From Bacteroidota bacterium (GTDB lineage Bacteria; Bacteroidota; Bacteroidia; Chitinophagales; LD1): a stretch of 64,000 nt of DNA. Positions 1 through 64,000 of this stretch are shown here, piece by piece (within the stretch, counting starts at the first letter, position 1; each line of letters starts with the position of its first letter). A program made the translations under genes and the position numbers. Location: NCBI GenBank assembly GCA_947475165.1, contig CANJLD010000005.1, positions 62,001-126,000 of the forward strand, written 5' to 3'. The notes below the pieces were generated by a model, which saw only the letters and a list, made by a program, of their open reading frames with translations, had not been told where the DNA came from and ran no database searches.

Positions 1-789
1 GGTAATGGTTGTTATGCTACCAGTAATATTATTACAGTGAATGTTCTTGCCAGTCCGGATGCTTCTATTATTGCTCAACCGGCAAGTGCTTGCGAAGGAG
101 ATACGATTCACCTGATGGCACAAACTGATACGAGCGTTCATCTATTTATCTGGCTACTAAACGGAGTTTCTACGAATGACTCTGCATTAACTACGAATGC
201 TTTAACCAACGGAATATATACATTGATTGTAAGGAACTCCTCGAGTTGCTACGATACAAGCAGCAAGAATGTTTTCTTTAAACCACTGCCCCAAGTTACG
301 CTGAGCGGAAACCCTGATGCCATCTGCAACAATTCCGGTTCTTTTACATTAACCGGTGGCAGCCCAGCGGGTGGAACTTATTCAGGTGCTGGCATTACCG
401 GCAATTCCTTTAACCCTACAAGTGCCGGTGCGGGAACGCATGTAGTTACTTATACCTATACCGATACTACTTATTTCTGCTCTAATACTGCAACCGAAAA
501 TATTTTGGTAAACTCTTGTACAGTTGTGGAAGATTTGAATGAAGCAAGCCTGATTACGCTCTATCCAAACCCGGTGAACGATTTGCTTACGATTGAATCA
601 CCTTTGTTTGATAACAGCAATTTGAGTGTAACTGTTTTTGATGTAACCGGTAAGCAACAAACTATTAACTACAAACTGCAAGCCGGTAGAGTTACTCTTC
701 GCACAGATGTCCTTTCTGCCGGTAGCTATTGGATAAGGGTAAATGCAAATGGAAAAGAACTTAGCAGAAAATTTGTGAAAGTTGATTGA
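1..789 (+). CDS. C-terminal part of a T9SS-secreted adhesin-like protein (5-prime truncated by window)
   Basis: The frame is open from the first base, so the gene starts upstream of the window. The visible part reads as Ig/PKD-like beta-rich repeats full of Thr, Ser, Asn and Gly, with paired cysteines and a GGSPAGGTYSG-type stretch. It ends in a typical T9SS type A sorting domain over the last 75 or so residues (LYPNPVNDLLTIES, VFDVTGK, LSAGSYWIRV, final KFVKVD). Proteins with this tail are exported across the outer membrane and anchored or released after the tail is cleaved. The catalytic or binding part, if any, lies outside the window, so no specific function can be given. Confidence 0.85.
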   Translation, partial: GNGCYATSNIITVNVLASPDASIIAQPASACEGDTIHLMAQTDTSVHLFIWLLNGVSTNDSALTTNALTNGIYTLIVRNSSSCYDTSSKNVFFKPLPQVTLSGNPDAICNNSGSFTLTGGSPAGGTYSGAGITGNSFNPTSAGAGTHVVTYTYTDTTYFCSNTATENILVNSCTVVEDLNEASLITLYPNPVNDLLTIESPLFDNSNLSVTVFDVTGKQQTINYKLQAGRVTLRTDVLSAGSYWIRVNANGKELSRKFVKVD

Positions 790-805
790 GTAGTCGTTTT
801 ATGTT

Positions 806-846
806 GGAGATTGCTTCGGTCGCAGAGCCTCCCTCGCAATGACGAC
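806..846. repeat. Dispersed palindromic repeat, GATTGCTTC...GCAATGACG family
   Basis: This copy runs GGAGATTGCTTCGGTCG to CTCGCAATGACGA. Related copies lie at 45036-45066, 45141-45180 and, as an inverted pair, at 63719-63803. All are intergenic. This resembles a REP-like element widespread in Bacteroidetes genomes; I see no transposase. Confidence 0.75.
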
Positions 847-861
847 AGTTTGTATAAAAAA

Positions 862-898
862 GAAAAAGCCTCCCGGTCATAACTCGTGAGGCTTTTTC
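862..898. terminator. Bidirectional intrinsic terminator
   Basis: An 11-bp stem GAAAAAGCCTC/GAGGCTTTTTC has A-rich and T-rich flanks, so it can work on both strands. It sits between the plus-strand sorting-domain gene ending at 789 and the minus-strand gene ending at 941, as expected for convergent genes. Confidence 0.8.
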
Positions 899-908
899 TT
901 TTCAACTG

Positions 909-930
909 TTGTTGGTCAGGCGACCAACAA
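909..930. repeat. Short palindrome TTGTTGGTC-N4-GACCAACAA
   Basis: A perfect 9-bp stem. A near-identical palindrome lies at 58356-58380 and a longer relative (GTTGTTGGTG...CACCAACAAC) at 12344-12390. Probably a small dispersed inverted-repeat family. Confidence 0.6.
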
Positions 931-940
931 AGGCATATAA

Positions 941-1459
941 TTATTCGCTGATAGCTGCAAAGGCTGATGCGGGAACGCTTACTGTAACGTTCTCAATTTT
1001 CCCTTGAATAGCAATGGCATCATCGTTTGATTGAAATGCGCCTGCTGATTGTGCCTGGCAATCGAAAGATGCGCTGATTACAAAGCTCTTCTTATCGCTG
1101 CTCCATTCAAATTTGGTAACATTCATAGTAGTAGCTTCCGGAACGTTCTGAAATTTCTTTCCGTCTAATTCATACGAAATTCCTTTTACCAGAATATCGC
1201 CTACTTCGTTCAGTTTATATTCTACATTAATTTTTTGCGGTTGTGCAGAACCGTCTGCGCTCTTTAAATCGGTACCGGTGAAAGTTAGCACGGCTGTTTT
1301 GGTGCCGGTTAACTGTGCGGTGTAAGCGTTGCCTGCTGAAACAAAACTATGACCTGCAACCTGTGCGGTGATAGGTGCTTGTGGTGTTTCGGTTGTTTTA
1401 AAAGATTGAAATGAAAATGCTGCTGCAAGTAATACTACAAAGGTTGATGACTTTTTCAT
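941..1459 (-). CDS. Small secreted protein, member A of a four-paralogue family
   Basis: A 172-residue protein with a signal peptide (residues 1 to about 20). I do not recognise a named domain. It shares an architecture with the proteins at 1619-2128, 56991-57587 and 57666-58259: an N-terminal YTAQL segment, a LTFTGTDL-type strand, an INVEY strand, a P-E loop, then a KFEWSSDKKSFVISASFDCQ block and a final VSVPASAF strand. The pattern suggests a compact beta-sandwich exported to the periplasm or surface. There is no lipobox cysteine. The start at 1459 gives the signal peptide directly. It lies just downstream of its tandem paralogue, with a terminator between them, so the two are probably separate transcripts. 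Function unknown. Confidence 0.8.
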   Translation of the reverse strand: MKKSSTFVVLLAAAFSFQSFKTTETPQAPITAQVAGHSFVSAGNAYTAQLTGTKTAVLTFTGTDLKSADGSAQPQKINVEYKLNEVGDILVKGISYELDGKKFQNVPEATTMNVTKFEWSSDKKSFVISASFDCQAQSAGAFQSNDDAIAIQGKIENVTVSVPASAFAAISE

Positions 1460-1570
1460 GATTGCTTTTTTGTTTGGTTTAGTTATTTAATGCTCTACTA
1501 TACGGGGGTGTTTTTATTAAGATTCGTTTTGCCCCTCCCCTTTACGGGTGAGGCTCTACTTAAAAGAAAA

Positions 1571-1598
1571 GGCTTCGCGCTCTTACAGTGCGAAGCCC
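1571..1598 (-). terminator. Intrinsic terminator after paralogue B
   Basis: GGCTTCGC/GCGAAGCC stem, followed on the minus strand by TTTTCTTTTA. It lies about 20 bp beyond the stop of the gene at 1619-2128. Confidence 0.75.
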
Positions 1599-1618
1599 TT
1601 CTTATATTTTATCTGAAA

Positions 1619-2128
1619 TTACTCAGTGATGGTAGCTACGTCTTCGGTTGACACATCTACTTTTACGTTTTCGATGCTGCCTTGTATGCCGATGATACCT
1701 TCAAACATTTCTGATGTTTGTGGTTTTTGAACCTGACAATCGAAGTTAGCGGTAAGCACTAAACTTTTTTTGTCTTTGCTCCATTCAATCTTAGATATAT
1801 TAGGAAGAGCGGTGCCCGGTATGTTGTAAAATTTTTGCTCGTTGAATTCCAACACTACGCTTTTAACTACTGCCTGTCCATCGGTAATGGTGTATTCCAC
1901 ATTCAGTTTTTGTGCGTGTGGTTTACCTTGCTGGTCGTAAATATCATTACCATAAAACGTAACGATGGCTGTTTTCCCGTCAGCACTTAGTTGTGCGGTG
2001 TATTTGCTGTTCTTCTTTAAATCGAATTTGCAGCCGTCAATTTTTGCAGTGAATGGCGATTTACCGGTACCGGCATTAGAAAAAAGAATTACTGCGCAAA
2101 GCGAAAGAAGTAGAGATAGTTTTTTCAT
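1619..2128 (-). CDS. Small secreted protein, member B of the four-paralogue family
   Basis: A 169-residue protein starting at 2128, where MKKLSLLLSL opens a clear signal peptide; the frame is open further upstream but that extension would bury the signal peptide. It has the family blocks KYTAQLSADGKTAIVTFYGND, LNVEYTI, FYNIPGT, SKIEWSKDKKSLVLTANFDCQ and VKVDV. The SKIEW...FDCQ core is the best conserved part among the four copies. Likely periplasmic or surface-exposed beta-rich protein; function unknown. It is followed by its own terminator and then paralogue A, a tandem duplication. Confidence 0.8.
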   Translation of the reverse strand: MKKLSLLLSLCAVILFSNAGTGKSPFTAKIDGCKFDLKKNSKYTAQLSADGKTAIVTFYGNDIYDQQGKPHAQKLNVEYTITDGQAVVKSVVLEFNEQKFYNIPGTALPNISKIEWSKDKKSLVLTANFDCQVQKPQTSEMFEGIIGIQGSIENVKVDVSTEDVATITE

Positions 2129-2235
2129 GATTGAGTTTTGTTGAATGATGTGGTATCTGTTACGCAAACATCTTTTCAAATGATTCAATCACCGGTGGTT
2201 TAATAACAAAGCGGGAATTGTTTGGTCTATTAAAA

Positions 2236-2268
2236 AAAGATGCCATCGCTTTGAGCGATGGCATCTTT
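2236..2268. terminator. Intrinsic terminator, stem AAAGATGCCATCGCT
   Basis: A perfect 15-bp stem with a 3-nt loop, just beyond the stop of the minus-strand gene ending at 2275. The inner stem GATGCCATCGCT recurs exactly in the terminator at 25383-25427. Confidence 0.8.
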
Positions 2269-2274
2269 AGCAGT

Positions 2275-3768
2275 TCAACTCTTTTTCTGAAAACGGAAAT
2301 CGCCTTTCTTACAAATTTTAAAGTAAGGTATAGTTAATTTTAAGTTGGCATGTATATCGGCATTGTACATATACTTCTTGGCAAACAGACCAAGTAAGTC
2401 TTGTGTGCCTATAGTAAGCGGACCTAAACGAAGTGTTGTTCCTAAACTGAAATTGCCCATTACATCATACGATAGCGGAACATACACACCAATCCATTTG
2501 TTCTCGTATTTCGGTGTTACCGCAAACGTAGTTACATGATGCACCATGCGTTGTTGTGGCGACATGTTTGGGGCTATCATGGCAGTAAAGGTTACACCAA
2601 AATCGTTGTGGATGTAGTAGTCTACAAACAGGTTGAAACGCGTGGGCAGTATGATGGTGAAAAACCTGCTGCTGTTTTTTACTTCAAAGCGCGCGCTGAT
2701 GGTATCGTCAATACTTTGTAAGCCATCGAGAAAGTTGGCGTTGCCTACATCCCAGTTGCGGATATCGGCATAAAAATCTTTACTGTTACTGCTGCGCTTG
2801 AACCGGAGTGCGCTCATATCTATTATAGATAAACCAGCTGCGAGTTTGTAATGTTTTTTAGTGCTGAAGGGTTCGCACTGGCAATCCATTTCTTCGTTTC
2901 TGCTGTTCTCGGGATTCCATTCATAAATAACACCAATGTCGGCTCCGGCTGTAATGGAACCGGCTTTAGATGCGAGCGCACTCTTCATAAAACTTCCAAA
3001 GCTTTGTGAATTTCCCTGCGAAGTAATCAGCCCATCGCTATAAGCATACTTTGCTTCGGTGTTGTAAATACTTAGCTGGTCGTACTCTGTCCATTGATAA
3101 TTCAGATTCTTTACATACCCGTAAGCACCGGCAATGGGTTGAAGCAGTTTGAAAGTTCCGCCAACTTTAATCAAATGCTGACCTTTGTTATAAGCCACAC
3201 GCGAGTAGGTAAGCCCGAAGTCGTTCCACACCGCGCTTTTTAGCGAGAGGTTGCCGTTGTATAATTCGCGGTTTAAATAATTGGTGGCGGCTTGTGCATC
3301 GGCACCTAAACCTAAGTAGGCAGTGCGTGCAAAAATTTCGGATATGTTATCGGCATTGAAGACCGCATTGGCATGATAGCTGAAACCAATGGCGTTCAAA
3401 TTTCTATTCCGTTTTGGACCAAATGAAAACATAAACGAAAGCGGACCCTGCACCTGCGCACCAAAGTAACCACGCTTGTCTTTGCCGTTTACGCGCTCGT
3501 GCATGTATTGCGCCTGAAAGTTTGCGCTGCCAAACAGCGAAGGACGAAACAGCGGCTTGCGGTTCATGCCTACATAATTGTTGTTGAAAGTTGCCGCCAC
3601 ACCTATCAGGTTTATATCAACCATAAAAGGACTGTTGGCAATGGCGGGGTTGTGGTTTACGTTGGTAATGCCTCCGTAATTACTTCCGCGCAGGCCAATA
3701 AAGAATTGTGCGTTTGCCGCAAACCCGCAGAGCAGGATTGACATGAGCATGACTTTACTTTTATTCAT
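2275..3768 (-). CDS. Outer-membrane beta-barrel-like protein, DUF5723-type
   Basis: A 497-residue protein with a signal peptide ending at FAANAQ (about residue 21). It begins FIGLRGSNYGGITNVNHNPA, the opening I associate with the Bacteroidetes DUF5723 family of large outer-membrane proteins. Alternating hydrophobic and polar strands with aromatic girdle residues run through the rest (for example FSFGPKRNRN and GPLTIGTQDLLG), and the NPA motif near the N-terminus is also seen in PorV/FadL-like barrels. No catalytic motif is visible. Substrate and role are unknown. The gene stands alone, with its own terminator downstream and a 249-bp gap upstream. Confidence 0.7.
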   Translation of the reverse strand: MNKSKVMLMSILLCGFAANAQFFIGLRGSNYGGITNVNHNPAIANSPFMVDINLIGVAATFNNNYVGMNRKPLFRPSLFGSANFQAQYMHERVNGKDKRGYFGAQVQGPLSFMFSFGPKRNRNLNAIGFSYHANAVFNADNISEIFARTAYLGLGADAQAATNYLNRELYNGNLSLKSAVWNDFGLTYSRVAYNKGQHLIKVGGTFKLLQPIAGAYGYVKNLNYQWTEYDQLSIYNTEAKYAYSDGLITSQGNSQSFGSFMKSALASKAGSITAGADIGVIYEWNPENSRNEEMDCQCEPFSTKKHYKLAAGLSIIDMSALRFKRSSNSKDFYADIRNWDVGNANFLDGLQSIDDTISARFEVKNSSRFFTIILPTRFNLFVDYYIHNDFGVTFTAMIAPNMSPQQRMVHHVTTFAVTPKYENKWIGVYVPLSYDVMGNFSLGTTLRLGPLTIGTQDLLGLFAKKYMYNADIHANLKLTIPYFKICKKGDFRFQKKS

Positions 3769-3886
3769 AACGTTTAGGTTTATGGTGAATAAAAGTCAAA
3801 AGTGTATCATAGCTGGCGTGTGTGTATTTGTATATGTAACGCGCGGTGTTTGGGTTTTAGTATGTGAGTGGGTGAAAATTTAGTAA

Positions 3887-3962
3887 GTAAAGTTTGCCAT
3901 GCCCTTCGCAACGTTAAAATAATGGTGGTAAAAGTTTACCATGCCCTTCGCAACGTTAAAAA
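3887..3962. repeat. Two direct repeats of about 33 bp
   Basis: The segment GTAAAGTTTGCCATGCCCTT... at 3887-3919 recurs almost unchanged at 3928-3962 (GTAAAAGTTTACCATGCCC...), with identical CATGCCCTTCGCAACGTTAAAA cores of which I quote only the ends. It lies upstream of the minus-strand gene at 2275-3768 and could be a duplicated regulatory segment or a repeat remnant. Confidence 0.7.
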
Positions 3963-4017
3963 GCCATTAGGCACATTCGACTATATCCGCTTAGAAAGTG
4001 GCATAAAGATGAATATC

Positions 4018-6843
4018 TTACTTCTTATTATACTTAATAGTATAAGTAACAGTAAGCAGCAGGTAACGCTGCAAAACTTTCGACTTTGAATCTTCCACAT
4101 ACGTTTCGGTAACGCTGCGGGTAATTCCGCTGTTTTGGTTTAAAATGTCATTCACGCTTAACCGCACATCCAGGCTTTGGTCTTTCAGGAATTTATAGCC
4201 GAGTGCCGCGTTCCATAAAAAGATGTTCTGATTATAACCCTGCGATACGCCCGCATAAAGCGTGTTCTGCAAACCGGTGTTAAACACAAAGCCTTTCCAG
4301 AACTGCCAGTTGAAACGCACATTGGCATTGTGCTGATAGTAATTGTTATTGGAAGAAGTTTGCAGCGTGTTCTGCACTATATTATATGTGCCCATGTAGC
4401 TGATGGTAAAATCTATCTTCTCGCTGATGTTGCTGCCGAGCGTAACACCCCCGTTCACCGCATAGGTGTTCGACAGGTTTTGCAGATTATTAATAAGGCT
4501 TGGTGTGCGCGTGTAACTAAAGCCCGCGTTAAAATTCAGATTGCTTTTAATTTTGGTAACCGGTAAGCCGTAAGTGAAAAAACTGTTTGCACTCCAACTG
4601 CCGTTTATGTTAACCGGTTTGGTTAGCTGCGAACCTTTGTGCAGCGTAACTAAACTGTTCAGCGCAGTATCGTTAGCCGCAATAAAAGTAGAATTGCCTA
4701 TATAATTCTGCGTGTAATTAGACGAAGCAAAAGCGAAAAACGATTGCGCGGTCTTCGCATTTGTAAAACCGTAACGCACCATTGCAAAATGACTGTATGA
4801 TTGTTTTAAATCAGAATTACCGGTGCTTAGCAAAAGCGGATTGCTGTTATCAATTACACTTTGTAGTTGTGTAATAGTAGGGGCATTGGTTGAGGTGCGG
4901 TAAACAATGCGGATGTTGCTGGAGTTCTTAAACTTGTAATTGAACATAGCAGCAGGCAAAATACTATAGAAATTTCTTCGCGTATCATAAGCATACGGAA
5001 AAACACTCTTACCGGTGAGCAAAGCATACTGCCCGCTTACACCAAACGATAAATTAAACTGCTCGCCTTTTATGCGGTAACCGACAGAAGCCTTATGCGT
5101 CATGTAATCGTTATCGTATTTATTCGAAAGCACCGTATCGAGCTTCGAATAGGTTTTCGCTATTGTATCGCGGTTAAAAGTTTCCTTGTCGGCTTTGTTC
5201 CAGGTGTAAGATGGCTCGTAACTCAATTGCACAATACCGGTTTTGCCGGCCGGTTCGGTGTAACTGATATTGCCGTTTACTTTATAGCTGGTGCCAATGG
5301 TGTTTGCCTGTTGGTCAATAGTCGCAGAATCACTTACATTCTGAAAAGAGTTAAGCGCGTTCTGCGAACTGTTACCGGTTTTGTTGTGAATGGTAGTTCC
5401 TGCATTAACCGAAAGCGTGCGATACAACTTTCTGAATTTATGCTGCCACAAAAAATCGCCCGACACATTGTAACCGGTGCTGTTGGAAGTGTAATTACTC
5501 AGCGTGCGGCTGAGCAGTTCTGCTTGCACAATAGTGCTTTCTCCGGCAATGCTGTTGGTCTGTTTATTTTGCTGATAACTGAATTTAGGAGTAAAGATGA
5601 AGTTGTTCATGGAGTCTGCTAGGTATTCTAAGCGGAGGTTCACACGATGGTTCATGTTATTAGCAGTAGTTGTATTACTCTCATTGTAATAAGTAGAACT
5701 GTCACCGGCATTAAAATACTGGCGGGTTAAATCAGTGCCGTTTATATTGTTACTTAGGTTGAAGAAATAGCTGCCGGTTATCTTCAGATTTTTCTTTATC
5801 CCTAACACATCGGTATAATTCAAGCCCACCGAATGTGTAGCAGAAATACCACCGGTTTGTCCCACCATAAAATTATTGGCAGCATTGTTTCCCCAGTTTC
5901 CTCCACCGCCTCCGCGGTTGCCGCCTCTGTTGCCACCGGGTCCGCCCATACCTCCACCTCTTCCACCCGATGATGAACCGGTAACACCCAACAAATCCTG
6001 CATAGCAAAATTCTGCACGTTCACATTGTTGCTCATACCAATCAGCGATAAACGCCTGCTACCATCCAGATAATTAATACTTGCACCGGCAGAATATCGA
6101 GAATCAGTTAAGTAACCGTAACCGGCATACACTTTACCGAACACACCTTTGTTCATTCCCTTCTTGGTCATAATGTTCATCGCCTTCTGCGAGTTGCCGT
6201 CATCAAAACCTGTAAAGAAACTCTGGTCGCTCATCTGGTCGAATATCTGCACGCGGTCAACAATATCACCGGGAAGGTTCTTCATAGCCAGCGCGGCATC
6301 ATCACCAAAATACTCTTTGCCGTCAATCAATACTTTCTTTACCTGCTCGCCTTGCGCTTTTATTGTTCCATTCTCGTTGGTAATGCCGGGCATCTTGGTT
6401 ACCAGGTCTTCCACATTCGCATCCTTATTTGTTTTGTAAGAAGCAGCGTTGTATTCAGTAGTGTCATTCTTTTGCTCCACTCGCACTGCATTCTCCACCA
6501 CATTTACTTCCTTTAAAGTGGTAGAATTTTTAGCCATGTTAACCTTGCCCAGATGTTTATCTGCATCGTTTACAAACACCTGCTGTTCTTTCAAAGTATA
6601 ACCTATGTAATTAAACTGTAACCGGTAAAGCCCTTTCGAAAGATTGGCGAACTCAAACCTACCGCTGTCATCAGCAGCAATGCCCTGCCACTGTGCAGAA
6701 TCAGCTACCGGAATAAGTTTTATAACAGCACCGGCTAAAGGCGAATTATCATCGGTATCAAGAATAAAGCCGTCAATTTTATTTTGCGCAAAGGCAGAAG
6801 AAACAAGCAGGCATAAAAGCAACAGCGCAAAGGCATTTTTCAT
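4018..6843 (-). CDS. TonB-receptor-like outer-membrane protein (carboxypeptidase-regulatory domain, plug, OMP_b-brl_3-type barrel)
   Basis: A 941-residue protein. In order: signal peptide (1 to about 19, ending SSAFAQ), a carboxypeptidase-regulatory-like domain (about 21-105, with SPLAGAVIKL and YIGYTLKEQQV), a plug-like domain (about 115-215, with DVEDLVTKMPGI and LIDGKEYFGDDA), then a long beta-barrel. A glycine-rich insertion at about 288-325 (GGRGGGMGGPGGN type) separates the plug from the barrel and would form a flexible extracellular or periplasmic loop. The family is often called outer membrane beta-barrel protein and lacks a clear TonB box. It is likely an outer-membrane transporter or surface receptor; the substrate is not evident, and no SusD-like partner is adjacent. 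Confidence 0.85.
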   Translation of the reverse strand: MKNAFALLLLCLLVSSAFAQNKIDGFILDTDDNSPLAGAVIKLIPVADSAQWQGIAADDSGRFEFANLSKGLYRLQFNYIGYTLKEQQVFVNDADKHLGKVNMAKNSTTLKEVNVVENAVRVEQKNDTTEYNAASYKTNKDANVEDLVTKMPGITNENGTIKAQGEQVKKVLIDGKEYFGDDAALAMKNLPGDIVDRVQIFDQMSDQSFFTGFDDGNSQKAMNIMTKKGMNKGVFGKVYAGYGYLTDSRYSAGASINYLDGSRRLSLIGMSNNVNVQNFAMQDLLGVTGSSSGGRGGGMGGPGGNRGGNRGGGGGNWGNNAANNFMVGQTGGISATHSVGLNYTDVLGIKKNLKITGSYFFNLSNNINGTDLTRQYFNAGDSSTYYNESNTTTANNMNHRVNLRLEYLADSMNNFIFTPKFSYQQNKQTNSIAGESTIVQAELLSRTLSNYTSNSTGYNVSGDFLWQHKFRKLYRTLSVNAGTTIHNKTGNSSQNALNSFQNVSDSATIDQQANTIGTSYKVNGNISYTEPAGKTGIVQLSYEPSYTWNKADKETFNRDTIAKTYSKLDTVLSNKYDNDYMTHKASVGYRIKGEQFNLSFGVSGQYALLTGKSVFPYAYDTRRNFYSILPAAMFNYKFKNSSNIRIVYRTSTNAPTITQLQSVIDNSNPLLLSTGNSDLKQSYSHFAMVRYGFTNAKTAQSFFAFASSNYTQNYIGNSTFIAANDTALNSLVTLHKGSQLTKPVNINGSWSANSFFTYGLPVTKIKSNLNFNAGFSYTRTPSLINNLQNLSNTYAVNGGVTLGSNISEKIDFTISYMGTYNIVQNTLQTSSNNNYYQHNANVRFNWQFWKGFVFNTGLQNTLYAGVSQGYNQNIFLWNAALGYKFLKDQSLDVRLSVNDILNQNSGITRSVTETYVEDSKSKVLQRYLLLTVTYTIKYNKK

Positions 6844-6940
6844 TGGGTGCGAATATGTGTCAGTTCAGTCAAAAGGCAGTAGTCTTTTTTGGAAAAGATA
6901 GGAAATAGTAATGAGTAACTATTTCAGAATATTAAAAACA

Positions 6941-6970
6941 AAAAAGGGAACTCGTTTGAGTTCCCTTTTT
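6941..6970. terminator. Bidirectional intrinsic terminator
   Basis: Stem AAAAAGGGAACTC/GAGTTCCCTTTTT with a GTTT loop, located just after the stop of the minus-strand gene at 6992-9466. Confidence 0.85.
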
Positions 6971-6991
6971 TTGTTTGATTATGCTTATTTA

Positions 6992-9466
6992 TTACTTGTG
7001 TGTAATAGTTAAGTGCTTAACAGTGCTTTCGTTCTTGCTTTGAATTTTTACTAAGTAAACTCCGTTAGCAGATGAAGAAAGGTCAAACTGCATGTTAGTT
7101 GTTCCAGCCTTGTAAGTAACCGGATTAACCACTGTTTCGCCAAGAATATTGTAAACAGTTACAGTTAACTCAGATGAAACATTGCCTTCTACAGTAATAG
7201 CCACCTTTCCGTTTGACGGGTTAGGAAACATATTAATTTGTTTTGACAAATCAAGGTCGTTGATTCCTGAAACGCAACCGGTAACAGTTACATCTTTACA
7301 AACCTGAACCGAAGTTCCGAAGCTGTTAGTAGCGGTAAGACATACATTATAAGTTCCGTTTCCGGCAAAAGTTTTTACAGGATTTTTAGAAGTAGAACCG
7401 CTTCCATCGCCAAAACTCCAGCTCCATGAAGCAGGAAGGTTAGCAGACAAATCCTGGAATTGCGCTTTGCAAGCGTTTACCGGGAAACTCCAAGTAAAGT
7501 CAGCTACCGGTGTAGCACCTACTATTACTGTGCGAACAACTGTATCGCTGTTACCAGCTGCATCAGTAGCAATGTAAATAACATCATAAACACCTACTAT
7601 AGATGTATCTGGAGCATTTTGAATAGTTGGAACAATTACACCATCTGTGCAATCGAAAGCAGTTGCGCTATCTTCAGTATAAAGTGTGTTCAACAGAATA
7701 GTTACAGTGTCGCTACCATTCAATGTAATGGAAGGAGCCACTTGGTCTAACGGTTGTGCAAAGTCAGATTCAGGAACATTCACGTTATCTACATACCAAA
7801 AAGCTGCCGGTTGATCTGATGAACCCAGACCAGTTGAAGGATCGTGGTTATAATCAACTTGAGTAAACACTATTGGCAAGTTGTAATTGTTTCCGTTCTT
7901 CAAACAAGTTTGACCAACTGTAGGATAGATAGAACCACCAAACACACCACCTTGTGTAGCTGATGTTTCACCTCCCCAAAGGCTATCGCCTTCAGTAATA
8001 TTCATTACCGGAGTCATTTTACCTGCTACTACATCAATAGCTCTTTCAAACAAATTCGGAATATCGTTATCGGTTGAACCTAAGAAATCCGCGTCAGATT
8101 CTGCCCAAAAGAAGAACAACTTGTGTGCATCCGGTGAACGAGAAATAAGCGGACGGTTATCCATAGTTTGTGCCGGATTATCGCCTGTAAATGTTCCTCT
8201 TAAAGTATTAATATCAGCTAAGTGAATTCCTTTCCACTCGCAACCTGCAATTGCAGTTGCATCGTAAGTAATATCCCAAACACCGTAACCGGCTGCCTGA
8301 ATAGAATATTCAGTTCCGCTACCGATTGTAGTTAACAAGTGTGGGTTACCGTTTACGTCAACACTTAAATCAGCATCGAAAGAAGTAGTTGGAACCATTG
8401 TAGCAGGGTCGCCATTTACCAAGAACGGGCTTAAGCTGCTTACCACTCCTTGAACTGCATCTAAATCAACACTAATAGCAGTTGACCAAGTAGCACCATA
8501 ATCGGTAGTTTTCCAGAAAGTAGGATCGTAAGTGCTATCTGCATCGGCAGTAATATCAGCTAAAGCAGAAACCCATCCGTATTGACCGGTTGGGTCGAAG
8601 GCGATATTAAATGCGGTAGCAGCAGATACTGTTGCACCGGCATTGTCCATATCCGCAAATGTTTGCGGTAAAGTTACAGAGTTCCAATCCACATCTCTTG
8701 TTACTGTATTCCAAACACCTTTCTGCACAATAACACCGGTAGTAATGGCATCGGCACCGGCAGTAAATGTTCCAGAGTAAGCGGCATTTACATTCCAAAA
8801 TACACCCGGAGCACCTTTGCACATTCCTGCTGCAATAGCTACGTGTTTGTTATTGATAGGGTCAATATGCACGTTGTAAGTAGATACATCTCCACTTAGT
8901 TTTCCTCTTCCGCGCATTTGTCCGCACCAAGTATTGTTATCGTGCCAAGTTCCTGCATAAATAAGGTGTGCGCTATCGGCAATAGTGTTTCCCGGTGTGT
9001 TATAAATAACAGCTTGAGGAAAACGACCACAAATAGTTTGGTTATCGATAGTACCGTTGTTGGTAATTGTACCAATATCGCTAGTCCAGGTAGTTCCGCG
9101 GTTTTTAGAAACATCATAACGGTAAGTTGCAATGTTTGAGGAAGGCAAAATAGCCGGGTCGCTACGGTGAATAAAGGTTACCAGGTTTAATGAGTCATAC
9201 ACATCAATCTGGTTACAACTTCCTTCAATAATGGTGAGCAAGTTACCTGCACTACCTATTCTTTGCGAGTGAAGAATAGAAGTAAGCGCGCGCGATGAAC
9301 TGCTTTGAGGATTATGCGGTGTAGCAGTATGATTGGTATTGTGCTGCATTACTACCGGCTTTTCTACCAGTGTGCTTACAGGTCTGCTATCGCGGTGCGA
9401 CAGTTGCTGTGCGCTTGCAAACATACCGGTTGTCAATAATGACAATAACAGTAAAAAATTTCTCAT
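6992..9466 (-). CDS. T9SS-secreted multidomain protein with DUF5011-like and PKD domains
   Basis: An 824-residue protein with a signal peptide (1-19). Residues about 70-560 contain repeated segments typical of BNR/sialidase-like propeller proteins (KNRGTTWTSDIG, KTTDYGATWSTAI), suggesting a beta-propeller. Then comes an Ig-like DUF5011/HYR-type domain (about 570-645, VAPSITLNG to DAAGNSDTVVR), a PKD domain (about 650-725, with WSWSFGDGSGSTSKNPVKTF) and a T9SS type A sorting domain (about 740-824, MFPNPSNGKVAITVEGN to KHLTITHK). It should be exported to the cell surface or medium. No catalytic residues are evident; a structural or adhesive role is plausible. Confidence 0.85.
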   Translation of the reverse strand: MRNFLLLLSLLTTGMFASAQQLSHRDSRPVSTLVEKPVVMQHNTNHTATPHNPQSSSSRALTSILHSQRIGSAGNLLTIIEGSCNQIDVYDSLNLVTFIHRSDPAILPSSNIATYRYDVSKNRGTTWTSDIGTITNNGTIDNQTICGRFPQAVIYNTPGNTIADSAHLIYAGTWHDNNTWCGQMRGRGKLSGDVSTYNVHIDPINNKHVAIAAGMCKGAPGVFWNVNAAYSGTFTAGADAITTGVIVQKGVWNTVTRDVDWNSVTLPQTFADMDNAGATVSAATAFNIAFDPTGQYGWVSALADITADADSTYDPTFWKTTDYGATWSTAISVDLDAVQGVVSSLSPFLVNGDPATMVPTTSFDADLSVDVNGNPHLLTTIGSGTEYSIQAAGYGVWDITYDATAIAGCEWKGIHLADINTLRGTFTGDNPAQTMDNRPLISRSPDAHKLFFFWAESDADFLGSTDNDIPNLFERAIDVVAGKMTPVMNITEGDSLWGGETSATQGGVFGGSIYPTVGQTCLKNGNNYNLPIVFTQVDYNHDPSTGLGSSDQPAAFWYVDNVNVPESDFAQPLDQVAPSITLNGSDTVTILLNTLYTEDSATAFDCTDGVIVPTIQNAPDTSIVGVYDVIYIATDAAGNSDTVVRTVIVGATPVADFTWSFPVNACKAQFQDLSANLPASWSWSFGDGSGSTSKNPVKTFAGNGTYNVCLTATNSFGTSVQVCKDVTVTGCVSGINDLDLSKQINMFPNPSNGKVAITVEGNVSSELTVTVYNILGETVVNPVTYKAGTTNMQFDLSSSANGVYLVKIQSKNESTVKHLTITHK

Positions 9467-9508
9467 TTTGATTGGTGGTTTTAATTTATAATTTTAAGAA
9501 TTGGACGC

Positions 9509-9516
9509 CAAAAGTA
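9509..9516 (-). promoter_or_regulatory. Bacteroidetes -7 promoter element TACTTTTG
   Basis: Read on the minus strand, TACTTTTG matches TAnnTTTG exactly and would start transcription about 35-40 nt upstream of the ATG at 9466. No clear -33 TTTG at the expected spacing. Confidence 0.5.
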
Positions 9517-9552
9517 ACCGAATTTCTGAATCGGTATTAAGAGAGTGTAAAT

Positions 9553-10035
9553 TTAATTGTCACAGAATTGTAAAATTTTCGAAGTAACTAAGGAGTCGAC
9601 CGTTTTTTCAAGCGTGGTAAGGGTTTCGGGGGTTTCCCAACGCTTGTCGGTTATGGTTTTTTGAGCAGTTCCGTTGTTGTAAAACAGAATACAAGAAGGC
9701 AGGTCGGTAGGCGTTCTTTTATCCTCTGGATATTGGTTTGCCAGTTGAAAGAATACGGAATTATTGAACTTTTCTTTTACTGCGTTTATTTCCTGTTTAG
9801 AAAGCACGCGATAAAAGCAACCTGCTGTATCGGCAAATTTTTTGGCGTTGTAAACTAGCAGCCCGTTTTCGTAGAGTTTAATATCATATATAGGGCAGCG
9901 ACCAAAGCAAGGTGTGCGCTCCATACTTAATATAAGTGTCCCGTTATTTTCAGGATGCTTTACATCGGGTTTGATGGTTTTGCATGCCGATACAATGAAC
10001 AAGGCGAATAAGAAAAGGAAGAGGGTTCTATTCAT
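9553..10035 (-). CDS. DUF6438-type lipoprotein
   Basis: A 160-residue protein with a signal peptide and lipobox ending at Cys18 (FIVSAC). The core motif MERTPCFGRCPIYDIKLYENG is characteristic of DUF6438: the paired cysteines in CFGRCP are a hallmark of that family, whose function is unknown. It is probably an inner-leaflet outer-membrane lipoprotein. The ATG at 10035 overlaps the last base of the purL stop codon (TAATG), so it is probably translated by re-initiation from the purL message. The link to purine synthesis may be only transcriptional. Confidence 0.85.
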   Translation of the reverse strand: MNRTLFLFLFALFIVSACKTIKPDVKHPENNGTLILSMERTPCFGRCPIYDIKLYENGLLVYNAKKFADTAGCFYRVLSKQEINAVKEKFNNSVFFQLANQYPEDKRTPTDLPSCILFYNNGTAQKTITDKRWETPETLTTLEKTVDSLVTSKILQFCDN

Positions 10036-12266
10036 TATCCGTTCAACACATTCTCCAAAGCACCATCATATATATCCTGAAACACGCTGGTAGTGCTCCA
10101 CTTTGCTTTGTCTATATATATAAGCCCCGAAGTAACTACACCAATACAGCTAAAGTCAACATTATGCTTATTGATAACATCGAGGAATTCATCTTCCTTG
10201 CTGTCCTTCACCGTTACCACCACACGGCTTTGCGCTTCGCCAAACAGGAAAGCATCTTTGCGCATATCTGGGTCGGTTTCAATTTCGAAACCTTTTTTAC
10301 CTGCCATTGCACTTTCTAAAAGAGTGATGAACAAGCCACCTTCCGAAATATCATGTGCCGATGCAACTACCTGATCATATATAAGTTCCTTCACTGCTTT
10401 TTGCACGTTTACTTCTGTAGCTAAATCGAAGAAAGGTGCCGGTGAGTTAGCTACTTCATGGTAAGCGTTCAAATATTCCGATGAAGAAATATCTTCTTTC
10501 ATTTCACCTATAACATAAATGCGGTCGCCACTCTTTTTAAAGTCGATCGTGGTTACTAATTCTTTGTCCTCCACTAAACCAATCATACCTATAGTAGGAG
10601 TTGGATAAACCGCGCCACCATCAGTTGACTGATTGTAGAACGAAACATTGCCACCGGTAACCGGAGTGCCAAAAGCCTCGCAGGCAAGACCCATTCCTTT
10701 AATAGAGTTGGCAAATTGCCAGTAAACTTCCGGTAAATATGGATTGCCGAAGTTCAGACAATTAGTTACCGCACTTGGTTCGCCTCCGCTACAAACAATG
10801 TTGCGAGCTGCTTCGCTTACCGCAATTTGTGCGCCCACCAAAGGGTCAGCCCAAACGTAACGTGCGTTGCAATCAACCGTAACTGCTAAGTGTTTGTTGC
10901 TATCGTGAATACGAACCACAGCCGCATCGCTCGGGCGGTTGGTTGAAGTGTTGGCAACACCTACCATGCTATCGTATTGCTGATACACCCAACGCTTGCT
11001 GGCAATGTTCAACTGACCGGCAAGAAATTCGGCAACCTTCTTTAAGTCATCCGGTTGTTCTACCGAATCAATATTGAATTTTTTGTTTGTTGCAAAGTAG
11101 GCCGGCTCTTTGGTTTCTCTATCATATACCGGTGCGCCTCCGCCTAACACTAAACTTTCTGCAGGAACATCAGCTACTAATTCTGTTCCCATAAAATACT
11201 GCAACCGGTCACCGGTGGTTACTTCGCCAATTACTGCGCAGTGTAAATCCCATTTCTCAAACACGGCTTCCACTTCTTTTTCCATTCCCTTCTTCACTAC
11301 AATAAGCATACGCTCTTGTGATTCCGAAAGAAGAATTTCCCACGGCTTCATATTCTGCTGACGGGTCGGCACTTTATCTAACCAAACTTTCATTCCGCTT
11401 TTTCCTTTCGCGCTCATCTCGCTTGTTGAGCAAGTGATACCTGCTGCGCCCATATCCTGCATACCTACTACCGCACCGGTCTTAATTACTTCCAACGAAG
11501 CTTCAAGCAAAAGTTTTTCCTGAAAAGGGTCGCCTACCTGCACAGCGGGCAAATCTTTCGCGCTGTCTTCTGTAATATCTTTTGAAGCAAACGCTGCTCC
11601 GTGTATTCCATCCTTACCGGTTGATGAGCCAACGATGTAAACCGGATTGCCCGCACCTTCCGAAATTGCAGAAACCGTTTCACCGGTCTTTACAATTCCT
11701 ACGCTCATGGCGTTTACTAAAGGATTTGTTTGGTAAACCGAATCAAAATAAACTTCACCGCCAACAGTAGGAACACCGAAGGCATTACCGTAATCGCCAA
11801 TGCCTTTTACTACGCCTTTCAATAAATATTTAGTGCGGTCATTTTTCAAATCGCCAAAGCGCAATGAATTTAGCTGGCAAATAGGGCGCGCGCCCATGGT
11901 AAAAATATCTCTGTTGATTCCGCCCACACCGGTGGCTGCGCCTTGATAAGGCTCCAATGCCGAAGGGTGATTGTGCGATTCAATTTTAAAAGCACAGGCG
12001 AGACCGTCACCTAAGTCAACCAAGCCTGCGTTCTCCTCTCCTGCTTCTACCAATAAATGTTTGCCCTTGCGCGGCAGTGTCTTTAATAACTTGATAGAGT
12101 TTTTGTAAGAGCAGTGTTCGCTCCACATTACACTGTATATGCTCAACTCGTTAAAGTTGGGTGTGCGTCCGAGTATTTGTTTTATTTTTTCGAATTCTTC
12201 TTCGCGTAATCCTAATGCTTTGGCTTGTTCTACGGTTGCGGTATCGAGGTGTGCGGCTGCGCTCAT
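10035..12266 (-). CDS. purL: Phosphoribosylformylglycinamidine synthase, small-type PurL subunit
   Basis: A 743-residue protein, matching the size of the B. subtilis-type PurL that works with separate PurQ and PurS. It converts FGAR plus glutamine-derived ammonia and ATP to FGAM in purine synthesis. Visible signatures include [19 protein letters not shown] near the N-terminus, the [11 protein letters not shown] motif, [24 protein letters not shown], and in the second half a metal/ATP-site GGNVSFYNQ and [10 protein letters not shown] chose the start at 12266 ([14 protein letters not shown]): a TATTTTTG -7 promoter element lies 25 bp upstream, and the upstream extension of the frame runs through a palindromic repeat. 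purQ and purS are not in the window. Confidence 0.95.
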
Positions 12267-12290
12267 GTTTGCTGTTTTGTTTTTGCGCGC

Positions 12291-12298
12291 CAAAAATA
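12291..12298 (-). promoter_or_regulatory. -7 promoter element for purL (TATTTTTG)
   Basis: The minus-strand TATTTTTG matches TAnnTTTG and puts the transcription start close to 12285, giving a 5-prime UTR of about 19 nt before the ATG at 12266. This argues against the longer reading frame that begins at 12365. Confidence 0.55.
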
Positions 12299-12343
12299 GA
12301 TTTAATCGGTTGCGGAAAAAGTGTTTTAATAATGTGTGGAAAT

Positions 12344-12390
12344 GTTGTTGGTGACACTCCGCCAAAGCCCGGAGCTATAACACCAACAAC
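12344..12390. repeat. Imperfect palindrome GTTGTTGGTG...CACCAACAAC
   Basis: Outer perfect 10-bp stem (12344-12353 with 12381-12390) and inner CTCCG/CGGAG stem (12357-12361 with 12370-12374). Related to the short palindromes at 909-930 and 58356-58380. Located upstream of purL. Confidence 0.65.
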
Positions 12391-12467
12391 GGCATAAAAA
12401 AATAATTTTTCTCTTTTCAATTACATTCCTACTTTGCATTTGGTAAAACATTGGCGTTAGCCGTTAG

Positions 12468-12619
12468 GTTACGAAAACTGGAAACTTTCACAACCACCGA
12501 TACTGCTACTACTCTCGCGCTTTGGCGTGGGTTGTGGTATTGGTGGTGGGCTTCCAGTGCCTCGTAACTGTGCTACAAGCCCACGTCTCTATTTTTATAA
12601 CCGCTTGTTGGGCTTGCGG
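12468..12619. other. Structured palindromic element with competing stems upstream of a small gene
   Basis: Nested arms GTTACG/CGTAAC (12468-12473, 12563-12568), ACTGGAA/TTCCAGT (12477-12483, 12552-12558) and CCACCGATA/TATTGGTGG (about 12494-12502, 12539-12547) form a hairpin of about 100 nt. A second set competes with it: GTGGGCTT (12547-12554) can pair with AAGCCCAC (12577-12584), which can instead pair with GGGCTT (12610-12615). A terminal CCGC/GCGG pair closes 12601-12619. It could be a mobile palindrome or a structured RNA leader for the gene at 12636. Confidence 0.4.
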
Positions 12620-12635
12620 CATAACTACGAACTAA

Positions 12636-12878
12636 ATGAAGTCCTTTTTCGGCAACTTTAATGGCTATGATAGTATCGTTATTATTAGTTCAATCACTAT
12701 AACGCTATCGTGTATTGGCATAGGAGGGAATGTATTTTCAAGTATTGGAACAGCGTTGGGGTTGATGTTTATTCCCTTAATAGCGTATGCTATATTTAGG
12801 ACGCATGGAGGGAATGCATTGGCTACTTACCTAATACTGCAATGCCTTATTATTGCCTTAAATATATATTGGAGATAG
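12636..12878 (+). CDS. Small membrane protein of unknown function
   Basis: An 80-residue reading frame with hydrophobic segments at about residues 14-32, 36-56 and 62-77, consistent with two or three membrane helices. I recognise no family. There is no ribosome binding site, which is normal in this phylum. It sits alone between purL and pabB, enclosed by palindromic elements on both sides (12344-12619 and 12928-13010). Whether it is expressed is unproven, but the length of the hydrophobic reading frame and its ATG just past the structured element favour a real gene. Confidence 0.45.
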   Translation: MKSFFGNFNGYDSIVIISSITITLSCIGIGGNVFSSIGTALGLMFIPLIAYAIFRTHGGNALATYLILQCLIIALNIYWR

Positions 12879-12927
12879 CTGGCTCAAATGCAGTAAAACG
12901 TATTTACTTCTTCGCGCTTTTCCTTAC

Positions 12928-13010
12928 CCGCAGGGTCTTCCGGCTTTGCGGAGACCCTGCGGAAAGAGCACCCTTTCACTCGCGCAGGGTCGCGAGGCGC
13001 AGACCCTGCG
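12928..13010. repeat. Two adjacent palindromes with CGCAGGGTC/GACCCTGCG arms
   Basis: First hairpin CCGCAGGGTCT (12928-12938) with AGACCCTGCGG (12952-12962). Second CGCAGGGTC (12983-12991) with GACCCTGCG (13002-13010). A REP-like pair that abuts, or overlaps, the 5-prime end of pabB. Confidence 0.75.
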
Positions 13011-13044
13011 GGGAAAGAAAACCAAAACATATTATCCTTGCCCT

Positions 13045-14358
13045 GTGGCAGAATCAACTACAGTTTCCCTTTCCGATATTGAAACGTTTAAAGCAAAGGC
13101 ATTGGCATGGGCGAATCAGTTTCGCGTAGTCTGTTTGCTTGATTCAAATAATTATCCGCATAAAAATTATACGAGCAAAGAATGGGTACTGGCTATTGAT
13201 GCAACAGAAGAAATTGCTTGCAATGAAAATGCCTTTGATGCTTTAAAAGAGTTTCAGGCGAAAGCAAACGCAACTATTTTTGGCTTTCTCTCTTACGATT
13301 TAAAAAACGAAATTGAAAATCTTGAAAGCGGAAATGATGACGGTTTGAAATTTCCTGAGCTGTTCTTCTTTAAGCCCCGCTATGTATTTGAAATAAGCGG
13401 AGATAAGTTGACGGTGAACAGAAATTATCCGGAGACGTTTGAGTTGATTGAGAGAATCAGGCAACAAGACACAATACACGAGACACAAGACTTAAAACAT
13501 GAACTACAAGCAAGAACTTCGAAAGAAACTTACTTAGAGAATATTGAGAAAATTCGTGCGCAGATAGAGGCAGGTGATTTTTATGAACTGAATTATTGCA
13601 ATGAGTTCTTTGCTATTGATTCAGAAATTAATCCAGTTGAAACATTTTTGAAGTTGAATGAAAAAGGGAAAGCTCCCTTCAGTTGTTTCTTTAAAATTAT
13701 TGATAAATTTCTGTTGTGTGCAAGTCCTGAAAGATTTTTGAAGAAGGAAGGAACAAAATTGATTTCGCAACCTATTAAAGGAACTATACGCAAAGGAAAT
13801 ACCAGTGAAGAAAATGAGTTACTCAAAACTCAACTGCAAAACGATTTAAAGGAGCGTGCAGAAAATATAATGATTGTTGATTTGGTGCGAAACGATTTAG
13901 CGCGAAGTTCTAAAGCAGGAAGTGTGAACGTTGAAGAACTTTGCGAAGTGTATGAATTCAATTCGGTGAATCAAATGATTTCGACTGTTGTTTCTGAAAT
14001 AAAAACCCTTGCAACGGCTCTGAACCGTGGCACGGATGTAATCGATTCAATTAAAAATGCCTTCCCGATGGGCAGCATGACCGGTGCGCCTAAAATTGAG
14101 GTGATGAAAAATATTGAACGCTATGAAGATTTTAAGCGCGGCCTTTATAGCGGAAGCGTTGGCTACATAACCAGTGACGGAAACTTTGATTTTAATGTGG
14201 TTATCAGAAGTATTCTTTATAACTCCTCCGAGAAATATGTTTCTGTTCGCGTAGGCGGAGCTATTACTTATGATTCAATTGCCGAAAATGAATGGAACGA
14301 AATTTTGCTGAAAGCAAAAAGTATGATGGAAGTGTTAAATGCTGAAATCGAAAACTGA
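13045..14358 (+). CDS. pabB: Aminodeoxychorismate synthase component I (PabB)
   Basis: About 437 residues of the chorismate-binding family. Signatures include CASPERFLK, LISQPIKGTIRKG (the PIKGT lysine marks PabB rather than anthranilate synthase TrpE), IMIVDLVRNDLARS, FPMGSMTGAPK, LYSGSVGYI and FDFNVVIRS. It makes 4-amino-4-deoxychorismate from chorismate and ammonia, the first step of p-aminobenzoate and folate synthesis. No ATG is available at the N-terminus. I picked the in-frame GTG at 13045, because conserved sequence (FKAKALAWANQF) begins soon after it. An in-frame TTG at 12946 would translate part of the REP-like palindrome. The gene ends exactly where the convergent lipoprotein gene ends. 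folK, also a folate gene, is 35 kb away. Confidence 0.9.
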   Translation: MAESTTVSLSDIETFKAKALAWANQFRVVCLLDSNNYPHKNYTSKEWVLAIDATEEIACNENAFDALKEFQAKANATIFGFLSYDLKNEIENLESGNDDGLKFPELFFFKPRYVFEISGDKLTVNRNYPETFELIERIRQQDTIHETQDLKHELQARTSKETYLENIEKIRAQIEAGDFYELNYCNEFFAIDSEINPVETFLKLNEKGKAPFSCFFKIIDKFLLCASPERFLKKEGTKLISQPIKGTIRKGNTSEENELLKTQLQNDLKERAENIMIVDLVRNDLARSSKAGSVNVEELCEVYEFNSVNQMISTVVSEIKTLATALNRGTDVIDSIKNAFPMGSMTGAPKIEVMKNIERYEDFKRGLYSGSVGYITSDGNFDFNVVIRSILYNSSEKYVSVRVGGAITYDSIAENEWNEILLKAKSMMEVLNAEIEN

Positions 14359-14679
14359 TTACGGATATATCGTTAGCTTTTTTATAGTGCTTGTTGACTT
14401 TCCCTGATTAGAAACAAATAAATAAATCTCCTGTTCTCCCGGAGTTGCAAATCTTAATGTAATGCGCGGAGTAAAATAAACGGAATCAAGATTTATTTGC
14501 CAGTTGTATTGGTCAGCGTGGCTTGAACAATAACCGTTTATAGAAATCGGTTGGTTTACATGAACGCTATCACCATTATCTTCAATTTCAATACACGCGT
14601 ATGGCTTGCTGCCGCAACTCTCCATACCCAACACAAACGCAGCAACCACAAAAAGAGACGACAATATTTTTTTCAGCAT
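14359..14679 (-). CDS. Small lipoprotein with PKD-like fold
   Basis: 106 residues. Signal peptide with lipobox ending at Cys22 (LGMESC). The mature part has strands reminiscent of a PKD or Ig-like domain (PISINGYCSSHADQYNWQINLD, RFATPGEQEIYLFVSNQGKSTSTIKKL; quoted in pieces). It starts 3 bp after the tyrS stop, so it is almost certainly co-transcribed with tyrS. Its stop codon abuts the pabB stop on the other strand with no intervening base. Function unknown. Confidence 0.8.
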   Translation of the reverse strand: MLKKILSSLFVVAAFVLGMESCGSKPYACIEIEDNGDSVHVNQPISINGYCSSHADQYNWQINLDSVYFTPRITLRFATPGEQEIYLFVSNQGKSTSTIKKLTIYP

Positions 14680-14682
14680 TAT

Positions 14683-15954
14683 TTAATTCGCAACTATAAG
14701 GTAATAATTCTTTTTGCCTTTTTGAACCAACAGATATTTTCCATACAACAAATCGGCAGCATTAATTTTTTTATCTAAACTCCACTTCTGCTTGTTGATG
14801 CTTACTCCGTTGCCTTGAATAGTTTTTTTCGCTTCGCCTTTTGAAGGAAAAACAGTTGCCTGTTCTCCGAGCAAAGACACTGCATCTATTTCGTTCGAAA
14901 AAATTTCTTTGCCCACTTTGAATGTAATATCCGCATCAAAGGCATCTTCAATTTCTTCTTCACTTAGTTTTTTAAACTCTTCAAAACTCGAACCAAAAAG
15001 TATATCTGTTGTTTCCTGCGCGCGCTTCAACGCCTCCGGTGAATGTACTCTTGCCGTTACTTCTTCTGCCAATGCTTTTTGCAACAAGCGAAGATGTGGA
15101 GCTTCATTATGTTGTTTTTCCAATGCTTCTATTTCTTGTTGATTTTTTAGAGAGAAAATTCGAAAAAGATTCGGAGCATCAGCATCGGTTACATTCAATA
15201 AAAATTGATAGAATTTATAAACCGATGTCTTCTTTGCATCTAACCAAATATTGCCGCCTTCGCTTTTACCAAACTTAGAGCCATCTGCTTTTTTTATCAG
15301 TTGAGTAGTAAGGGCAAATGCTTCTCCGCCATCTTTTCTTCTTATCAATTCTGTACCGGTTACAATGTTTCCCCATTGGTCGCTGCCACCCAGTTGAAGT
15401 TTTACATTTTTATTTTTCCAAAGCCAGTAAAAATCGTAGCCTTGAATTAGCTGATAAGTAAACTCCGTAAAGCTCATGCCGGTTTCTAAACGGCTTTGTA
15501 CGGAATCCTTCGCCAGCATATAATTAATAGAAAGATGCTTGCCCACCTCGCGGATAAAATCGAGAAAAGAAAAATCTTTAAACCAGTCGTAGTTGTTTAC
15601 AATTTCAGCCGAATTTTTTCCGCAGTTGAAATCAAGAAATTTCTCCAACTGCTTTTTTTGACAATCAAGGTTGTACTGAATTTCTTGTACTGTCATTAAA
15701 GAGCGTTCAGCTGTCTTACCCGATGGGTCGCCTACTCTTCCAGTGGCACCTCCAATTACAGCCATAGGCTTATGTCCGCTACGCTGAAAATGCAGCAAGG
15801 TCATTACCTGTACCATGTTGCCAATGCCCAAGGAATCGGCTGTTGGGTCAAAGCCGATATAACCGGTTACCATTTCTTTATTCAATAGCTCTTCAGTACC
15901 AGGCATGATATCATGCAGCATATTCCGCCACTTCAGTTCATCTACAAATCCCAT
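14683..15954 (-). CDS. tyrS: Tyrosyl-tRNA synthetase
   Basis: 423 residues, the normal size for bacterial TyrRS. Class I aminoacyl-tRNA synthetase that charges tRNA-Tyr. Signatures: [10 protein letters not shown] followed by the HIGH-type motif, [35 protein letters not shown] (the KMSKS-type loop) and a C-terminal S4 RNA-binding domain (about 350-423, [14 protein letters not shown]). The HIGH-type motif here is GIGN at residues 43-46, so its first histidine is replaced by glycine; most bacterial TyrRS have LHIG at this point. The start at 15954 ([15 protein letters not shown]) matches family N-termini. It is followed immediately by the lipoprotein gene. Confidence 0.95.
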
Positions 15955-16089
15955 TTGTGTTTCTTTCTGTTTTGATTAGTAATTTGGACAAACCTACTGA
16001 TTCCGATTTGAAATTCTATTAACATTACTACCTAAGTAGGTTCTTTCTGTCCGCTTTATTAAAATTGTTTTCAGAAAAAATATAACCGA

Positions 16090-16746
16090 ATGCATTTTCT
16101 GGCTCATTACTATACCGAACTTCCTGCCAACAATCCTTTGTTTGTTGCCGCGCTTACCGTTCCTGATTTAACTCCGCGCTTTACTAAAACTTACAATTCT
16201 TTAATTGTAAAACACCCTCTGCCAGAAGACGAAAAGCTGCAACAGATTCACACAGGTATCGTTCAACATTTCGGAGCCGATAAGAGATTTCATAATTCAC
16301 CTTTGTTTTTGCCGCACGTTTCGAGCGCAACACAATCCTTTTTGGAAGCAGGTTTAAGCCGTGAGCAGCTGCGCCTTTCTGTTATCGCCCATATTGCTGT
16401 TGAAATGCTGATTGACCGGCAGATAATTCTGGAGAACGAAAATATTTGTACAGAATATTATGCCTTGTTGGAAAAAGCCGATGAAACTGTTTTAACTTCT
16501 TACTTCGATTTATTTTTATTGGAGAACGAAAAGCGGAAATTTTTCCATAGCTTTCAGTTTTATAAGGAAAAGCGATTTCTGTTTTTGTTCAACAAATTGG
16601 AAAACATTGTGTTTGGATTAGACAAGGTTTACGGTTCGGTGGCAAAAACAGAATTTACAGAAACTGAAAAGCGGAAATTTTTGACAGCTTTACACAATAT
16701 AGATTTCAATATGCGTTATAGCTGGCAGGAAATTTTGAAACGATAA
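16090..16746 (+). CDS. ACP phosphodiesterase (AcpH)-like protein
   Basis: 218 residues, mostly helical. The N-terminus MHFLAHYYTE and the spaced motifs VPDLTPRF, HTGIVQHFGADKRFHNS and HIAVEMLIDRQI resemble the AcpH family and its Bacteroidetes relatives, which have metal-binding His/Asp residues of HD type. Classical AcpH removes phosphopantetheine from acyl carrier protein, but the Bacteroidetes branch is divergent and the true activity is uncertain. It ends 3 bp before porV2, and the three genes up to 23139 are spaced by only 3 bp, so they form one operon. Confidence 0.65.
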   Translation: MHFLAHYYTELPANNPLFVAALTVPDLTPRFTKTYNSLIVKHPLPEDEKLQQIHTGIVQHFGADKRFHNSPLFLPHVSSATQSFLEAGLSREQLRLSVIAHIAVEMLIDRQIILENENICTEYYALLEKADETVLTSYFDLFLLENEKRKFFHSFQFYKEKRFLFLFNKLENIVFGLDKVYGSVAKTEFTETEKRKFLTALHNIDFNMRYSWQEILKR

Positions 16747-16749
16747 CCT

Positions 16750-17862
16750 ATGATGAAAAGACCCGGACTAATTGCCTTTATTTTATTCTCTTCTTCTCTT
16801 GCATTTTCGCAGACCGTGCGCAAATACAGCAACGAGTTTTTAAATATAGGTGTAGGTGCCCGTGGACTGGGCATGAGCAATGCCCAGGTAGCCACTACCA
16901 ACGATGCTTATTCCAACTATTACAATCCTGCGGGCTTAGTTCAAATTCCCAATACTTTTCAAATTGGCATTATGCACTCGGAGTATTTTGCGGGCATTGC
17001 TAAATACGATTATGTATCGCTTGCTGTTCCGGTTAAAGCACAGAAGAGTGTTATCGGTTTTTCGTTTACGCGTTTTGGTATAGATGATATTCCGAACACT
17101 TTGTTTTTAGTACAGCCCGATGGAAGTGTTGATTACAGCAAGATAACTTCGTTCAGCGCGGCTGATTATGCGTTTGCAGTTCATTATGCACAGATGCTGC
17201 CGGTTAAAGGCTTAAGCATTGGCGGAAGTGCCAAAATTATTTATCGCCAAATTGGAAAGTTTGCTAAAGCTTATGGTTTTGGAATTGATTTAGGATTACA
17301 ATACAGATTAAAGCAATGGCGTTTTGGTTTAATGGCGAAAGACATCACCAGCACTTTCTCGGCATGGAATATCACTTTTACCGATGCCGAAAAGCAAGTG
17401 CTTTTGCAAACAAACAATCAGTTACCAAAAAACAGTTTAGAAATAACCACTCCAACCATTACGCTGGGCGCGGCTTACGAAGCCAACATCAAAAACAAAT
17501 TCTTTATTACTCCTGAAATAAATTTTGCGTTTACCACCGATGGCAAGCGGAACGTTTTGATTGCCGCTAAGCCAATAAGTATTGATATGAATCTTGGTTT
17601 GGAGTTGAAATACGTAGCCGCGAAAGATATTGATGTGTGCATACGCACAGGTATAGGAAATCTTCAACGCTCTACCGATGAACTGGGTAAAAAACGTTTT
17701 ACCGTTTCGCCAAATATTGGTGCTGGTGTGCATATAAAAATTGTTTCGCTTGATTATGCATTGACTAACTTAACCACCATTAAAGATAAAGATGGCGGTG
17801 CAGGTTTATACTCACACGTAATTTCGTTGCGGTTAGATATTAATAAAAAACAAAAAGAATAG
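16750..17862 (+). CDS. porV2: PorV/PorQ-family outer-membrane protein (PorV2-type)
   Basis: 370 residues with signal peptide (about 1-22, SSLAFSQ). It begins RKYSNEFLNIGVGARGLGMSNA and has NPAGL about 30 residues later, the hallmark of the PorV/PorQ group of FadL-like 14-stranded barrels. PorV binds cargo sorting domains and carries them to the sortase at the outer membrane. The version encoded next to the giant sortase-like PorU2 is commonly called PorV2. It is separated by 3 bp from genes on both sides. Its assignment to the T9SS pathway comes from family and context. Confidence 0.8.
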   Translation: MMKRPGLIAFILFSSSLAFSQTVRKYSNEFLNIGVGARGLGMSNAQVATTNDAYSNYYNPAGLVQIPNTFQIGIMHSEYFAGIAKYDYVSLAVPVKAQKSVIGFSFTRFGIDDIPNTLFLVQPDGSVDYSKITSFSAADYAFAVHYAQMLPVKGLSIGGSAKIIYRQIGKFAKAYGFGIDLGLQYRLKQWRFGLMAKDITSTFSAWNITFTDAEKQVLLQTNNQLPKNSLEITTPTITLGAAYEANIKNKFFITPEINFAFTTDGKRNVLIAAKPISIDMNLGLELKYVAAKDIDVCIRTGIGNLQRSTDELGKKRFTVSPNIGAGVHIKIVSLDYALTNLTTIKDKDGGAGLYSHVISLRLDINKKQKE

Positions 17863-17865
17863 TGC

Positions 17866-20800
17866 ATGAAGAAATCTCTACTACTCTTCTCGTTTATTGT
17901 TTGCGGTTTTTTTGCCGAAGCGCAAAGTTTCGGTAACGAATGGATTACCGACCCAACCAAACCTTATTATAGAATTGACGTTCCAGTGGACGGTGTTTAC
18001 CGGATTCCCGGAGCTATTGTCAACTCTTACTTTGGGCCGTCTGTTCAAAAACAGAATTTTGTGCTTTATAACCACGGAAAAACTGTTCCCATTTATATTT
18101 CCGGTACGGGCAATACTTTAGGCAACAGCGATTATATTGAGTTTTATGGCAAGCACAACACCGGTGAGATGGATGCGCAACTTTACCGCAATCCTGATGA
18201 TCAGATGAATCCTACTTACAGCATGTTTACCAATACTTCTGCTTATTATTTAGCTGCTATAACTCCCGCATTACCTCATCCGAGATATACAGATACTTCT
18301 AATAATATTAACACAAGTCTTACACCTGAAAAGTATTTTATGTATTTATCGGAAGTGAATTACAATACGGGCATGTATTACGAGGGCAAATATGTGTCGC
18401 AAGGAAACACCGAGCTTTATAAATCTACTTTTGATGCTGGCGAAGGGTACACTTACAGCCAATATTTTGGCGGCAACGGGGCGCAAAATTTTACTGCTTT
18501 TACGCCCGGTGTTTATACTCAGGGACCGACAACTGCTGTTTTTAAAACAAGATACGCCAACAACTCGGCTTTTGAAGACCACCAAACAGAGGTGCGCATT
18601 AACAACAACTTGGTTTATTCGCAGCCTACTGGGGTTTCTGGTTTTAATTACAACAACATTACCACCACTTTTCCTGTTTCGCAATTGGTTAGCGGCAACA
18701 GCATTATAACTTATATTGAAAACATTACAGGCTTATCGAGCCAGAAACAAAATATTGTAGGAGCACTTTCTATTGATTACCCGCGCGATTTTAATTTCAG
18801 CAATGCCAATATTGGTGGCCAGCCGTTTTTTTATTTCCAATTAGAGGCTTCTACAACCAATAAATATTTAGAGATTCAGAATTTTAATGATGGCGGCACC
18901 ACACCGGTGCTTTACGATATAACCAACGGGCAAATTTACCGCTCGGCTCAATTGCCCGGCAGTAATCCGCTTAAATTTAATCTGCTTCCTTCAGCACAAA
19001 AGCGTGAGCTTGTTTTGCGGTCAGATATTGCTAACACTTCTTACTACACCGTTACTAATCTAAAGCTGGTAAACTTTGTTGACTACAGCAAGATCCAAAA
19101 CCAAGGCCAGTATATTATTATTACCGATGTTCAAAACCCGCAGTTGTTTCCTACCAGCGGTACTAACTATATTGAAGAATACCGCATTTACCGCGATAAT
19201 GTTTTAAATCCGAGTTCAGGAAAGTTTACCCAATGCCGTATTGCCGATGTGAATGTGCTATACGAGCAATTTGGTTATGGTATTACCAAATCTCCTTTAG
19301 GCCTTCGCAATTTCATTAATTATATAAGTACTGATACAGGAATTTCATTAAAAGCCAAATTTGTGTTTTTAATTGGCAAAGGGCGCGAAGCGCGCTTTTA
19401 CAGAAATGGCGGTGCGGCTTATAACCAATGTTTAGTTCCTACATTCGGTTATCCGGGTTCTGATAATTTATTGGCGGCTAGGCAGCAAAACGATGTGCCT
19501 AATGTAGCTATTGGCAGGCTGGCCGCCAGCGACAATAATCAGGTGCGCGACTATTTGAATAAAATAAAGGAATACGAAGAAGCGCAGAATGAGTATGTGT
19601 GCAACCAGGATATTCCTTCTAAAGAATGGCAGAAAGAAGTGCTGCATTTTAGCGGAGGAACTACTCCGAACGAACAAGGAAAGTTTAAAGGTTTTGTGAA
19701 CGGATACAAAGCAATTGCAGAAGATTCGTTGTGGGGAGTAAATGTTACCACTTTCTCTAAAGATAATAACGCGCCTATTTCAACATCGCTTGCCGATGTT
19801 ATAAAGGCGAAAATAAACAGCGGGGTTTCGTGGGTTACATTTTTCGGGCACTCCGCTACTGGTGCTTTTGATTTTAGTATTGATGAGCCGGAGAATTATA
19901 CCAATGCCGGAAAATACCCCATCATGCTTTCGAACGGATGCTTTTCGGGTTTTATTCACGATGCTACGGTAGGCTTTAGCGAGCGGTTTGTTTTGCAGCC
20001 CAACAAAGGCATGATTGCATTTATGGCAACTTCCAGTTTATCGGTGGATGGTGGCTTGAATGTTTTTTCGAACCAGTTGTATAAGAATACTTGTGTTAGA
20101 GATTACAACCAGCCATTGGGTATAGCGCTGAAGCAAACGCTGGAAGATATTTTTACTAATCCTTCTACCAGCGATATAACCCAAATGGTGGGCTACGAAA
20201 TGACGCTGCATGGTGACCCTGCATTAAAACCAAATCATTATCCTAAACCTGATTATGCGGTTGATGCTTCTTCGGTTTATACCGCTCCGCTTACTATTAC
20301 ACCGGGGCTTAATAATTTTGATGTAAATGTGGTGGTTACTAATTTAGGAAGGTGCAGTGTAGATGACACTTTGCCAAGCGGCACTGTAGTTAAAAGCAAA
20401 ATTAACGTAAGCTTAAAGCGCACCGTTTTTGATGCAAGCGGCAATCCTGTTTACTATTATTACAACAAAGATATACAGGCTCCGTTTTTTAAAGATACCG
20501 TTACATTTACCCTGCCGGTAAATATTTCTACACTAGGTTACGGACAAAACCTTTTTGAGCCGTACGTAGATGCTGAATTTAAGATTGATGAAATGGCGGA
20601 GTGTAACAACAGTTTAACCACACCGGTGTCTGCTTATATTCAGAACGATGATATTATTCCTATTTACCCATATGAGTTTGCTATTGTGCCGCAAAAGGGA
20701 GTTACGCTTAAGGCTTCTACCATAAACCCGTTTGCGCCTGTGCGCCCTTATCGTTTTCAGATTGACACTACCGAGTTATTCAATAGCCCCAAGTTAAAGG

Positions 20801-23139
20801 AAACAGTTGTTACACAAATTGGCGGTGTGGTGCATTGTCCTACTGATGTTGCTTATTACGAAAAAGACAGCACCGTTTTTTACTGGAGAGTAAAATTTGA
20901 TTCGACTGGTAAAGAATGGCATTACAGTTCGTTCATTTATCTGCAAGGCGAGTTTCCGGGTTGGAACCAGTCGCATCAGTTTCAATACCAAAAAGACAGT
21001 TACGAACGGATGGGCTTAGATGCTAACGACCGCGTTTTCAAATTTCCTTCTAACAATAATCAGATTCATGTGCGCACCGGTAAGGCAAATGCGGTGGGCG
21101 GTAATGTAGATTATGAAACCCTCGGTTGGGATTACAACAACTACAATGAGTATCGCTACCGCATGGGTGGTTGCGGTTATGCCAATCCTTTTCAGGGCTA
21201 TTCGGGCGGACTTACTTTTGCTGTCATTGACCACAACACCGGTTTGCCGAGACTAAGCCTTAACTGGAACGCTGACAACTGGGGCGACCAATATGGGAAT
21301 ATACATTGCAGCAACCACGCAGGCGAGCAAGCGGGATTTGATTTTAATACTACGGGTTACACTTCAAACCCCGATACTTCTGATGGTTATGGGTGGGATG
21401 CTTTGATTGCTAATTTCATCAACTCTATTCCTAACGATGATTATGTTTTGGTATATACCGTAAATAATCCGCCATACACCAGTTGGAGTCCTACTTTGGT
21501 AAATGCTTTAGGGCAGTTGGGTATTGTTACCACACAGTTTACCAACGGAAACCTGAATGGACAGTTTGTATATTTTACACAGAAAGGAAACGCGAATTAC
21601 AATCCGTTTTTTACTACCAGCGATGGAACTTCATCTATTATTGATGTTAATATTCCTTTGGCGGGTAACTGGTATCAGGGCAATTTTACTTCGCCTAAAA
21701 TTGGACCAACTAAAGAATGGGGCAGTGTGCATTGGGTAAAACAACCTGCCTTTGCCACACCGGCAGAAAACCCTTTGAACGATAAAGACACCCTTGATAT
21801 TATTGGTGTAAGATATGATGGTGTGGAAGAAGTACTGCTGAAGACTACTAATCCCAACAACTTAATAAGCACCACGGGTTTGAATACTATTTTTAATGAG
21901 CATTACCCTGTTGGCTCTACCGATTTAAAATACCCTTACCTAAAACTTCGGTTAAGTACGAACGATTCAATAACCAAAACACCTACCCAACTTTATTACT
22001 GGCGTGTGCTTTATAAAAAACCACCGGAGGCTGCTATCAATCCGGCAGCGCATTTTGTTCCGCCTAATACGGTAAACATTGGCTCTAAACTTCATTTCGA
22101 AATTGGTTTGGAAAACGTAACCGATGTGCCAATGGATAGTATGCTTACCAAATACACCATTCGCGATGCGGCTTTGAATACTTACAATTACTATATCCGG
22201 TACGATACACTTGGCGGACTTGATACTATGCATTTGGTTTTTGACAAACTGATTGACCAAAACAGTTTTATAGGACTGAACAAAATTATTATTGAAGCCA
22301 ACCCCGATGACGACCAGATTGAGCAATACCATTTCAACAACATTGCTGAGCTAAACTTTAGTGCCGTTGCCGATAAAATAAATCCGCTGCTCGATGTTAC
22401 TTTCGATAATCAGCATATTATGAATGGCGATATTGTTTCTGCCAAGCCGAATATTCTGATTGCCCTGCGCGATGAAAATAAATTCCTTGCACTTAACGAT
22501 ACTTCGCTTATTCAGGTTTATTTAAAATACCCGGGCGATGCCACGCCAAGAAGAATGAGTTTTGATGATATTGTCATGAAATTTTATCCGGCAGATTCTA
22601 CTCAACTGGCGCATGGCAACAAAGCGCAGATAGAGTTGCGACCAACCTTCACCATTGACGGAACTTATGAGTTATTGATTAAAGACCGCGACCGCAGCGG
22701 CAACAACAGTGCTACCAACGATGCTACTTATCAAGGAACACCGGCTACTTTCTTCGATTACAAAATTTCGTTCGAGGTTATTACCAAACCAATGGTGACG
22801 AATGTGTTGAACTATCCCAATCCGTTTACTACTTCTACCAAATTTGTTTTCACCATTACCGGCAGCGAGGTTCCTGACTTTATGAAAATTCAAATCCTTA
22901 CCATTAAAGGAACGGTGGTGAAGGAGATATTTAAAGAAGAATTAGGTCCGTTACGCGTAGGCCGTAACATTACCGAATACGCCTGGGATGGCCGCGACCA
23001 ATACGGTGATTTGCTGGCTAACGGCATTTACTTCTACCACGTTTCTACCCGCTTAGATGATAAGCAGATGGATGCAATGGGTATGAGTTACGATAAATAC
23101 TTTAAGAAGGGTTTTGGCAAAATGGCGATTATCCGGTAG
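17866..23139 (+). CDS. porU2: PorU2-type T9SS sortase-like gingipain-family protein
   Basis: 1757 residues, signal peptide 1-19. The central domain is a C25 (gingipain-like) peptidase, with the likely catalytic dyad at His662 (WVTFFGHSATGAFDF) and Cys692 (IMLSNGCFSGFIHD). Upstream is a large beta-rich region with YIEFYGKHNTGEMDAQLYRNP, typical of PorU. Downstream are Ig-like repeats and a C-terminal FlgD/T9SS-like domain (NYPNPFTTSTKFVFTI, EYAWDGRDQYGDLLANGIYFY). PorU cleaves the cargo sorting tail and attaches the protein to the surface. The PorU2 branch is longer (about 1700 residues) and its precise role is less well defined. The start at 17866 is 3 bp after the porV2 stop. Confidence 0.85.
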   Translation: MKKSLLLFSFIVCGFFAEAQSFGNEWITDPTKPYYRIDVPVDGVYRIPGAIVNSYFGPSVQKQNFVLYNHGKTVPIYISGTGNTLGNSDYIEFYGKHNTGEMDAQLYRNPDDQMNPTYSMFTNTSAYYLAAITPALPHPRYTDTSNNINTSLTPEKYFMYLSEVNYNTGMYYEGKYVSQGNTELYKSTFDAGEGYTYSQYFGGNGAQNFTAFTPGVYTQGPTTAVFKTRYANNSAFEDHQTEVRINNNLVYSQPTGVSGFNYNNITTTFPVSQLVSGNSIITYIENITGLSSQKQNIVGALSIDYPRDFNFSNANIGGQPFFYFQLEASTTNKYLEIQNFNDGGTTPVLYDITNGQIYRSAQLPGSNPLKFNLLPSAQKRELVLRSDIANTSYYTVTNLKLVNFVDYSKIQNQGQYIIITDVQNPQLFPTSGTNYIEEYRIYRDNVLNPSSGKFTQCRIADVNVLYEQFGYGITKSPLGLRNFINYISTDTGISLKAKFVFLIGKGREARFYRNGGAAYNQCLVPTFGYPGSDNLLAARQQNDVPNVAIGRLAASDNNQVRDYLNKIKEYEEAQNEYVCNQDIPSKEWQKEVLHFSGGTTPNEQGKFKGFVNGYKAIAEDSLWGVNVTTFSKDNNAPISTSLADVIKAKINSGVSWVTFFGHSATGAFDFSIDEPENYTNAGKYPIMLSNGCFSGFIHDATVGFSERFVLQPNKGMIAFMATSSLSVDGGLNVFSNQLYKNTCVRDYNQPLGIALKQTLEDIFTNPSTSDITQMVGYEMTLHGDPALKPNHYPKPDYAVDASSVYTAPLTITPGLNNFDVNVVVTNLGRCSVDDTLPSGTVVKSKINVSLKRTVFDASGNPVYYYYNKDIQAPFFKDTVTFTLPVNISTLGYGQNLFEPYVDAEFKIDEMAECNNSLTTPVSAYIQNDDIIPIYPYEFAIVPQKGVTLKASTINPFAPVRPYRFQIDTTELFNSPKLKETVVTQIGGVVHCPTDVAYYEKDSTVFYWRVKFDSTGKEWHYSSFIYLQGEFPGWNQSHQFQYQKDSYERMGLDANDRVFKFPSNNNQIHVRTGKANAVGGNVDYETLGWDYNNYNEYRYRMGGCGYANPFQGYSGGLTFAVIDHNTGLPRLSLNWNADNWGDQYGNIHCSNHAGEQAGFDFNTTGYTSNPDTSDGYGWDALIANFINSIPNDDYVLVYTVNNPPYTSWSPTLVNALGQLGIVTTQFTNGNLNGQFVYFTQKGNANYNPFFTTSDGTSSIIDVNIPLAGNWYQGNFTSPKIGPTKEWGSVHWVKQPAFATPAENPLNDKDTLDIIGVRYDGVEEVLLKTTNPNNLISTTGLNTIFNEHYPVGSTDLKYPYLKLRLSTNDSITKTPTQLYYWRVLYKKPPEAAINPAAHFVPPNTVNIGSKLHFEIGLENVTDVPMDSMLTKYTIRDAALNTYNYYIRYDTLGGLDTMHLVFDKLIDQNSFIGLNKIIIEANPDDDQIEQYHFNNIAELNFSAVADKINPLLDVTFDNQHIMNGDIVSAKPNILIALRDENKFLALNDTSLIQVYLKYPGDATPRRMSFDDIVMKFYPADSTQLAHGNKAQIELRPTFTIDGTYELLIKDRDRSGNNSATNDATYQGTPATFFDYKISFEVITKPMVTNVLNYPNPFTTSTKFVFTITGSEVPDFMKIQILTIKGTVVKEIFKEELGPLRVGRNITEYAWDGRDQYGDLLANGIYFYHVSTRLDDKQMDAMGMSYDKYFKKGFGKMAIIR

Positions 23140-23160
23140 TTACTTTTGTTGCCTAAGTTT

Positions 23161-23192
23161 AAGCGTGCCACGGTTCAGAACCATGGCACGCT
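23161..23192 (+). terminator. Intrinsic terminator of the porV2-porU2 operon
   Basis: Stem AAGCGTGCCA...TGGCACGCTT followed by GTTTTTT, 20 bp after the porU2 stop. Confidence 0.85.
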
Positions 23193-23222
23193 TGTTTTTT
23201 AAAGTTTCATGCAAATTTTAGC

Positions 23223-23250
23223 AAAAACTGCCCCTTTCAGGGCAGTTTTT
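23223..23250. terminator. Second intrinsic terminator-like hairpin
   Basis: AAAAACTGCCC/GGGCAGTTTTT stem with a 6-nt loop and flanking A and T tracts; could serve both strands. Confidence 0.7.
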
Positions 23251-23299
23251 TGTTTTCCCTTCTTTATTCAGAACAGTTTCCAGATGTGTACCGAAGGCA

Positions 23300-23593
23300 A
23301 CTGCATTCATGCAAAGAGTGTCTGCATACATGCAGAAGGTAATTGCATCCATGCAAAGGGTGTCTGCATACATGCAGAAGGTAATTGCATCCATGCAAAG
23401 GGCGTCTGCATTCATGCAGAAGGTAATTGCATCTATGCAAAGGGTGTCTGCATTCATGCAGAAGGCAATTGCACCCATGCAAAGGGCTTTTGCACCTATG
23501 CAAAAGGTAATTGCATCTATGCAAAGGGTGTCTGCATTCATGCAGAAGGCAATTGCACCCATGCAAAGGGCTTTTGCATCTATGCAGAAGGTA
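23300..23593. repeat. Minisatellite: 14 tandem 21-bp units
   Basis: Fourteen units of exactly 21 bp. Two types mostly alternate: ATTGCATCCATGCAAAGGG-type and TCTGCATACATGCAGAAGG-type, giving a 42-bp higher-order period. Each unit has a palindromic core TGCATNNATGCA. Because 21 is divisible by 3, several frames on both strands stay open and encode heptads such as NCIHAKG or MQKVIAS, but none has a recognisable start signal. The array lies between the convergent porU2 and K+ channel genes. Confidence 0.9.
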
Positions 23594-23667
23594 AGCGGAT
23601 ATGCAAGGGAGTTTGTCGGATGCGTCCGGAGGGTTAGAATACATGTCCGGAGAGCTGTAGTAGCTAT

Positions 23668-24672
23668 CTAACTAACCAGGTCCTGCACTTTATCAAGCTG
23701 GTCTTTTGAGCCCATTACAATCAGGCGATTGCCGGGACCCACTACAGTATCGTGAACAGGATTCAATGAATACTCGCCATCAGAAGTTTTTAAACCAAGA
23801 ATGGTGGCACCGGTATGTTTCCAGCAGTCGAGTTCTTTGAGTGAAATGGTTTTAGTGGTTTCAATTTCCGAAATATTAAAATGCTCGTTGCCTTGCGTTG
23901 CCATCAGGTCAACAAATTCTTTAATGTCGGGGTTCAACACCAAAGTAGCCATGTGTGCGCCACCAATTTTATCGGGCATAATTACATTGCTGGCACCGGC
24001 AGTTTTTAGTTTCCGCACCGATGAATCGTTTGAAGCACGGCTGATAATTTTCAGTTTCGGATTCAGTTCACGGGCAGTAAGTACTACGTATAAGTTGTCG
24101 GCATCTTCGGGCAGCGTGGTAAGCAAGGCACTCGCTTTCATAATACCGGCTTCAATCAGTGTTTCATCGCGGGTGGCATCGTCTTCTAAAATAAATTTTA
24201 TGTCAAAAGGCAAATCGTCTTTCCGCGATTCGCTTTTTTCAATCACCACAAAATCCTTTTGGCTGTTGTAAAAAATTTTGGCAGCTTCTCTCCCATTGCG
24301 CCCAAAGCCGCAAAGAATCACTTGTCCCTCCAGTTCATCTATAGAATTTTTCATGTTATACGATTTATAGGTTCGTGTAAACTCGCCATCTAAAAAATAA
24401 TTGGAGAGCTGCGTTAAGAAATAAGTAAAGGTGCCTATGTTGGCAATAATAAGTACGCTGGTAAAAATACGACCGGTGTCGCCCATCGGACGCACCTCTG
24501 TAAAACCAACGGTAGAAACGGTAATCACTGTCATGTAAAATGCTTCTACAAGCGTGTAGTTTTCAATAAGTATATACCCCACTGTACCTATCAAAAGAAT
24601 GATGGCAAAAAAAGCGAGGGCTATATATATTTTAAGAAAATACCGAACCGGCAGAAAGAATTTCATTCGCAA
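23668..24672 (-). CDS. Potassium channel protein (two-helix pore plus RCK/TrkA-N and TrkA-C domains)
   Basis: 334 residues. Two membrane helices (about 12-33 and 70-92) flank a pore loop containing the filter-like TVITVSTVGFTEV, with TVGF at residues 54-57. Next come a TrkA-N (RCK) Rossmann domain (about 112-230, with GQVILCGFGRNGREAAKIF) and a TrkA-C domain (about 250-334). The layout is that of MthK/Kch-type ligand-gated K+ channels; the RCK domain senses ions or nucleotides. The filter has Phe where TVGYG channels have Tyr, and Thr-Glu follow it. Such variants are common in this phylum, so K+ selectivity is likely but not certain. Confidence 0.85.
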   Translation of the reverse strand: MRMKFFLPVRYFLKIYIALAFFAIILLIGTVGYILIENYTLVEAFYMTVITVSTVGFTEVRPMGDTGRIFTSVLIIANIGTFTYFLTQLSNYFLDGEFTRTYKSYNMKNSIDELEGQVILCGFGRNGREAAKIFYNSQKDFVVIEKSESRKDDLPFDIKFILEDDATRDETLIEAGIMKASALLTTLPEDADNLYVVLTARELNPKLKIISRASNDSSVRKLKTAGASNVIMPDKIGGAHMATLVLNPDIKEFVDLMATQGNEHFNISEIETTKTISLKELDCWKHTGATILGLKTSDGEYSLNPVHDTVVGPGNRLIVMGSKDQLDKVQDLVS

Positions 24673-24741
24673 AGTTGTGTTTCGAAAATATAAAATGCTT
24701 TTACAACCCGAAACTGAAATGCATCCTGTATTTTTACCGCT

Positions 24742-25386
24742 ATGGAATCAGCGGCTGTTTCTTCTTCGCAAAAACTTTATCGTGTTGCCTTTGCACTCAG
24801 CATTTTCACCATAGTATATAACCTTATTGAAGGCGGTGTTTCCACTTACTTTGGTGTTAAAGATGATACCCTCGCGCTTTTCGGTTTTGGTTTAGATAGT
24901 TTTATTGAAGTTATTTCTGCCATAGGCATTGCGCACATGATTATACGCATTGCGCGAAACCCCAACACACACACCGATGAGTTTGAAAAAACTGCTTTAA
25001 AGATTACCGGTTACTCGTTTTATGCTTTGTGTGTAGTGTTAGTGCTGATGGCCGTTCAGAAAATAATTATTGGAGAAAACCCAACCACTACTTTTTGGGG
25101 AATTATTATCTCCTCGTTTTCTATTGTCGTCATGCTTGCCACCATTTACTGGAAAACTTCGCTCGGCAAACAATTAAATTCAGCTGCATTAATTGCCGAT
25201 GCTAACTGCGCTAAGGTTTGTGTTTATATGAGCGTGGTGTTGCTCGCTTCCAGTTTGCTTTACGAGTTCTTCCACATTCCTTATATAGATATTGCAGGAA
25301 CGGTGGGCATTATCTATTTCTCTTACAGTGAAGGCAAAGAATGTTTCGAGAAAGCCAGCGGCTTGCATAATTGCTGTGCGCATTAA
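24742..25386 (+). CDS. Cation diffusion facilitator-like membrane transporter
   Basis: 214 residues with about six hydrophobic segments. FGLDSFIEVISA in the second helix and AALIADANCAKVCVYMS in the fifth carry Asp and neighbouring polar residues placed like the metal site of cation diffusion facilitators. There is no cytoplasmic C-terminal domain; the tail is short and Cys/His-rich (HNCCAH). It probably exports a divalent metal ion across the inner membrane. It is divergently transcribed from the K+ channel gene, and its stop codon lies inside the long terminator stem that follows. Confidence 0.7.
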   Translation: MESAAVSSSQKLYRVAFALSIFTIVYNLIEGGVSTYFGVKDDTLALFGFGLDSFIEVISAIGIAHMIIRIARNPNTHTDEFEKTALKITGYSFYALCVVLVLMAVQKIIIGENPTTTFWGIIISSFSIVVMLATIYWKTSLGKQLNSAALIADANCAKVCVYMSVVLLASSLLYEFFHIPYIDIAGTVGIIYFSYSEGKECFEKASGLHNCCAH

Positions 25387-25427
25387 ACAGAGATGCCATC
25401 GCTTAAAGCGATGGCATCTCTGTTTAA
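25383..25427. terminator. Long bidirectional terminator between convergent transporter gene and cysK
   Basis: A near-perfect stem of about 20 bp (AAACAGAGATGCCATCGC with GCGATGGCATCTCTGTTT). It includes the transporter stop codon and ends 12 bp from the cysK stop. It shares GATGCCATCGCT with the terminator at 2236-2268. Confidence 0.85.
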
Positions 25428-25439
25428 TAGGTTTGCTAT

Positions 25440-26357
25440 TTACAACTCAAACAATCCTTCTACCGAAAGATAACGCTCACCGGTGTCGTAATTAAAACCG
25501 AGAACAGTTTTACCGGCAGGAATCTCCGGTAGTTTTTTAGCAATAGCAGCTAAAGTTGCACCGGATGATACTCCGCCAAACAGGGCTTCCTCTTTAGCTG
25601 CGCGAATGGTGTAATCAAAAGCTTCTTCTTTAGTAATCTGAATTACACCGTCAAGAATTTTCGTATCAAGGTTACCCGGAATAAACCCAGCACCAATTCC
25701 CTGAATAGGATGCGGTGAAGGTTGTCCGCCACTTATTACCGGTGATGCCGCAGGCTCAACTGCAAATACTTTCATATTTGGAAACTTTGCTTTCAGCACT
25801 TTCGCTACACCGGTAATATGTCCGCCTGTTCCCACACCGGTAATTACATAATCCACACCATTCGGGAAATCCTTCAGAATTTCTTCGGCAGTGGTGCGCA
25901 CATGCACATCAATGTTTGCCGGATTATCAAACTGCGAAGGAATCCATGAATCAGGTGTAGATGCGGCAAGTTCTTTTGCCTTTTCAATCGCGCCTTTCAT
26001 TCCTTTCTCGCGCGGAGTTAATTCGAAGGTTGCTCCGTATGCTTTCATCAGTCTGCGTCTTTCCACACTCATACTTTCCGGCATTACTAAAACAAGTTTG
26101 TATCCTTTCACCGCAGCTACAATTGCCAAACCAATACCGGTGTTACCTGATGTTGGTTCAATAATTACACTTCCCTTTTTCAGCAGACCTTTCTTCTCTG
26201 CATCTTCAATCATAGAAAGGGCTATCCGGTCCTTAATACTTCCACCGGGGTTTTGCTTTTCAAGCTTCACCCAAACTTCATGCGTGCTGCCAAATAATTT
26301 GTTGATGCGTAAATGTGGCGTGTTGCCGATGGTTTCTAAGATGTTGTTTGCTTTCAT
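25440..26357 (-). CDS. cysK: Cysteine synthase (O-acetylserine sulfhydrylase)
   Basis: 305 residues of the PLP fold-type II family. The PLP-binding lysine is Lys42 in NPGGSIKDR. Others: [10 protein letters not shown] (substrate loop), [10 protein letters not shown] (phosphate-binding loop) and [10 protein letters not shown]. It makes cysteine from O-acetylserine and sulfide, the second step after CysE, which is encoded upstream in the same direction. A four-helix-bundle gene separates the two. Regulation is probably through the leader-peptide attenuator in front of cysE, if one transcript spans all three genes. Confidence 0.95.
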
Positions 26358-26363
26358 ATTGTT

Positions 26364-26400
26364 TTAGTTAATGGTGAATAGCGAATGGCTAGTGGTAATA
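26364..26400. repeat. Left flank of the four-helix-bundle gene, TAGTGGTAAT-type repeat
   Basis: A segment reading AATGGTGAATAGCGAATGGC then TAGTGGTAAT. Similar words (TAGTAGCGAGTGGTAAGAGG on the minus strand) occur on the other side of the gene at about 26783-26825. The match is loose. Confidence 0.4.
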
Positions 26401-26402
26401 AA

Positions 26403-26768
26403 TTACTGCTTGCCCTCGCTGTTTGAAATTAGTTTAGAAAGTATTTTAAAAACTGACTGAGTAGACGAAGTGAGCAGTATAATATTGCTTTGGTTTAAAT
26501 ATCCAAGCATCAGGCATATTTCAATTTGTGTATCCAGTTCTACTAAAGATGAACGAGAGATTTCAAAAAACCGTCTCTTCTCCGCCTTTGAAATTCGCGA
26601 AGCACCTTCCGATAGATTAGAGACCACAGAAGCAGAAGCCCTTCTCATTTGCGAAGTCAGGTTGAATAATTCTTCCTTAGGAAAAGCAGCAGTGAGTTTG
26701 TAAATTTCTTTAGTTACCTCCATACTCAGTTTCCAAACCTCTAATTTCTTATGACTTAACTCTAACAT
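26403..26768 (-). CDS. Four-helix-bundle protein (23S rRNA intervening-sequence / S23 type)
   Basis: 121 residues. The signatures KKLEVWKLSMEVTKEIYKLT, FPKEELFNLTSQMRRASASV, NLSEGASR and FFEISRSSLVELDTQIEI are the standard S23/IVS-encoded four-helix-bundle family; such proteins form pentameric helical barrels related to the accessory protein Avd. Stand-alone copies are scattered in Bacteroidetes and their function is unknown. It lies between cysE and cysK in the same direction (about 45-55 bp gaps), with short repeat-like sequences on both sides, so it looks like an insertion into the cysteine operon. There is no rRNA gene nearby. Confidence 0.9.
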   Translation of the reverse strand: MLELSHKKLEVWKLSMEVTKEIYKLTAAFPKEELFNLTSQMRRASASVVSNLSEGASRISKAEKRRFFEISRSSLVELDTQIEICLMLGYLNQSNIILLTSSTQSVFKILSKLISNSEGKQ

Positions 26769-26782
26769 AAACTATGTTTTGC

Positions 26783-26825
26783 ATTTACTACTAGCTACTC
26801 GCCTCTTACCACTCGCTACTAGCTA
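26783..26825. repeat. Right flank of the four-helix-bundle gene with CTACTAGCTACTCGCC/CTCGCTACTAGCTA repeats
   Basis: CTACTAGCTACTCGCC and CCACTCGCTACTAGCTA lie between the four-helix-bundle start and the cysE stop. The cysE reading frame ends inside this repeat (stop at 26823). Confidence 0.5.
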
Positions 26826-27638
26826 AATAACGAAGTCTACTACCTCGCGAAGTTCACTCTTATCTCTTATGTGAATGTCGCTTTTATGATAAACAATTGA
26901 TAAAGGCGGAACGCTGGATGTGAGCCACACATTTCCTCCAATCACACTGTCGTGACCAATCACTGTTTCTCCGCCAAGAATACAACTACCGGCATAAAGA
27001 AGAACGTTATTCTCGATAGTAGGATGACGTTTTGCTCCTTGCGTTTCTTTACGAACCGCTAACGCACCAAGCGTAACCCCTTGATAAAGTTTTACGCTAT
27101 CGCCAATAACCGTTGTTTGCCCAACCACCACACCGGTGCCGTGGTCAATAAAAAAAGGACTGCCAATACTCGCTCCCGGGTGAATATCAATACCGGTTTT
27201 ATTGTGCGCATACTCGGTAATAACACGTGGCACAATAGGAACACTCAACTTTGAAAGTTCATGTGCCAACCGGTAAACAGTAATGGCATAAAACCCCGGA
27301 TAGGCAATAATCACTTCTTCAATTCCCTCGGCTGCGGGGTCAGACTTTAAGAAGAATTCGGCATCGGCAATCAGCTTATTGTAGATAGCGGGCAGTTGAT
27401 TAAAAAACTGCTCCACCACTTCATCAGCAGAAAGATTGAGCCGGTTGCTGAGCGGCTGAAGAATTTCTTTCAGCGATTTGTGCAGGCGTTCTTCCTTTTC
27501 ATCTGCCACCTCATAGTGATAAGTAAAAGTTGATTCAATGGGAAACAGCAAGTCTATCAACTCATCGGTAAACTTATGGATGAATGCCCGTGATGGCAGT
27601 TTGCTGAAATCTATTTTTTGCGATGGTTCAATTTTCAT
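26823..27638 (-). CDS. cysE: Serine O-acetyltransferase
   Basis: 271 residues. A helical N-terminal half is followed by a left-handed beta-helix acetyltransferase domain (about 155-265). Hexapeptide-repeat signatures: TGIDIHPGASIGSPFFIDHG, GVVVGQTTVIGDSVKLYQGV, GAKRHPTIENNVLLYAGSCI and GGNVWLTSSVPP. The His in FIDHGTG and the Asp/His around HPGA match the active site of SATs of the EpsC type. It makes O-acetylserine from serine and acetyl-CoA, which CysK then uses. The start at 27638 follows directly on an intrinsic terminator that is itself preceded by a cysteine-rich leader peptide, so expression is probably controlled by cysteine supply. Confidence 0.95.
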   Translation of the reverse strand: MKIEPSQKIDFSKLPSRAFIHKFTDELIDLLFPIESTFTYHYEVADEKEERLHKSLKEILQPLSNRLNLSADEVVEQFFNQLPAIYNKLIADAEFFLKSDPAAEGIEEVIIAYPGFYAITVYRLAHELSKLSVPIVPRVITEYAHNKTGIDIHPGASIGSPFFIDHGTGVVVGQTTVIGDSVKLYQGVTLGALAVRKETQGAKRHPTIENNVLLYAGSCILGGETVIGHDSVIGGNVWLTSSVPPLSIVYHKSDIHIRDKSELREVVDFVI

Positions 27639-27652
27639 TTCTTGTTTTGTTT

Positions 27653-27682
27653 AAATAAAAAACCCTTCGTGGTGCGAAGGGT
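27653..27682 (-). terminator. Attenuator terminator 15 nt upstream of the cysE start
   Basis: On the minus strand AACCCTTCG-CACCA-CGAAGGGTT is followed by TTTTATTTAA, a standard Rho-independent terminator. Its position ahead of cysE, with no minus-strand gene upstream to terminate other than the 18-residue leader, marks it as a regulatory (attenuation) terminator. Confidence 0.8.
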
Positions 27683-27726
27683 TGCGAATATTTTTGTGAA
27701 ACCGGTGTTCAATTACAAAAGCGTAT

Positions 27727-27783
27727 TCATTCCCCTTTACAAGGCGAACAACAGCAACAACAGATTATTTGAATGAATTTCAT
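27727..27783 (-). CDS. Cysteine leader peptide of the cysE operon (18 aa, six Cys)
   Basis: The minus-strand frame from ATG at 27783 to TGA at 27727 encodes MKFIQIICCCCCSPCKGE. Five consecutive cysteine codons (TGT TGT TGC TGT TGT) plus a sixth lie 40-90 nt before an intrinsic terminator and upstream of serine O-acetyltransferase and cysteine synthase. This is the arrangement expected for ribosome-mediated attenuation: low Cys-tRNA stalls the ribosome in the Cys run and prevents the terminator. An AAAGGGG segment just before the stop codon (27732-27738) could pair with CCCTT of the terminator 5-prime arm, though over only about 5 bp. A -7-like promoter element lies 4 nt upstream of the ATG. 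Confidence 0.75.
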   Translation of the reverse strand: MKFIQIICCCCCSPCKGE

Positions 27784-27787
27784 GTAA

Positions 27788-27795
27788 CAAACATA
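27788..27795 (-). promoter_or_regulatory. Candidate -7 element TATGTTTG for the cys leader
   Basis: The minus-strand TATGTTTG fits TAnnTTTG and ends 4 nt before the leader-peptide ATG, so the transcript would be leaderless or nearly so. No convincing -33 TTTG was seen at 19-20 nt. Confidence 0.4.
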
Positions 27796-28049
27796 AAAAC
27801 TTCTGCAAATAAAATTGGGCGGACTATAACTGCTGCTTAGCACTTACCAGATTTTCCCCTCCGTAGCTCAAATCAATTTATTCTGCTTATGTTGGATTCC
27901 GGAACTCTGCTTTCTCTAAATAGCACAACGATAACAAAGAGAAAGCACCGTAGTATCACTCTAACGTCCCTGCATATCCATTCAAAAAAAAATAGGATTC
28001 CGTTTAAAATCTTACTGGCGGAAATAATTTTAAAAGTAAATCTATACTT

Positions 28050-28057
28050 TACCTTTG
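28050..28057 (+). promoter_or_regulatory. -7 promoter element TACCTTTG
   Basis: Exact TAnnTTTG match 11 bp upstream of the ATG at 28069 of the decayed gene. Confidence 0.5.
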
Positions 28058-28068
28058 AGCAACCCATT

Positions 28069-29563
28069 ATGAAAGCTCCAAAAAGCAATTCTTTATCAGA
28101 TTTGATTCACACTCTCTCTACAAATGAGAAGAGGTACTTTAAAATTTTTACAGCCAATTCCTCAGGTGATAAGAATTATCGGAAATTGTTTAATGCCATT
28201 GAAAGCGAAAAAATTTCGGATAAGAAGGAGTTGAAAAAGCGCATGAGCCACACCACTATGAATGTGAGCTACGAGAAAAAGTATTTACAAAAAATACTCA
28301 TGCGCGCCTTGCGCAACTTTCATGAAGATTCATCTTCGGAAATCATGCTGCATCAAACACTTATCGATATTGAAATTCTTTTCAACAAACAACATTACGA
28401 CTTGTGTCTCAGCCTGGTAAAACACGCTATGCAGGTAGGCGAAGAGAATGAACAATTTGCCCTGCTGATTCAATTGCTTAAATGGCAGCGGAAAATAATG
28501 ATACGCAAAGGGCAATACAGCGAGGTGGGTAAACAAAACAAAATACTTGTTGCCAAGGAGCGCGATTTTTTGAACAAACTGCTGAATGTGCTGGAGTATA
28601 AAGACGTTCAGGCGCAGTTTCTTACCCTGCTTGCGCAAAAAAAGGAAATGCCCGGCAAAAAGACGAGATGAAGGGGTTTAAAGAACTAATAAAAAATCCA
28701 TACCTAAAAAACGAAAAGCGCGCACTTAGTCATCATGCACTGTTACTGTATTTCGATTGTTGGAGTTGGTACTATCAGCATACACTACAGTTAGATAAAG
28801 CTTATAAAATGTGCCACCGCATCGTTAGCTATTTAGAAAAGAACCCTGATAAAATACGTTTGAATCCGCAGGCATACATGGCGGCTTTGTCAAGTTTATC
28901 TAACCGGTGCAGTAATTGCAACAAATATGATGAAGCGCTAAGGGTGATTGAAAAAATGGAACACATGCACGAAATAAAAGGCATAAAAATTCCAGAGAGT
29001 CTGCAAACCGAAATTCTTACTTACTCTATTGAACGCTGGCTAATGATTTTTGCTTTCAGCCGTGATTTTAAAAGGGGAATTGAGAGTTTTGAAAAAACAA
29101 AACATGAGATAGAAAAAAACCGCAAGGCACTTCGCCCCACTTTTGTAAGCATGTATCACGAATTGATTGCCTTATGCTATTTGCATTTGCAGCAATTCGA
29201 TAATGCACTCTAACATTTGCGCTATGTATTAGACGAAGTAGACGACAAACAGCGCAGGGATACTTTTTTGTATTCACATCTGCTGCATATTATCACACAT
29301 TTTGAGCTAGGAAATTATCAGCTTCTCCCTTACCTTATAAAATCGGTGAGTCGGTTTGCCAAATCGCGCGGTTTACTCAAGAATCAATCTCACTATTTCC
29401 TAAAATGTTCACCGAACTCAGTAAAAAGAATTCAAAAAAAGAAGTGCAGGAAATTGTAAAAACATATCTGCCAAAGTTTAAAGCCATTAACAAAATAAAT
29501 GCCGACAGTGTAATTATAGGTACTATTGATTTAGAGTTTTGGATGGAAGAGAAAATGAAATAA
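28069..29563 (+). pseudogene. Decayed helical-repeat protein gene (two frameshifts and one nonsense codon)
   Basis: The protein begins MKAPKSNSLSDLIHTLSTNEKRYFKIF, the opening of a Bacteroidetes family of about 490-520 residues made of TPR-like helical repeats, function unknown. The reading frame is broken three times. (1) Near an A7 run at 28637-28643 the frame moves; the second frame continues KKGNARQKDEMKGFKEL without a gap. (2) A TAA at 29211-29213 sits where the protein continues HLRYVLDEVDDKQ, consistent with CAA to TAA. (3) At about 29375-29395 the frame shifts again, after which MFTELSKKNSKKEVQEIVK follows, to the stop at 29561-29563. Joined, the pieces give one protein of about 497 residues. 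One indel in a homopolymer could be an assembly error, but three independent lesions favour true decay. Confidence 0.75.
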
Positions 29564-29670
29564 CAATCAATACAATTCATCAACACAAAAGTTTATTCAA
29601 AGCGACAAAAACACTCTATTGAAATCCATCAACAAGGAATTCTACCTTAGCTCACCTTATTTTAAACCCC

Positions 29671-29850
29671 ATGAGCAAAATATCAATTATCGTTTTTAGT
29701 TTTCTGTTGTTTTGTTGCTCCTGTAACCAAAGCACCGACCATGTAAATAATAATTCAACTACAGATTCGACTACTGTTTCTGAAAATGCAAACACAACGG
29801 AAGAAGACTCTACCTTACAAGAAGTGCTGGAGTTACCGTTGAAAAAATAG
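29671..29850 (+). CDS. Very small lipoprotein (59 aa)
   Basis: ATG at 29671, stop TAG at 29848. The product begins MSKISIIVFSFLLFCCSC, a short hydrophobic signal with lipobox cysteines at 15, 16 and 18. The mature part is Thr/Ser/Asn/Glu-rich (STTDSTTVSENANTTEED), a typical low-complexity linker. A TACCTTAG sequence 25 bp upstream is close to the -7 consensus. It is shorter than a usual annotation cutoff. Probably a surface or periplasmic tethered peptide; function unknown. Confidence 0.55.
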   Translation: MSKISIIVFSFLLFCCSCNQSTDHVNNNSTTDSTTVSENANTTEEDSTLQEVLELPLKK

Positions 29851-29901
29851 GTTCGCATACTAAATTTTCTTCCGCTGCGTTCATAATGTAAACACCGCAT
29901 T

Positions 29902-30768
29902 ATGAAAACCCGCCACCTGTTATTAACCACCATTGCTGCTTGTCTGCTCACTGCTTGCAGCAAGAGCGAAGATTTTCAGGAAAAATTTCTTAACACCGGT
30001 AAGCAGCAAACACTTTACGGCATTAAATACGGCAGCCATGCGCGCAACATCATGGATATTTCGCTGCCCGCAAATCGCAGTACCCATACACCGGTTGTAA
30101 TACTAATTCATGGCGGAGCCTGGATAATGGGTGACAAGTTTTATTTTATGAAAGAGATTGAGCAGTTTGCCAAAGCAGGCATTGCTTGCGCTACCATCAA
30201 CTACCGGTATGCATCCGATACTACCAACGTGCATAACCCCGACTTACTAAACGATGTAAAACAGGCGGTAGATTTTATTGCTTCCAAATCAGAGAAATGG
30301 CAGATTGCCCCTGACCGGTTTGGTTTGTGCGGACACAGTGCCGGTGGGCATCTGGCACTGCTAACAGCTTACACATTGAATGGTGGGAAAATAAAAGCTT
30401 GTGGCTCGTGGGCAGGGCCTCTCGATTTACTTAATCCCGAGCAATTAGCTGTTGTGGGCTGTAAAGAAATCGGCAAAACATATGTAGGCACCGGTTTAAA
30501 CACCGCGTCTGATACTGCGCAATATAAAGCGGCATCGCCTTACTGGATGGTGAGTAACAGTTCTATTCCAACTTTGCTCATTCACGGCACGGCAGATATC
30601 GGTGTTCCGTATTCCTGTTCTAAACTAATGAAAGAAAGGCACGATAGTTTGGGTGTAGAAAATCAACTGCACACCTTCACCGGTTCTGGTCATATTTGGC
30701 TCGGCAAAGATTTAGATAACGCACGTGCAATTACTCTAAAATGGTTTCAGGATAAACTACTGGAGTAA
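29902..30768 (+). CDS. Alpha/beta-hydrolase esterase, lipoprotein (BD-FAE/HSL-like)
   Basis: 288 residues. Lipobox ends at Cys19 (CLLTAC). Oxyanion motif HGGAWIMGD (the HGGxW form found in BD-FAE and HSL-type esterases), nucleophile elbow GHSAGGH with Ser146, Asp in LLIHGTADIGVPY and His in FTGSGHIWLG complete the triad. It should hydrolyse an ester of unknown identity outside the inner membrane. The start at 29902 gives a clean lipoprotein signal. The next gene is a convergent alpha/beta hydrolase of a different subfamily. Confidence 0.85.
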   Translation: MKTRHLLLTTIAACLLTACSKSEDFQEKFLNTGKQQTLYGIKYGSHARNIMDISLPANRSTHTPVVILIHGGAWIMGDKFYFMKEIEQFAKAGIACATINYRYASDTTNVHNPDLLNDVKQAVDFIASKSEKWQIAPDRFGLCGHSAGGHLALLTAYTLNGGKIKACGSWAGPLDLLNPEQLAVVGCKEIGKTYVGTGLNTASDTAQYKAASPYWMVSNSSIPTLLIHGTADIGVPYSCSKLMKERHDSLGVENQLHTFTGSGHIWLGKDLDNARAITLKWFQDKLLE

Positions 30769-30772
30769 ACGT

Positions 30773-30816
30773 GTGTCATTCTGGCGAAGTCGAAGAATTA
30801 GAACCTTGCAAGGTTC
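30773..30816. repeat. Dispersed repeat with palindrome GAACCTTGCAAGGTTC
   Basis: GTGTCATTCTGGCGAAGTCG leads into the perfect 16-bp palindrome GAACCTTGCAAGGTTC (30801-30816). Both are familiar as Bacteroidetes intergenic repeats. The palindrome encodes the last residues of the minus-strand hydrolase. Confidence 0.6.
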
Positions 30817-31643
30817 ACAAACTTCTTGCTTAAAAAGTCAATGATGATAGAATTCACCACGCCTGCCTTTTCTTTTTGCGGATAATGCTTAGTACCTGGA
30901 ATTACTGCTAAGTAACCGCGCTGTACACTTTCAAACATTTCGCTTGTGTGGCTCTGTTTAATAATATCATGGTCACCAGTCATAAATAAAGCAGGGCATT
31001 TTATTTTTTGCAAATCACCAACGGTTAAGTTTGGCTCGGTGAGCAACATGGTTTTCATCCGCTCCGTAAAAGGCACCAACAATTTGTCATTCGGCCAGCC
31101 ACGGAAATTATTACGAACGAATGAATACACTTTATCAGCATCCCATGCTTTTACTTTGTCCAATACTTCGTGATACACTACGCTGGTATCAACCTTGTAA
31201 TTAGCACCAATAGCCACCAATTTTCTAACACGCTCCGGATGGTCAATAGCTAAATACAAACCGATAATTCCTCCGTCACCAAAACCAACTATGTGTGCGC
31301 TGTCAATCTTCAATACGTTCATAAGCCCCAACACATCTTCGCTCAGCAGAAAATAATCGAGCTTTCGGTCAGTAAAAGTTGATTTACCGTGTCCGCGGTT
31401 ATCCAAAGCAACAACTCTGTATCGTTTCGAAAATTCGGGAATCTGTTTATCCCATTCAGTCATGCACTCCATTGAGCCGTGTAAAAGAAAAAGCACATCG
31501 CTACCGGTGCCGTAAATTTTGTAATGAATTTTCACGTCATTTATTTTCGCGAACTGTCCTTTTACAGTATCCATAGAAGATTGCGAAAACAAAAGTGATG
31601 AAAGAAGGAGTAAACAAACAGATAGCGTAAATTTTTGCTTCAT
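30798..31643 (-). CDS. Alpha/beta-hydrolase-fold protein lacking the nucleophile serine
   Basis: 281 residues, signal peptide about 1-20 (LLFSQ). Hydrolase-fold landmarks: LLHGSMECMTEW (oxyanion loop), ALDNRGHGKST, MTGDHDII (acid) and IPGTKHYP (histidine). The nucleophile elbow, normally GxSxG, reads HIVGFGDGGIIG, with Gly122 (codon GGT) where Ser is expected. A single base change from AGT would explain it. As encoded, it may be inactive as a serine hydrolase or may be a pseudoenzyme. The C-terminal NLARF is encoded by the dispersed palindrome at 30801-30816, so the original 3-prime end may have been altered. Confidence 0.8.
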   Translation of the reverse strand: MKQKFTLSVCLLLLSSLLFSQSSMDTVKGQFAKINDVKIHYKIYGTGSDVLFLLHGSMECMTEWDKQIPEFSKRYRVVALDNRGHGKSTFTDRKLDYFLLSEDVLGLMNVLKIDSAHIVGFGDGGIIGLYLAIDHPERVRKLVAIGANYKVDTSVVYHEVLDKVKAWDADKVYSFVRNNFRGWPNDKLLVPFTERMKTMLLTEPNLTVGDLQKIKCPALFMTGDHDIIKQSHTSEMFESVQRGYLAVIPGTKHYPQKEKAGVVNSIIIDFLSKKFVNLARF

Positions 31644-31704
31644 ATTTTTGGGTTGTTGCGCGAATATAAATTAAACACACAAAGGTAGTCATCCCTAATT
31701 TTTA

Positions 31705-31712
31705 TAGGTTTG
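31705..31712 (+). promoter_or_regulatory. -7 promoter element TAGGTTTG
   Basis: Exact TAnnTTTG, ending 4 nt before the GTG start at 31717. A start site 5-7 nt downstream would make the mRNA leaderless. Confidence 0.5.
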
Positions 31713-31716
31713 GCGC

Positions 31717-33135
31717 GTGAAGAATAAGTTCGATTTATCTCATCCTGTTTTCAAATTCATCGTTGAAGCTGCCGCTGATTTAAACAGCGAAACCTATGCG
31801 GTTGGAGGCTGGGTGCGCGACCAATTACTCAACAGAACTTGCAAAGACATTGATTTTGTTTGTGTAGGCAGCGGTATTGAATTGGCACAAAAAGCAGCAG
31901 AGAAAATTGATAGAAATCTTCATGTAAACTATTTCAAAAATTTCGGCACCGCGCAGTTTCGCTGGAACGATTTGGATTTAGAATTTGTTGGTGCAAGAAA
32001 AGAAAGTTACGACCGAAACTCGCGCAAACCTATTGTAGAAGACGGAACTCTCGAAGACGACCAGAACCGCAGAGATTTCACCATCAATGCTATGGCAATT
32101 TCACTCAACAAAAATTCTATTGGTGAGCTGCTCGACCCGTTCAATGGAGTAAAAGATTTAGAAGACAAACTCATCCGCACACCGCTCGACCCCGATATTA
32201 CTTTCAGCGATGACCCTTTGCGAATGATGCGCGCTATTCGTTTTGCCACACAACTGGATTTTAAAATTCTTCCTGAAACCTTTGATGCTATTAAACGAAA
32301 CAAGGAGCGCATCAAAATAATTTCGCAAGAGCGCATTACCGATGAGCTGAACAAAATTATTCTTGCAAAAACACCAAGCATTGGTTTTATTCTATTGGAA
32401 GAATGCGGCTTGCTCGAAATTATTTTCCCGGAGTTTCAAAAACTGAAAGGAGTAGAGAACTACGAAGGCAAAGGACATAAGGATAATTTCTATCACACAC
32501 TACAGGTGTTAGATAACATTACAAAAACAACCAATGATTTATGGTTGCGTTGGGCAGCAGTATTACACGACATTGCCAAACCACCTACTAAAAAATTTGT
32601 GGAAGGCACCGGTTGGACATTTCACGGACACGAAGTTTTAGGCAGTAAATGGGTGCCGAAAATTTTCGGACGAATGAAATTGCCCATGGGCAACGAAATG
32701 AAATTCGTTCGCAAAATGGTTTACCTGCATTTGCGTCCTATTGCCTTAACCAAAGAAGAAATAACCGATTCAGCACTGCGCAGATTATTATTTGAAGCCG
32801 GTGACGATATTGAAAATCTATTGATGCTCTGTGAAGCAGATATTACGAGTAAGAATCGCGAAAAAGTGAAACGCTATCTGGCACGTTTTGAAGTAGTACG
32901 CGAAAAACTAAAAGAAGTAGAGGAGAAAGACCAGGTGCGCAATTTCCAACCACCGGTAACTGGTGAGTTGATTATGCAAACCTTCGGCATTGGTCCATCA
33001 AAAGAAATTGGGGTGATAAAAGAAGAAATTAAAGAAGCTATCCTGGAAGGCAAAATTCGTAATGATTACAACGAGGCATTTCGAATGATGATTGAGTTAG
33101 GTGAAAAATTAGGCCTCAAAAAAATTACCAATTAA
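31717..33135 (+). CDS. CCA tRNA nucleotidyltransferase (poly-A polymerase family) with HD domain
   Basis: 472 residues, GTG start. Nucleotidyltransferase core AVGGWVRDQLLNRTCKDIDF (the two Asp of DID/DxD bind metal), FGTAQFRWNDLDLEFVGARK and RRDFTINAMA, then an RNA-binding region with DPLRMMRAIRFATQLDF and a C-terminal HD phosphohydrolase domain (about 255-370, LRWAAVLHDIAKPPTK). It adds or repairs the CCA end of tRNA. It is followed by miaA, also a tRNA-processing gene, 29 bp downstream. Confidence 0.9.
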   Translation: MKNKFDLSHPVFKFIVEAAADLNSETYAVGGWVRDQLLNRTCKDIDFVCVGSGIELAQKAAEKIDRNLHVNYFKNFGTAQFRWNDLDLEFVGARKESYDRNSRKPIVEDGTLEDDQNRRDFTINAMAISLNKNSIGELLDPFNGVKDLEDKLIRTPLDPDITFSDDPLRMMRAIRFATQLDFKILPETFDAIKRNKERIKIISQERITDELNKIILAKTPSIGFILLEECGLLEIIFPEFQKLKGVENYEGKGHKDNFYHTLQVLDNITKTTNDLWLRWAAVLHDIAKPPTKKFVEGTGWTFHGHEVLGSKWVPKIFGRMKLPMGNEMKFVRKMVYLHLRPIALTKEEITDSALRRLLFEAGDDIENLLMLCEADITSKNREKVKRYLARFEVVREKLKEVEEKDQVRNFQPPVTGELIMQTFGIGPSKEIGVIKEEIKEAILEGKIRNDYNEAFRMMIELGEKLGLKKITN

Positions 33136-33136
33136 A

Positions 33137-33206
33137 ACTTCGCGCCTCCGCGCCTTCGCGTGAAATGAATCCAAATTCCAAATTCCAAATTCCAAAGTTC
33201 AAAGTT
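33137..33206. repeat. Repeat cluster at the miaA 5-prime end
   Basis: CTTCGCGCCTCCGCGCCTTC then CGTGAAATG followed by AATTCCAAATTCCAAATTCC tandem 8-bp units. This type of sequence is usually intergenic in Bacteroidetes. Here it supplies the miaA start codon and about a dozen N-terminal residues. Confidence 0.6.
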
Positions 33207-34100
33207 CTTATTGTTGTCTGCGGTCCAACTGCCATCGGTAAAACTTCTCTTGCCATTGATTTAGCTATAAGCTATCAGTCCGAAATCATCTCTGCCGACT
33301 CGCGACAGTTTTATAAAGAGATGAACATCGGCACAGCAAAGCCAACCGAAGAACAGTTAGAAGAAGTGCCTCACCATTTCATCAACAACATTTCTATACA
33401 CAACAAAAGCTATAGCGCGGGTAAGTATGAATACGAAGTGCTGGAGTTTCTTGAAAAATATTTTCAGCAGAAAGAAATAGCGGTAATGGTGGGCGGTTCA
33501 GGCCTTTTCATTAATGCAGTCTGCAGCGGCTTCGATAAGTTTGAAAAAGAAGACGACAGTCATCTCTGGGTTACGCGCAGATTCCTCAACGAAAAAAACC
33601 TAGAATGGCTGCAAGCAGAAGTAGAACGTTTAGACCCCGAATACTTTGCCATCGTTGACAAAAAAAATCCCATGCGTCTTAAACGCGCACTCGAAATAAT
33701 TTACACTACCGGTAAAAAATACTCTGAGCAACGCATTGGCAAAAAAACAGAACGCCCGTTCAACATTATTAAAATAGGATTGAGTTTGCCTAGAGAAATA
33801 CTCAATGAAAGAATTAATACCCGTGTTGACGAAATGATGAAAGCCGGTTTGCTGGAAGAAGTAAAGCAACTCTACCTTCATAAAAAACTGCATACACTAA
33901 ACACCGTTGGCTATACCGAGCTATTTGATTTTATCGAAGACAAAATTTCTTTAGAAGATGCCGTTGCGCTCATCAAACAAAATACCCGCAACTATGCCAA
34001 ACGGCAAATGACTTGGTTCAAAAAAGATGACGGCATAAAATGGTTCCAACCGGAACAGGTGGAAGAACTTTTTAATTATATAAACGAAAAAATACAATGA
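33165..34100 (+). CDS. miaA: tRNA dimethylallyltransferase
   Basis: 311 residues. P-loop VVCGPTAIGKTSLAID, ISADSRQFYKEMNIGTAKPT, VPHHFINNISIH, SAGKYEYE and GGSGLFINAVC are standard MiaA motifs. It adds a dimethylallyl group to A37 of tRNAs reading UNN codons. The first residues (MNPNSKFQIPKF) come from tandem ATTCCAA repeats, so the conserved protein effectively begins at KVLIVVCGPT. Only the ATG at 33165 gives an in-frame start. It lies downstream of the CCA transferase gene in the same direction. Confidence 0.92.
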   Translation: MNPNSKFQIPKFKVLIVVCGPTAIGKTSLAIDLAISYQSEIISADSRQFYKEMNIGTAKPTEEQLEEVPHHFINNISIHNKSYSAGKYEYEVLEFLEKYFQQKEIAVMVGGSGLFINAVCSGFDKFEKEDDSHLWVTRRFLNEKNLEWLQAEVERLDPEYFAIVDKKNPMRLKRALEIIYTTGKKYSEQRIGKKTERPFNIIKIGLSLPREILNERINTRVDEMMKAGLLEEVKQLYLHKKLHTLNTVGYTELFDFIEDKISLEDAVALIKQNTRNYAKRQMTWFKKDDGIKWFQPEQVEELFNYINEKIQ

Positions 34101-34123
34101 ATGAATAACGATTAACGATTTTA

Positions 34124-34168
34124 GATTAACGAAGCGGCTTCCACTTCTGCAATCTGTATTCGTTAATC
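34124..34168. repeat. Inverted repeat GATTAACGAA/TTCGTTAATC
   Basis: A 10-bp perfect stem with a 25-nt loop, embedded among further AACGATT words, between miaA and the MFS gene. Confidence 0.55.
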
Positions 34169-34189
34169 GTTGTTCTCAAATCGTTTTAC

Positions 34190-35413
34190 TTGAAATCTGC
34201 ATTAGCAAAATACCTCTCCATCCCACGTGTAATCATCAATCTGATGCTCGCGGATGTATTTCTGCAACTCATCAACTCGGCATTTACCATGTTGTTGAAT
34301 TATTTAATGCTTGACCACGGCTTTAAAGATTTTGAAATTGCCAGCATGATTGGCAACCGGTATCTTACTGTATTGCTTTGTTCTGTTCCACTCGCGCTTT
34401 TAGTAAAAGGCAAAAGATTAAAACCCTTTATGCTTACCGGTGCTATCTCCTCTCCTATTGTTGCCTTGCTTTTAATCTTCGGTATACACACGCACAACAC
34501 CGAACTCATTCGTATCCTCATGTCACTTTGGGGAATTACATTTTCGCTCTTACAGATTTTAGTAATGCCTTACATTCTGCTGAACGGAAGCAAAGAGCAC
34601 GAAACAGAAAGTATTGCGCTCTTCTTCAGTGCCGGTAACTTCACTACCATCTTTGTAGGCATGTTGGGATTCTTTCTTCCTTTCATCAGCAGTTTCTTTA
34701 CAACGGAAGTGTTACTCGTTTTCTATTCCACACTCGGTTTGCTTGGAATTTATTTTGTACAACAACTTCCGGAACGCGAAAACATTGGAACTAAAATTCC
34801 TATTGCCAATATGCATTCCGATTACGATTGGGGTTTAATAGCACAGGCGGTTGTTCCTTCATTCTTGATTGCACTTGGTGCAGGATTTACCATACCGGTT
34901 ATCAATCTTTTCTTTCACGATGTGCACGGCATGGAAGCACCAGCTTTCTCTATTATGAATTCCATAGCCTTTACTTTAGTTGTTATTACCGCGTTGGCTA
35001 TTCCTGAAATAAAAAGACGCTTTGGTTATCAGGTAGCCATTACCTTAATGCAATCGCTGGCTATTGTTTTCCTTTTCATTATGGCAACTACCGAATGGTA
35101 TAATCATACTTCTTACGGACTCATCATAGCTGCTGTAACTTTTACTTTACGTCAACCGCTCATGAATATGGCAGGGCCGCTCACCAGCGAACTCACGCTA
35201 AACTATGTTGGCGAGCGCAACCGCGAAATGATGTCAGCAATCAACGCATCCATTTGGAGTGGATGTTGGTTTGTCAGTGCAAAAATATTTTCGGTGTTGC
35301 GCGAAGCTGATTTTGCTTACAGCAATATCATTTTCATTACCGTTGCGTTTTACATTATTGGAGTGGTGTGGTATTATGGCTTAATTAAGAAGCACGAGAA
35401 AAATACAAAGTAA
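34190..35413 (+). CDS. MFS-type transporter
   Basis: 407 residues with about 11-12 predicted membrane helices and a charged centre (HSDYDWG) between the two halves. Individual signature motifs of MFS families are weak; the best clue is the two-times-six layout and the GERNREMMSAINASIWSG segment. Substrate unknown. The reading frame begins with TTG at 34190; the first internal ATG (at MLADVFLQ) would remove the start of the first helix, so the start is uncertain. It lies about 90 bp after miaA, with an inverted repeat between them. Confidence 0.75.
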   Translation: MKSALAKYLSIPRVIINLMLADVFLQLINSAFTMLLNYLMLDHGFKDFEIASMIGNRYLTVLLCSVPLALLVKGKRLKPFMLTGAISSPIVALLLIFGIHTHNTELIRILMSLWGITFSLLQILVMPYILLNGSKEHETESIALFFSAGNFTTIFVGMLGFFLPFISSFFTTEVLLVFYSTLGLLGIYFVQQLPERENIGTKIPIANMHSDYDWGLIAQAVVPSFLIALGAGFTIPVINLFFHDVHGMEAPAFSIMNSIAFTLVVITALAIPEIKRRFGYQVAITLMQSLAIVFLFIMATTEWYNHTSYGLIIAAVTFTLRQPLMNMAGPLTSELTLNYVGERNREMMSAINASIWSGCWFVSAKIFSVLREADFAYSNIIFITVAFYIIGVVWYYGLIKKHEKNTK

Positions 35414-35536
35414 CACTTCAACTTTCAAATTCCGCATTTCAAATTCTGTTTCCTTCGCTTTGGTAAAAACGACTGAAATATTTCATAGCACTTGCCGTCA
35501 TTCGTAGCATACCATTCATCATTAAACCATTCCATT

Positions 35537-36073
35537 ATGTTAGTTCTTATCTTCTTCCTCGGTGTTGTTAGCTGGACGCTTACTGAATATCTTCTTCACC
35601 GTTTTCTTGGGCACGTACACAAAGGCAAAAACTTTTTTAAGGCAGAACACTTGCAGCACCATGCCAAGGCAAACTACTTTGCACCGGCTTATAAAAAGGC
35701 GGCAATGGCAGTAATGGTATCGGTAACACTTGTTGCGCTTATTAGTTTGTTTGCTTCTATACAAACAGCAGTAGCGTTCGTTCTTGGTTTTGTAATGATG
35801 TATTTTATGTATGAAGCCACGCATGCGCGCTTTCACCGCAAAGAACCGATTGCAAAGCCCTTCATCATTTTAAGAAAACATCATTTCTATCATCATTTTC
35901 ATAACCCAAAAATGAACCACGGACTAACTACTCGCTTTTGGGATAGGGTATTCGGCACGTTCAAAAGAGTGGAGCAAGTAAATGTTCCAAAGCAAATGAG
36001 TATGCAATGGCTTTTAGAAGATGATGAAATTAAAGATGCTTATGCGCAGCATTTTAGAATTTCGAGGAGATAA
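35537..36073 (+). CDS. Fatty acid hydroxylase/sterol desaturase-superfamily membrane protein
   Basis: 178 residues from ATG 35537, the start before the first hydrophobic segment. Histidine clusters HRFLGH, HLQHH, HARFH, HHFYHHFH and NHG are arranged like the di-iron ligands of the superfamily. Two to four membrane segments. The substrate could be a fatty acid, carotenoid or sterol-like lipid. The frame extends upstream to a TTG at 35492, but that extension is not hydrophobic and looks like leader. Confidence 0.8.
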   Translation: MLVLIFFLGVVSWTLTEYLLHRFLGHVHKGKNFFKAEHLQHHAKANYFAPAYKKAAMAVMVSVTLVALISLFASIQTAVAFVLGFVMMYFMYEATHARFHRKEPIAKPFIILRKHHFYHHFHNPKMNHGLTTRFWDRVFGTFKRVEQVNVPKQMSMQWLLEDDEIKDAYAQHFRISRR

Positions 36074-36329
36074 TTACTGTTTCTGCTTCAGATAATTATG
36101 ATTTTTATCGCCTGTTCAGGCATTGGTGCGGGAATACGACTGCCATTCCATTAAAAATTCTACAATTCTGTGACAATCCTTTCGGACAGTTTTTGCGTCT
36201 ATATATAAGGGTGTGCATATTTTTTTTGCGCGACAGTCAGCCGGAATGATATTTTGGCTCTTATTAGTATTAAATGTTTTATGAAAATAGTGGCATGGTT
36301 TTAATCCATTAACTATAAACGAGAGACAG

Positions 36330-38918
36330 ATGGCCTACAAAAATTATAAATTCAAAACCCTTCGCGTATTTGCAAGCGATGAGTGGCTTGCCAACCGCAG
36401 CCGCGAATACCGCAGCGTTTTTGACCGCACCGAAACTACTTACATAAGTGCAGAGATTGCTTTTTACAATAAGCTGTTTGATGAGCAGGATTGGGAAACT
36501 ACGGTTACGCTCAAAGCGTTTTCGCATGCCGAGGGAAAGAAGAAGGAGTTGAGTTCGCAGGATGAGAAGAGAAAGATTCGTTTGGATGAGAATGTGGTTT
36601 ACATCAATAAGGGTTGGGGCATGGCTACTGCCGGTTCGTTCTGGACAGCCGGTGAATACAGTTGGGAGGCTTACATTGATAATGAACTGATAGGCACGAA
36701 GCGTTTTTATGTGGAGGATATTGGCAGAGTGAGTGCAGATGATAATCCCTATTTTGATATTGAGAGCATCCGCTTTTTTACCGGTGACTACAATGCGGTG
36801 AATAATGAGAACAAAGTTTATTTAAAGCAGATAAGCCGCAACGAAACGCAGTATCTGTATGCTGAATTTAAATTCCGCAACAAGGTTGCTGTGGAGTGGA
36901 ACTGCGAACTGTTCTTCAACTGGTATAATGCTTCGGGTTTGCTGAAAGCGCGTATTGAGCGTTTCCGCAAAATAGAAGCCGGAAAAGAGGACGAGGTTTT
37001 TCCTTTTAATGAAGGTTGGGGAAATGATATACCGGGCACCTGGAAGGATAATCACTACCGGTTGGAAGTTATTTTTATGGATACGGTAATTGCGGTGCTG
37101 CATTTAGACACCGGTGAAGAAGATGAGGAAGGGGAAGTGGAAATTACTACCGTGAGCGGAAACATTGCTACGGTTAGCACCACTCCTTCTGCCGCACCTG
37201 ATGAATCGCTTGATTCGAGCGTGAAGAAATTGGATGATTTGATTGGTTTGGAAGAGTTGAAGAAGGAAGTAAGAAATCACATTGATTATCTGAACTTCTT
37301 AAAGCTGCGTCAGGAAAGAGGATTTAAAGATTCGGAAAGAATAAATCTTCACTCGGTATTCACCGGTAACCCCGGAACCGGTAAGACAACGGTTGTAAAA
37401 TTGCTCGGGCAGATTTACAAAAGCATGGGCTTGCTGAGTAAAGGTCATGTAAAAGAAGTTGACCGGTCACAACTAATTGGCGAATACATCGGGCAGACTG
37501 CACCGAAAGTGAAGAAGGCGATTGAGGAAGCGAAAGGCGGAATTCTTTTTATTGATGAAGCGTATTCACTCGCAAGAGAATCGGATGATTCGAAAGATTT
37601 TGGAAAGGAAGCCATTGAAGTTTTGATAAAGGAAATGAGCGATGGATCGAAAGACCTGGCGATTATGGTTGCCGGTTATCCGCATGAGATGGATATTTTC
37701 CTGAAATCGAATCCGGGAATGAAATCGCGCTTTGCGAATTACTTCCACTTTGAAGATTATCTGCCGGATGAATTGCATTCGATTGCCTTGGGTTACACTG
37801 CATCGAAGAATGTGCACATGACGGAAGCGGCACAAAATTATTTAGCCGACCAGTTGATGGAAGGTTTCCGTAACCGCGATAAAACTTTCGGAAATGCACG
37901 TTTTGCTATTTCGATTATTGATGAAGCAAAAATGAATCTCGGATTGCGCCTGATGAAACGCGCTGACTTGCGCGAGTTAGACGGTACTATGCTCTCTACC
38001 ATTGAACAAGAAGATGTGGAGCAGGTATTTAAGCAGCGAGGCAAACGCAAGTTCAACATTAACATCAATGAAAAGCTATTGCAGAATGCTTTAGATGAGT
38101 TGAATGAACTTGTTGGAATCAGCAATATTAAAAACGAGGTGAATGAATTGGTGAAACTTGTTCGCTTCTATCATGACATCGGAAAAGATGTGCTGAATAA
38201 ATTTTCACTTCACACCGTGTTCACCGGTAACCCGGGAACCGGTAAGACAACCGTGGCGCGAATCATGGGCAAAATTTACAAAGCTCTTGGCTTGATTGAG
38301 CGCGGGCATATGGTTGAACTTGACAGACAAGGTTTAGTAGCAGGCTTTGTAGGACAAACAGCTTTGAAAACAGACGAGCGGATTAAAGAAGCAAAAGGCG
38401 GTGTATTGTTTATTGATGAAGCTTACGCGCTAGGAGAAGGAAATGATTTCGGAAGAGAAGCGATTGAAACCTTGCTGAAAAGAATGGAAGACAGCCGCGG
38501 TGAGTTTGCGGTAATCGTTGCCGGTTATACCGACCCGATGACCCGCTTCCTTGAATCTAATCCGGGCCTGCGTTCACGCTTTGACAGAACGTTTACGTTC
38601 AACGATTACAACGAAACAGAATTGTTCCGCATTGCGCTTTCATTATTGAAAACGGAAAACATTCGTTTAGATAACGAGGCATACGACTACTTACAGAAAT
38701 ACATCAGTTCTATTTACATCTACCGTGATAAGTATTTTGGTAACGCCCGCGAAATTCGCAAGTTGATTGCCGAAGCAGTTCAGAATCAGAATTTGCGTTT
38801 GGCATCTATGAAAAAAGAAGACCGGACGAAAGAAATGCTGGAGACCATGAATCTCGAAGATTTGAAAGAATTTAAAATCAACGAAGGTAAACGTGGCAGT
38901 TTAGGGTTTAAATACTAA
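36330..38918 (+). CDS. Tandem CbxX/CfqX-type AAA ATPase with duplicated N-terminal beta modules
   Basis: 862 residues. Residues 1-270 hold two related beta-rich modules of about 120 residues. Each has an (L/I)RVF/RFF strand, an R-x-E-T-x-Y-x-x-AE-x-x-F-x-NK pattern and a later GWG-x-G-x-W block. After a linker (about 270-300) come two AAA domains of the CbbX/SpoVK family. The first has Walker [10 protein letters not shown] at 346-354 (Lys352), Walker [14 protein letters not shown] and arginine-finger region [10 protein letters not shown]. The second has Walker A at 633-641 (Lys639), [13 protein letters not shown] and [10 protein letters not shown]. Both sites look intact. The protein probably remodels a protein partner; the partner is unknown. 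A Nudix gene follows 12 bp downstream. Confidence 0.9.
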
Positions 38919-38930
38919 TTCATTTTTTAC

Positions 38931-39410
38931 ATGTCGGCATTACCTCTCAAACGATTTAATGTTCGTGTTTACGGCTTGCTTATAAATCATAATCAGCAAT
39001 TATTGGTTGCTGATGAAGCATTTAAAAGCGGGCAGCTTGCTACTAAGTTTCCCGGTGGAGGTTTGGAATTAGGGGAAGGATTGATTGACGGATTGAAAAG
39101 AGAGTTTATAGAAGAAACAGGAATTGAAGTGGAAGTAAAAGAACATTTTTACACCACCGATTTTTTTGTGCAGTCAGCTTTCGAACTTTCTGCGGATAGC
39201 CAGCTCATCAGCATTTACTACATCGTTGAATCAAAAGACTGGAACCGGATTAAAACTTCGGATAAGAAATTCGATTTTGAATTTGTGAAAGGGAAAGAAT
39301 CTGAATCTTTCCGCTGGGTAAATATTTCTGAATTAGAAAGCGAAACAGATATTGTCCTTCCTATTGATAAAGTGGTAGTGCAAAAATTAGCTGAGCACTT
39401 CAGCAAGTAG
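38931..39410 (+). CDS. Nudix hydrolase
   Basis: 159 residues with the Nudix box GGLELGEGLIDGLKREFIEE followed by TGI (Gx5Ex7REUxEExGU). It hydrolyses a nucleoside diphosphate linked to another moiety, exact substrate unknown. The start ATG is 12 bp after the AAA ATPase stop, so the two may share a transcript. Confidence 0.9.
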   Translation: MSALPLKRFNVRVYGLLINHNQQLLVADEAFKSGQLATKFPGGGLELGEGLIDGLKREFIEETGIEVEVKEHFYTTDFFVQSAFELSADSQLISIYYIVESKDWNRIKTSDKKFDFEFVKGKESESFRWVNISELESETDIVLPIDKVVVQKLAEHFSK

Positions 39411-39412
39411 AA

Positions 39413-40093
39413 TTACTTCCTTCTGTTTTTATCGTAAACTTTGTAAACCAGTGGAATTGCAATAAGCACAACAAACGCATATTGCCACCAAGGGAACCGG
39501 TGTTCCGAACCGGTAAACAGATTTATTAACGGAGCGCAGATAAGCAACACAACAGCAATTACTGCAAACACTTTCGCCCATACTGATTCATAGATTGTTT
39601 TTGCGGTAATCCGTTTCCCTGTGTGTCTGTTAAAAGTATTTATCCGTTGCGTAATATTCTGTAGTGCTTCTGCATAAATTATTACATCATCGTCATTATT
39701 GGTCACTGCTGAAAGATGAAACTTATACGGCTTTATTTCTGTCTGAAAGCTCATAAAGTAAGCCCCATCATATTCGTCATCCCAAAAATTGGTGATTTGT
39801 TCCCACTGCAAAACAAAGTCGTCAGGAAACAGAAAGCCATTATCGAGAAACTCTACGCGCAATTCGTCACCGGTTACTGTCAGTTTTATTTTGGGAGAAA
39901 TTCTTTTCACCATCCACAACACCAATACGATAATACAAGCCAACAGCACACAAATTATGGCAAACACCAGCCAGTCAGGCATATCTGGAAACTGAACCAT
40001 TACATAGATAAACGGCAGGATGATTAATGGAACAATCACAATCGTCCAGACAATTTTCCAATACTGCGCGAACCGGAGATTGTATTCATTCAT
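39413..40093 (-). CDS. Membrane protein of unknown function
   Basis: 226 residues from the ATG at 40093 (MNEYNLRFAQYWK); an ATG at 40111 is also in frame. Two hydrophobic helices near the N-terminus (about 15-38, 43-66) are followed by a soluble beta-rich segment (about 70-150) resembling a PH-like or bPH domain, then two further helices (about 165-188, 200-215). I do not recognise a family. Convergent with the Nudix gene, only 2 bp between stops. Confidence 0.6.
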   Translation of the reverse strand: MNEYNLRFAQYWKIVWTIVIVPLIILPFIYVMVQFPDMPDWLVFAIICVLLACIIVLVLWMVKRISPKIKLTVTGDELRVEFLDNGFLFPDDFVLQWEQITNFWDDEYDGAYFMSFQTEIKPYKFHLSAVTNNDDDVIIYAEALQNITQRINTFNRHTGKRITAKTIYESVWAKVFAVIAVVLLICAPLINLFTGSEHRFPWWQYAFVVLIAIPLVYKVYDKNRRK

Positions 40094-40227
40094 CGTGATA
40101 AATCTATTCAATTTTCGTAGTCATTCAGTTTCAGTTTGAAACAAAAAAACCTTTGTAAGCCACAATATCCAGATACGAACTTAACTTTCCAATGAGGCGT
40201 AATACATGGCATACTAAATAAACGATT

Positions 40228-40740
40228 ATGTCAAATCTCAACTCAGCCTTTGAACAGTATCACATGACACATGGAAATTTTGTAGAAGCTTACAAGATGG
40301 TGAACGATTATGTAACCGAACTTTACAAACTGCCTAAACGGTTTTTAGATGAAACCGAAGGCACTATGAATTTACTTACCGGAAGACATTTCGCGCCTCA
40401 GGCTCCTTCTGCCAGCGATTCATCAATGCGTGTTATAGTTAACTTCATGGACCAGATAGATGAGTTTACCATGAGCACTATCGGTTTGTTCAACGAACAC
40501 ATGAAACACATGGACGAAACAGAGGTTTACATGAAGAAAGTAATTGCGCTTGATTCGAAATCGGATGAAAGAAATCCGCTTGAGTTTGCTACAGAATATA
40601 CGGCACTTACGCCTAAAGTAATTGAACTGATGGATGGTTTGAAACAGATTAAAACAAAAGCAGATGATACTTTGGTTTGGTTAGAAAAATTAGAAGTGAA
40701 GTGGGAAGATGTGCAGGTGAAAATTAAGCTGGCTGCTTAA
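40228..40740 (+). CDS. Helical protein, member 1 of a tandem paralogue pair
   Basis: 170 residues, soluble, predicted almost all alpha-helical. It shares with the next gene the motifs LYxLPKxFxxE, APxxSDxxMR, FxxxIxxFxxxxxGLFxEH, YMKKV and LTALxP, and the same C-terminal AA. No signal peptide. I do not recognise a family. The pair sits downstream of the AAA-Nudix region, transcribed in the same direction, with a separate leader of about 120 bp each, so they are probably a recent duplication with their own promoters. Confidence 0.65.
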   Translation: MSNLNSAFEQYHMTHGNFVEAYKMVNDYVTELYKLPKRFLDETEGTMNLLTGRHFAPQAPSASDSSMRVIVNFMDQIDEFTMSTIGLFNEHMKHMDETEVYMKKVIALDSKSDERNPLEFATEYTALTPKVIELMDGLKQIKTKADDTLVWLEKLEVKWEDVQVKIKLAA

Positions 40741-40868
40741 AACAAAAACGTTCTTTAAAAAGGTTACGGAATTTAGCATTTGACAAATTGTGGCTTGTCC
40801 GTTACAACCGGCAATACATTGCGCTGGGGCAGTAAAGCATATATCTTGTTATCATAAATCAACAGATT

Positions 40869-41366
40869 ATGACCCAACAGGAAAACACTTACGACCACTA
40901 CTGCAACTTACACCGCCAGTTTATTGACGAATACAAAACTATAAGCGCAAACATTGCAGAGCTTTATCAACTGCCTAAAAAGTTTATAGAGGAAAATGCA
41001 GTGGCTATGGACCGGTATATGGCAGAGTCTTCTGTTCCCGGTGCACCGGATAGTTCGGATGGCACCATGAGAGGAGTGAAAGACTTCATCTACCGCATTG
41101 AAGATTTCAAGCTGCAGATAATGGGCTTGTTCTTCGAACACCGCGGGCTGATAGAAAAGTGTACTGAGTATATGAAGAAGGTGCAGGAGATAAAGTCAAG
41201 TGCAGATGCGACCGGTGCCGAAGAGAAACTGACGGCATTGATTCCGGAATTAACCAGCTTACGTTTCAGATTGAAATGTATAGAAGAAAAAGCCGGTGGA
41301 ATGCTTACCCGGTTAGAAAGTGTGGAAGGAAATTGGAAGAATATCAACGAAAAAATGGCTGCTTAA
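40869..41366 (+). CDS. Helical protein, member 2 of a tandem paralogue pair
   Basis: 165 residues, paralogue of the preceding gene (shared LYQLPKKFIEE, GAPDSSDGTMRGVKDF, GLFFEHRG, YMKKVQEI, LTALIPEL). It probably forms a helical bundle. No catalytic residues stand out. A terminator follows 36 bp downstream. Function unknown. Confidence 0.65.
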   Translation: MTQQENTYDHYCNLHRQFIDEYKTISANIAELYQLPKKFIEENAVAMDRYMAESSVPGAPDSSDGTMRGVKDFIYRIEDFKLQIMGLFFEHRGLIEKCTEYMKKVQEIKSSADATGAEEKLTALIPELTSLRFRLKCIEEKAGGMLTRLESVEGNWKNINEKMAA

Positions 41367-41401
41367 ACAGCAATACATAAAGAGTTCATGTGTCTTAGGT
41401 T

Positions 41402-41428
41402 AACTCCTCTCGCGTAAGCAGAGGAGTT
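41402..41428 (+). terminator. Intrinsic terminator after the helical-protein pair
   Basis: Stem AACTCCTCT/AGAGGAGTT with a 9-nt loop, followed by TTTCTTTT. Confidence 0.8.
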
Positions 41429-41441
41429 TTTCTTTTAATAC

Positions 41442-41505
41442 AAGCCACGAATTACACGAATTAAAGACAAGCTATCCTTGTATTAATTCGTGTAATTCGT
41501 GGCTT
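41442..41505. repeat. 23-bp perfect inverted repeat containing CACGAATTACACGAATT
   Basis: Arms AAGCCACGAATTACACGAAT... at 41442-41464 and their exact reverse complement at 41483-41505, with an 18-nt spacer. It lies between convergent genes. Confidence 0.85.
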
Positions 41506-41517
41506 CTCTCTTTTGAA

Positions 41518-43317
41518 TTAGTTTGCTCTTACTCCGCCTATTCTTTTCTGAATATCGCTTAGCTCTCCCTTCGGGATAGCAGCAATTAACTTCTGTGTGT
41601 ATTCGCGTTGAGGATTGTTGTAGATATCATCGCTGATGCCCATCTCTTCCACCTTTCCTTTATTCATTACCACCATGCGGTCGCTCATGAATTTTACTAC
41701 CGATAAATCGTGAGAGATGAAGATATACGTGAACTTAAATTCTTCGCGGAGTTGAATCAACAGGTTCAACACCTGCGCCTGCACCGATACATCGAGTGCC
41801 GATACTGATTCATCGCAGATAATAAACTTAGGATTGAGCGACAGGGCGCGCGCAATACAAATACGCTGACGCTGCCCTCCCGAGAACTCGTGCGGGTACC
41901 GGTTGAAATGCTCCGGCTTCATGTTTACCTTGTTCAACAGGTCGAGCACTTTCTCTTTGCGCACTTTATCGTTATCGTAAATTCCATGCACCGTCATCGG
42001 TTCCATAATAGCATTGCCTATTGTGATGCGCGGGTTCAACGATGAATACGGATCCTGAAAAATGATTTGCATGTGCTTGCGCATTTCAATCATATCTTTT
42101 TGGCCCAGGTTCAGAATATTCTTTCCGTCAAAAATAATTTCACCGCCATGCGCGGGAACCAAACGAAGAATGGTTCTACCCAAAGTTGTTTTACCGCAAC
42201 CCGATTCTCCTACCAGTCCGAGTGTTTCGCCTTCGTGCACATCAAACGTTACATCATCCACCGCCTTTACATAATCGGTGGTTTTGCCCATAAAGTTTTT
42301 ACCTACCGGAAACCAGGTCTGCAGATTCTTTAATTGCAGGATGGTTCTGTTCGCCAATACTTTCTCTCTGCGCGCGCGGGTTACTTCATCACTAATTACC
42401 ACCGCGTTAATCGCATCGGCAACAGAGGTTGCTTTTGCCACCACCGTTCCGTCTTCCTTCTCTTCCATAAAATCAACTACGGTAGGAAGTTTACTTAATC
42501 TCTTACCCAATGGCGGACGGCAAGCCAATAAACTTTTTGTGTACGGATGTTGCGGGTTGCCGAAAATTTCAAGCACCGGTCCCTGCTCTACAATCTTTCC
42601 TTTATACATTACCAAAACACGGTCGGCAATTTCTGCTATTACACCAAGGTCGTGCGTAATGAAAATAATGGAGCTGTCAATTTCGCCTTTCAACTGCGCC
42701 ATCAAATCGAGGATGGTGGCTTGCACGGTTACATCAAGCGCGGTAGTCGGCTCATCGGCAATCAGTATGCTCGGGTTGCAACTCATGGCCATCGCAATCA
42801 TCACACGCTGTTTCTGTCCGCCCGATAACTGGTGAGGGTAAGCATCTAAAATGCGCTGCGGGTTCGGCAGCTTTACCTTCTCAAACATCTTGAGGGTAAT
42901 TTCCTGTGCTTGTTTCTTGGTTACCTTCTGGTGCAGCACAATCGCTTCCACCACCTGGTCGCCACAGGTAAACACCGGGTTGAGCGAGGTCATGGGCTCC
43001 TGAAAAATCATCGAGATTTCGTTGCCGCGGTATTTGCGCATTTCCTCTTCGGTAATCTTCGTAAGGTCAACAACGGTTCCGTCTTTCTTATGAAAATTTA
43101 TTTCGCCCGAAGCGATACGCCCCGGAGGGTTAGGTATCAGGCGCATAGCACTAAGCGAAGTAACCGACTTACCGGAACCGGACTCGCCCACAATACCAAT
43201 GGTTTCGCCACGGTGCAGCACAAACGAAATATCGTTCACCGCTTTTACAATGCCGTCATCGGTTTTAAACTCGGTTACCAGGTTCTTTACTTCGAGTAAT
43301 ATTTTTCTGTCGCTCAT
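41518..43317 (-). CDS. Fused dipeptide/oligopeptide ABC transporter ATPase (two nucleotide-binding domains)
   Basis: 599 residues, two complete ABC ATPase domains in one chain. The N-terminal domain has Walker A GESGSGKSVT and signature LSGGQKQR; the C-terminal domain has GESGCGKTTL and FSGGQRQR. Each is followed by a Walker B with ADEPTTALDV or CDESVSALDV, the ALDV form typical of the Dpp/Opp peptide-importer ATPases. The layout matches DppD-DppF fusions such as GsiA. No permease or binding protein lies in the window, so the partner membrane subunits are elsewhere. Confidence 0.9.
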   Translation of the reverse strand: MSDRKILLEVKNLVTEFKTDDGIVKAVNDISFVLHRGETIGIVGESGSGKSVTSLSAMRLIPNPPGRIASGEINFHKKDGTVVDLTKITEEEMRKYRGNEISMIFQEPMTSLNPVFTCGDQVVEAIVLHQKVTKKQAQEITLKMFEKVKLPNPQRILDAYPHQLSGGQKQRVMIAMAMSCNPSILIADEPTTALDVTVQATILDLMAQLKGEIDSSIIFITHDLGVIAEIADRVLVMYKGKIVEQGPVLEIFGNPQHPYTKSLLACRPPLGKRLSKLPTVVDFMEEKEDGTVVAKATSVADAINAVVISDEVTRARREKVLANRTILQLKNLQTWFPVGKNFMGKTTDYVKAVDDVTFDVHEGETLGLVGESGCGKTTLGRTILRLVPAHGGEIIFDGKNILNLGQKDMIEMRKHMQIIFQDPYSSLNPRITIGNAIMEPMTVHGIYDNDKVRKEKVLDLLNKVNMKPEHFNRYPHEFSGGQRQRICIARALSLNPKFIICDESVSALDVSVQAQVLNLLIQLREEFKFTYIFISHDLSVVKFMSDRMVVMNKGKVEEMGISDDIYNNPQREYTQKLIAAIPKGELSDIQKRIGGVRAN

Positions 43318-43396
43318 GCTTTAAGTAGTGTATTTCTGAACGGGGTAAAAGTATTCTTAAACGGGAAGTTTGCAAAGGGAGGGAGAATGAGCAAAA

Positions 43397-43420
43397 GAGT
43401 AAATGAGTAAATGAGTAAAT
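43397..43420. repeat. Three tandem GAGTAAAT units
   Basis: A short 8-bp tandem repeat in the 165-bp gap between the ABC ATPase and the unknown protein gene. Confidence 0.6.
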
Positions 43421-43482
43421 GAAAAGCAGAACAACCAAATACAGGATGCTTTCCTGCCGATTCGGGAGTATGACAGCCAGAT

Positions 43483-44331
43483 TTAGTTTTTCGCAAACTC
43501 GTCTTTCAACTCCTGCATAAAATTATCGTGCTCTTCTTTTATGCCTTCGTAGGTTTCTATCAGGTCGTAGTTATCGGGGGTTTCTTCTAATGCCTTTTCC
43601 ATTTTCACCATCATTTTGGTGAGCATGTAGGCAATTTGATTTCTGGCAATTAGCTTAAAGTGCCATAGCAGATTGTTCAGCTTAACCCACTCGGCATATT
43701 TGGTGAAGTATTCTGTTCTTTCTTCATCGGTTTGCGGACCGCCCCTGTCGTCATACTCATCAATCCATTTTACCAGGGCTGCCGAGCGGTTCGATAAATC
43801 TTTTATTTCGGCTGGCGTTGGTTTTTTGCCAAAGGCGTTTTCGTTTGGCTTAGAAGCTTGCTTAATATAGCCCCGCTTGTTCCACTCTGCCGCGTCTTCG
43901 CTTAAAAAATCTTCATCCGGTTCCGGTAGGGTGTAGCCTTCGTATGCTGTGCCTTTTGTTTCTGCGTTTAAAAGAACGTTGGCATGTGCTAGCGATTCGC
44001 GGGCTATGCTCTTGAATATTTCATCGTGCGCTTTCTTGTATTTCAACTTCGGAAGCTGATAAGTATGAAGCGTGTTTATTTTAATCAGGAAATGTTTATC
44101 GCCCTGCAATAACAGTTCCCCATTGATGTAACAGGTAAGCTGGTCGAAGGGCTCATCGTTATCATCACCGGTGTCGGTGGCTACGCTTATGCTCCAGTCC
44201 CAGAAGTATTTATTCTTTTTGCTCTGGTCGGGCTGGTTGCCGAAACAAATCATGTTTACTTCTACTTCATCAAGCTTTATTGATGTGCCGGGCAGGTTTA
44301 TCTGCGTTTCTAATTTTACCGATGGCTTCAT
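43483..44331 (-). CDS. Protein of unknown function (282 aa)
   Basis: A soluble acidic protein with no signal peptide. It has a short beta-rich start (ETQINLPGTSIKLDEVEVNM), a Lys-rich centre (KYKKAHDEIFKSIARESLAH) and a helical C-terminal half with a long charged helix (about 235-282). I recognise no domain. Its start at 44331 is followed upstream by an 80-bp gap and then the 21-bp minisatellite. It could be a phage-like or accessory protein, but nothing supports a specific role. Confidence 0.65.
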   Translation of the reverse strand: MKPSVKLETQINLPGTSIKLDEVEVNMICFGNQPDQSKKNKYFWDWSISVATDTGDDNDEPFDQLTCYINGELLLQGDKHFLIKINTLHTYQLPKLKYKKAHDEIFKSIARESLAHANVLLNAETKGTAYEGYTLPEPDEDFLSEDAAEWNKRGYIKQASKPNENAFGKKPTPAEIKDLSNRSAALVKWIDEYDDRGGPQTDEERTEYFTKYAEWVKLNNLLWHFKLIARNQIAYMLTKMMVKMEKALEETPDNYDLIETYEGIKEEHDNFMQELKDEFAKN

Positions 44332-44433
44332 GGTGTTTGTTTTTTATAAAACAAGTTCTTCGGGCTTAGTATGAGTTCCTTCGCCTTGACACAAAAGAAC
44401 TAAAAAATCAAATTAAAAAGGTGGGAGTTTAGG

Positions 44434-44706
44434 TTCCACCGCTGGGGTTTTCGTTTCCACCGCTGGCATTCGCGGTTCCACCGATGGCGTTCGCGATTCC
44501 ACCTGTGGGGTTTTCGTTTCCACCGTTGGCGTTCGCGGTTCCACCGTTGGGGTTTTCGTTTCCACCGATGGGGTTCGCGATTCCACCGATGGGGTTTTCG
44601 TTTCCACCGATGGCGTTCGCGGTTCCACCGATGGCATTTTCGTTTCCACCGATGGCGTTCGCGGTTCCACCGATGGGGTTTTGGTTTCCACCGCTGGCGT
44701 TCGCGA
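44434..44706. repeat. Minisatellite: 13 tandem 21-bp units
   Basis: Thirteen units of 21 bp plus partial units at both ends. The pattern is TTCCACCGATGGSGTTYKCG, mostly alternating between a TTCGTTT-type and a CGCGGTT/CGCGATT-type end. As with the array at 23300-23593, the period is divisible by 3, and both strands stay open over 80-99 codons (heptads PSVETKT/PSVEPRT on the minus strand, from a GTG). No clear start signal supports translation. Confidence 0.9.
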
Positions 44707-44734
44707 TTCCACCGTTCTTTAGTTTTTAGTTAAA

Positions 44735-45180
44735 ATGCATGTGTTTTTGATGAAAAGTGAGGTTTTGGGCGAATTTCATAGGGCCTCATCCGCCTCGCTT
44801 TGCTTGGCACCTTCTCCATTGGAATGGAGAAGGGATGGAGTGCGGAGGATTAAAATCCTTTTTATCTGTGAGTTCGAGATGCGCTGCGCTAACATCTCGA
44901 ACAGCAGAGTTGCGTTTGTCATGCCGAGGCACGAGGCATCTTGTATTTTGTATTTGGCTGTTGGCTGGTCGGGTTAGGGATTGGAGCGGAAATCCTTTTT
45001 TGCTTTTTTGCGCGTGAGGTTACACTTACTATTGAGGGGATTGCTTCGCGGAGCCTCGCAATGACGTTTTGTAAGGGGAAGCAAAAAAGATTGTAGCGTA
45101 AAGCCCGTCCGAGGCTTTGCGAGGAACCCCATAATAATTAGGAGATTGCTTCGTCCGCAGAGCCGTCCTCGCAATGACGA
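44735..45180. repeat. Cluster of dispersed intergenic repeats upstream of pyrC
   Basis: Several palindromes in one interval: CCTTCTCCATTGGAATGGAG (about 44810-44830), GTTCGAGATG...CATCTCGAAC (about 44872-44902), GCCGAGGCACGAGGC (about 44923-44937), GGGATTGGAGCGGAAATCC (about 44977-44995), and two copies of the GATTGCTTC...GCAATGACG family (45036-45066, 45141-45180). No credible gene lies here. Confidence 0.75.
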
Positions 45181-45221
45181 TGCGAAAGATTAATTTCTAA
45201 ATTCGCCCACCGGTAAAAACT

Positions 45222-46577
45222 ATGAGCAACTACATTATCCGCAACGCGCAAATTATTAACGAAGGAAAAATTACTTCGCAGGATGTGCTTATCCGCAACC
45301 AGCGCATTGAGCGCGTAGATGGCAGCTTTGATGTAAAATTTAAAGCCGAAGAAATAGATGCAGCCGGCCTGCACCTGATGCCCGGCATTATTGACGACCA
45401 GGTGCATTTCCGCGAGCCGGGGCTTACGCACAAGGCGAGTATTTACACCGAGGCGCGTGCCGGTGTGGCCGGTGGGGTTACCTCGTTTATGGAGATGCCC
45501 AACACCGACCCACCTGCCTGCACGCTGGAGCTGCTGGAGCAGAAATATGAAATTGCCGCGCGCACATCGCTGGCCAACTATTCGTTTTACATGGGCACCA
45601 ACCACCACAATATTGATGAGCTGCGCAAGGTGGACAAAACGAAGATTTGCGGCATCAAGATTTTTATGGGCAGCAGCACCGGTGATATGCTGGTGGATGA
45701 ACCGGAGGTGCTGGAGCGGGTGTTCAGCGAGCGGAACGATATACTGATAGCCACGCACTGCGAGGACGACCGGTTGGTGAAAGAGCGCACGGAGATTTAC
45801 AAAGAGAAATACGGTGAGAATATTCCGATGGAATGTCACGCTGAAATACGCAACGAGGAAGTTTGTTTGAACTCGAGCAAGTATGCGGTGGAGCTGGCGA
45901 AGAAGTTCAACAGCCGGTTGCATGTTTTCCATCTTTCAACAGCCGATGAGCTGCAGCTTTTCCGCAACGATATTCCGCTGAAGGATAAACGGATTACGGC
46001 AGAGATTTGTGTGCATCATCTGTGGTTTGATAAAAGCGATTACGAAAAGTTAGGAAGTAAAATAAAATGCAACCCCGCCATTAAAGAGGCTCATCATAAA
46101 AAAGCGTTGTTCGAAGCTATGCTTGATGACCGGTTGGATGTGATAGCCACCGACCACGCTCCGCATACGGCAGAGGAGAAAGCGAACAAGTATCTGAAAG
46201 CGCCATCCGGTCTGCCGCTTATTCAGCACTCGCTGAATATGATGCTGGACTTTCATCAGCAAGGAAAGATTTCGTTAGAGAGAATTATTGAGAAGATGTG
46301 CCATGCACCGGCTATCTGTTTTGAGGTGAAGGACCGCGGTTACATCCGCGAAGGTTACTTTGCCGATATGGCTTTAATGGACCTGAGTAAGGAATACACG
46401 GTTCTTGGCGCACCATCGCCCAAGGCGAATGTGTTGTATAAATGCGGGTGGAGTCCGCTAGAGGGAAAAACGTTTAAAGGGCAGGTAGTTACCACGTTTG
46501 TAAGCGGCTATCCGGTTTACAAAAACGGCACGTTTGACGAGCGCAATAAGGGCATGCGCTTGGAATTTGCGCGATAA
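45222..46577 (+). CDS. pyrC: Dihydroorotase
   Basis: 451 residues of the amidohydrolase family. Zinc and catalytic motifs: DDQVHFREPGLTHKASIYTE, GIKIFMGSSTG (the carboxylated lysine), HCEDDRL, HVFHLSTADE and ATDHAPHTAEEK with the catalytic Asp. Cyclises N-carbamoyl-aspartate to dihydroorotate in pyrimidine synthesis. The first metal-binding His of the usual HxH is Gln60 here (Q60-V-H62-F-R64); from memory this is common in Bacteroidetes homologues, but I cannot verify it. The length and intact Asp and Lys favour a working enzyme. Confidence 0.9.
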   Translation: MSNYIIRNAQIINEGKITSQDVLIRNQRIERVDGSFDVKFKAEEIDAAGLHLMPGIIDDQVHFREPGLTHKASIYTEARAGVAGGVTSFMEMPNTDPPACTLELLEQKYEIAARTSLANYSFYMGTNHHNIDELRKVDKTKICGIKIFMGSSTGDMLVDEPEVLERVFSERNDILIATHCEDDRLVKERTEIYKEKYGENIPMECHAEIRNEEVCLNSSKYAVELAKKFNSRLHVFHLSTADELQLFRNDIPLKDKRITAEICVHHLWFDKSDYEKLGSKIKCNPAIKEAHHKKALFEAMLDDRLDVIATDHAPHTAEEKANKYLKAPSGLPLIQHSLNMMLDFHQQGKISLERIIEKMCHAPAICFEVKDRGYIREGYFADMALMDLSKEYTVLGAPSPKANVLYKCGWSPLEGKTFKGQVVTTFVSGYPVYKNGTFDERNKGMRLEFAR

Positions 46578-46611
46578 TTATTCAGATTTAATTAACCAAA
46601 AAATAATAGCC

Positions 46612-47067
46612 ATGAAGAACATAGTACTCACCCTGACATTTTTAATAGGCACTTCTGCTGCGTTTGCGCAGGTTACTGAAAGAGACAGGTCGATGAAAGA
46701 CATTCTGAAAGATTGTCAGTCGCTGATTGATGATATAGAAAACAGGAATGAAGAAATTGTGCGGATGGAGTTTGATATTGTGAAGGACAAGAAAGAAACT
46801 TTCCGCACCCTCACCGACTCTTATACTTACGGCATTACAGCGGTTGGCGATTACCGCATTACCAAAATAGGCATTGAGCTATACAGCGAAGATTATACGG
46901 ACAGCAATACCTGGACGCTGGTAAAGGTGGAGAATGCCGATAAGTATTTTGCTTCGATAACTATAAAACCAAGTGCAACTAAACGTTATAAGATTGTTGT
47001 AAAGGCTTTGAAGTTTGATGAGGATTATACCGGAGGGCATTACGGGTTGATTGTTTATCATGAATGA
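46612..47067 (+). CDS. Secreted protein of unknown function
   Basis: 151 residues, signal peptide 1-20 (TSAAFAQ), start at 46612. The mature part has a short coiled-coil helix (LKDCQSLIDDIENRNEEIV) and then beta strands (YGITAVGDYRITKIGIELYS, KRYKIVVKALKFDED) that look like a pre-peptidase C-terminal or bacterial-Ig-type sandwich. Family not recognised. It follows pyrC by 34 bp and is followed by a repeat-rich terminator region. Confidence 0.7.
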   Translation: MKNIVLTLTFLIGTSAAFAQVTERDRSMKDILKDCQSLIDDIENRNEEIVRMEFDIVKDKKETFRTLTDSYTYGITAVGDYRITKIGIELYSEDYTDSNTWTLVKVENADKYFASITIKPSATKRYKIVVKALKFDEDYTGGHYGLIVYHE

Positions 47068-47208
47068 CCCCTAAATCCCCTGAAGGGGAATTGAAAGACA
47101 GCCCCCAACCCCCTAAAGGGGGCTTAACAGCCGATACAAAATGCAAACAGCCGAAGAATTTTCTCCGGCTGTTTGCATTTAAGTCCCCTTTAGGGGATTT
47201 AGGGGTGA
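47068..47208. repeat. Inverted CCCCTAAATCCCC/GGGGATTTAGGGG repeat around a terminator
   Basis: CCCCTAAATCCCCTGAAGGG at the left and TTTAGGGGATTTAGGGG at the right form an outer pair, with CCCCCTAAAGGGGG inside. A terminator is nested at 47139-47180. This is a common Bacteroidetes intergenic palindrome. Confidence 0.7.
47139..47180. terminator. Bidirectional intrinsic terminator
   Basis: A 15-bp stem AAATGCAAACAGCCG/CGGCTGTTTGCATTT between the convergent genes ending at 47067 and 47219. Confidence 0.85.
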
Positions 47209-47218
47209 GATTGGTTTT

Positions 47219-49000
47219 TTACAAACCTAAATCATAAACCATTCTTGCTTGTACGCCTTTGGTTTTCTTTAGGTATTCGATGGTTTTGTAGATTTCGTAT
47301 TGCTCGCCTAACTGCTCTTTTACTATTTGCAGTTTAGCATCGCCAAAGCTCTCGGCAATTTTTTCGGAGAAAGATTTTTCTTCGGGATATGCTTTGGTGC
47401 GGTAGTCTTTCAGGTTAGCTTTTTTAGCCGCGTATGCAATGGCTTCATCCAGTCCGCCAATTTCATCTACTAATCCATTAGCAATTCCCTGATTACCGGT
47501 CCACACACGGCCTTGTGCAATGGTTTCGATATAAGCAGTATCCATAGGAACACCGTTAACGTCTTTTTTAACCCCGCTTCTTCCTTCGGCTACGCGCGAT
47601 TTAAATTCGCGGTAAGTTTTCTCTACGTTGCGCTGAGCAAAGGCAGATTCTTCGGCATCAAGAGGTTTGGTCAAGCCGCCAAGCACACCGTGCTTTGTCA
47701 CCTTTACTTCATCGAAAGTAATTCCAAGTTTATCGTTGAAGAATTTTTTGGCGTTCGGCAACAAACCGAATACACCGATAGAACCGGTGATGGTGTTGGG
47801 CTGCGCATAAATCCTATCGCCCATACAGGCAATATAATAACCACCGGAGGCGGCCACATCGCCAAACGAAACAACCAATGGCTTTTCCTTTTTAGCCAAG
47901 AGCAATTCGCGCCACATTACATCGCTTGCCAGTGCGCTACCGCCCGGTGAGTTTACGCGCAATACAATCGCTTTTACTTTTTCATCTCTGCGCAGCTTGC
48001 GGATAAGTTTTGAAAACGATTCGCCACCAATCTGTCCGTCCTGCCCTTCGCCATCTACAATTTCACCTTCGGCATATACCACGGCAATTTTGTTTGATGA
48101 TTCTAAATCTTTCTCCAGCGTAGTAGCATACTTTGCCAAATCAATTGACTCGAGGTCTTTCTTTTTATCTACTCCAAGTTTCGCTTTCAGTTTATCCAAT
48201 ACCTGGTCGTAATACAATACATCGTCAATCAGTTTCAACTCTTTGTCTTTCTCGGCAGTTTCAGCCGATAAGTTGTTTACGATTTTATTCAAATCAGCGG
48301 TATCGAGTTTTCTTTCCTTCGCAATGTTTACGATGAACTGATTGTATACATCGCCATAAATATTCATCAACTGTTTGCGGTTAGGCTCGCTCATATCGGT
48401 GCGGATGAAAGGCTCGATGGCACTCTTGAAAGCACCGCAGTGAAAATCCTGCACTTCGATGCCGAGCTTATCGAGCATACCTTTGTAATACATAATCTCA
48501 CGGCCGAAACCTTTCAGTTCCATTCCGCCTTGCGGGTTAATAAAAATCTGGTCGGCAGCGGTAGCCAGGTAATATGATTTTTGGTTCAGCACTTCGCCAT
48601 AGGCGTAAACAAACTTTCCGCTCTTTCTGAAATCTGCCAGCGACTGACGGATAACTTCGAGCGTAGCCAGACCGTTGTCGTTCAGGCCGAGTTCCATGTA
48701 GATACCTTTGATGTTATCGTCTTTCTTAGCCTTAGCAATGCACTCGCGAATCTCGGTTAAGCCAATTGCTTTTTTCTGTGGCTTCAGATTAAAGATGCTC
48801 ATGCCTGCAAACGGATTGTCGTTTGTCTTTTCAGGAATAGAGTAATTCAAATCGAGCTTTAGAATTGAATTAGCGGCAATGGTTGCTTTTTTGTCGCCAC
48901 CTGCTGCGGCTGCAATGCCGATAATTATAAAAATGCCGATAAGCATAAACAGGAACAGACCTGTTATGGTGGCGAATACGAATTTCAAAAACTGCTTCAT
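47219..49000 (-). CDS. sppA: Signal peptide peptidase SppA, long (67K) type
   Basis: 593 residues from ATG 49000 (MKQFLKFVFATITGLFLFML), which opens a membrane anchor. The frame is open upstream but that extension is not conserved-looking. Two S49 peptidase repeats: the N-terminal half carries the catalytic-lysine region (VLNQKSYYLATAADQIF) and the C-terminal half the serine (SFGDVAASGGYYIACMGDRI), with RVNSPGGSALASDV nearby. It degrades cleaved signal peptides in the inner membrane. Divergent from folK with an 81-bp gap. Confidence 0.92.
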   Translation of the reverse strand: MKQFLKFVFATITGLFLFMLIGIFIIIGIAAAAGGDKKATIAANSILKLDLNYSIPEKTNDNPFAGMSIFNLKPQKKAIGLTEIRECIAKAKKDDNIKGIYMELGLNDNGLATLEVIRQSLADFRKSGKFVYAYGEVLNQKSYYLATAADQIFINPQGGMELKGFGREIMYYKGMLDKLGIEVQDFHCGAFKSAIEPFIRTDMSEPNRKQLMNIYGDVYNQFIVNIAKERKLDTADLNKIVNNLSAETAEKDKELKLIDDVLYYDQVLDKLKAKLGVDKKKDLESIDLAKYATTLEKDLESSNKIAVVYAEGEIVDGEGQDGQIGGESFSKLIRKLRRDEKVKAIVLRVNSPGGSALASDVMWRELLLAKKEKPLVVSFGDVAASGGYYIACMGDRIYAQPNTITGSIGVFGLLPNAKKFFNDKLGITFDEVKVTKHGVLGGLTKPLDAEESAFAQRNVEKTYREFKSRVAEGRSGVKKDVNGVPMDTAYIETIAQGRVWTGNQGIANGLVDEIGGLDEAIAYAAKKANLKDYRTKAYPEEKSFSEKIAESFGDAKLQIVKEQLGEQYEIYKTIEYLKKTKGVQARMVYDLGL

Positions 49001-49065
49001 GTTATTTTTGTTTAGGTGTAAAACGAATGGCGTGTGCCGAAATTTTAAATGGAGGGCAATAATAA

Positions 49066-49073
49066 TACTTTTG
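49066..49073 (+). promoter_or_regulatory. -7 promoter element TACTTTTG for folK
   Basis: Exact TAnnTTTG, 8 nt before the folK ATG at 49082. Supports that start over an in-frame codon at 49049 and implies a UTR of only a few nucleotides. Confidence 0.5.
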
Positions 49074-49081
49074 AAATCTCT

Positions 49082-49564
49082 ATGACGCATGTTTATTTAC
49101 TGCTCGGCTCGAATGAAAATGACCGGTTTAAGAACCTTGAACGGGCCTGTGAACTTATTGCGTTGAAGTGTGGTAAAGCATTAAAGCAATCGGCACTTTA
49201 CGAAACCGAAGCGTGGGGATTGAAAGAGCAAAATGCTTTTTTAAATCAGGCAATTGTAATAGAGTCTTCGCTCCCACCGCTTGAACTTCTGACTCAACTA
49301 AAAGCAATAGAAAAAGAAATAGGCAGAACAGAAACCGTGAAATGGGGGCCACGCGTAATTGATATTGATATTCTGTTTTACGGAAATGAAATAGTCGAGA
49401 CCGAAGAGCTAACCATACCGCACCCGTTTTTGCATCAGCGCAAATTCACTTTAGAACCGCTGAATGAAATTGAACCGCGGTTTGTTCATCCGGTGATGCA
49501 AAAAACTGTCCGTGTATTATTAAAGGAGTGCTCCGATACATCGCTTGTAAAAAAGCTGAACTGA
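49082..49564 (+). CDS. folK: 2-amino-4-hydroxy-6-hydroxymethyldihydropteridine pyrophosphokinase
   Basis: 160 residues, the standard HPPK size. Motifs: VYLLLGSNENDR, KWGPRVIDIDILFYG with the two Asp that bind Mg-ATP, and IPHPFLHQRKFTLEPLNEI. Transfers pyrophosphate to the pterin in folate synthesis. Followed by the deoxynucleoside kinase gene 19 bp downstream, an arrangement I recall from other Bacteroidetes. Confidence 0.93.
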   Translation: MTHVYLLLGSNENDRFKNLERACELIALKCGKALKQSALYETEAWGLKEQNAFLNQAIVIESSLPPLELLTQLKAIEKEIGRTETVKWGPRVIDIDILFYGNEIVETEELTIPHPFLHQRKFTLEPLNEIEPRFVHPVMQKTVRVLLKECSDTSLVKKLN

Positions 49565-49583
49565 ATTACATTCGTCCGCAGGC

Positions 49584-50222
49584 ATGGAGCAAGAATTTAA
49601 ATACAACTTTATTACCATCGAGGGCTGTATAGGTGCCGGTAAAACTACGCTGGCAAAAAAACTGTCGCGCGATTTTAACGGCAAGCTGATACTCGAGCAG
49701 TTTGAAGACAATCCTTTTCTGCCCGGTTTTTATAAAGACCCTGCGCGTCATGCCTTTCCGGTAGAGCTTTATTTTATGGCGGAACGTTTTCAGCATTTAA
49801 AGAAACTGCTGAGCGAGGCAGATATTTTTAAATCGTTTACTGTTTCTGATTTCCTTTTTCAAAAGAGTTTGATTTTTGCCAACAACAATTTGACGGATGA
49901 TGAATCGAAACTGTACCGCACTTTGTTCGATATTATTAATCCAAGTTTACCCAAGCCTGATATTATTCTGTATTTGTATGCACCCGTGGAAACTTTGTTA
50001 GAGCGCATTCAAAAGCGCGGAAGAGATTATGAAATGAATATTCAGGCAGAGTATCTCGATAAAATTCAGAACGCTTACTTAGATTATTTTCGCCATCAGC
50101 AGCATTCTATTGTTGTTTTGGTAAACACCACCAACCTGAACTTTGTTGACTTAAAGAATGATTACGAATTCATCCTCGAAATTCTGAAGACAAAATTTGA
50201 AACCGGTCTGCATTACGTTTAA
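49584..50222 (+). CDS. Deoxynucleoside kinase
   Basis: 212 residues. P-loop ITIEGCIGAGKTTLAKKL, the ARHAFPVELYFMAERF region that shapes the nucleoside pocket, SDFLFQKSL (DRS-like motif) and RGRDYEMNIQAEYL (lid) place it in the dNK/dGK family. Phosphorylates deoxyribonucleosides in salvage; which one cannot be told from sequence alone. Probably co-transcribed with folK. Confidence 0.88.
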   Translation: MEQEFKYNFITIEGCIGAGKTTLAKKLSRDFNGKLILEQFEDNPFLPGFYKDPARHAFPVELYFMAERFQHLKKLLSEADIFKSFTVSDFLFQKSLIFANNNLTDDESKLYRTLFDIINPSLPKPDIILYLYAPVETLLERIQKRGRDYEMNIQAEYLDKIQNAYLDYFRHQQHSIVVLVNTTNLNFVDLKNDYEFILEILKTKFETGLHYV

Positions 50223-50240
50223 CGTATACTAACAGTTGGG

Positions 50241-50271
50241 TTTGCGCAACTAAATTTTTCGTATAGGTTTG
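50241..50271 (+). promoter_or_regulatory. Complete Bacteroidetes promoter: TTTG-N19-TAGGTTTG
   Basis: -33 TTTG at 50241-50244 and -7 TAGGTTTG at 50264-50271, with a 19-nt spacer that matches the Bacteroidetes consensus exactly. Drives the glutamate dehydrogenase gene; predicted 5-prime UTR about 35 nt. Confidence 0.75.
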
Positions 50272-50273
50272 CT

Positions 50274-50290
50274 ATCCGTCTCAAACGGAT
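50274..50290 (+). other. Small hairpin in the glutamate dehydrogenase 5-prime UTR
   Basis: ATCCGT-CTCAA-ACGGAT, directly downstream of the predicted transcription start; could stabilise the mRNA or modulate initiation. Confidence 0.4.
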
Positions 50291-50311
50291 ATTGCTCATT
50301 AAAACAAAATT

Positions 50312-51754
50312 ATGCCAGATAAGAAGAGTCCTACAGATTTAAAGAATTTAAGTTTCTCCGATAGTGTTTCTTACTATTTCGACAAAGCCGCTCCGTTCAC
50401 GGGCGCACCGCAGGGGTTACTCGACCAGATAAAAGCCTGCAACAGTATTTACAAAATGAATTTTCCGGTTAAGTATGGTAACGAGGTGCGCGTAATTGAA
50501 GCGTATCGCGTGCAGCATTCACATCACCGGATGCCTACCAAGGGCGGAATTCGTTATTCGCTACAAGTTGACCAAGATGAAGTAATGGCGCTTGCCGCAC
50601 TCATGACTTATAAGTGTGCGCTGGTGGATGTTCCATTTGGTGGAGCAAAGGGCGGAATTAAAATTGCGCCTCGTCAAACATCTCCTGAAATTCTGGAAAA
50701 CATTACCAGAAGATATACCACTGAGTTGGTGAAGAAAAATTTTATCGGTCCCGGTATTGATGTTCCCGCTCCTGATTACGGAACCGGTGAGCGCGAAATG
50801 GCGTGGATACTTGATACGTATATTACACTCAATCCGGGTGAAATAAATGGCTACGGTTGCGTTACCGGTAAACCTATCTCACAAAATGGTATACATGGAA
50901 GAACTGAGGCTACCGGTAGAGGAGTGGTTTACGCGCTTAACGAAGTTTGCTCTTATAAAGATGATATGAAAGATATCGGTCTTGAAACCGGTTTAGAAGG
51001 CAAGCGAGTGATTGTTCAGGGCTTGGGAAATGTTGGTTATCATACCGCAAGAATAATTACGCAGTATGGCGCAAAAGTAATTGCTATTGCAGAAGCAGAT
51101 GGTGCGGTGTATGACGAAAACGGTCTTGACATTGATGATTTATATAAATACCGTCAGGAAAAAAAATCGGTAAAAGGTTACACTAAAGGCAAAGCAAAAG
51201 TTATTGCAGATTCTGCTTCGGCTCTTGAACTTGAATGCGATATTTTAATTCCTGCTGCGCTTGAAAAACAGATTACCGATAAGAATGCTGCGCGTATCAA
51301 AGCAAAAATTATTGCTGAAGCGGCTAATGGTCCTGTAACACCTGCCGCTGAAAAAATATTATTGAAGAAAGGCGTGATGATTATTCCTGATATTTATGTG
51401 AACGCAGGTGGTGTTACGGTTTCTTATTTTGAGTGGTTGAAAAACCTTTCGCACGTTCGTTTTGGGCGTATGCAAAAACGTTGGGAAGAAAGACATCAAA
51501 CCGATTTCATTAAATTGATTGAAGACCTTACCGGTAAAAAAGTTCCTAAAGCACGCATCGAAAATTTAATACACGGTGCCGATGAAATTGATTTAGTAAA
51601 CAGTGGTTTGGAAGACACTATGATTGAAGCTTATCGCGACATCCGCGAGTTTAAAAAGCGTAGAAAATCTGAAATTGATATCCGCACTGCTGCATTTGCA
51701 GTTTCGATAACTAAAATTAAGAACAGCTATTATGCCATGGGAATTTTCCCTTGA
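50312..51754 (+). CDS. Glutamate (Glu/Leu/Phe/Val) dehydrogenase
   Basis: 480 residues. Substrate-binding [12 protein letters not shown], catalytic-lysine region [22 protein letters not shown](P) motif [15 protein letters not shown] and [18 protein letters not shown] identify the family. Interconverts 2-oxoglutarate plus ammonia and glutamate. Closest in feel to GDHs of the approximately 420-480 residue hexameric type; the cofactor cannot be decided from these motifs. Own promoter and terminator, so monocistronic. Confidence 0.9.
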
Positions 51755-51778
51755 TTCTGATCGCTCAAAATCCGGGAT

Positions 51779-51803
51779 GCCGTCAGCAAGGAATGCTGGC
51801 GGC
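51779..51803 (+). terminator. Intrinsic terminator of the glutamate dehydrogenase gene
   Basis: GCCGTCAGCA-AGGAA-TGCTGGCGGC followed by TTTTTTATTT. Confidence 0.9.
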
Positions 51804-51838
51804 TTTTTTATTTATACTTGCACCTCAAAAATTAAACA

Positions 51839-52987
51839 GTGGAAAGAAATCTTTACAACGAAGAACACAAAATGTTTGCGCAAAGTGTGCGCGATTTTGT
51901 AGCCAAAGAAGTTACTCCGAATAATGCAAAATGGGAAAAAGACCAAATGGTTAGCCGCGAAAGCTGGTTGAAATTTGGCGAAGCAGGTTACCTGTGTATG
52001 CAGATAGATGAGCAATATGGCGGACTCGGCATTAAAGATTGGCGTTACAATGCTATAGTTATGGAAGAACTTGCCCGCACCGGTGCGGCAGGACCGGCAG
52101 TGGGTTATCCTTTGCATTCAGATATTGTAACTCCTTACATTGACCACTACGGCAACGAAGCCACCAAGAAAAAATATTTGCCAAAACTTATCACCGGTGA
52201 ATGGATTGCTTCTATTGCTATGACAGAACCAGGTGCTGGCAGCGATTTGCAAAACATCCGCACCAGTGCAGTTGACAAAGGCGATTACTATTTAGTAAAC
52301 GGTTCAAAAACTTTTATCACCAACGGATATTTAAGCGATGTGTGTGTAGTAGCCGTAAAAACCGACCCATCTAAAGGAGCAAAGGGAACTTCACTTTTAG
52401 TTATTGATACTTCAATGAAAGGTTTTACTAAAGGAAAACCATTTGAAAAAATCGGTTTGCACGCGCAAGACACCTGCGAACTGTTTTTTGAAAATGTAGA
52501 AGTGCCGAAAGAAAATTTATTGGGCAAAGAAGGTGAAGGTTTTAAATACATGATGAATGAACTTTCACAGGAAAGATTGTTGGTAGCATTCACCGCTATT
52601 GCTGCTGCAGAAGGCGCATTAGCTACAACAGTTCAGTATACAAAAGACAGAGTAGCTTTTGGCAAACCGATTTCTGAATTACAAAACACAAGATTCAAAC
52701 TTGCAGAATTAGCAACCGAAGTAACCATTGGCAGAACTTTTGCCGACCGGTGCGTAGAATTGCATTGCGAAAAGAAGTTAGATCAGGCAACAGCTTCAAT
52801 GGCTAAATACTGGCTCACCGATTTACAAAGCAAAGTTGCTGATGAATGTTTGCAATTACATGGCGGCTACGGCTACATTTGGGAATACCCGATTGCGCGT
52901 GCTTATGCGGATGCCCGAGTACAACGCATTTATGCAGGCACTAATGAAATTATGAAAGAGTTGATTGCGAGAAGTGTGTTGAAGTAA
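51839..52987 (+). CDS. Acyl-CoA dehydrogenase
   Basis: 382 residues, GTG start. MTEPGAGSDLQNIRT (FAD and substrate loop), FITNGYLSDV, QLHGGYGYIWEYP and RVQRIYAGTNEIMKELIAR are family signatures. The residue at the usual C-terminal catalytic position is Ala (IYAGTNEI). A Glu at about residue 245 in LSQERLLVA occupies the alternative catalytic position used by isovaleryl- and long-chain-type enzymes, so the enzyme is probably active. TATACTTG upstream is close to a -7 element. Its stop abuts the DinB stop. Confidence 0.88.
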   Translation: MERNLYNEEHKMFAQSVRDFVAKEVTPNNAKWEKDQMVSRESWLKFGEAGYLCMQIDEQYGGLGIKDWRYNAIVMEELARTGAAGPAVGYPLHSDIVTPYIDHYGNEATKKKYLPKLITGEWIASIAMTEPGAGSDLQNIRTSAVDKGDYYLVNGSKTFITNGYLSDVCVVAVKTDPSKGAKGTSLLVIDTSMKGFTKGKPFEKIGLHAQDTCELFFENVEVPKENLLGKEGEGFKYMMNELSQERLLVAFTAIAAAEGALATTVQYTKDRVAFGKPISELQNTRFKLAELATEVTIGRTFADRCVELHCEKKLDQATASMAKYWLTDLQSKVADECLQLHGGYGYIWEYPIARAYADARVQRIYAGTNEIMKELIARSVLK

Positions 52988-53485
52988 TTACTTCATCGCC
53001 TCCATTCCATACGTAGCCCATTCTTCAAAAGCCGGTCCGTAAACGCTGGTTACTTTTAATCCGTAATAGCGCATAACAATTTCTAATTGTCCGCGATGAT
53101 GCGCTTGATGTTTAATGAGAATGTCAAGCGTTACACCCCGCTTCCATTTTTCGCCATACATTTCTGTTTCTACTAAAAGATCTTCGTCTTTCCAGTTGGC
53201 TAATTCACGAACTAGACTTTCAGATGATTGTTTGTAACAATCACAAATTTCTTTCACCGTTTCGCCACTATAATCCTGCTGGTCTTTACCTTCAATCTTT
53301 AATCCAGTTTTCTCCATCATTTCTTTTACCGTATGCGTAATATGCCACGAAAGAAAACCCGCGCTGCGAATGCGCTCGTGTATTTTCTTATCTAACATTT
53401 CGTCACTCATCATGCCAAATAGCTTAAGTGTTCCCGCGCTTTCATATTTCCATTGGTGTAAAAAATCGCTGACTTTGCTGTACAT
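52988..53485 (-). CDS. DinB-family protein
   Basis: 165 residues, four-helix DinB/YfiT-like fold. The metal-binding His set is visible: SWHITHTVKEMM and IKHQAHHRGQLEIVMRYYG. Members bind a divalent metal and often act as thiol-dependent transferases; the substrate is unknown. It is convergent with the acyl-CoA dehydrogenase, and the two stops share the palindrome TGAAGTAATTACTTCA. Confidence 0.85.
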   Translation of the reverse strand: MYSKVSDFLHQWKYESAGTLKLFGMMSDEMLDKKIHERIRSAGFLSWHITHTVKEMMEKTGLKIEGKDQQDYSGETVKEICDCYKQSSESLVRELANWKDEDLLVETEMYGEKWKRGVTLDILIKHQAHHRGQLEIVMRYYGLKVTSVYGPAFEEWATYGMEAMK

Positions 53486-53489
53486 AATT

Positions 53490-54143
53490 TTATGTTTTTG
53501 AGTTTATAATTCGTTCAATAATAAAAGTGAATTCGCTCAGCATGATAGCAGTGGCTCCCCAAATAATATGCTCGTTATAAATATAAGCAGGAACATAAAC
53601 CACATTACCGTTGAATATTTTTATTTCTGTTTTAAAGTTGATGTTTTTTTTATCAAGAAAAAACTCAACCGGTATCTCCACCACTTTGTCTACTTCATTT
53701 TCTTGTGGTTGAAATGAAACAATATTTTCTGCAAAGCCAACAACCGGATGAACGAGAAAATTACTTGGCGGAATGTAGAGTTCGCTAAGTTTGCCAATCA
53801 CTTCAATTGTATTTTTCGCCACACCAACTTCTTCTTCGGTTTCACGTAACGCAGTTTCAATTAAATCTGCATCAACCTCATCTTTCTTTCCTCCAGGAAA
53901 ACTCATTTGTCCGCTATGAACCCCATCATAAGTTTTGCGCTGAGTAAAAACAAGATTCAGTAAATTATTTTTCTCATAAAGCAATACCATCACTCCGCTG
54001 ATTTTCGGATTCAGTTTCATGATTTCTTCTTTCGATAAATTTGGACGGTACGGTGGAGCCATTCGGTACTGTGCTTCTTCACCGGGCAATGGCTGCTGCA
54101 ACTCTTCGCGCAGTTTTTCAATTATGTTTTTATCAAATCGCAT
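53490..54143 (-). CDS. Nudix hydrolase, CoA-pyrophosphatase-like
   Basis: 217 residues from ATG 54143 (a TTG three codons earlier is also in frame). Nudix box GGKKDEVDADLIETALRETE followed by EEVGV, preceded by VFTQRKTYDGVHSGQMSFPG, which fits the CoA-diphosphatase (NudL-like) group. It starts 4 bp after the DinB gene in transcription order reversed, so DinB and Nudix form a minus-strand pair. Likely cleaves CoA or oxidised CoA to ADP and phosphopantetheine. Confidence 0.88.
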   Translation of the reverse strand: MRFDKNIIEKLREELQQPLPGEEAQYRMAPPYRPNLSKEEIMKLNPKISGVMVLLYEKNNLLNLVFTQRKTYDGVHSGQMSFPGGKKDEVDADLIETALRETEEEVGVAKNTIEVIGKLSELYIPPSNFLVHPVVGFAENIVSFQPQENEVDKVVEIPVEFFLDKKNINFKTEIKIFNGNVVYVPAYIYNEHIIWGATAIMLSEFTFIIERIINSKT

Positions 54144-54245
54144 GTTTTGCAAGTTTAATTTTTCGTTGGCACGAATTACAATTTTAGGAGCGAAGAATTA
54201 TCTTTGACGTCCTTACAAAAAAAGGGACACAAAATTTTACTACAC

Positions 54246-55367
54246 ATGCTACCGCGATTTACTGCTACAGGCGTAACTGCTGACGACAAAGAAGTTGTTC
54301 TTGCTTACCAACTTAAAGAAGAAGAATTTAAAGTTGACTTATTCATTGTTCCTAAAAAATCATTGAAAGGTGAGTTGCTGGAGCAGCTACAAAAGAACTG
54401 GGTAGCAGGTGAAGATTTTGCTTTTCCAAAGGGAACAAAAGAAGTTGCTCCGAATCTGAATGCAGAATCTGTATTACCGGAAGACATCCGTTCGGATGAA
54501 GCAGGAAAAATTCGCATTAAACAAAATGAATGGGCTTATACTTTGCTCACCGCAAAATTGTGGGAGAGCTATTTGAATGAATTAGAAGAGCTAAAAAAGA
54601 AAGCAGTTGAGTTGACGCAATACGACCGTCAGTTATTTGATGATGCAAAATCTTTTTGGGAAAGAGTTTTAGAACACCGGAAAGAACGCGACATCAGCCA
54701 ACAAGGTTTAGATAAAATTAAGGATGATGTAAACTCGATTTTCGAAAAGCTCAAAACATTCCGTAAAACTGAAAGTGCGGAGTTTGAAGCAGCCTCAGCA
54801 AAATTGCGCGATGAAGTAATTGCGAAAATTGAGGATTTGAAAAAGCGCGCTACTGAAAAAGCAAATTTCAAAGCATTGTTGGAAGAGTTCAAAGGTATTC
54901 AGGGCGAAAACAGAAGAAACCGTTACAGCAAAGCCGATGATGTGTTGATGCGTAAAACTCTGGACTCTGCTTTTCAATATATCAACGAACAGCGCAATCA
55001 TTTCTTCAGCGATATGACTTCTTCGCGCGTAAAAGGGTTGAATGAAGTGATTGAAAGAATGGAGAAATCGCTTTCGCACGACAAGAAAGATTTAGAATAC
55101 ATGCAGCGAAAAGGTGAAAGCAATAAAATTTCTTCGCTTGAGTCGCAATTGATAAAAGTGAAAATGAATATGCTAACCGAAACAGTTGCTTCTAAAGAAG
55201 AGAAACTGAAAGACATTCGCTCAACGCTTGAAAAATTATTGAAGCAGTCTGGCAAAGGCAATAAGAAAGAAGAAACAAAAACAGAAGTAAAAGCAGAAAC
55301 TGCTCCGGTTAATGCAGAAGAAACTGTTACATCAGCAGATACTTCTACTCCTTCTGTAAGCGAATAG
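54246..55367 (+). CDS. Coiled-coil protein of unknown function (DUF349-like in part)
   Basis: 373 residues from the ATG at 54246 (MLPRFTATGVTADDKEVVLA); a TTG at 54204 lies further upstream. An N-terminal domain (about 1-100) is followed by long charged helices and coiled coil (about 110-330), then a Lys/Glu-rich low-complexity tail ending TVTSADTSTPSVSE. A segment EEFKGIQGENRRNRYSKADD has DUF349-like character but the match is weak. Probably cytoplasmic. I recall similar unnamed proteins in Bacteroidetes. Its last 23 bp overlap the convergent T9SS gene. Confidence 0.75.
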   Translation: MLPRFTATGVTADDKEVVLAYQLKEEEFKVDLFIVPKKSLKGELLEQLQKNWVAGEDFAFPKGTKEVAPNLNAESVLPEDIRSDEAGKIRIKQNEWAYTLLTAKLWESYLNELEELKKKAVELTQYDRQLFDDAKSFWERVLEHRKERDISQQGLDKIKDDVNSIFEKLKTFRKTESAEFEAASAKLRDEVIAKIEDLKKRATEKANFKALLEEFKGIQGENRRNRYSKADDVLMRKTLDSAFQYINEQRNHFFSDMTSSRVKGLNEVIERMEKSLSHDKKDLEYMQRKGESNKISSLESQLIKVKMNMLTETVASKEEKLKDIRSTLEKLLKQSGKGNKKEETKTEVKAETAPVNAEETVTSADTSTPSVSE

Positions 55368-56931
55368 ATTTCCTGTTGCCGTTTACTGTAATTACACAAT
55401 TGTAAACTCCTTTTGAATAATCAAAAATATTCAAAAGGAGTTTTTGTTTTCCAGAATTGAAAGACTGATTACAAATTTCTTTCACCAGACTTCCTTTCAT
55501 ATCCAGCAATTCAATTTTTACTGTTTCGGTTTTCTTTAATTCAAATACTACCTCCACTTTTTCGCGCGAAGGATTCGGATAGCAGAAAAAACTCAGCACA
55601 TCATTATTTATTTCTTTGATAGCTGTGGCAATCGTATCCAGATAAACTTCAAACACGCGCGTGCTCGCGAAACTTAACGAAGGGTCGGTAATACTGATGT
55701 TCAACTCCGGGCTTTCAATTCCCCCTACAATATATCCAAGCCGCTGATGTGGCGGCAGAGCGTTAAGATTCACGAAGTGCTTTCTGCAAACAGGAATATT
55801 CAAATCGTAAAAAAAATACGCATTCGTTCCAAGCAGCGCAGGCATTTTTATACCAGCATCTATTTCGTGATAATTCATATCAAGGTCACGCGCTACATCA
55901 CTGATAGTTTGCACAAAGGGCACCAGCGAATCGGTAACAGTTTGTTGCGTAAGCGTATCAACATAATACATGCTCATGCCTCCGAAAAAAAGATTGTGTT
56001 GCAAATAATTTATTGAATCATAAAGCAAACATACGGCACTATGATACTGACTGAGATTCTGATTAAAATCATTCCGCACAATTACGGTGTCTTTAAAAAT
56101 TTCTATCGGAGTAAGATAAGGGAGGTTAGTATGCTTTTGAAAAACTCCACTGAAAGCCAGTAATCCTTCTCCGCGAAAGGGGTCGTAGAACGGAACTAAA
56201 TTATAATCTCTTCTTCTGAAATTGCCGGTATCGCGAATGGCTGTATAATTATTGATGGAGAGATTTACCCCATCATCAACAATTTGAAACTTGCGGATTT
56301 CGTTGCTGTAGGTCTGCACAAAAAAACCTGCGGTATCGGTGCGGTTATAAATTCCATCGAACCGGTGACCGAAAACGAGATAGTAAGTAGAATCCATTTT
56401 CTGCAAATGCGCACCACAAATAGCAAGTGTTGAATCGGAAATTTGCCGGAACAACGAATCAATAGATTGCGAATTAATTATTGCATTCACCAGACTATTC
56501 ATGTTCACCGCAGTAAGTGTTGGCCAGGTAACAAAATCCTGCAACGAATCTTTCCAGCCGTAACCGCCAACCATATACAGTATTGAATCATTCAGATAAT
56601 ACTGCATGTTGCTCGAAGTAACCGGTTCGCGTATATAATCAGGGAGAGTAGAAGTGGATGCGCTCCAACTTTGGTCAGCAACCGGGTCAACAACGTAAAT
56701 CATATCATTAGCACCGTTAGTAGGAAAAGCAAATGGCGGTTGAAACCCATGCAATCCGTTTTTCCTTCCACCAACAAAAAACCATTTGTTGTTGTAAGTG
56801 CCGAACGCACCCGAATGAACTGCCGGTGCAGCGGTAAGTGTTGAGGGCTCTAAACGAAGCGTAAATAATTGTTGTGAATAAGAATGCAAGATGGAGGCAG
56901 ATAACAATAACAGCAACGTGAACTTCTTCAT
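55345..56931 (-). CDS. T9SS-secreted protein with kelch-like propeller and type A sorting domain
   Basis: 528 residues, signal peptide about 1-19. Repeated WFFVGGRKNG, LYMVGGYGW, LQHNLFFGGM and GYIVGGIES motifs suggest a kelch-like beta-propeller. The last 80 residues form a T9SS type A sorting domain (SFFCYPNPSREKVEVVFELK to IRLQKE). No catalytic residues evident. The 3-prime 23 bp overlap the convergent gene, and its coding sequence contains a hairpin (55404-55443) that would terminate that gene. Confidence 0.85.
   Translation of the reverse strand: MKKFTLLLLLSASILHSYSQQLFTLRLEPSTLTAAPAVHSGAFGTYNNKWFFVGGRKNGLHGFQPPFAFPTNGANDMIYVVDPVADQSWSASTSTLPDYIREPVTSSNMQYYLNDSILYMVGGYGWKDSLQDFVTWPTLTAVNMNSLVNAIINSQSIDSLFRQISDSTLAICGAHLQKMDSTYYLVFGHRFDGIYNRTDTAGFFVQTYSNEIRKFQIVDDGVNLSINNYTAIRDTGNFRRRDYNLVPFYDPFRGEGLLAFSGVFQKHTNLPYLTPIEIFKDTVIVRNDFNQNLSQYHSAVCLLYDSINYLQHNLFFGGMSMYYVDTLTQQTVTDSLVPFVQTISDVARDLDMNYHEIDAGIKMPALLGTNAYFFYDLNIPVCRKHFVNLNALPPHQRLGYIVGGIESPELNISITDPSLSFASTRVFEVYLDTIATAIKEINNDVLSFFCYPNPSREKVEVVFELKKTETVKIELLDMKGSLVKEICNQSFNSGKQKLLLNIFDYSKGVYNCVITVNGNRKSIRLQKE
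55404..55443 (+). terminator. Terminator for the gene at 54246-55367, embedded in the antisense T9SS gene
   Basis: A 16-bp perfect stem AAACTCCTTTTGAATA/TATTCAAAAGGAGTTT with an 8-nt loop, followed on the plus strand by TTGTTTT. It lies 37 bp beyond the plus-strand stop, entirely inside the coding region of the minus-strand gene (encoding NIFDYSKGVY). Confidence 0.75.
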
Positions 56932-56990
56932 TTCTATGATTTATAGAAATAAAAGTATTCTAAAACTTCTGCTGTCAAAACAGCGTTCCG

Positions 56991-57587
56991 TTAATTCCCT
57001 GCAACTTGCGTTGGGTCTTTAATTTTTACCCAGGGCGGAACACTTACGTTTATGTTTACCATTCTTCCTTTTACGCGAACTGTTGGTTGACTTTCCGCAG
57101 GAAAACCCCACCTGCGCATTTTACAATCGAAGTCGGCACTTAGTAAATAGTTTCTGCGGTCATCGCTCCATTCAATTTTCGAAATATGAAAACGTGTTTT
57201 CTCCGGAATCTGATAATAGGTGTGTTTGTCGTAATTCAATTCAATTTTTAAATCACCGGGCTCACCAGTGCTGCCTTCGCTGAAAGAAAATTCAAAATCA
57301 ATACTCTCGGTGAAAGGTTTTCCGTTTTCGTCTTTAAACTGATTGCCATAAAAGATTAAAGAAGTAGCAACGCGGTTGAGTTCCGAAGTCTTGCTGTTGA
57401 GCGAAGCGGTTTTGTTCACCAACTCTGCGCGGTATTTGTCGTCATCACGCATTTCGAACATCTGTCCGTCAAGTATGGCGAAGAAGTAACCACTGTTTTT
57501 GTAATGCTCTTGGTCACCTTCGGGTTTAAACGAACCGGTCAGCAATACAATACCCGATAAAAAAACAAGTAAAGTAAATTTGGTCAT
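56991..57587 (-). CDS. Small secreted protein, member C of the four-paralogue family
   Basis: 198 residues, signal peptide about 1-19 (IVLLTGSFK). Family blocks present: KYRAELVNKTASL, TSLIFYGNQF, IDFEFSFSEG, YYQIPEKTRF, HISKIEWSDDRRNYLLSADF, DCKMRRWGF, VRVKGRMVNINVSVPPWV. Closest to member D next door, forming a tandem pair like A and B 55 kb away. Probably a beta-sandwich exported protein. Function unknown. Confidence 0.8.
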   Translation of the reverse strand: MTKFTLLVFLSGIVLLTGSFKPEGDQEHYKNSGYFFAILDGQMFEMRDDDKYRAELVNKTASLNSKTSELNRVATSLIFYGNQFKDENGKPFTESIDFEFSFSEGSTGEPGDLKIELNYDKHTYYQIPEKTRFHISKIEWSDDRRNYLLSADFDCKMRRWGFPAESQPTVRVKGRMVNINVSVPPWVKIKDPTQVAGN

Positions 57588-57665
57588 GCTCAGCAGTGTG
57601 TGATACGCTGAAGAGTATTACGGAAGATATTTTAAAAAGATACAAGTTCAGGCTTGTCTTTACAA

Positions 57666-58259
57666 TTACTCCCCTACTGAAGCTTCCGTATTTAGTTTTG
57701 AAGCAATCCATGGCGGAACGGAAACTTTGATGTCGCTTACTTCACCTTTTACGCGGACTGCCGGTTGCAAATCGGCTGAGTAGCCGCGTCTGTGCATTAA
57801 GCATTCAAACTTTCCACTGAGTACGAAATAAGTTTTGTCAGCACTCCATTCAATTTTTGACGCCTTGAAATAATTTCTTTCAGGCATTACATAATACTCG
57901 CCAAAATTGTAGCTCATATCAAAACTTACATCGGCACCTTCGCCAGGCGAAGGACTGAACGTATACTCAATAGTGATGCTCTCACTGAAAGATCTTCCGG
58001 CTTCTGCTGTATCTACTCCATAAAAAATAAGCGAAGCAGCGGTGCGACTTAACTGACGACCGGATGCGGCTGAAGCATTTATTTTGGTAACCAACATGGC
58101 GCGATAAAAACCAGTTTCGCGCAATTGAAATGTTTGTCCGTTGATAGTGGCACTTATGCTTCCGTCTTCTTTATATAAATCGCGATAGCCTTCGGTTTTG
58201 AACGAACTACAGGAAATATAAATAACGAGAACAGCGAAGCAGGTAAAGAGTTTCTTCAT
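57666..58259 (-). CDS. Small lipoprotein, member D of the four-paralogue family
   Basis: 197 residues. Unlike A-C, its signal ends with a possible lipobox at Cys17 (VIYISC), so it may be lipidated. Family blocks: FYRAMLVTKINASA, ASLIFYGVD, ITIEYTFSP, YYVMPERNYF, ASKIEWSADKTYFVLSGKFE, CLMHRRGY, VRVKGEVSDIKVSVPPW. Tandem with member C, same strand, 78-bp gap. Function unknown. Confidence 0.8.
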   Translation of the reverse strand: MKKLFTCFAVLVIYISCSSFKTEGYRDLYKEDGSISATINGQTFQLRETGFYRAMLVTKINASAASGRQLSRTAASLIFYGVDTAEAGRSFSESITIEYTFSPSPGEGADVSFDMSYNFGEYYVMPERNYFKASKIEWSADKTYFVLSGKFECLMHRRGYSADLQPAVRVKGEVSDIKVSVPPWIASKLNTEASVGE

Positions 58260-58355
58260 AAAAGTATTGTGGTTGTAATACTTTACGTGAACCGGTAGGG
58301 TAACAACTGTTTTGTTTGGGTTGTTTCTTACAAAGCGCAGATTGAAATTACCAGT

Positions 58356-58380
58356 TGTTGTTGGTCAGCGACCATCAACA
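58356..58380. repeat. Short palindrome TGTTGTTGGTC-AGC-GACCATCAACA
   Basis: 11-bp stem with one mismatch; same family as 909-930. The interval 58260-58469 holds no gene. Confidence 0.55.
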
Positions 58381-58469
58381 GCGCAGCCCTTGATTTTTCT
58401 TTTGCCGGTTTCCCTGCAGTAGGTAAATCGCAGGAGCTATGATTGCTCTTTGCGTTTTGTCTGTTACTA

Positions 58470-60155
58470 CTATTGCGCTATCAGTTTCTTATACTTAAAC
58501 TTCTTAGGCGTTTCGTCTGTAATGCCAAGGCGTTGTTTCTTGTTCTCTTCGTAATCGCTGAAACTTCCTTCGAACCAATACACCTGCCCTTCGCCTTCAA
58601 ACGCAAGGATGTGGGTACAAATTCTATCAAGGAACCACCGGTCGTGCGAAATGATTACGGCACAGCCTGCGTAGTTTTCTAAAGCTTCTTCCAATGCACG
58701 AATCGTATTGATATCCAAATCGTTGGTAGGCTCATCGAGCAGTAGAACGTTGGCTTCATCACGAAGTGTAAGTGCAAGGTGTAACCGGTTGCGTTCACCA
58801 CCGGAGAGCACTTTTATTTTTTTCTGCTGGTCGGCACCGTTAAAGTTAAAGCGCGATACATAACCGCGGCTGTTCATCTTCAACTTGCCAAGTTCAATCC
58901 ATTCACCGCCTTTGCTTATTACTTCCCAAACAGTTTGCTCGGGGTCTATGTTCGTATGGCTTTGGTCAACGTAGGCAATCTTTACGGTTTCGCCTACTTC
59001 GAAAGTTCCGGCAGTGGGCTTCTCCTCTCCCATTATCATACGGAACAAAGTTGTTTTACCGGCACCGTTCGGTCCTATGATTCCTACAATGCCCCCTTGC
59101 GGTAACGAGAAGTTTAAGTTCTCATACAACAACCGGTCGCCAAATGCTTTGGCTACACCGTTGGCAACAATTACTTTTGCTCCAAGGCGCGGACCCGGTG
59201 GTATGTATATATCCAGTTTATCTTCGGTTACCTTTTCTTCATCGGCTAACATTTTTTCGTAATTGGCAATACGCGCTTTGCTCTTTGCCTGGCGCGCCTT
59301 CTGCCCCATGCGCACCCATGCCAATTCGCGCTCCATTACCTTCTGGCGTTTGCTTTCGCTGCGCTCTTCCTGTTCCATTTTCAATTGCTTCTGCTCTAAC
59401 CATGAAGAGTAATTGCCCTTCCACGGAATACCCTTTCCTCCGTCAAGCTCCAGAATCCAACCGGCTACATTATCGAGGAAATATCTATCGTGCGTAATAC
59501 AGATGATGGTTCCTTTATATTGCGCAAGGTGATGCTCTAACCACAACACCGATTCCGCATCTAAGTGGTTGGTTGGCTCATCCAGCAGCAACACATCCGG
59601 TTCCTGTAACAACAGGCGACACAAACTCACTCTGCGTTTTTCTCCTCCCGAAAGGTTCTTTACCGAAGCATTCGGGTCGGGGCATTGCAGCGCATCCATT
59701 GCGCGGTTAAGCACCGTGTCAATTTCCCACGCGTTGGCGGCATCTATTTTATCTTGTAAAACTCCCTGACGTTCGAGGAGTTTTTCCATGCGGTCGCCAT
59801 CGAGGTTAGTGTCGTTGAACGCTTCGCTTATTGTATTGAACTCACCGAGCAAATCGAAAATCTCTTTCTTGCCTTCGCGTATAATTTCAATGACAGTTTT
59901 GCTGTCATCGAGCTTTGGCTCCTGCTCTAAGTAACCAACGGAGTAGTCTTTGCTTTTCTCGATTTTGCCCAAATAGTTTTCATCTAAACCGGCTATGATT
60001 TTGAGCAAGGTCGACTTACCCGAACCATTGGAACCAATGATGCCGATTTTTGCCCCATAGAAAAAGCTTAGGTAAATATCTTTAAGAATAATTTTTTGAG
60101 GCGGAATGGTTTTACCCACGCCCTGCATCGAAAATATAATTGTATTGTCTGCCAT
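58470..60155 (-). CDS. ettA: Energy-dependent translational throttle protein EttA
   Basis: 561 residues of the ABC-F family, no membrane domain. Two ABC domains: Walker A GSNGSGKSTL with signature LSGGEKRRVSL, and GPNGAGKTTL with LSGGERNRLHL. The inter-domain linker (about 245-320) and an arm region are EttA-like (IYIPPGPRLGAKVI). Binds the ribosomal E site and couples translation elongation to the ATP/ADP ratio. Start at 60155 (MADNTIIFSMQGVGKTIPPQK) matches the family. Confidence 0.93.
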   Translation of the reverse strand: MADNTIIFSMQGVGKTIPPQKIILKDIYLSFFYGAKIGIIGSNGSGKSTLLKIIAGLDENYLGKIEKSKDYSVGYLEQEPKLDDSKTVIEIIREGKKEIFDLLGEFNTISEAFNDTNLDGDRMEKLLERQGVLQDKIDAANAWEIDTVLNRAMDALQCPDPNASVKNLSGGEKRRVSLCRLLLQEPDVLLLDEPTNHLDAESVLWLEHHLAQYKGTIICITHDRYFLDNVAGWILELDGGKGIPWKGNYSSWLEQKQLKMEQEERSESKRQKVMERELAWVRMGQKARQAKSKARIANYEKMLADEEKVTEDKLDIYIPPGPRLGAKVIVANGVAKAFGDRLLYENLNFSLPQGGIVGIIGPNGAGKTTLFRMIMGEEKPTAGTFEVGETVKIAYVDQSHTNIDPEQTVWEVISKGGEWIELGKLKMNSRGYVSRFNFNGADQQKKIKVLSGGERNRLHLALTLRDEANVLLLDEPTNDLDINTIRALEEALENYAGCAVIISHDRWFLDRICTHILAFEGEGQVYWFEGSFSDYEENKKQRLGITDETPKKFKYKKLIAQ

Positions 60156-60205
60156 AGTTTTGAATTGGAGCGCGAATATAAAAGTTTAGCGATGACGGGT
60201 TATTT

Positions 60206-60272
60206 GTTGTTAGGGGAGACGCAAAGTATGTGCAGATTTTTTGCTATTGCAGGTGTCCGCGCTTCTAACGAT
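60206..60272. other. Intergenic stretch with weak GTTAG...CTAAC inverted ends
   Basis: GTTAGGGGAGACGC at the left and GTCCGCGCTTCTAAC at the right give imperfect inverted ends about 60 bp apart. Possibly a repeat remnant; the rest of 60156-60377 shows no gene. Confidence 0.25.
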
Positions 60273-60377
60273 GTTTTTTGGGCTTTTAGACCTGTACTAC
60301 AAAAAAGAATTATCGAAAAAAGATAAAGCAACCATCTGTTTATTTCCCTCTTCTTATCCACACCAAATAAATTTGGG

Positions 60378-60407
60378 TTTGCCGATTGAGTAATTGCATT
60401 TATTTTG
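60378..60407 (+). promoter_or_regulatory. Promoter: TTTG-N18-TTATTTTG upstream of fur
   Basis: -33 TTTG (60378-60381) and a near-consensus -7 TTATTTTG (60400-60407), 18 nt apart, ending 4 nt before the GTG start at 60412. Implies a leaderless fur transcript. Confidence 0.6.
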
Positions 60408-60411
60408 AGCC

Positions 60412-60915
60412 GTGAATACAAGCCGCGAAGAACATATTGAAGAAGTGAAGAACATTTTTTCTGCCTACTTAGAGAGGAAGAGCCTGCGCAAAACCACCGA
60501 GCGCTACACTATTCTTGAAGAAATTTACAAGCGCGATGACCACTTTGAAGCAGAGAATTTGTTCAGTTTTTTCAAAAAGAAAAAATTCAACATAAGCCGC
60601 GCTACGGTATATAACACTCTGGAGTTGCTGGTAAGCTGCGACCTGGTAAAGAAGCATCAGTTTGGCAAAAACCTGGCACAGTACGAAAAAAGCTACGGTT
60701 ATAAACAACATGACCATATCATTTGTGTAGATTGCAAAAAAGTAGTTGAATTTTGTGACCCGAGGATTCAGAACATTAAAAGCATGATGGGCGATTTGCT
60801 GAATTTCAGAATCACTCACCATTCGCTGAATATGTATGGTGTTTGCGGAAGTTGTCAGAAAAAACGCGAAACAGATGCCAGTAAGAAAGAAGCCGATAAA
60901 CTTTTAACCGTATAA
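60412..60915 (+). CDS. Fur-family metal-responsive transcriptional regulator
   Basis: 167 residues, GTG start. N-terminal winged helix (about 1-85, RKTTERYTILEEIYKRDDHF, SRATVYNTLELLV), then a dimerisation and metal domain with HDHIICVDC and CGSC (paired CxxC zinc site) plus further His. Could be Fur, PerR or Zur; the metal cannot be assigned. First gene of a probable fur-STAS-purA operon. Confidence 0.9.
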   Translation: MNTSREEHIEEVKNIFSAYLERKSLRKTTERYTILEEIYKRDDHFEAENLFSFFKKKKFNISRATVYNTLELLVSCDLVKKHQFGKNLAQYEKSYGYKQHDHIICVDCKKVVEFCDPRIQNIKSMMGDLLNFRITHHSLNMYGVCGSCQKKRETDASKKEADKLLTV

Positions 60916-60926
60916 AACCAAAAACA

Positions 60927-61268
60927 ATGAACAAGGAAATCAAAGAAGGAGTTTTAGTAATTACCCTGGAAGGAAATTTATTGGGTGAGCATAGCAACGC
61001 ACCGGTAATGGCGATGATTAAAGAATCGCTGGATGCAGGAAACAAAAAAGTGTTGTTCAATTTGGCGCGTATGCAGTTTATCAACAGTACCGGTTTGGGT
61101 ATGTTGCTTACAGCCGTTTCAAAAACCCGCAACGCTGGTGGCGAAATGGTAATGTGTTGTTTGCCTGAGCAAATGCGCAAGCTTTTGCAAATGACAAAGC
61201 TAGAAGGTGCATTTACTGTTAAGGGAACAGAGGCAGAAGCAATTTCGTTCCTGACTACAGGCGCGTAA
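60927..61268 (+). CDS. STAS-domain anti-sigma-factor antagonist-like protein
   Basis: 113 residues, a single STAS domain. The phospho-site region FINSTGLGMLLTAV (Ser54-Thr55) matches the SpoIIAA/RsbV pattern. Probably takes part in a partner-switching phosphorylation system; no anti-sigma kinase is in the window. 11 bp after fur. Confidence 0.88.
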   Translation: MNKEIKEGVLVITLEGNLLGEHSNAPVMAMIKESLDAGNKKVLFNLARMQFINSTGLGMLLTAVSKTRNAGGEMVMCCLPEQMRKLLQMTKLEGAFTVKGTEAEAISFLTTGA

Positions 61269-61294
61269 GCGAATCACTATTTATTAATTTCTAA

Positions 61295-62593
<1,299 letters not shown>

Positions 62594-62735
62594 ATATTTT
62601 CCAATAGTATGCTTGCCAACCGGAATCAATAAACATAAGTTTTTGTTTCCGGTTTTCGTTTTAGCCTACGTTTCTGAACTATTGCTATAGTTCGAAAAGA
62701 AAGATGTTTACTTCACGCAACAAATTTCATAATTT

Positions 62736-63716
62736 ATGATTCGATATTTTACCGTTGGAGTTTTGTTTATGTCTATTGCTTCCTGCGCTACACTTCCCAA
62801 AAGTTATCAGACAAATGATGAAGTGATTGCGGTGGGCATTGGACCTGAGGATATGGTAGTGGATTCGATTACCGAGCAGCCGCGCCTCTTGCTTTCCTGT
62901 AGTGCGAGAAGAAAAGACGAAAAAGATTATGGCGAGATATATGTTTACTATCCCGAAACCGGTGCTAACAGAATTTTAAAGCGCACCGGTGAGCCACAGG
63001 ACTTAGCTTTTAATCCGCATGGAGTTGATTTGGTTAAGGTGGATAATGATTTAGTTCTGCTGGTAGTAAACCACGAACACGAAAAGCACATCAACTCTAT
63101 TTTGCGCTACCGGGTTATAAAAGATGAACTGGTTTTTCAAAACAAGATTGTTGATCCGCTTATTTCTTCGCCCAATGCCGTCACTGGTTTTGCTGACGGA
63201 ACTTTGTTAGTGAGTAACGATGCCAAGAAACCCGGGAACATTGCTGAGGTACTTTTCAAATTAAAAAAGGCGCAAATAATTTTTTGGGATGGAACAAAGT
63301 GTTCTGTAGCATCGGAGAAGTATGCTTACACCAATGGCATTACCAATAAGAATGGTAAGGTTTATCTGGCTTCTACTATGCAGAATAAAGTATGGCAGTT
63401 TGATATTAAAGATGGCAAGATGCTGAACCGTGAAGTAATTGCTAAAGCAAAAGGTGCAGATAACCTGCGTTTTGATGGCGATGATTTACTTGTGGCTTGT
63501 CATCTTCGGTTCTTGAAATTCTTAAAGCATTATAAGGCCGCGGAGAATTTATCTCCTTCTACCGTTTACCGGATTAACCCTGCTACTAAAAAGAGAACGG
63601 TTGAATATTATGATGATGGCAAACAAGTAAGTGCGGCATCTACTGCTTTAGTATTTCGTAACTCACTTTATGTAAGCGGTATTTTTGATGCGAAGATTGT
63701 AAGGAAGAAAAACTAA
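62736..63716 (+). CDS. Beta-propeller lipoprotein (paraoxonase/SMP-30-like)
   Basis: 326 residues, lipobox at Cys17 (SIASC). Repeated Asp-rich propeller segments: IGPEDMVVD, FNPHGVDLV, DPLISSPNAVTGFADGT and ADNLRFDGDDLLVACH. These match the Ca-dependent six-bladed propeller family of arylesterases and lactonases. Likely on the outer membrane facing the periplasm or surface; substrate unknown. A 142-bp gap with no clear promoter precedes it. Confidence 0.8.
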   Translation: MIRYFTVGVLFMSIASCATLPKSYQTNDEVIAVGIGPEDMVVDSITEQPRLLLSCSARRKDEKDYGEIYVYYPETGANRILKRTGEPQDLAFNPHGVDLVKVDNDLVLLVVNHEHEKHINSILRYRVIKDELVFQNKIVDPLISSPNAVTGFADGTLLVSNDAKKPGNIAEVLFKLKKAQIIFWDGTKCSVASEKYAYTNGITNKNGKVYLASTMQNKVWQFDIKDGKMLNREVIAKAKGADNLRFDGDDLLVACHLRFLKFLKHYKAAENLSPSTVYRINPATKKRTVEYYDDGKQVSAASTALVFRNSLYVSGIFDAKIVRKKN

Positions 63717-63718
63717 TG

Positions 63719-63803
63719 ACGTCATTGCGAGGCTTTGCGAAGCAATCTACTCGTTCACGCAATGGGATTGCTTCGCTACGGAAGCCTTCGCTCGCAATGA
63801 CGA
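63719..63803. repeat. Full inverted pair of the GATTGCTTC...GCAATGACG repeat
   Basis: CGTCATTGCGAGGCTTTGCG is followed 30 bp on by GGGATTGCTTCGCTACGG and CTCGCAATGACG, the complete inverted dimer of the element found singly at 806, 45036 and 45141. Confidence 0.75.
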
Positions 63804-63807
63804 ATAA

Positions 63808-64000
63808 TTATCCTTTAAACGGACTGCGGAAAACGTATTCTTTCGGTTTAAGATTGGCGGTGTAATTGCGCACAAACAAATAATTGAACACCGGATTAAA
63901 ATGTTTTACGTAACCATACATGGGTGACGGCACTGCGCCAATAGTGCTTTTAATTTCCGGTGCGGTTCTGCCGAAGTGTAATTGTTCTACTCGGTCTTCT
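63808..64000 (-). CDS. C-terminal fragment of an unidentified protein (truncated by window)
   Basis: Minus-strand frame open to the window edge, stop TAA at 63808-63810. The visible 64 residues read FGRTAPEIKSTIGAVPSPMY, then GYVKHFNPVFNYLFVRNYTA and NLKPKEYVFRSPFKG. I do not recognise the family from this fragment. Starts right after the inverted repeat. Confidence 0.5.
   Translation of the reverse strand, partial: EDRVEQLHFGRTAPEIKSTIGAVPSPMYGYVKHFNPVFNYLFVRNYTANLKPKEYVFRSPFKG

Follow-up and report, generated by a model that had tools for sequence, protein, structure and literature searches.

A predicted cysteine-sensing, ribosome-mediated transcription attenuator with a poly-Cys leader peptide upstream of cysE in Bacteroidota

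The cysE-cysK operon of a Bacteroidota bacterium is very probably controlled by a cysteine-sensing, ribosome-mediated transcription attenuator, a reading to which we assign a probability of roughly 0.9. The operon lies in the window, by which we mean the whole 64,000-nt stretch of DNA that was analyzed (assembly GCA_947475165.1, contig CANJLD010000005.1, positions 62,001 to 126,000). The reading is based on the anatomy of the leader region, its conservation, mutually exclusive folds, locus-specific pairing, spacing, and an association with cysteine genes. The original prediction had proposed the logic of trp/his-type attenuation for cysteine at this site, and that logic is supported by the conservation of the leader, by the competing folds, and by the occurrence of the same leader before other cysteine and sulfur genes.

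All parts of the predicted attenuator are on the minus strand. The leader ORF (27783-27727; ATGAAATTCATTCAAATAATCTGTTGTTGCTGTTGTTCGCCTTGTAAAGGGGAATGA) encodes the peptide MKFIQIICCCCCSPCKGE and reads ATG AAA TTC ATT CAA ATA ATC TGT TGT TGC TGT TGT TCG CCT TGT AAA GGG GAA TGA. It is the 18-codon ORF with five consecutive Cys codons and a sixth that had been described; the run of five, the presumed regulatory run, occupies 27762-27748, and the sixth is at 27741-27739. The last sense codons contain AAAGGGG, found at 27738-27732 where it had been reported, which we call the G box and which is the predicted 5' strand of an antiterminator. About 43 nt beyond the ORF is an intrinsic terminator of -13 kcal/mol (27683-27653; AACCCTTCG-CACCA-CGAAGGGTT and then TTTTATTT), with a stem formed by 27683-27675 and 27669-27661, a 5-nt loop, and a U tract at 27660-27653. 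As originally described, the terminator precedes cysE (27638-26823), the predicted first regulated gene, which was assigned as a serine O-acetyltransferase gene from its hexapeptide transferase domain (PF00132) and its orthologs. The proposed cysE-to-cysK operon does contain both genes, cysK (26357-25440; PF00291) encoding a cysteine synthase, but a gene for a 23S-rRNA-intervening-sequence (IVP/S23) family protein (26768-26403; PF05635) lies between them and had been omitted. The gene upstream of the leader is divergent, in agreement with the earlier remark that the terminator has no other upstream gene to serve. Because this neighbor is divergent and the hairpin has no U tract when read on the opposite strand, we rejected the possibility that the terminator marks the end of an upstream gene. 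Elsewhere the window contains a Flavo-1 RNA (44963-45114, plus strand; Rfam RF01705, 55 bits) and a tandem array at 23293-23594, with 7.2 copies of a 42-nt unit at 85% matches, which is open in several frames on both strands.

When the 300 nt preceding the window's cysE were dinucleotide shuffled 5,000 times, an ATG-initiated ORF of 10 to 40 codons with at least five consecutive Cys codons never appeared, and one with at least four appeared once. Five TGY codons in a row occur three times in the whole genome, the other two occurrences being inside GCT-GCT alanine-type runs. These two strings, together with the existence of isolated short ORFs with amino acid runs, could be taken to mean that the Cys run arose by chance beside an unrelated terminator. 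The empty result of the shuffles speaks against this, as does the conservation of the leader, both within the family and, elsewhere, upstream of sulfur genes. We give a chance origin a negligible probability; judged from the sequence comparisons, it is refuted already by conservation.

cysE orthologs were taken from 61 genomes, and the count for the family of the window comprises the 23 loci with readable upstream DNA. Alignment of relatives had been suggested as a check, with absence of the Cys-rich ORF counting against the attenuator. A clustered-Cys ORF of 17 to 25 codons was present upstream of cysE in 22 of the 23 loci (e.g., MLFIQTIFCCCCCSVLKGR, MIRLQNMRCCCSPYRGC, MKNIPTCCCCCCGATGGGILFLLA, and MNRNHPFAVCCCAESAPLKGFAM), and the short ORF and the terminator are conserved together. 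Runs of at least three Cys codons were found in 19 of 22 real family loci compared with 0.0023 per shuffled region. A hairpin with a U tract, called with a simple home-made scorer, was present in 21 of the 22 leaders, and the hairpin sequence of the other leader (L025) includes N bases; every intact leader ORF is followed by a terminator. However, the leader is not obligatory, since one cysE locus of the same family (L012, genome G011) has no such leader upstream and many cysE genes outside the family also lack it. In one set of cysE loci outside the family, 2 of 33 carried a leader, and in a second set of candidate orthologs it was 13 of 80, several of them clearly spurious. Loci with a leader in named organisms include those of Flavobacterium suaedae (L065) and a Runella metagenome-assembled genome (L038). 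A universal cysE element is ruled out by the general lack of the leader outside the family.

The leader is predicted to be leaderless, that is, to be transcribed from its own start codon. A putative -7 promoter element of the Bacteroidota sigma-A type TAnnTTTG (TATGTTTG; 27795-27788), recognized from the sequence and family comparison, lies exactly 4 nt before the AUG. The element spans T-12 to G-5 in a promoter study of F. johnsoniae (PMC6847099) and is placed at -12 to -5 in F. psychrophilum (PMC9723704). This spacing and this placement together make the A of the leader AUG (27783) the predicted +1. The original prediction would have been contradicted by a transcription start downstream of the terminator, and the predicted start is upstream of it. 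The G at -9 of TATGTTTG is rare in F. johnsoniae (PMC6847099). In 20 of 22 family loci, no more than 12 nt separated a promoter box from the leader ATG, compared with 0.031 in shuffles. The distance to the AUG was 4 nt in 11 of these 20 loci and 5 to 9 nt in the rest, which puts the predicted +1 at the AUG or no more than 5 nt from it in 20 of 22 family loci. Among more distant loci, the box was near the chosen ATG in only 17 of 47. Leaderless mRNAs are otherwise rare in Bacteroidota, at 3.7 to 5.5% according to passages of two transcriptome studies (PMC9723704, PMC7366714).

Folding of the window's leader RNA, also suggested originally, gave a rival to the terminator. The segment that begins at the G box and ends at the terminator loop is predicted to form a single hairpin of -14.7 kcal/mol, the antiterminator (27737-27677). 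In it, AAGGG (27737-27733) pairs with CCCUU (27681-27677) and closes an inner stem region (27729-27684) consisting of the stem UGAAUA/UAUUCG and a long UUUUG hairpin. When the RNA begins after the stop codon and lacks the G box, the predicted fold reaches -4.6 kcal/mol and the 5' arm of the terminator is essentially free. The original prediction had conceded an antiterminator of only about 5 bp as its weak point; those 5 bp turn out to be the base of a longer hairpin. In the predicted fold of the full leader, the G box is paired to CUUUUGUAA and the terminator is intact; this helix may correspond to the pause (anti-antiterminator, 1:2) hairpin that shields the terminator of trp/his-type attenuators while the leader is untranslated. 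Most relatives have a stronger lower stem than the 5 bp of the window; their pairing is longer and varies in step with the terminator. Thus, CTGAAGGG pairs with CCCTTCAG at two loci (L020 and L026), AGGGCTTT with AAAGCCCT at L027, and GCGGGGGG with CCCTTCGC at L018, and the pair at L017 is wholly different from those of the other relatives.

The pairing is specific to each locus. For the family, the duplex of the ORF tail with its own terminator arm had an energy of -13.55 kcal/mol compared with -8.11 (standard deviation, 0.55) when the tails were shuffled and -11.48 when they were swapped in from other loci (P = 0.0006 by permutation). For 47 further loci, which either fell beyond the family set or belonged to other genes, the corresponding values were -13.13, -7.57 (standard deviation, 0.37), and -9.70 kcal/mol, and none of 20,000 permutations of the tails reached the observed value. 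These results bear on the idea that the Cys-rich peptide is itself a small thiol-, metal-, or redox-binding protein and the hairpin the ordinary terminator of its gene. Short Cys-rich peptides can bind metal, and some of the leaders stand before a peroxiredoxin gene. However, the peptide drifts freely outside the Cys run among family relatives, its Cys residues differ in number and spacing, and the pairing needs of the terminator are reflected in the 3' part of the ORF. In addition, Tyr-, Trp-, and His-rich leaders of the same design, described below, precede phenylalanine hydroxylase-like, trpE, and hisG genes. A functional small protein is therefore very unlikely.

We then considered the geometry of the attenuator with respect to the ribosome at 68 loci. 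To mimic a ribosome at the Cys run, we folded the RNA between the run and the terminator loop; to mimic one at the stop codon, we began the fold 12 nt past that codon. The terminator 5' arm paired upstream in 66 of 68 loci in the first case and in 10 of 68 in the second. At these loci, a median of 12 nt (range, 5 to 31) separates the last Cys codon from the beginning of the antiterminator, which ends near the stop codon, a median of 6 nt before it in the family and 1 nt in the others, with a wide spread. In the model, this spacing fits the two demands on an attenuator, namely, that a stalled ribosome must leave the antiterminator free and a terminating ribosome must cover it. In the window, 8 nt separate the Cys run from the antiterminator, so that stalling at codons 8 to 10 would expose the whole G box; because the G box is within the last sense codons, a ribosome at the stop codon would mask it. 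The sixth Cys codon adjoins the G box and should not help in sensing.

From this arrangement we infer the start site, translation of the leader, the ribosome positions, stalling on uncharged tRNA-Cys, and cysteine-driven readthrough, which would be combined as follows. Transcription would begin at or beside the leader AUG, as judged from the promoter box, and a ribosome could then load at once on the leaderless message. With ample charged tRNA-Cys, this ribosome would reach the stop codon and so cover the G box, the 5' arm of the terminator would pair with its own 3' arm, and transcription would end before cysE. With too little charged tRNA-Cys, it would instead stall in the Cys run with its leading edge just before the G box. 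The free G box would capture the terminator 5' arm in the antiterminator hairpin, and the polymerase would read through, leading to more cysteine.

To look beyond cysE, a covariance model built from 18 family leaders was searched on 30 genomes of the family, 299 of the order, 295 of the class, and 296 of the phylum. We then read through the top hits. Many of the weak matches (E above about 0.001) turned out to be terminators alone, with no Cys ORF, and were excluded from the count. Among the top hits read, 46 had a Cys-run leader, some of them in other families, and the downstream gene was readable in 44. Downstream genes were mostly assigned by eye from translations, with Pfam applied to representatives. 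They encode sulfite reductase (13 of 44), cysteine synthase (12), a Cys/Met-metabolism PLP enzyme (6), and a 1-Cys peroxiredoxin (6, with cysteine synthase or cysH as the next gene in four), as well as cysE (2), a RimK-like ATP-grasp protein (2), a DUF4395 protein (2), and cysH (1). A cysteine or sulfur enzyme was encoded directly downstream in 34 of 44 cases and in 38 of 44 when the second gene was included. Training on Cys-run leaders makes the Cys runs of distant loci partly expected and not independent, but the model is blind to downstream genes, and the gene association is therefore independent evidence. Nor are the pairing statistics of these loci a product of the training. Two genomes of the same genus without a cysE ortholog (G005 and G013) have the leader before cysteine synthase instead (L206 and L207), as do two genomes of another class (L243 and L249). 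Predicted double attenuators, each a tandem pair of complete poly-Cys leader and terminator modules, were found before sulfite reductase (L186, L187, and L208), before a peroxiredoxin gene (L214/L253), and at L195, which runs to the edge of its contig.

These loci also bear on whether the leader might act on translation, with ribosome stalling or passage opening or closing the cysE start, or with reinitiation coupling, and the hairpin being incidental. Passages in PMC9031893 describe the poly-Cys leaders of M. smegmatis as regulating downstream translation, and leaders near a gene can help reinitiation (PMC4833913). However, a stem and U tract are found 20 to 58 nt past the leader stop in essentially every locus, and the ORF tail pairs specifically with the terminator 5' arm. 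Several leaders are far from the gene start or stacked in tandem, which fits termination better than occlusion of a start site. We consider translational control unlikely, though less so than a functional small protein. With termination as the preferred output, the recurrence of the module ahead of further cysteine and sulfur operons in the phylum looks like a dispersed, ribosome-run cysteine regulon. It is reasonably probable that Bacteroidota coordinate cysteine and sulfur assimilation by scattered transcription attenuators with leaderless poly-Cys leaders, in some cases two in a row ahead of a single operon (sulfite reductase or peroxiredoxin led), and that they reached this independently of the translation-level regulon of mycobacteria.

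Some of the genes behind poly-Cys leaders are less familiar. At L175, and in part at L176 and L191, the leader precedes genes for cysM, a JAB-domain protease, a ThiS/MoaD-like carrier, and a ThiF-like protein, a set resembling the mycobacterial cysM-mec-cysO sulfur-carrier route to cysteine. The RimK-like ATP-grasp protein (PF08443) encoded downstream at L181 and L189 is perhaps a thiol or peptide ligase whose product contains Cys. At L203 and L204, the leader MCCCSHRQGLGYSWT (and a relative) and a terminator precede a gene for a DUF4395 membrane protein, which suggests a sulfur-related role for this protein.

Leaders rich in other amino acids were also observed. Phenylalanine 4-hydroxylase is a tyrosine-making enzyme, and at L179 and L205, in the same family as the window, the Tyr-run leaders MKSNRIYYYYYYTPAQERYR and MKQLSNTCYYYYGNKNSGKGRSLHG are followed by a terminator and a phenylalanine 4-hydroxylase-like gene; we regard them as a candidate tyrosine attenuator. 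Trp-, His-, and Ile/Val/Leu-rich leaders with terminators were found before matching biosynthetic or tRNA synthetase genes, namely, trpE (L213, L222, and L245 to L248), hisG (L224), an ilvE-like gene (L219), and valS (L210). From these matches, leader-peptide attenuation looks general in Bacteroidota.

The window leader resembles the trp/his/phe-type attenuators of Proteobacteria and others, which have a leader ORF with regulatory codons, a terminator before the first gene, and an antiterminator freed by a stalled ribosome. Its sequence and predicted folds contain a Cys-rich leader ORF, a terminator before the first gene, an exclusive antiterminator, and the expected ribosome spacing. In contrast to that type, it uses Cys codons, is predicted to be leaderless and free of a Shine-Dalgarno sequence with a Bacteroidota promoter, and is predicted to have its 5' antiterminator strand directly masked by the ribosome at the stop codon. 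An Rfam search of the window leader, at the gathering score and with E up to 10, returned nothing credible; the best subthreshold match was Phe_leader (RF01859), with 24.9 bits against a cutoff of 55.

Mycobacteria reportedly have several operons per genome with poly-Cys leaders. Such leaders were shown by Canestrari 2020 (Mol Microbiol 114:93), with an effect described in a later paper as regulation of translation (via PMC9031893), and poly-Cys leaders were predicted in Actinobacteria with upstream regions without conserved terminators (Seliverstov 2005, PMC1262725). The Bacteroidota leaders are similar in being short ORFs (leaderless there, predicted to be so here) with contiguous Cys codons before cysteine operons. 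However, they differ in having an intrinsic terminator and a locus-matched antiterminator; where the mycobacterial pattern is translation control with no terminator, here a terminator is present and paired with the ORF tail. The actinobacterial and Bacteroidota leaders are probably convergent. A further relative is the uORFC-8-2 motif upstream of cysS, a tandem-Cys upstream ORF with an intrinsic terminator for which attenuation by uncharged tRNA-Cys was proposed (PMC8632094). It differs in having two Cys codons, at positions 14 and 15 inside a stem, and in preceding cysS, and it was not recovered by the Rfam search of the window leader. Leader peptides have been suspected at amino acid biosynthesis operons in passages of the transcriptome studies of Flavobacterium psychrophilum and Bacteroides thetaiotaomicron (PMC9723704, PMC7366714), whose main-text passages do not name a cysteine leader, Cys run, or antiterminator. 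A 2010 attenuator survey knew leader-peptide systems only outside Bacteroidota (PMC2965389). Our searches of the main texts of open-access papers turned up no cysteine attenuator in Bacteroidota. The poly-Cys attenuator design is apparently undescribed so far in this phylum; ribosome-mediated attenuation itself is classical.

If the reading is correct, it provides a testable cysteine sensor made of RNA and the ribosome alone for a phylum with few worked-out biosynthetic regulators, and the module would be a ready-made cysteine-responsive part. The predicted leaderless start makes initiation without a Shine-Dalgarno sequence in Bacteroidota directly testable. It would also mean that leaderless leaders for poly-Cys sensing evolved in two phyla, with termination as the output here and translation as the output in mycobacteria.
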